From the NCBI GenBank assembly GCA_030622125.1, contig JAUXGM010000090.1:1-8371 (forward strand): a stretch of DNA of 8,371 nucleotides, in the 5' to 3' direction. The position numbers were made by a program, and so were the translations under genes. The stretch comes from a bacterium. Lineage in GTDB: Bacteria; AUK180. The notes under the pieces are model-generated. The model worked only from the letters and a program-made list of their open reading frames with translations, ran no database searches and was not told the DNA's origin. This document shows, piece after piece, positions 1-8,371 of this stretch. The first letter of the stretch is position 1; every line of letters starts with the position of its first letter.

Positions 1-530
1 GAATTAAATTTTTTACAATAATACTTATTACATTTATAATTTATAATTTAAATAAGAGTAATATCATAAAATACTTTTTACCCATTATCATTATGTTGCT
101 ATTTATTTCTATTGACGTTTATTTGCCGGTGTTGAAAAGCTTTATAGAAACCAATAAAGAAAACTTATACAAAAAGGATATTGGTATATGGATTAATAAG
201 CATACAGATAAAGATGATTTGATATTTATTGATCCAAGATTGTATAATTTTAGGGTTTATTCTAAAAGGAGCTGTTTCGTTACATGGGGAGAAGGAACCA
301 GAGCGTTTTTTAGTATTGATTTTGCTATAAAATGGTGGAAGCGAGTAAATGAACTTGGCTTATATAAAACAGAAGACATAAAAAAATTTAGCATAAATAT
401 AGAAAAATTAAGATCTATTGATAGACAATATCCTTTTAAATATATTGTAGTAAAAAATAATATTAATCTTCCTTTTGAAAAAAAATATTCAAGTCGGGAA
501 TATGTGATTTATAAATATGATAAACGATAA
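1..530 (+). CDS. C-terminal part of a polytopic membrane protein (DUF6798-like), 5' end outside window
   Basis: The reading frame is open from the left edge (codons in phase with position 3) to a TAA at 528-530, so the gene starts upstream; the ATG at 93 is probably internal. The visible part begins with two hydrophobic stretches, roughly codons at 3-50 and 75-140, that look like membrane segments. About 110 mostly soluble residues follow, rich in Lys, Tyr and Phe. The soluble part has the pattern 'DDLIFIDPRLYNFRVYSKRS' followed by a TWGEG turn and a KWWKR segment. This resembles, from memory, the C-terminal domain of DUF6798-type bacterial membrane proteins, in which an 'FR.YSKR' motif follows the last membrane helices. 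These proteins are thought to be GT-C-like but their reaction is unknown. The base composition is strongly AT-rich, like the first two-thirds of the next gene, which it overlaps by 14 bases. The partial membrane protein is well supported; the family assignment is tentative. Confidence 0.6.
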   Translation, partial: IKFFTIILITFIIYNLNKSNIIKYFLPIIIMLLFISIDVYLPVLKSFIETNKENLYKKDIGIWINKHTDKDDLIFIDPRLYNFRVYSKRSCFVTWGEGTRAFFSIDFAIKWWKRVNELGLYKTEDIKKFSINIEKLRSIDRQYPFKYIVVKNNINLPFEKKYSSREYVIYKYDKR

Positions 531-1971
531 AACATTTAAGAAAAATTTTGTTACCTCACTTACAAGTTCATACATTATTCAATTTTCCATAATGGGAATA
601 AGTTTTATTTCCCAGATGGTTATCGCAAGGGTATTGGCAAATGCTGAGTTTGGACTTTTTGCAATGGCAACCTTTGTAAATCTTATTTTATCAAATATAA
701 TTAATCTTGGCTTCGGAAAACATCTTATAAGAACGGATTATAAAAAATGGGGAAATGCAATATTATTGCAACTTATTGTTATGGGATTTATTGTAACTCT
801 ATTTCAAACATATCCTCAAATAATCAGTTTTTACAGCAGTGAAATTGTCGGAATAATGAAAATATACTCATTAAATTTAATCTTCTTGACCATATCTTCA
901 ATTTTCAGCACATATTTATTAAAGGAATTAAAGATCCAGAAGATGATCATCCCTCAAATAATTTCAACGATTATATATGTAATTATTGTTATTTATCTGG
1001 GGTTTCGTCATTATGGCGTCTGGGCAATAATCTATGCGACAATGATTAGTGAAGTATTTAAATCACTTTATCTTTTTTGTATCTGTGGAAAGAAATTATT
1101 GTCAAGATTTAGATTTACATTTGAACACAGTTGGAGTCTATTGAGCGGAGCATTCTATCTCTTTTTGATCTTATTGGTAGGAAATTTTTACAATCAGATA
1201 CATAATGCACTTTTAGGTAAGTTTCTCACCCCTGCTTTTGTCGGAATGTTCTACCTTGCATATAGATTTGTTTTATTACCGGAAAAAATGATATCAAAGG
1301 CATTCAGACAGGTTTTATATCCGGCATATATGAACAATATTGAAAACAAGGAAAGGGTACAAAAAATTATAAAGTATTCTACATTATCAGTTGTAGCAAT
1401 TGAGGTTTTTATCTATGCTCTTATGTTTATTTATGCAGATTTAATCATTAGGATAGTTTACGGAAGCAGACACCTTGATATTATACCGCTTTTCAGGTTT
1501 ATCTGTTTTATTCCTATTATCTTTCCCTTCGGAAAATACACGGAGAGTATTCTCATCGCTTACAAATATGAAAAATGGAATTTCTACGGACTGGTGATCA
1601 ACCTGCTGATGACGGTCCTTTTGGGCCTCTGGCTGATACCCAAATATCAGAATTACGGTATGGGCATCATCAGATATATCTCCCCCGTATTTCTGCTGAT
1701 CCCCATTTACATCACAACAAAAATTCTTAGGTATAAGCTCTTTTTCAAGGAGTATATCCTCATTTATCTGCCCATCCTTGCTGCTTTTTTGACATTAATT
1801 CCTTCGCTGAAGACCCGTCTATATTTTCTTCCAATTATTCTCCTGATGTATTCCCTGATACTGCTTCTTGAATACAAGTATATCTATAGTGAATACCTTG
1901 ACATTAAAAAGCGCTTCCGGCTTCGAAAGCAGAGAAACAAGACTGTTCGGGATCCGGACGGAGAGAAGTAA
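517..1971 (+). CDS. Wzx-like lipopolysaccharide/oligosaccharide flippase (MOP superfamily)
   Basis: This 484-aa protein is almost wholly hydrophobic, with around 12-14 likely membrane helices separated by short Lys/Arg-rich loops, the usual size and shape of Wzx-type flippases. The N-terminal region, including 'QMVIARVLANAEFGLFAMAT' (about residues 33-52), carries the 'ar.L...efGlfa' signature of the polysaccharide-export branch (Polysacc_synt_3-like). Such proteins move undecaprenyl-linked glycan units across the inner membrane. The tail ends in a basic stretch (KKRFRLRKQRNK). The ATG at 517 lies inside the previous gene and has only a weak ribosome site, so translation is probably coupled. 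The stop overlaps the start of the next gene as TAATG. Odd feature: codon use changes within the gene. Up to about 1500-1590 leucine is mostly TTA/TTG/CTT; afterwards CTG/CTC and G/C-ending codons become frequent, suggesting a recombination point. The export role is well supported; the substrate is unknown. Confidence 0.85.
   Translation: MINDKTFKKNFVTSLTSSYIIQFSIMGISFISQMVIARVLANAEFGLFAMATFVNLILSNIINLGFGKHLIRTDYKKWGNAILLQLIVMGFIVTLFQTYPQIISFYSSEIVGIMKIYSLNLIFLTISSIFSTYLLKELKIQKMIIPQIISTIIYVIIVIYLGFRHYGVWAIIYATMISEVFKSLYLFCICGKKLLSRFRFTFEHSWSLLSGAFYLFLILLVGNFYNQIHNALLGKFLTPAFVGMFYLAYRFVLLPEKMISKAFRQVLYPAYMNNIENKERVQKIIKYSTLSVVAIEVFIYALMFIYADLIIRIVYGSRHLDIIPLFRFICFIPIIFPFGKYTESILIAYKYEKWNFYGLVINLLMTVLLGLWLIPKYQNYGMGIIRYISPVFLLIPIYITTKILRYKLFFKEYILIYLPILAAFLTLIPSLKTRLYFLPIILLMYSLILLLEYKYIYSEYLDIKKRFRLRKQRNKTVRDPDGEK
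1960..1965 (+). promoter_or_regulatory. Ribosome binding site of the amide-ligase gene
   Basis: GGAGAG lies five bases before the ATG at 1971, inside the last codons of the flippase. It supports that start and, with the TAATG overlap, indicates coupled translation of flippase and ligase. Confidence 0.7.
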
Positions 1972-3764
1972 TGGATTTTTTCGGAGTCATAAGCTATTCA
2001 GATGAAACAGATCCCAGGGAGCTCAGGGATAAATTCACCGCATTTCTCCGGAAGTCCTCGCTGGAACCCTCTGAAAAGGAGATCACAGACTCCATTCCGG
2101 GAGGCTTATTCTATTTGCCTGAGAATATCAACAGGCTGAGGACGGGCCAGGAAAAGGGGATTCTGGCGCTTGTCAATGGCCCCATCAACAAAGGAAACAT
2201 TTGCGAAGTGAATTGGCGCAGTGAGGAAAGTATCCTGGAAAATATCATTGGGGGCTTTTTTATTGCGGAAAGCTTCGGCAAAAATGAAATTTCCCTTCTG
2301 GTGGATCCTAATGGAATACAGCAGGCGTTCTATTGGTTCAATGGGGAATATTTGGTCCTTTCCGATGATCTGCGAGCAGTTGCCGCATGGCCGGAATACA
2401 AAAAAGAGCTGAATCTCAATGCCGTGGATGCTTTCTTTTCTTCTGAGACAAATTCCTTTACAGAAACCTTTTTCAAAGGGATCTTCCGGATCGAGGCGGG
2501 GCAGAGGGTCACTGTTTCAAAGAGAGGTGTGGAAAGGGACCTTTACTGGTTTTTGAAATTCATCAAAGACCGTGACCTTGATCTGATCTCCTCTGTGAAC
2601 AAACTTAATACCTCCCTTGAGAATGTCATGAAGAGATATCTGGAAAACGGAAGCCCGGATTTCGCTCTGCTGCTCAGCGGAGGCTTGGATTCGAGCTTTA
2701 TTCTAGGTGTTCTTGCAAGGATATACGATGGCCCGATCAGTACCTTCACAGTAGGCTACGAAGAGAAGGAAGGGATACAGTATGATGAGATCCCAAAGGC
2801 CCGTGTTACCGCGGAGTATTTCAAAACCTCACATCATGAGATCCTTTTCACAAGAGATGAATTCCGCGATCTCCTGTTCGGAGAATATACCAGGACAATG
2901 GATGAGCCTAATGGTAACATTGCGAATCTGACTCTTATAAATGTTGTAAAAGAAATGTCTGGACGCTTCAGCAATGTCCTGAACGGTCTGGGTCCGGATT
3001 CTTTTTTTTACAGTAACGCAAATGATTTTAGATACGGCAGCATATATACCATTCTTAAATTTCTGGAAATTACAGGGATGGGAAAATCCCTTGAATTCAT
3101 GCGTGGGGCTCTTATGAGGATGGAGATCTTTGATCATAGATTGAACAGGATCTTCTTTACTCCAAAAGCATATATTCGGGGTGTTAAAACCATGCCTCCA
3201 CTAAATCATTACAGGAAATATCAGATTTACAACCCATTGATGCTGAAAGTGAAAAGACAGACCGAGCTCTTTTATGATGATCTTTTAAGAAGCCATCTTT
3301 CACTACTGGGCAACAACCATGAACTTTCGGATGCAATGGCTTTTATGGACCTTAAACTTGTGGTACACAGGAATTTCATCCCATCTTCCTGCCAGATATT
3401 TCCCCGGGCAGGGATTGGAGTGTATTCGCCTTTCCTTGATCCCAAGTTCATGGAAGATTATGGAACCATACCGCAGGAAAGCAAGTATTTCCCGTGGCAA
3501 AGCAAGAAATTGCAGAAAATCATGGCAAAACGATTTCTGCCAAATGAGATACTGAACCGGAAAAAAGTGCCCTTCAAGGTTCCCCATGTAAAATGGATGC
3601 TGGCGGATTTCAAGCCGCTGATGTTGGAACGGATATTTTCCAGCAGTCACACCGGCCGTATTTTCAGGAAATCCGGATTGAAGGAATTTCTCAGCATAAA
3701 GCATTCTCCGGTAGTGCTTTGGAGGGTATTTCTTCTTATTAAATGGCTTGATGAGAATTTTTAG
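1971..3764 (+). CDS. Asparagine-synthetase-like ATP-dependent amide ligase with inactive glutaminase domain
   Basis: This 597-aa protein has the two-domain plan of class-B asparagine synthetases. Residues ~1-190 form a degenerate Ntn glutaminase-like domain, with recognisable remnants at NG (69-70), GGFFIA (94-99) and 'LLVDPNGIQQAFYW' (109-122). The catalytic Cys that should follow Met1 is absent: the protein begins MDFFGVISY, with Phe4 where the Cys of CGI would align. Residues ~205-597 form the synthetase domain: the ATP/PPi loop SGGLDSS (236-242), FTVGY (259-263), MDEP (310-313), SPFLD (486-490), a lysine-rich SKKLQK (511-516) and 'LPNEILNRKKVPF' (523-535). The usual SGEGSDE motif reads NGLGPDS (338-344): Leu at the Glu position and Ser for the second Glu. 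Known GATase-dead relatives, such as beta-lactam synthetase, adenylate a carboxylate and join it to an amine without glutamine. Coupling to a flippase suggests glycan decoration, which is inference; the substrate is unknown. No frameshift is seen. Confidence 0.85.
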   Translation: MDFFGVISYSDETDPRELRDKFTAFLRKSSLEPSEKEITDSIPGGLFYLPENINRLRTGQEKGILALVNGPINKGNICEVNWRSEESILENIIGGFFIAESFGKNEISLLVDPNGIQQAFYWFNGEYLVLSDDLRAVAAWPEYKKELNLNAVDAFFSSETNSFTETFFKGIFRIEAGQRVTVSKRGVERDLYWFLKFIKDRDLDLISSVNKLNTSLENVMKRYLENGSPDFALLLSGGLDSSFILGVLARIYDGPISTFTVGYEEKEGIQYDEIPKARVTAEYFKTSHHEILFTRDEFRDLLFGEYTRTMDEPNGNIANLTLINVVKEMSGRFSNVLNGLGPDSFFYSNANDFRYGSIYTILKFLEITGMGKSLEFMRGALMRMEIFDHRLNRIFFTPKAYIRGVKTMPPLNHYRKYQIYNPLMLKVKRQTELFYDDLLRSHLSLLGNNHELSDAMAFMDLKLVVHRNFIPSSCQIFPRAGIGVYSPFLDPKFMEDYGTIPQESKYFPWQSKKLQKIMAKRFLPNEILNRKKVPFKVPHVKWMLADFKPLMLERIFSSSHTGRIFRKSGLKEFLSIKHSPVVLWRVFLLIKWLDENF

Positions 3765-3805
3765 GGTAGGTTATTCTTCTTTTGAACCAGATCTGATATT
3801 ATCTT
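3765..3805. other. Short convergent intergenic gap
   Basis: Only 41 bases separate the stop codons of the amide ligase (plus) and the aminotransferase (minus). I see no strong hairpin plus T-tract for either direction; the best pairing is a 4-bp GGTT/AACC with a 10-base loop. Confidence 0.6.
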
Positions 3806-4927
3806 CTATTGCATATACTGTCTGACCCCTTTGATCACCTCATTCTGTTCCTTTTCTTTCAAAGTATGGAAAAGGGGTAGACGGAGCAGTCTTTTGCTCA
3901 TATCTTCAGTGATCGGCAGTTCTCCTTCCCGGTAGCCAAGGGAATGCCCTACGGGAAAACTGTGCAAGGGAATATAATGGAATACAGCAAGTATTCCCAG
4001 GGTTTTCAGGTGCTTCATAAGCCCATCCCTCATTTCACCGTTTGGGAGTATCACATGGAATATATACGAATTATGGATTATGTCCTCTGGATGTTGCGGC
4101 AAATCAAGTCCTTTGATGTCCTTGAGTCCTTCATTGTACCTCTTCCAGAGGAAGTTACGCCTGTCCTGGCTCTCCTTAAGATGTTCGAATTGCGCCCATA
4201 GAAATGCTGCATTAAGTTCAGAGGGGAGAAAGGATGACCCCACATCCACCCATGTGTATTTATCGATTTCACCGCGGAAAAATTTTGTACGGTTAGTTCC
4301 TTTTTCCCAGATGATCTCAGCTCTCTCTACCATCTCTTCATCGTTTATGAGTAATGCTCCGCCTTCTCCCGAGATAATATTTTTTGTTTCATGAAAAGAA
4401 AAAGCGGACATATCTCCCATGGACCCAAGGAATCTGTCTTTGTATCTGCCACCAATTCCGTGAGCCGCATCTTCGACGAGCGCTAATTTATATTGTTTCG
4501 TTAATGCGCATATGGTGTCCATCTCACATGCCGTTCCTGCGTAATGTACCGGAACGAGTGCCTTGGTATTTTCGTTGATCAACGCTTCTATGAGATTTTC
4601 GTCGAGGTTCAATGTATCGTTTCTGATATCACAAAAACGCGGGATCGCCCCTCTTAAGAGGAATGCATTGGCAGTAGACGGATAAGTAAAAGACGGCATT
4701 ATGACCTCGTCTCCCGGCTCAAGGTCGAGAAACAGAGCGATCGCCTCAAGGGCGGATGTCCCTGATGTGGTTAGAAAGGCTTGTTTGATGCCGAAATTGT
4801 TCTGAATGAACTCGGTGCATTTTTTTGAGAATATTCCATTTCCCGAGATCTTCCCTGATCGGAGTACTTCGGTGACATATTCCAGTTCCTTCTTGGTTAG
4901 TGAGGCGCTGTTAAAAGGAATTTTCAT
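3806..4927 (-). CDS. wecE: dTDP-4-amino-4,6-dideoxygalactose transaminase (WecE/RffA-like)
   Basis: This 373-aa PLP enzyme belongs to the DegT/DnrJ/EryC1/StrS family and is close to E. coli WecE (about 376 aa) along its length. Shared stretches include the MKIPFN start, 'PGDEVIMPS' then 'STANAF.LRGA' (71-93), 'VPVHYAGTACEMDTI' (125-139), VEDAA (151-155), SFHETKN (177-183, with K182 as the expected Schiff-base lysine), EKGTNR, FFRGEIDKYTW, VFHYIPLH and LLRLPLF. The family reaction transfers an amino group, usually from glutamate, to C4 of dTDP-4-keto-6-deoxy-D-glucose, giving dTDP-Fuc4N in the cytoplasm. In enterobacteria this sugar is then acetylated by WecD and used in enterobacterial common antigen; no WecD-like gene is visible here. 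The gene is last in the minus-strand set, 33 bases after the rmlB stop, and looks intact, unlike the two genes before it. Assignment to the WecE branch is strong; exact sugar stereochemistry is less certain. Confidence 0.92.
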   Translation of the reverse strand: MKIPFNSASLTKKELEYVTEVLRSGKISGNGIFSKKCTEFIQNNFGIKQAFLTTSGTSALEAIALFLDLEPGDEVIMPSFTYPSTANAFLLRGAIPRFCDIRNDTLNLDENLIEALINENTKALVPVHYAGTACEMDTICALTKQYKLALVEDAAHGIGGRYKDRFLGSMGDMSAFSFHETKNIISGEGGALLINDEEMVERAEIIWEKGTNRTKFFRGEIDKYTWVDVGSSFLPSELNAAFLWAQFEHLKESQDRRNFLWKRYNEGLKDIKGLDLPQHPEDIIHNSYIFHVILPNGEMRDGLMKHLKTLGILAVFHYIPLHSFPVGHSLGYREGELPITEDMSKRLLRLPLFHTLKEKEQNEVIKGVRQYMQ

Positions 4928-4940
4928 TGAAAAAGCGATA

Positions 4941-4948
4941 CTCCTCCC
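4941..4948 (-). promoter_or_regulatory. Strong ribosome binding site of wecE, unusually far from the start
   Basis: Read on the minus strand, GGGAGGAG is a near-perfect Shine-Dalgarno sequence, but 13 bases separate it from the ATG at 4927-4925. I see no ATG, GTG or TTG in frame between them, and the MKIPFN start matches the family, so the ATG is kept. Confidence 0.6.
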
Positions 4949-4960
4949 GATATTGAGAGA

Positions 4961-5970
4961 TCACTTATTTTCATAATTTCTCTGGTAGTAATTTCTATAA
5001 TCACCACTTATACAATGCTGAACCCATTCGGAATTGTCCAGATACCACTGCACGGTATCCTTCAAACCCTGAGAGAATTCCACAAAGGGTTTCCATCCCA
5101 GTTCTTTGTTGATCTTATCAGTATTCACAGCATAGCGTTTATCATGACCGGGCCTGTCCTTAAAACATAGCGGATCAAGAATACATCTTTTTCAAGTATC
5201 TCTAAAATGGTTTTCACGATATCGATATTGGTCCTTTCATTCTTTCCGCCGATATTATAAATTTCTCCGGCCCTGCCGTTTTTCAAAACCGAGATAAGCC
5301 CCCGGCAATGATCGTCCACATGGATCCAGTCACGGATATTCATTCCGTCGCCGTATACAGGAAGTTCCTTATCGTTCCGGGCATTCTCTATCATCAAAGG
5401 GATGAGTTTTTCGGGGAATTGATAAGGGCCGTAATTATTGGAGCATCTTGTGATAACGATATCCATCCCAAAGGTCTTCTGATAAGATCTGCAGATCAGG
5501 TCCGCTCCGGCCTTTGTCGCTGAGTACGGGCTGTTGGTCGCCAATGGAGTATTTTCCGTGAAGTAACCGGTCTTCCCAAGAGAACCGTACACTTCGTCAG
5601 TGGAAACTTGTAGAAATCTTTTAATACTATATTTCTTGGAAGCTTCAAGAAGGGTTAATGTGCCCTTGATATTGGTGTCTATAAAGATGCTTGGGGACAG
5701 AATTGACCTGTCCACATGGCTTTCTGCCGCCAAATTCACGACGAGATCAGGTTTTTCTCTCTTAAATACTTCTTCTATCTGTTTTTGATCAGAAATATTT
5801 ACTTTATAAAAGCTATAGTTAGGTGATGCCTTTACGGACTTGAGGTTTTCAAGGTTCCCGGCATATGTCAGCATGTCTACATTGACCACCTCATATTTCC
5901 CTTCATCGATCAATATGTGAATGAAGTTCGATCCGATGAAACCTGCTCCACCGGTAGCCAGTATCTTCAT
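4961..5970 (-). pseudogene. rmlB: dTDP-glucose 4,6-dehydratase (RmlB/RffG), frameshifted near codon 269
   Basis: RmlB removes water from dTDP-glucose to give dTDP-4-keto-6-deoxyglucose. The first 269 codons are a textbook extended SDR: NAD loop TGGAGFIGSN (6-15), LAAESHVDRS (80-89), catalytic STDEVYG (123-129), PYSATK (148-153, YxxxK) and RCSNNYGPYQ (175-184). After 'RYV' the frame is lost and ends at a TGA at 5125-5127, giving 281 aa. Reading on from 5161 in the -1 frame restores the family C-terminus: [20 protein letters not shown] and a 'WYLDNSEWV' tail, ending at a TGA at 4961-4963. The span of 1010 bases equals 336 codons plus two, so two extra T in the minus-strand TTTT run (5162-5165), or one missing base, explains it. 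Either the gene is broken or there is a sequencing error. The start overlaps the rmlA stop as ATGA. Without the RPGHD part, activity is unlikely. Confidence 0.88.
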
Positions 5971-6638
5971 TCCTTGATCTCGTTATTGCAGTCCATCATT
6001 ATCTTATTCGCGCTTCTAAACGATTCCATTGTTCCGGCATCCGTCCATTCTCCTTCAAGGATCCCGTATGTTAATATGCCGTTTTTTACATATGCGTTAT
6101 TCACATCGGTGATCTCCAATTCTCCCCGAGTGGAAAATTCCTGTTCGCGGATAATGTCAAAAACTTTTTCATCGTACATGTAATAACCTACTACTGCGTA
6201 ATTGCTTTTGGGCTTTTCGGGTTTTTCCTGTATCTCTACGATCTTCCGCTCATCCAAAGCAGCTATCCCGTATCTCTCAGGATCAGAGACCTTTCTCAAT
6301 AAAACCTTGGCCCCTTCCTTCTGCTGGAGGAGTTCCTTTGCAAAAGGTGCAATAGAATGGGAGGCGATATTGTCACCGAGGATGACACATATCCTGTCGC
6401 CGTGCGTGAAGTTTTCGGCGAGTAATAATGCGTGTGCAATGCCTTTTGCATCTTCTTGGACCTTGTAAGTAAACTCAACTTTTAACTCATGACCGCTTCC
6501 TAGGAGATTTACCATATCTCCCATATGTTCGGTTGATGTAACGATCATTATTTCTTTGATCCCGCAGGAAATCAGTTGATGAATAGGATTGTAGATCATG
6601 GGTTCGGCTCCGACCGGCAACAAATGCTTATTAGTTAC
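5967..6638 (-). pseudogene. rmlA: Glucose-1-phosphate thymidylyltransferase (RmlA/RffH), truncated at its 5' end
   Basis: RmlA joins glucose-1-phosphate and dTTP to make dTDP-glucose, the first step of the pathway continued by the two downstream genes. The homology starts abruptly at 'VTNKHLLPVGAEPMIYNP', with the first family-like codon (GTA) at 6638-6636, directly after an in-frame TAG at 6641-6639. Counting from the TTG at 6623 gives 218 aa, against about 240 for this short RmlA class. Later motifs are intact: ILGDN (81-85), DPERYG (114-119), EKPEKPKSNYAV (133-144), ELEITDVN (168-175) and WTDAGT (193-198). About 19 N-terminal residues are missing, including the LAGGxGTRL loop that binds the nucleotide and metal, so an enzyme begun at the TTG should be inactive. 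No ATG or good ribosome site precedes the remaining frame. The cut coincides with the change to AT-rich DNA. Family identity is very secure. Confidence 0.88.
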
Positions 6639-6644
6639 CTAACT
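6633..6644. repeat. Small inverted repeat at the rmlA break
   Basis: AGTTA-CC-TAACT is a perfect 5-bp inverted repeat with a two-base spacer, and pairs further with one mismatch (TTAGTTA/TAACTTA). It straddles the point where rmlA homology ends. Such a short repeat may be chance. Confidence 0.3.
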
Positions 6645-6732
6645 TAAGATGGTTTATGAAAATAATGTTTTTAGGATTTATCTTTTATATTGGAAAAAAA
6701 TGTAATGCAAAATATTCAAAAACACATTCTAT

Positions 6733-6761
6733 TTGCAAAAAAAAGAATAATATAGTAAAAT
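6733..6761 (+). promoter_or_regulatory. Candidate sigma70-type promoter for the YfhO-like gene
   Basis: TTGCAA at 6733-6738 (4/6 to the -35 consensus) and TAAAAT at 6756-6761 (5/6 to the -10) are separated by 17 bases, the ideal spacing. The start codon follows 42 bases later. Because the region is so AT-rich, a chance match is possible. Confidence 0.45.
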
Positions 6762-6791
6762 GAAAAAATTGAAAAGTTGTGGCAAAAAAGT

Positions 6792-6797
6792 AGGAGA
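6792..6797 (+). promoter_or_regulatory. Ribosome binding site of the YfhO-like gene
   Basis: AGGAGA lies six bases before the ATG at 6804 and fixes that start. Confidence 0.75.
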
Positions 6798-6803
6798 TTG
6801 TTT

Positions 6804-8371
6804 ATGAAGATCACAATTAATAATAAAAAAGAAATTTTAATTGTAATTTTTTTATTATTGATTTCCATTCTTTTCTTCTACAAGTTAATTCCAAAAAACA
6901 AAATTTTTACCAGCGGTTGTTGGGACTGTAATTATTCCCGTTCATTATTTATCATGCAAACAATTAAACACGGTTCAATTCCCTTTTGGACTCCTACTGA
7001 GGAATGTGGGATTCCAAGAGTTATTACAAGAACGGTTTACTATCCCTTTAATTGGATTTTCAATATTATTACCAAATCAGTTCCACAAGCAATGAAATTA
7101 TATTTGATTTTTCATATATTTCTTGCAGGTTTTTTTATGTATTTATTCATCAAAACACTTAAAATCAAAAGAGAAATAGCATTTTTTACCGGAATTGGTT
7201 ATATGTTTGCAGGAATATTAACTGAACGAATTACTCCCGGACACATAACTGTTTTTACAAGTTTCGTTTGGGCTCCTATTGTCTTTTGTTTTGCTGAAAA
7301 AGTTATCCAAAAAAGGAAACTTTTGTGGTCAATTTTATTTGCACTTTCTCTTTGTATGATATGGACAGGAGGACATCCTCAACACTCCATTTATCTTACT
7401 TATACAATAGCTTTATATACTCTTTTTCAAATTATTGTTCTGGGGAAAAATCGTAAAATGGAAAAGAAAAAAGCGGTATTATTTATATTAATTGGGGGAA
7501 TTTTTTTCGTTGCTCTTACTTTAATTTTCTCTATTCCTGCTCTTGAAGTTATTAAAAATTCTTTTCGACGCAATGCAGCAGGATTGCCATTTAATTATAT
7601 CACCAGACGTTCGCTTCCAGTGAGAAATCTCATCACATTTTTGACACCTACAATTTATGGAACTCCATATACAAAAATATGGTGGGGAATTGTGGATTTT
7701 ACAGAAACTTGCGGTTATGTAGGCGTTATTCCTTTACTTTTGATGGTTGTTTCAATTTTATTTGTCAGAAATAAAAATATTACTATCTTTTCTATTTTGA
7801 TGTTTTTCTCAATAATTTTATCATTAGGCAAAAACACGCCATTATATGGTTTATTTTACAAATTTTTACCGCTCTGGAGTGTCGGAAGGGATCCGGGAAG
7901 GATTTTAATTATATTTGCAATATCTATTTCAGTACTTTCTGCCTATGGATTGTCATATTTATTAAAACCAGATCCGGAAAAAAATGCCCTATTTAAAATC
8001 TTTTTACGGATAATTTTATTTTTATCTACTATTTTAATATTAAGCACGATCGTATTTTATTGTGGTAGTAATATTATAAAACCTATTTTAGCAACTTTCT
8101 TACAAGATATAGATTTAAAATATTCATTGATTGGATATAATTTATTAAAATTTTCAATAATATTTATTAGTTTTAGCACACTACTATTATTGTGGACAAA
8201 AAAAATAATTAGTAAGAATCTTTTGTTATCTGTAATACTTTTTATATTAGTTTGTGATCTTTGGTCCTTTGGAATACCTTTGGTCAAACCAAATAACTCA
8301 AAAAACTTTGGTAATTTGACTGCTGTAAATTTATTAAAAAAGGACAAATTAATATATAGGGTAATTATTAA
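6804..8371 (+). CDS. YfhO-family polytopic membrane protein, 3' end outside window
   Basis: The frame runs open from the ATG at 6804 to the right edge: 522 complete codons without a stop. Full YfhO-like proteins are usually 700-900 aa, so the C-terminal part is missing. One N-terminal membrane helix (about 10-29) is followed by an outer loop with a probable catalytic aspartate in SGCWDCNYSR (D41), then HGSIPFWTP (56-64), as in GT-C membrane glycosyltransferases. Other family-like marks are FTGIGYMFAG (128-137), TGGHPQHSIY (188-197), SLGKNTPLYGLFY (340-352), SVGRDPGRIL (359-368) and DLWSFG (485-490), set among many hydrophobic helices. YfhO in Firmicutes is linked to adding sugars to cell-surface polymers using a lipid-linked donor; the substrate here is unknown. 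The gene has its own promoter candidate, points away from the rml genes, and is strongly AT-rich throughout. CWDC places two cysteines around the likely catalytic Asp. Family call is firm, function inferred. Confidence 0.85.
   Translation, partial: MKITINNKKEILIVIFLLLISILFFYKLIPKNKIFTSGCWDCNYSRSLFIMQTIKHGSIPFWTPTEECGIPRVITRTVYYPFNWIFNIITKSVPQAMKLYLIFHIFLAGFFMYLFIKTLKIKREIAFFTGIGYMFAGILTERITPGHITVFTSFVWAPIVFCFAEKVIQKRKLLWSILFALSLCMIWTGGHPQHSIYLTYTIALYTLFQIIVLGKNRKMEKKKAVLFILIGGIFFVALTLIFSIPALEVIKNSFRRNAAGLPFNYITRRSLPVRNLITFLTPTIYGTPYTKIWWGIVDFTETCGYVGVIPLLLMVVSILFVRNKNITIFSILMFFSIILSLGKNTPLYGLFYKFLPLWSVGRDPGRILIIFAISISVLSAYGLSYLLKPDPEKNALFKIFLRIILFLSTILILSTIVFYCGSNIIKPILATFLQDIDLKYSLIGYNLLKFSIIFISFSTLLLLWTKKIISKNLLLSVILFILVCDLWSFGIPLVKPNNSKNFGNLTAVNLLKKDKLIYRVII

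Follow-up and report, generated by a model that had tools for sequence, protein, structure and literature searches.

The window analysed here, a stretch of 8,371 nucleotides, makes up the whole of contig C64, in a genome of 2.08 Mb and 192 contigs. It carries a gene for a full-length member of the asparagine-synthetase family, here called the AS-like protein, within the following set of features.

3 to 530, plus strand: DUF6798 membrane protein, C-terminal part only, cut by the contig end; a neighbour in all four loci
517 to 1971, plus strand: Wzx-type flippase (PF13440/PF01943), whose stop overlaps the AS-like start
1971 to 3764, plus strand: AS-like gene, 597 amino acids, PF00733 at 129.5 bits, with three orthologues
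1971 to 2570, plus strand: degenerate glutaminase-like N-domain (residues 1-200), without Cys1, the RGPD block, R49 and D98
2583 to 3761, plus strand: synthetase (ATP-pyrophosphatase) domain (residues 205-597; PF00733 at residues 227-575; AlphaFold2 model)
2676 to 2696, plus strand: ATP loop SGGLDSS (residues 236-242), including the Mg ligand Asp240
2901 to 2909, plus strand: DEP motif (residues 311-313), inside the clade-invariant DEPNxNxxN
2982 to 3002, plus strand: NGLGPDS (residues 338-344), the SGEGSDE equivalent, with Asp343 retained and Ser344 at the Glu352 position
3006 to 3029, plus strand: FYSNANDF (residues 346-353), clade-specific, replacing FGGY, with Asn349 at the Tyr357 position
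3174 to 3182, plus strand: IRG (residues 402-404), a clade-specific insertion, invariant in 4/4 and a gap in 47/48 Cys-type rows
3423 to 3425, plus strand: Tyr485, where the invariant Arg400 is expected from the alignment
3564 to 3566, plus strand: Lys532, by alignment the equivalent of the conserved AsnB Lys449
3806 to 4927, minus strand: convergent WecE-type sugar aminotransferase (NF008687, 529 bits, cut-off 375)

The first-pass annotation of this DNA had the open reading frame, the MDFFGV start and the positions of SGGLDSS and NGLGPDS exactly right. A Pfam search of the protein returned Asn_synthase (PF00733) alone, well above its cut-off of 21 bits, and found no glutaminase (GATase) domain. 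The start codon overlaps the flippase stop (TAATG). In the G004 and G001 orthologues the start overlaps the same upstream flippase gene, and in G003 it overlaps an upstream glycosyltransferase gene. Because of these overlaps, and because all three orthologues share the same Cys-less start, the start is correctly called; a mis-called start was rejected. An ordinary AsnB hidden by a mis-called start or a sequence error might be suspected from the frameshifted rmlB nearby in the same contig, but three orthologues from other assemblies match the AS-like protein in both start and losses and refute this explanation, whose probability we regard as negligible.

The three orthologues belong to one uncultured family-level lineage and share 49% (G003), 34% (G004) and 34% (G001) identity with the AS-like protein. 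When a profile of the four members was run against 386 genomes, these four scored above 1050 bits, a paralogue in G003 scored 333 and all others scored 182 or less. Two peptide patterns, which limit the sensitivity of the search, were run against 84,980 species genomes and returned the same three orthologues only, and the plasmid and phage matches listed are distant AsnB-like proteins of 22-27% identity. In a maximum-likelihood tree, whose bootstrap had not fully converged, the four members group together as a single clade (100/100), and their sister is the Cys-type AsnB encoded in the G003 locus (100/100). This G003 paralogue is separated from the AS-like gene by two genes and, at 400 bits, exceeds the TIGR01536 cut-off. 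The dN/dS of the closest pair is about 0.28, indicating purifying selection, with about 0.26 for the N-domain and 0.29 for the C-domain (small counts). The sequences show a single origin of the clade. Descent from an AsnB-type amidotransferase that used glutamine and belonged to a surface-glycan locus forms part of the overall explanation favoured below, which we consider to have an even chance of being correct. A literature search for AsnB relatives that lack the Cys and lie in glycan loci found nothing direct.

The first-pass annotation had also proposed that the glutaminase is dead and had asked whether the lack of the nucleophilic Cys is conserved. Among 54 distinct homologues screened at the N-terminus, 49 have a Cys-type start, one is masked, and the four of the AS-like clade are without Cys, so that the trait is conserved within the clade. 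The unselected count of Cys is therefore 49 of the 50 other homologues, the fiftieth being masked at that site. In contrast, the 47 Cys-type comparators used for the alignment, the tree and the domain ratios were chosen by their Cys, and its presence in them is no evidence because it was the selection criterion; the choice did not involve their other conserved residues. Cys1, R30-D33 (RGPD), R49, L50, P61, N79 and D98 are identical in 48/48 sequences (E. coli AsnB and the 47 comparators) and missing in 4/4 clade members. The N-domain has 36 conserved columns; the same 19 of these have been lost by every clade member, and nine are kept. The ratio of N-domain to C-domain identity points the same way: for Cys-type pairs the median is 1.26 (5-95% range 1.04-1.58, 1081 pairs), and the three distinct members of the clade give values of 0.70-0.86, so that the C-domain is the better conserved. 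Judged from these patterns, the glutaminase constraint is gone in the clade and the synthetase constraint remains, and the case for a loss of glutamine use is as strong as sequence data allow. The proposal of a dead glutaminase is thus well supported.

The synthetase domain has retained its ATP-binding machinery. The residues L233, S234, G236, D238, S239, G347, G349, D351, K429 and K449 (E. coli numbers) are kept in 4/4 members despite clade identities of 31-49%, and the AS-like protein itself possesses the ATP and Mg residues Ser236, Asp240, Asp343 and Lys532. In two of the four members, the ATP loop reads SAG rather than SGG, the first Gly being lost. HMMER aligned NGLGPDS with SGEGSDE of E. 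coli AsnB, and also with TGYGSDL of CarA and TGYGAD of beta-lactam synthetase, in which case the query bore about 18 G004 residues at its N-terminus and the aligned motif region was the window's own. From these alignments to solved structures, it follows that the equivalence with SGEGSDE and TGYG drawn in the first-pass annotation is right.

Other parts of the active site are lost in all four members: E352 (S/T/A/A), G356 (S), Y357 (N/N/S/S), R400 (Y/Y/L/L), V227 and G230, while E398 is lost in three. The DE....Y pattern that carries Glu352 and Tyr357 occurs in 50/50 other homologues (in L015 it was read by eye as SADGGDEQFCGY). The description of a rewritten active site therefore holds for Glu352, now Ser344, and Tyr357, now Asn349, but not for Leu340, the position to which the first-pass annotation had drawn attention. 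In the orthologues this position is Leu or Ile, and in the 47 Cys-type homologues position 348, its equivalent, is variable (D 32, I 4, L 4, E 3, Q 2, V 1); since Leu occurs there in Cys-type homologues too, it was rejected as the key change. On the alignment, the diagnostic changes are the losses of Glu352 (Ser344), Tyr357 (Asn349) and Arg400. The clade also has invariant motifs of its own, namely DEPNxNxxN, FYSxxNDF, the inserted IRG and RNFxxSxxQI, and 70 positions are invariant within it but rare among Cys-type homologues.

The residues that disappeared have counterparts in characterized relatives. PesC has a Glu363-Tyr368 pair, of which Y368F abolished activity and E363A lowered it (PMC13060819); from the five-residue spacing and the description, this pair is probably the equivalent of Glu352-Tyr357. 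In human ASNS, Glu-368, which our alignment places at E. coli Glu352, was modelled touching the aspartyl-AMP intermediate (PMC11615228). The main rival to an active enzyme is that the protein is a catalytically inactive relative which has kept the fold, perhaps binds ATP or a sugar, and supports the glycan machinery as a scaffold or regulates it. The losses of Glu352, Tyr357 and Arg400, that of the first loop Gly in two members, and the lack of activity of PesC Y368F would all fit such a role (PMC13060819). However, the ATP and Mg residues and Lys449 are retained in 4/4 members over a long divergence, conservation of the C-domain exceeds that of the N-domain, and the 70 clade-invariant positions speak for a specific function of the domain. 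We therefore consider inactivity rather unlikely.

The losses in the synthetase domain also affect a second alternative, in which the protein is an ammonia-dependent amidotransferase that makes a primary amide from free ammonia or from ammonia released by another protein. PesC and canonical asparagine synthetases do accept ammonia instead of glutamine (PMC13060819), and the G003 locus contains a Cys-type AsnB. Yet the changes go beyond the glutaminase to Glu352, Tyr357 and Arg400 of the synthetase domain, and there is no conserved partner glutaminase, the Cys-type sister being found in the G003 locus only. This alternative seems improbable.

The surroundings of the gene point to a glycan locus, as the first-pass annotation had claimed, and the neighbours in all four genomes support this. 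The Wzx-type flippase and the DUF6798 membrane protein adjoin the AS-like gene in 4/4 loci. Flippase and AS-like gene occur together in four of the seven genomes of the class, and both are missing from the other three. The DUF6798 protein, of about 600 amino acids, is a constant neighbour (window 3-530, L032:13743-15548, L034:12037-13815). The wecE gene was not seen beside the AS-like gene in the other loci read. In G003 the locus also contains an MBOAT acyltransferase and many glycosyltransferases, and the loci of G004 and G001 contain a VimE-like deacetylase (E 3e-15, below its cut-off) and GNAT/FemAB-like acyltransferases. The VimE-like genes (L034:7345-8661 and L035:11787-13094), with their FemAB/GNAT-like neighbours, lie in genomes in which no exosortase was found. 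In Porphyromonas gingivalis, VimE, VimA and the AsnB-like WbpS have been placed in the making of seryl-modified glucuronamide, an amino-acylated uronamide sugar (PMC7468200). VimE/FemAB neighbours were rejected as a general rule, being present in two of the four genomes only, and no substrate gene common to all four loci was found.

The locus itself appears as if it had recombined, given its G+C mosaic and the discordant nearest relatives of its genes. The window's flippase shares 74% identity with its G004 counterpart and 48% with the one in G003, against 34% and 48%, respectively, for the AS-like protein, indicating that the two genes have different histories. The G+C content is 0.24 in the DUF6798 tail, 0.33 in the flippase, 0.44 in the AS-like gene, 0.45 in wecE and 0.28 in a membrane protein at 6777. 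Further along the contig, rmlB (5125-5970, minus strand) carries a frameshift close to its 3' end, and its C-terminus continues in another frame at about 5000-5190. The rmlA gene (5967-6623, minus strand) is missing roughly the first 24 residues, where the sequence turns sharply AT-rich. A copy of rmlA that is 77% identical lies at G000:C153. The frameshift and the truncation may reflect decay or an assembly error.

Beta-lactam synthetase and the lasso cyclases are AsnB-fold proteins with amine acceptors. In our best reading, the AS-like protein is likewise an active amide ligase with an amine acceptor, a proposal that we judge to be evenly balanced between right and wrong. It is preferred because the ATP-site residues and the constraint on the C-domain persist and because AsnB-fold relatives have changed likewise before; AsnB-fold proteins can switch to amine acceptors (PMC13060819). 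The chief reason for doubt is that the Glu352-Tyr357 dyad is missing in all four members. The SAG loop in two of the four and the lack of a shared substrate gene also count against the ligase. We infer activity, acyl-AMP formation, an acceptor amine other than ammonia and a product within a glycan from sequence data. An AsnB-type amidotransferase of a glycan locus would have lost its glutaminase and would no longer draw ammonia from glutamine, while the retained loop would still bind ATP-Mg. A carboxylate, such as a sugar acid or an amino acid destined for a sugar, would be activated as acyl-AMP, and a preformed amine, either an amino sugar or an amino acid, would attack it to form the amide. 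The lipid-linked glycan could then be exported by the adjacent flippase. More tentatively, the clade could represent a separate kind of AsnB-fold ligase that uses neither the Glu352-Tyr357 pair known from AsnB and PesC nor the Tyr-Glu pair known from beta-lactam synthetase but conserved residues of its own (e.g., Tyr347, Asn351, Asp352, Arg403 and Gln475) and builds an amide cross-link or an aminoacyl decoration in a surface glycan; this is possible but doubtful.

Bacterial surface glycans are known to carry amide-linked amino acids and amines as substituents, and few enzymes responsible for these amides are known. The missing Glu-Tyr pair is the main source of interest in the clade. Paired with the Cys-type relative nearby in one genome, this glutaminase-less clade allows one to ask how an AsnB enzyme might come to accept larger amines instead of ammonia and whether it can do without the Glu-Tyr dyad.

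An AlphaFold2 model of the AS-like protein (mean pLDDT 83.9, pTM 0.88) matched TsnB9 with Z 30.6, E. coli AsnB with 25.9, human ASNS with 25.4, CarA with 25.3 and beta-lactam synthetase with 25.2. The last four are tied, so the fold does not choose between them. The hydroxyamidotransferase TsnB9 (7YLZ) is the nearest solved structure, over 515 residues, and the top sequence match, but the identity is 16% and its motif region, SGEAADEIF, has both Glu. Beta-lactam synthetase and CarA are without the N-terminal Cys. They share this with the AS-like protein, along with the ATP loop, the AsnB fold and the replacement of the second SGEGSDE Glu (Leu in CarA). In contrast, their Tyr at the first Glu of that motif (Glu348), part of a Tyr-Glu dyad, is Leu or Ile in the clade, and they are no closer to the AS-like protein in sequence or fold than AsnB is. 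The earlier analogy with beta-lactam synthetase is loose, since the AS-like protein does not have the Tyr of TGYG.

Lasso-peptide cyclases are also Cys-less and keep the ATP loop. However, the three found keep HRGPD, L076 has Glu352 without Tyr357, and the AS-like protein scores 45.1 bits against the NF033535 cut-off of 525. The lasso-cyclase profile also brought up, below its cut-off, L081, a further AsnB relative whose start (IFGIYQ) has no Cys and whose motif reads TGNGGDQ. Compared with the asparagine synthetases of TIGR01536, the AS-like protein has the SGGxDS loop and the Mg-binding Asp (SGGLDSS, Asp343) but scores 124.1 bits, below the curated cut-off of 267, and the Cys nucleophile and glutamine-binding residues are gone in 4/4 members. 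Its score for the XrtA/PEP-CTERM amidotransferase TIGR03108 is 106.4 bits, below the cut-off of 816.9. A link to exosortase protein sorting was rejected, as no PF09721 match occurs across the seven genomes of the class. The aligned Cys-type homologues, WbpS not among them, keep Cys1, RGPD, Glu352, Tyr357 and Arg400, of which the clade has none. The AS-like protein resembles WbpS, TIGR03108 and the G003 paralogue, all of them AsnB-type amidotransferases from glycan loci, in its fold, ATP loop, Mg aspartates and lysine and in being encoded close to a flippase in such a locus, and the G003 paralogue is its nearest relative in the tree.
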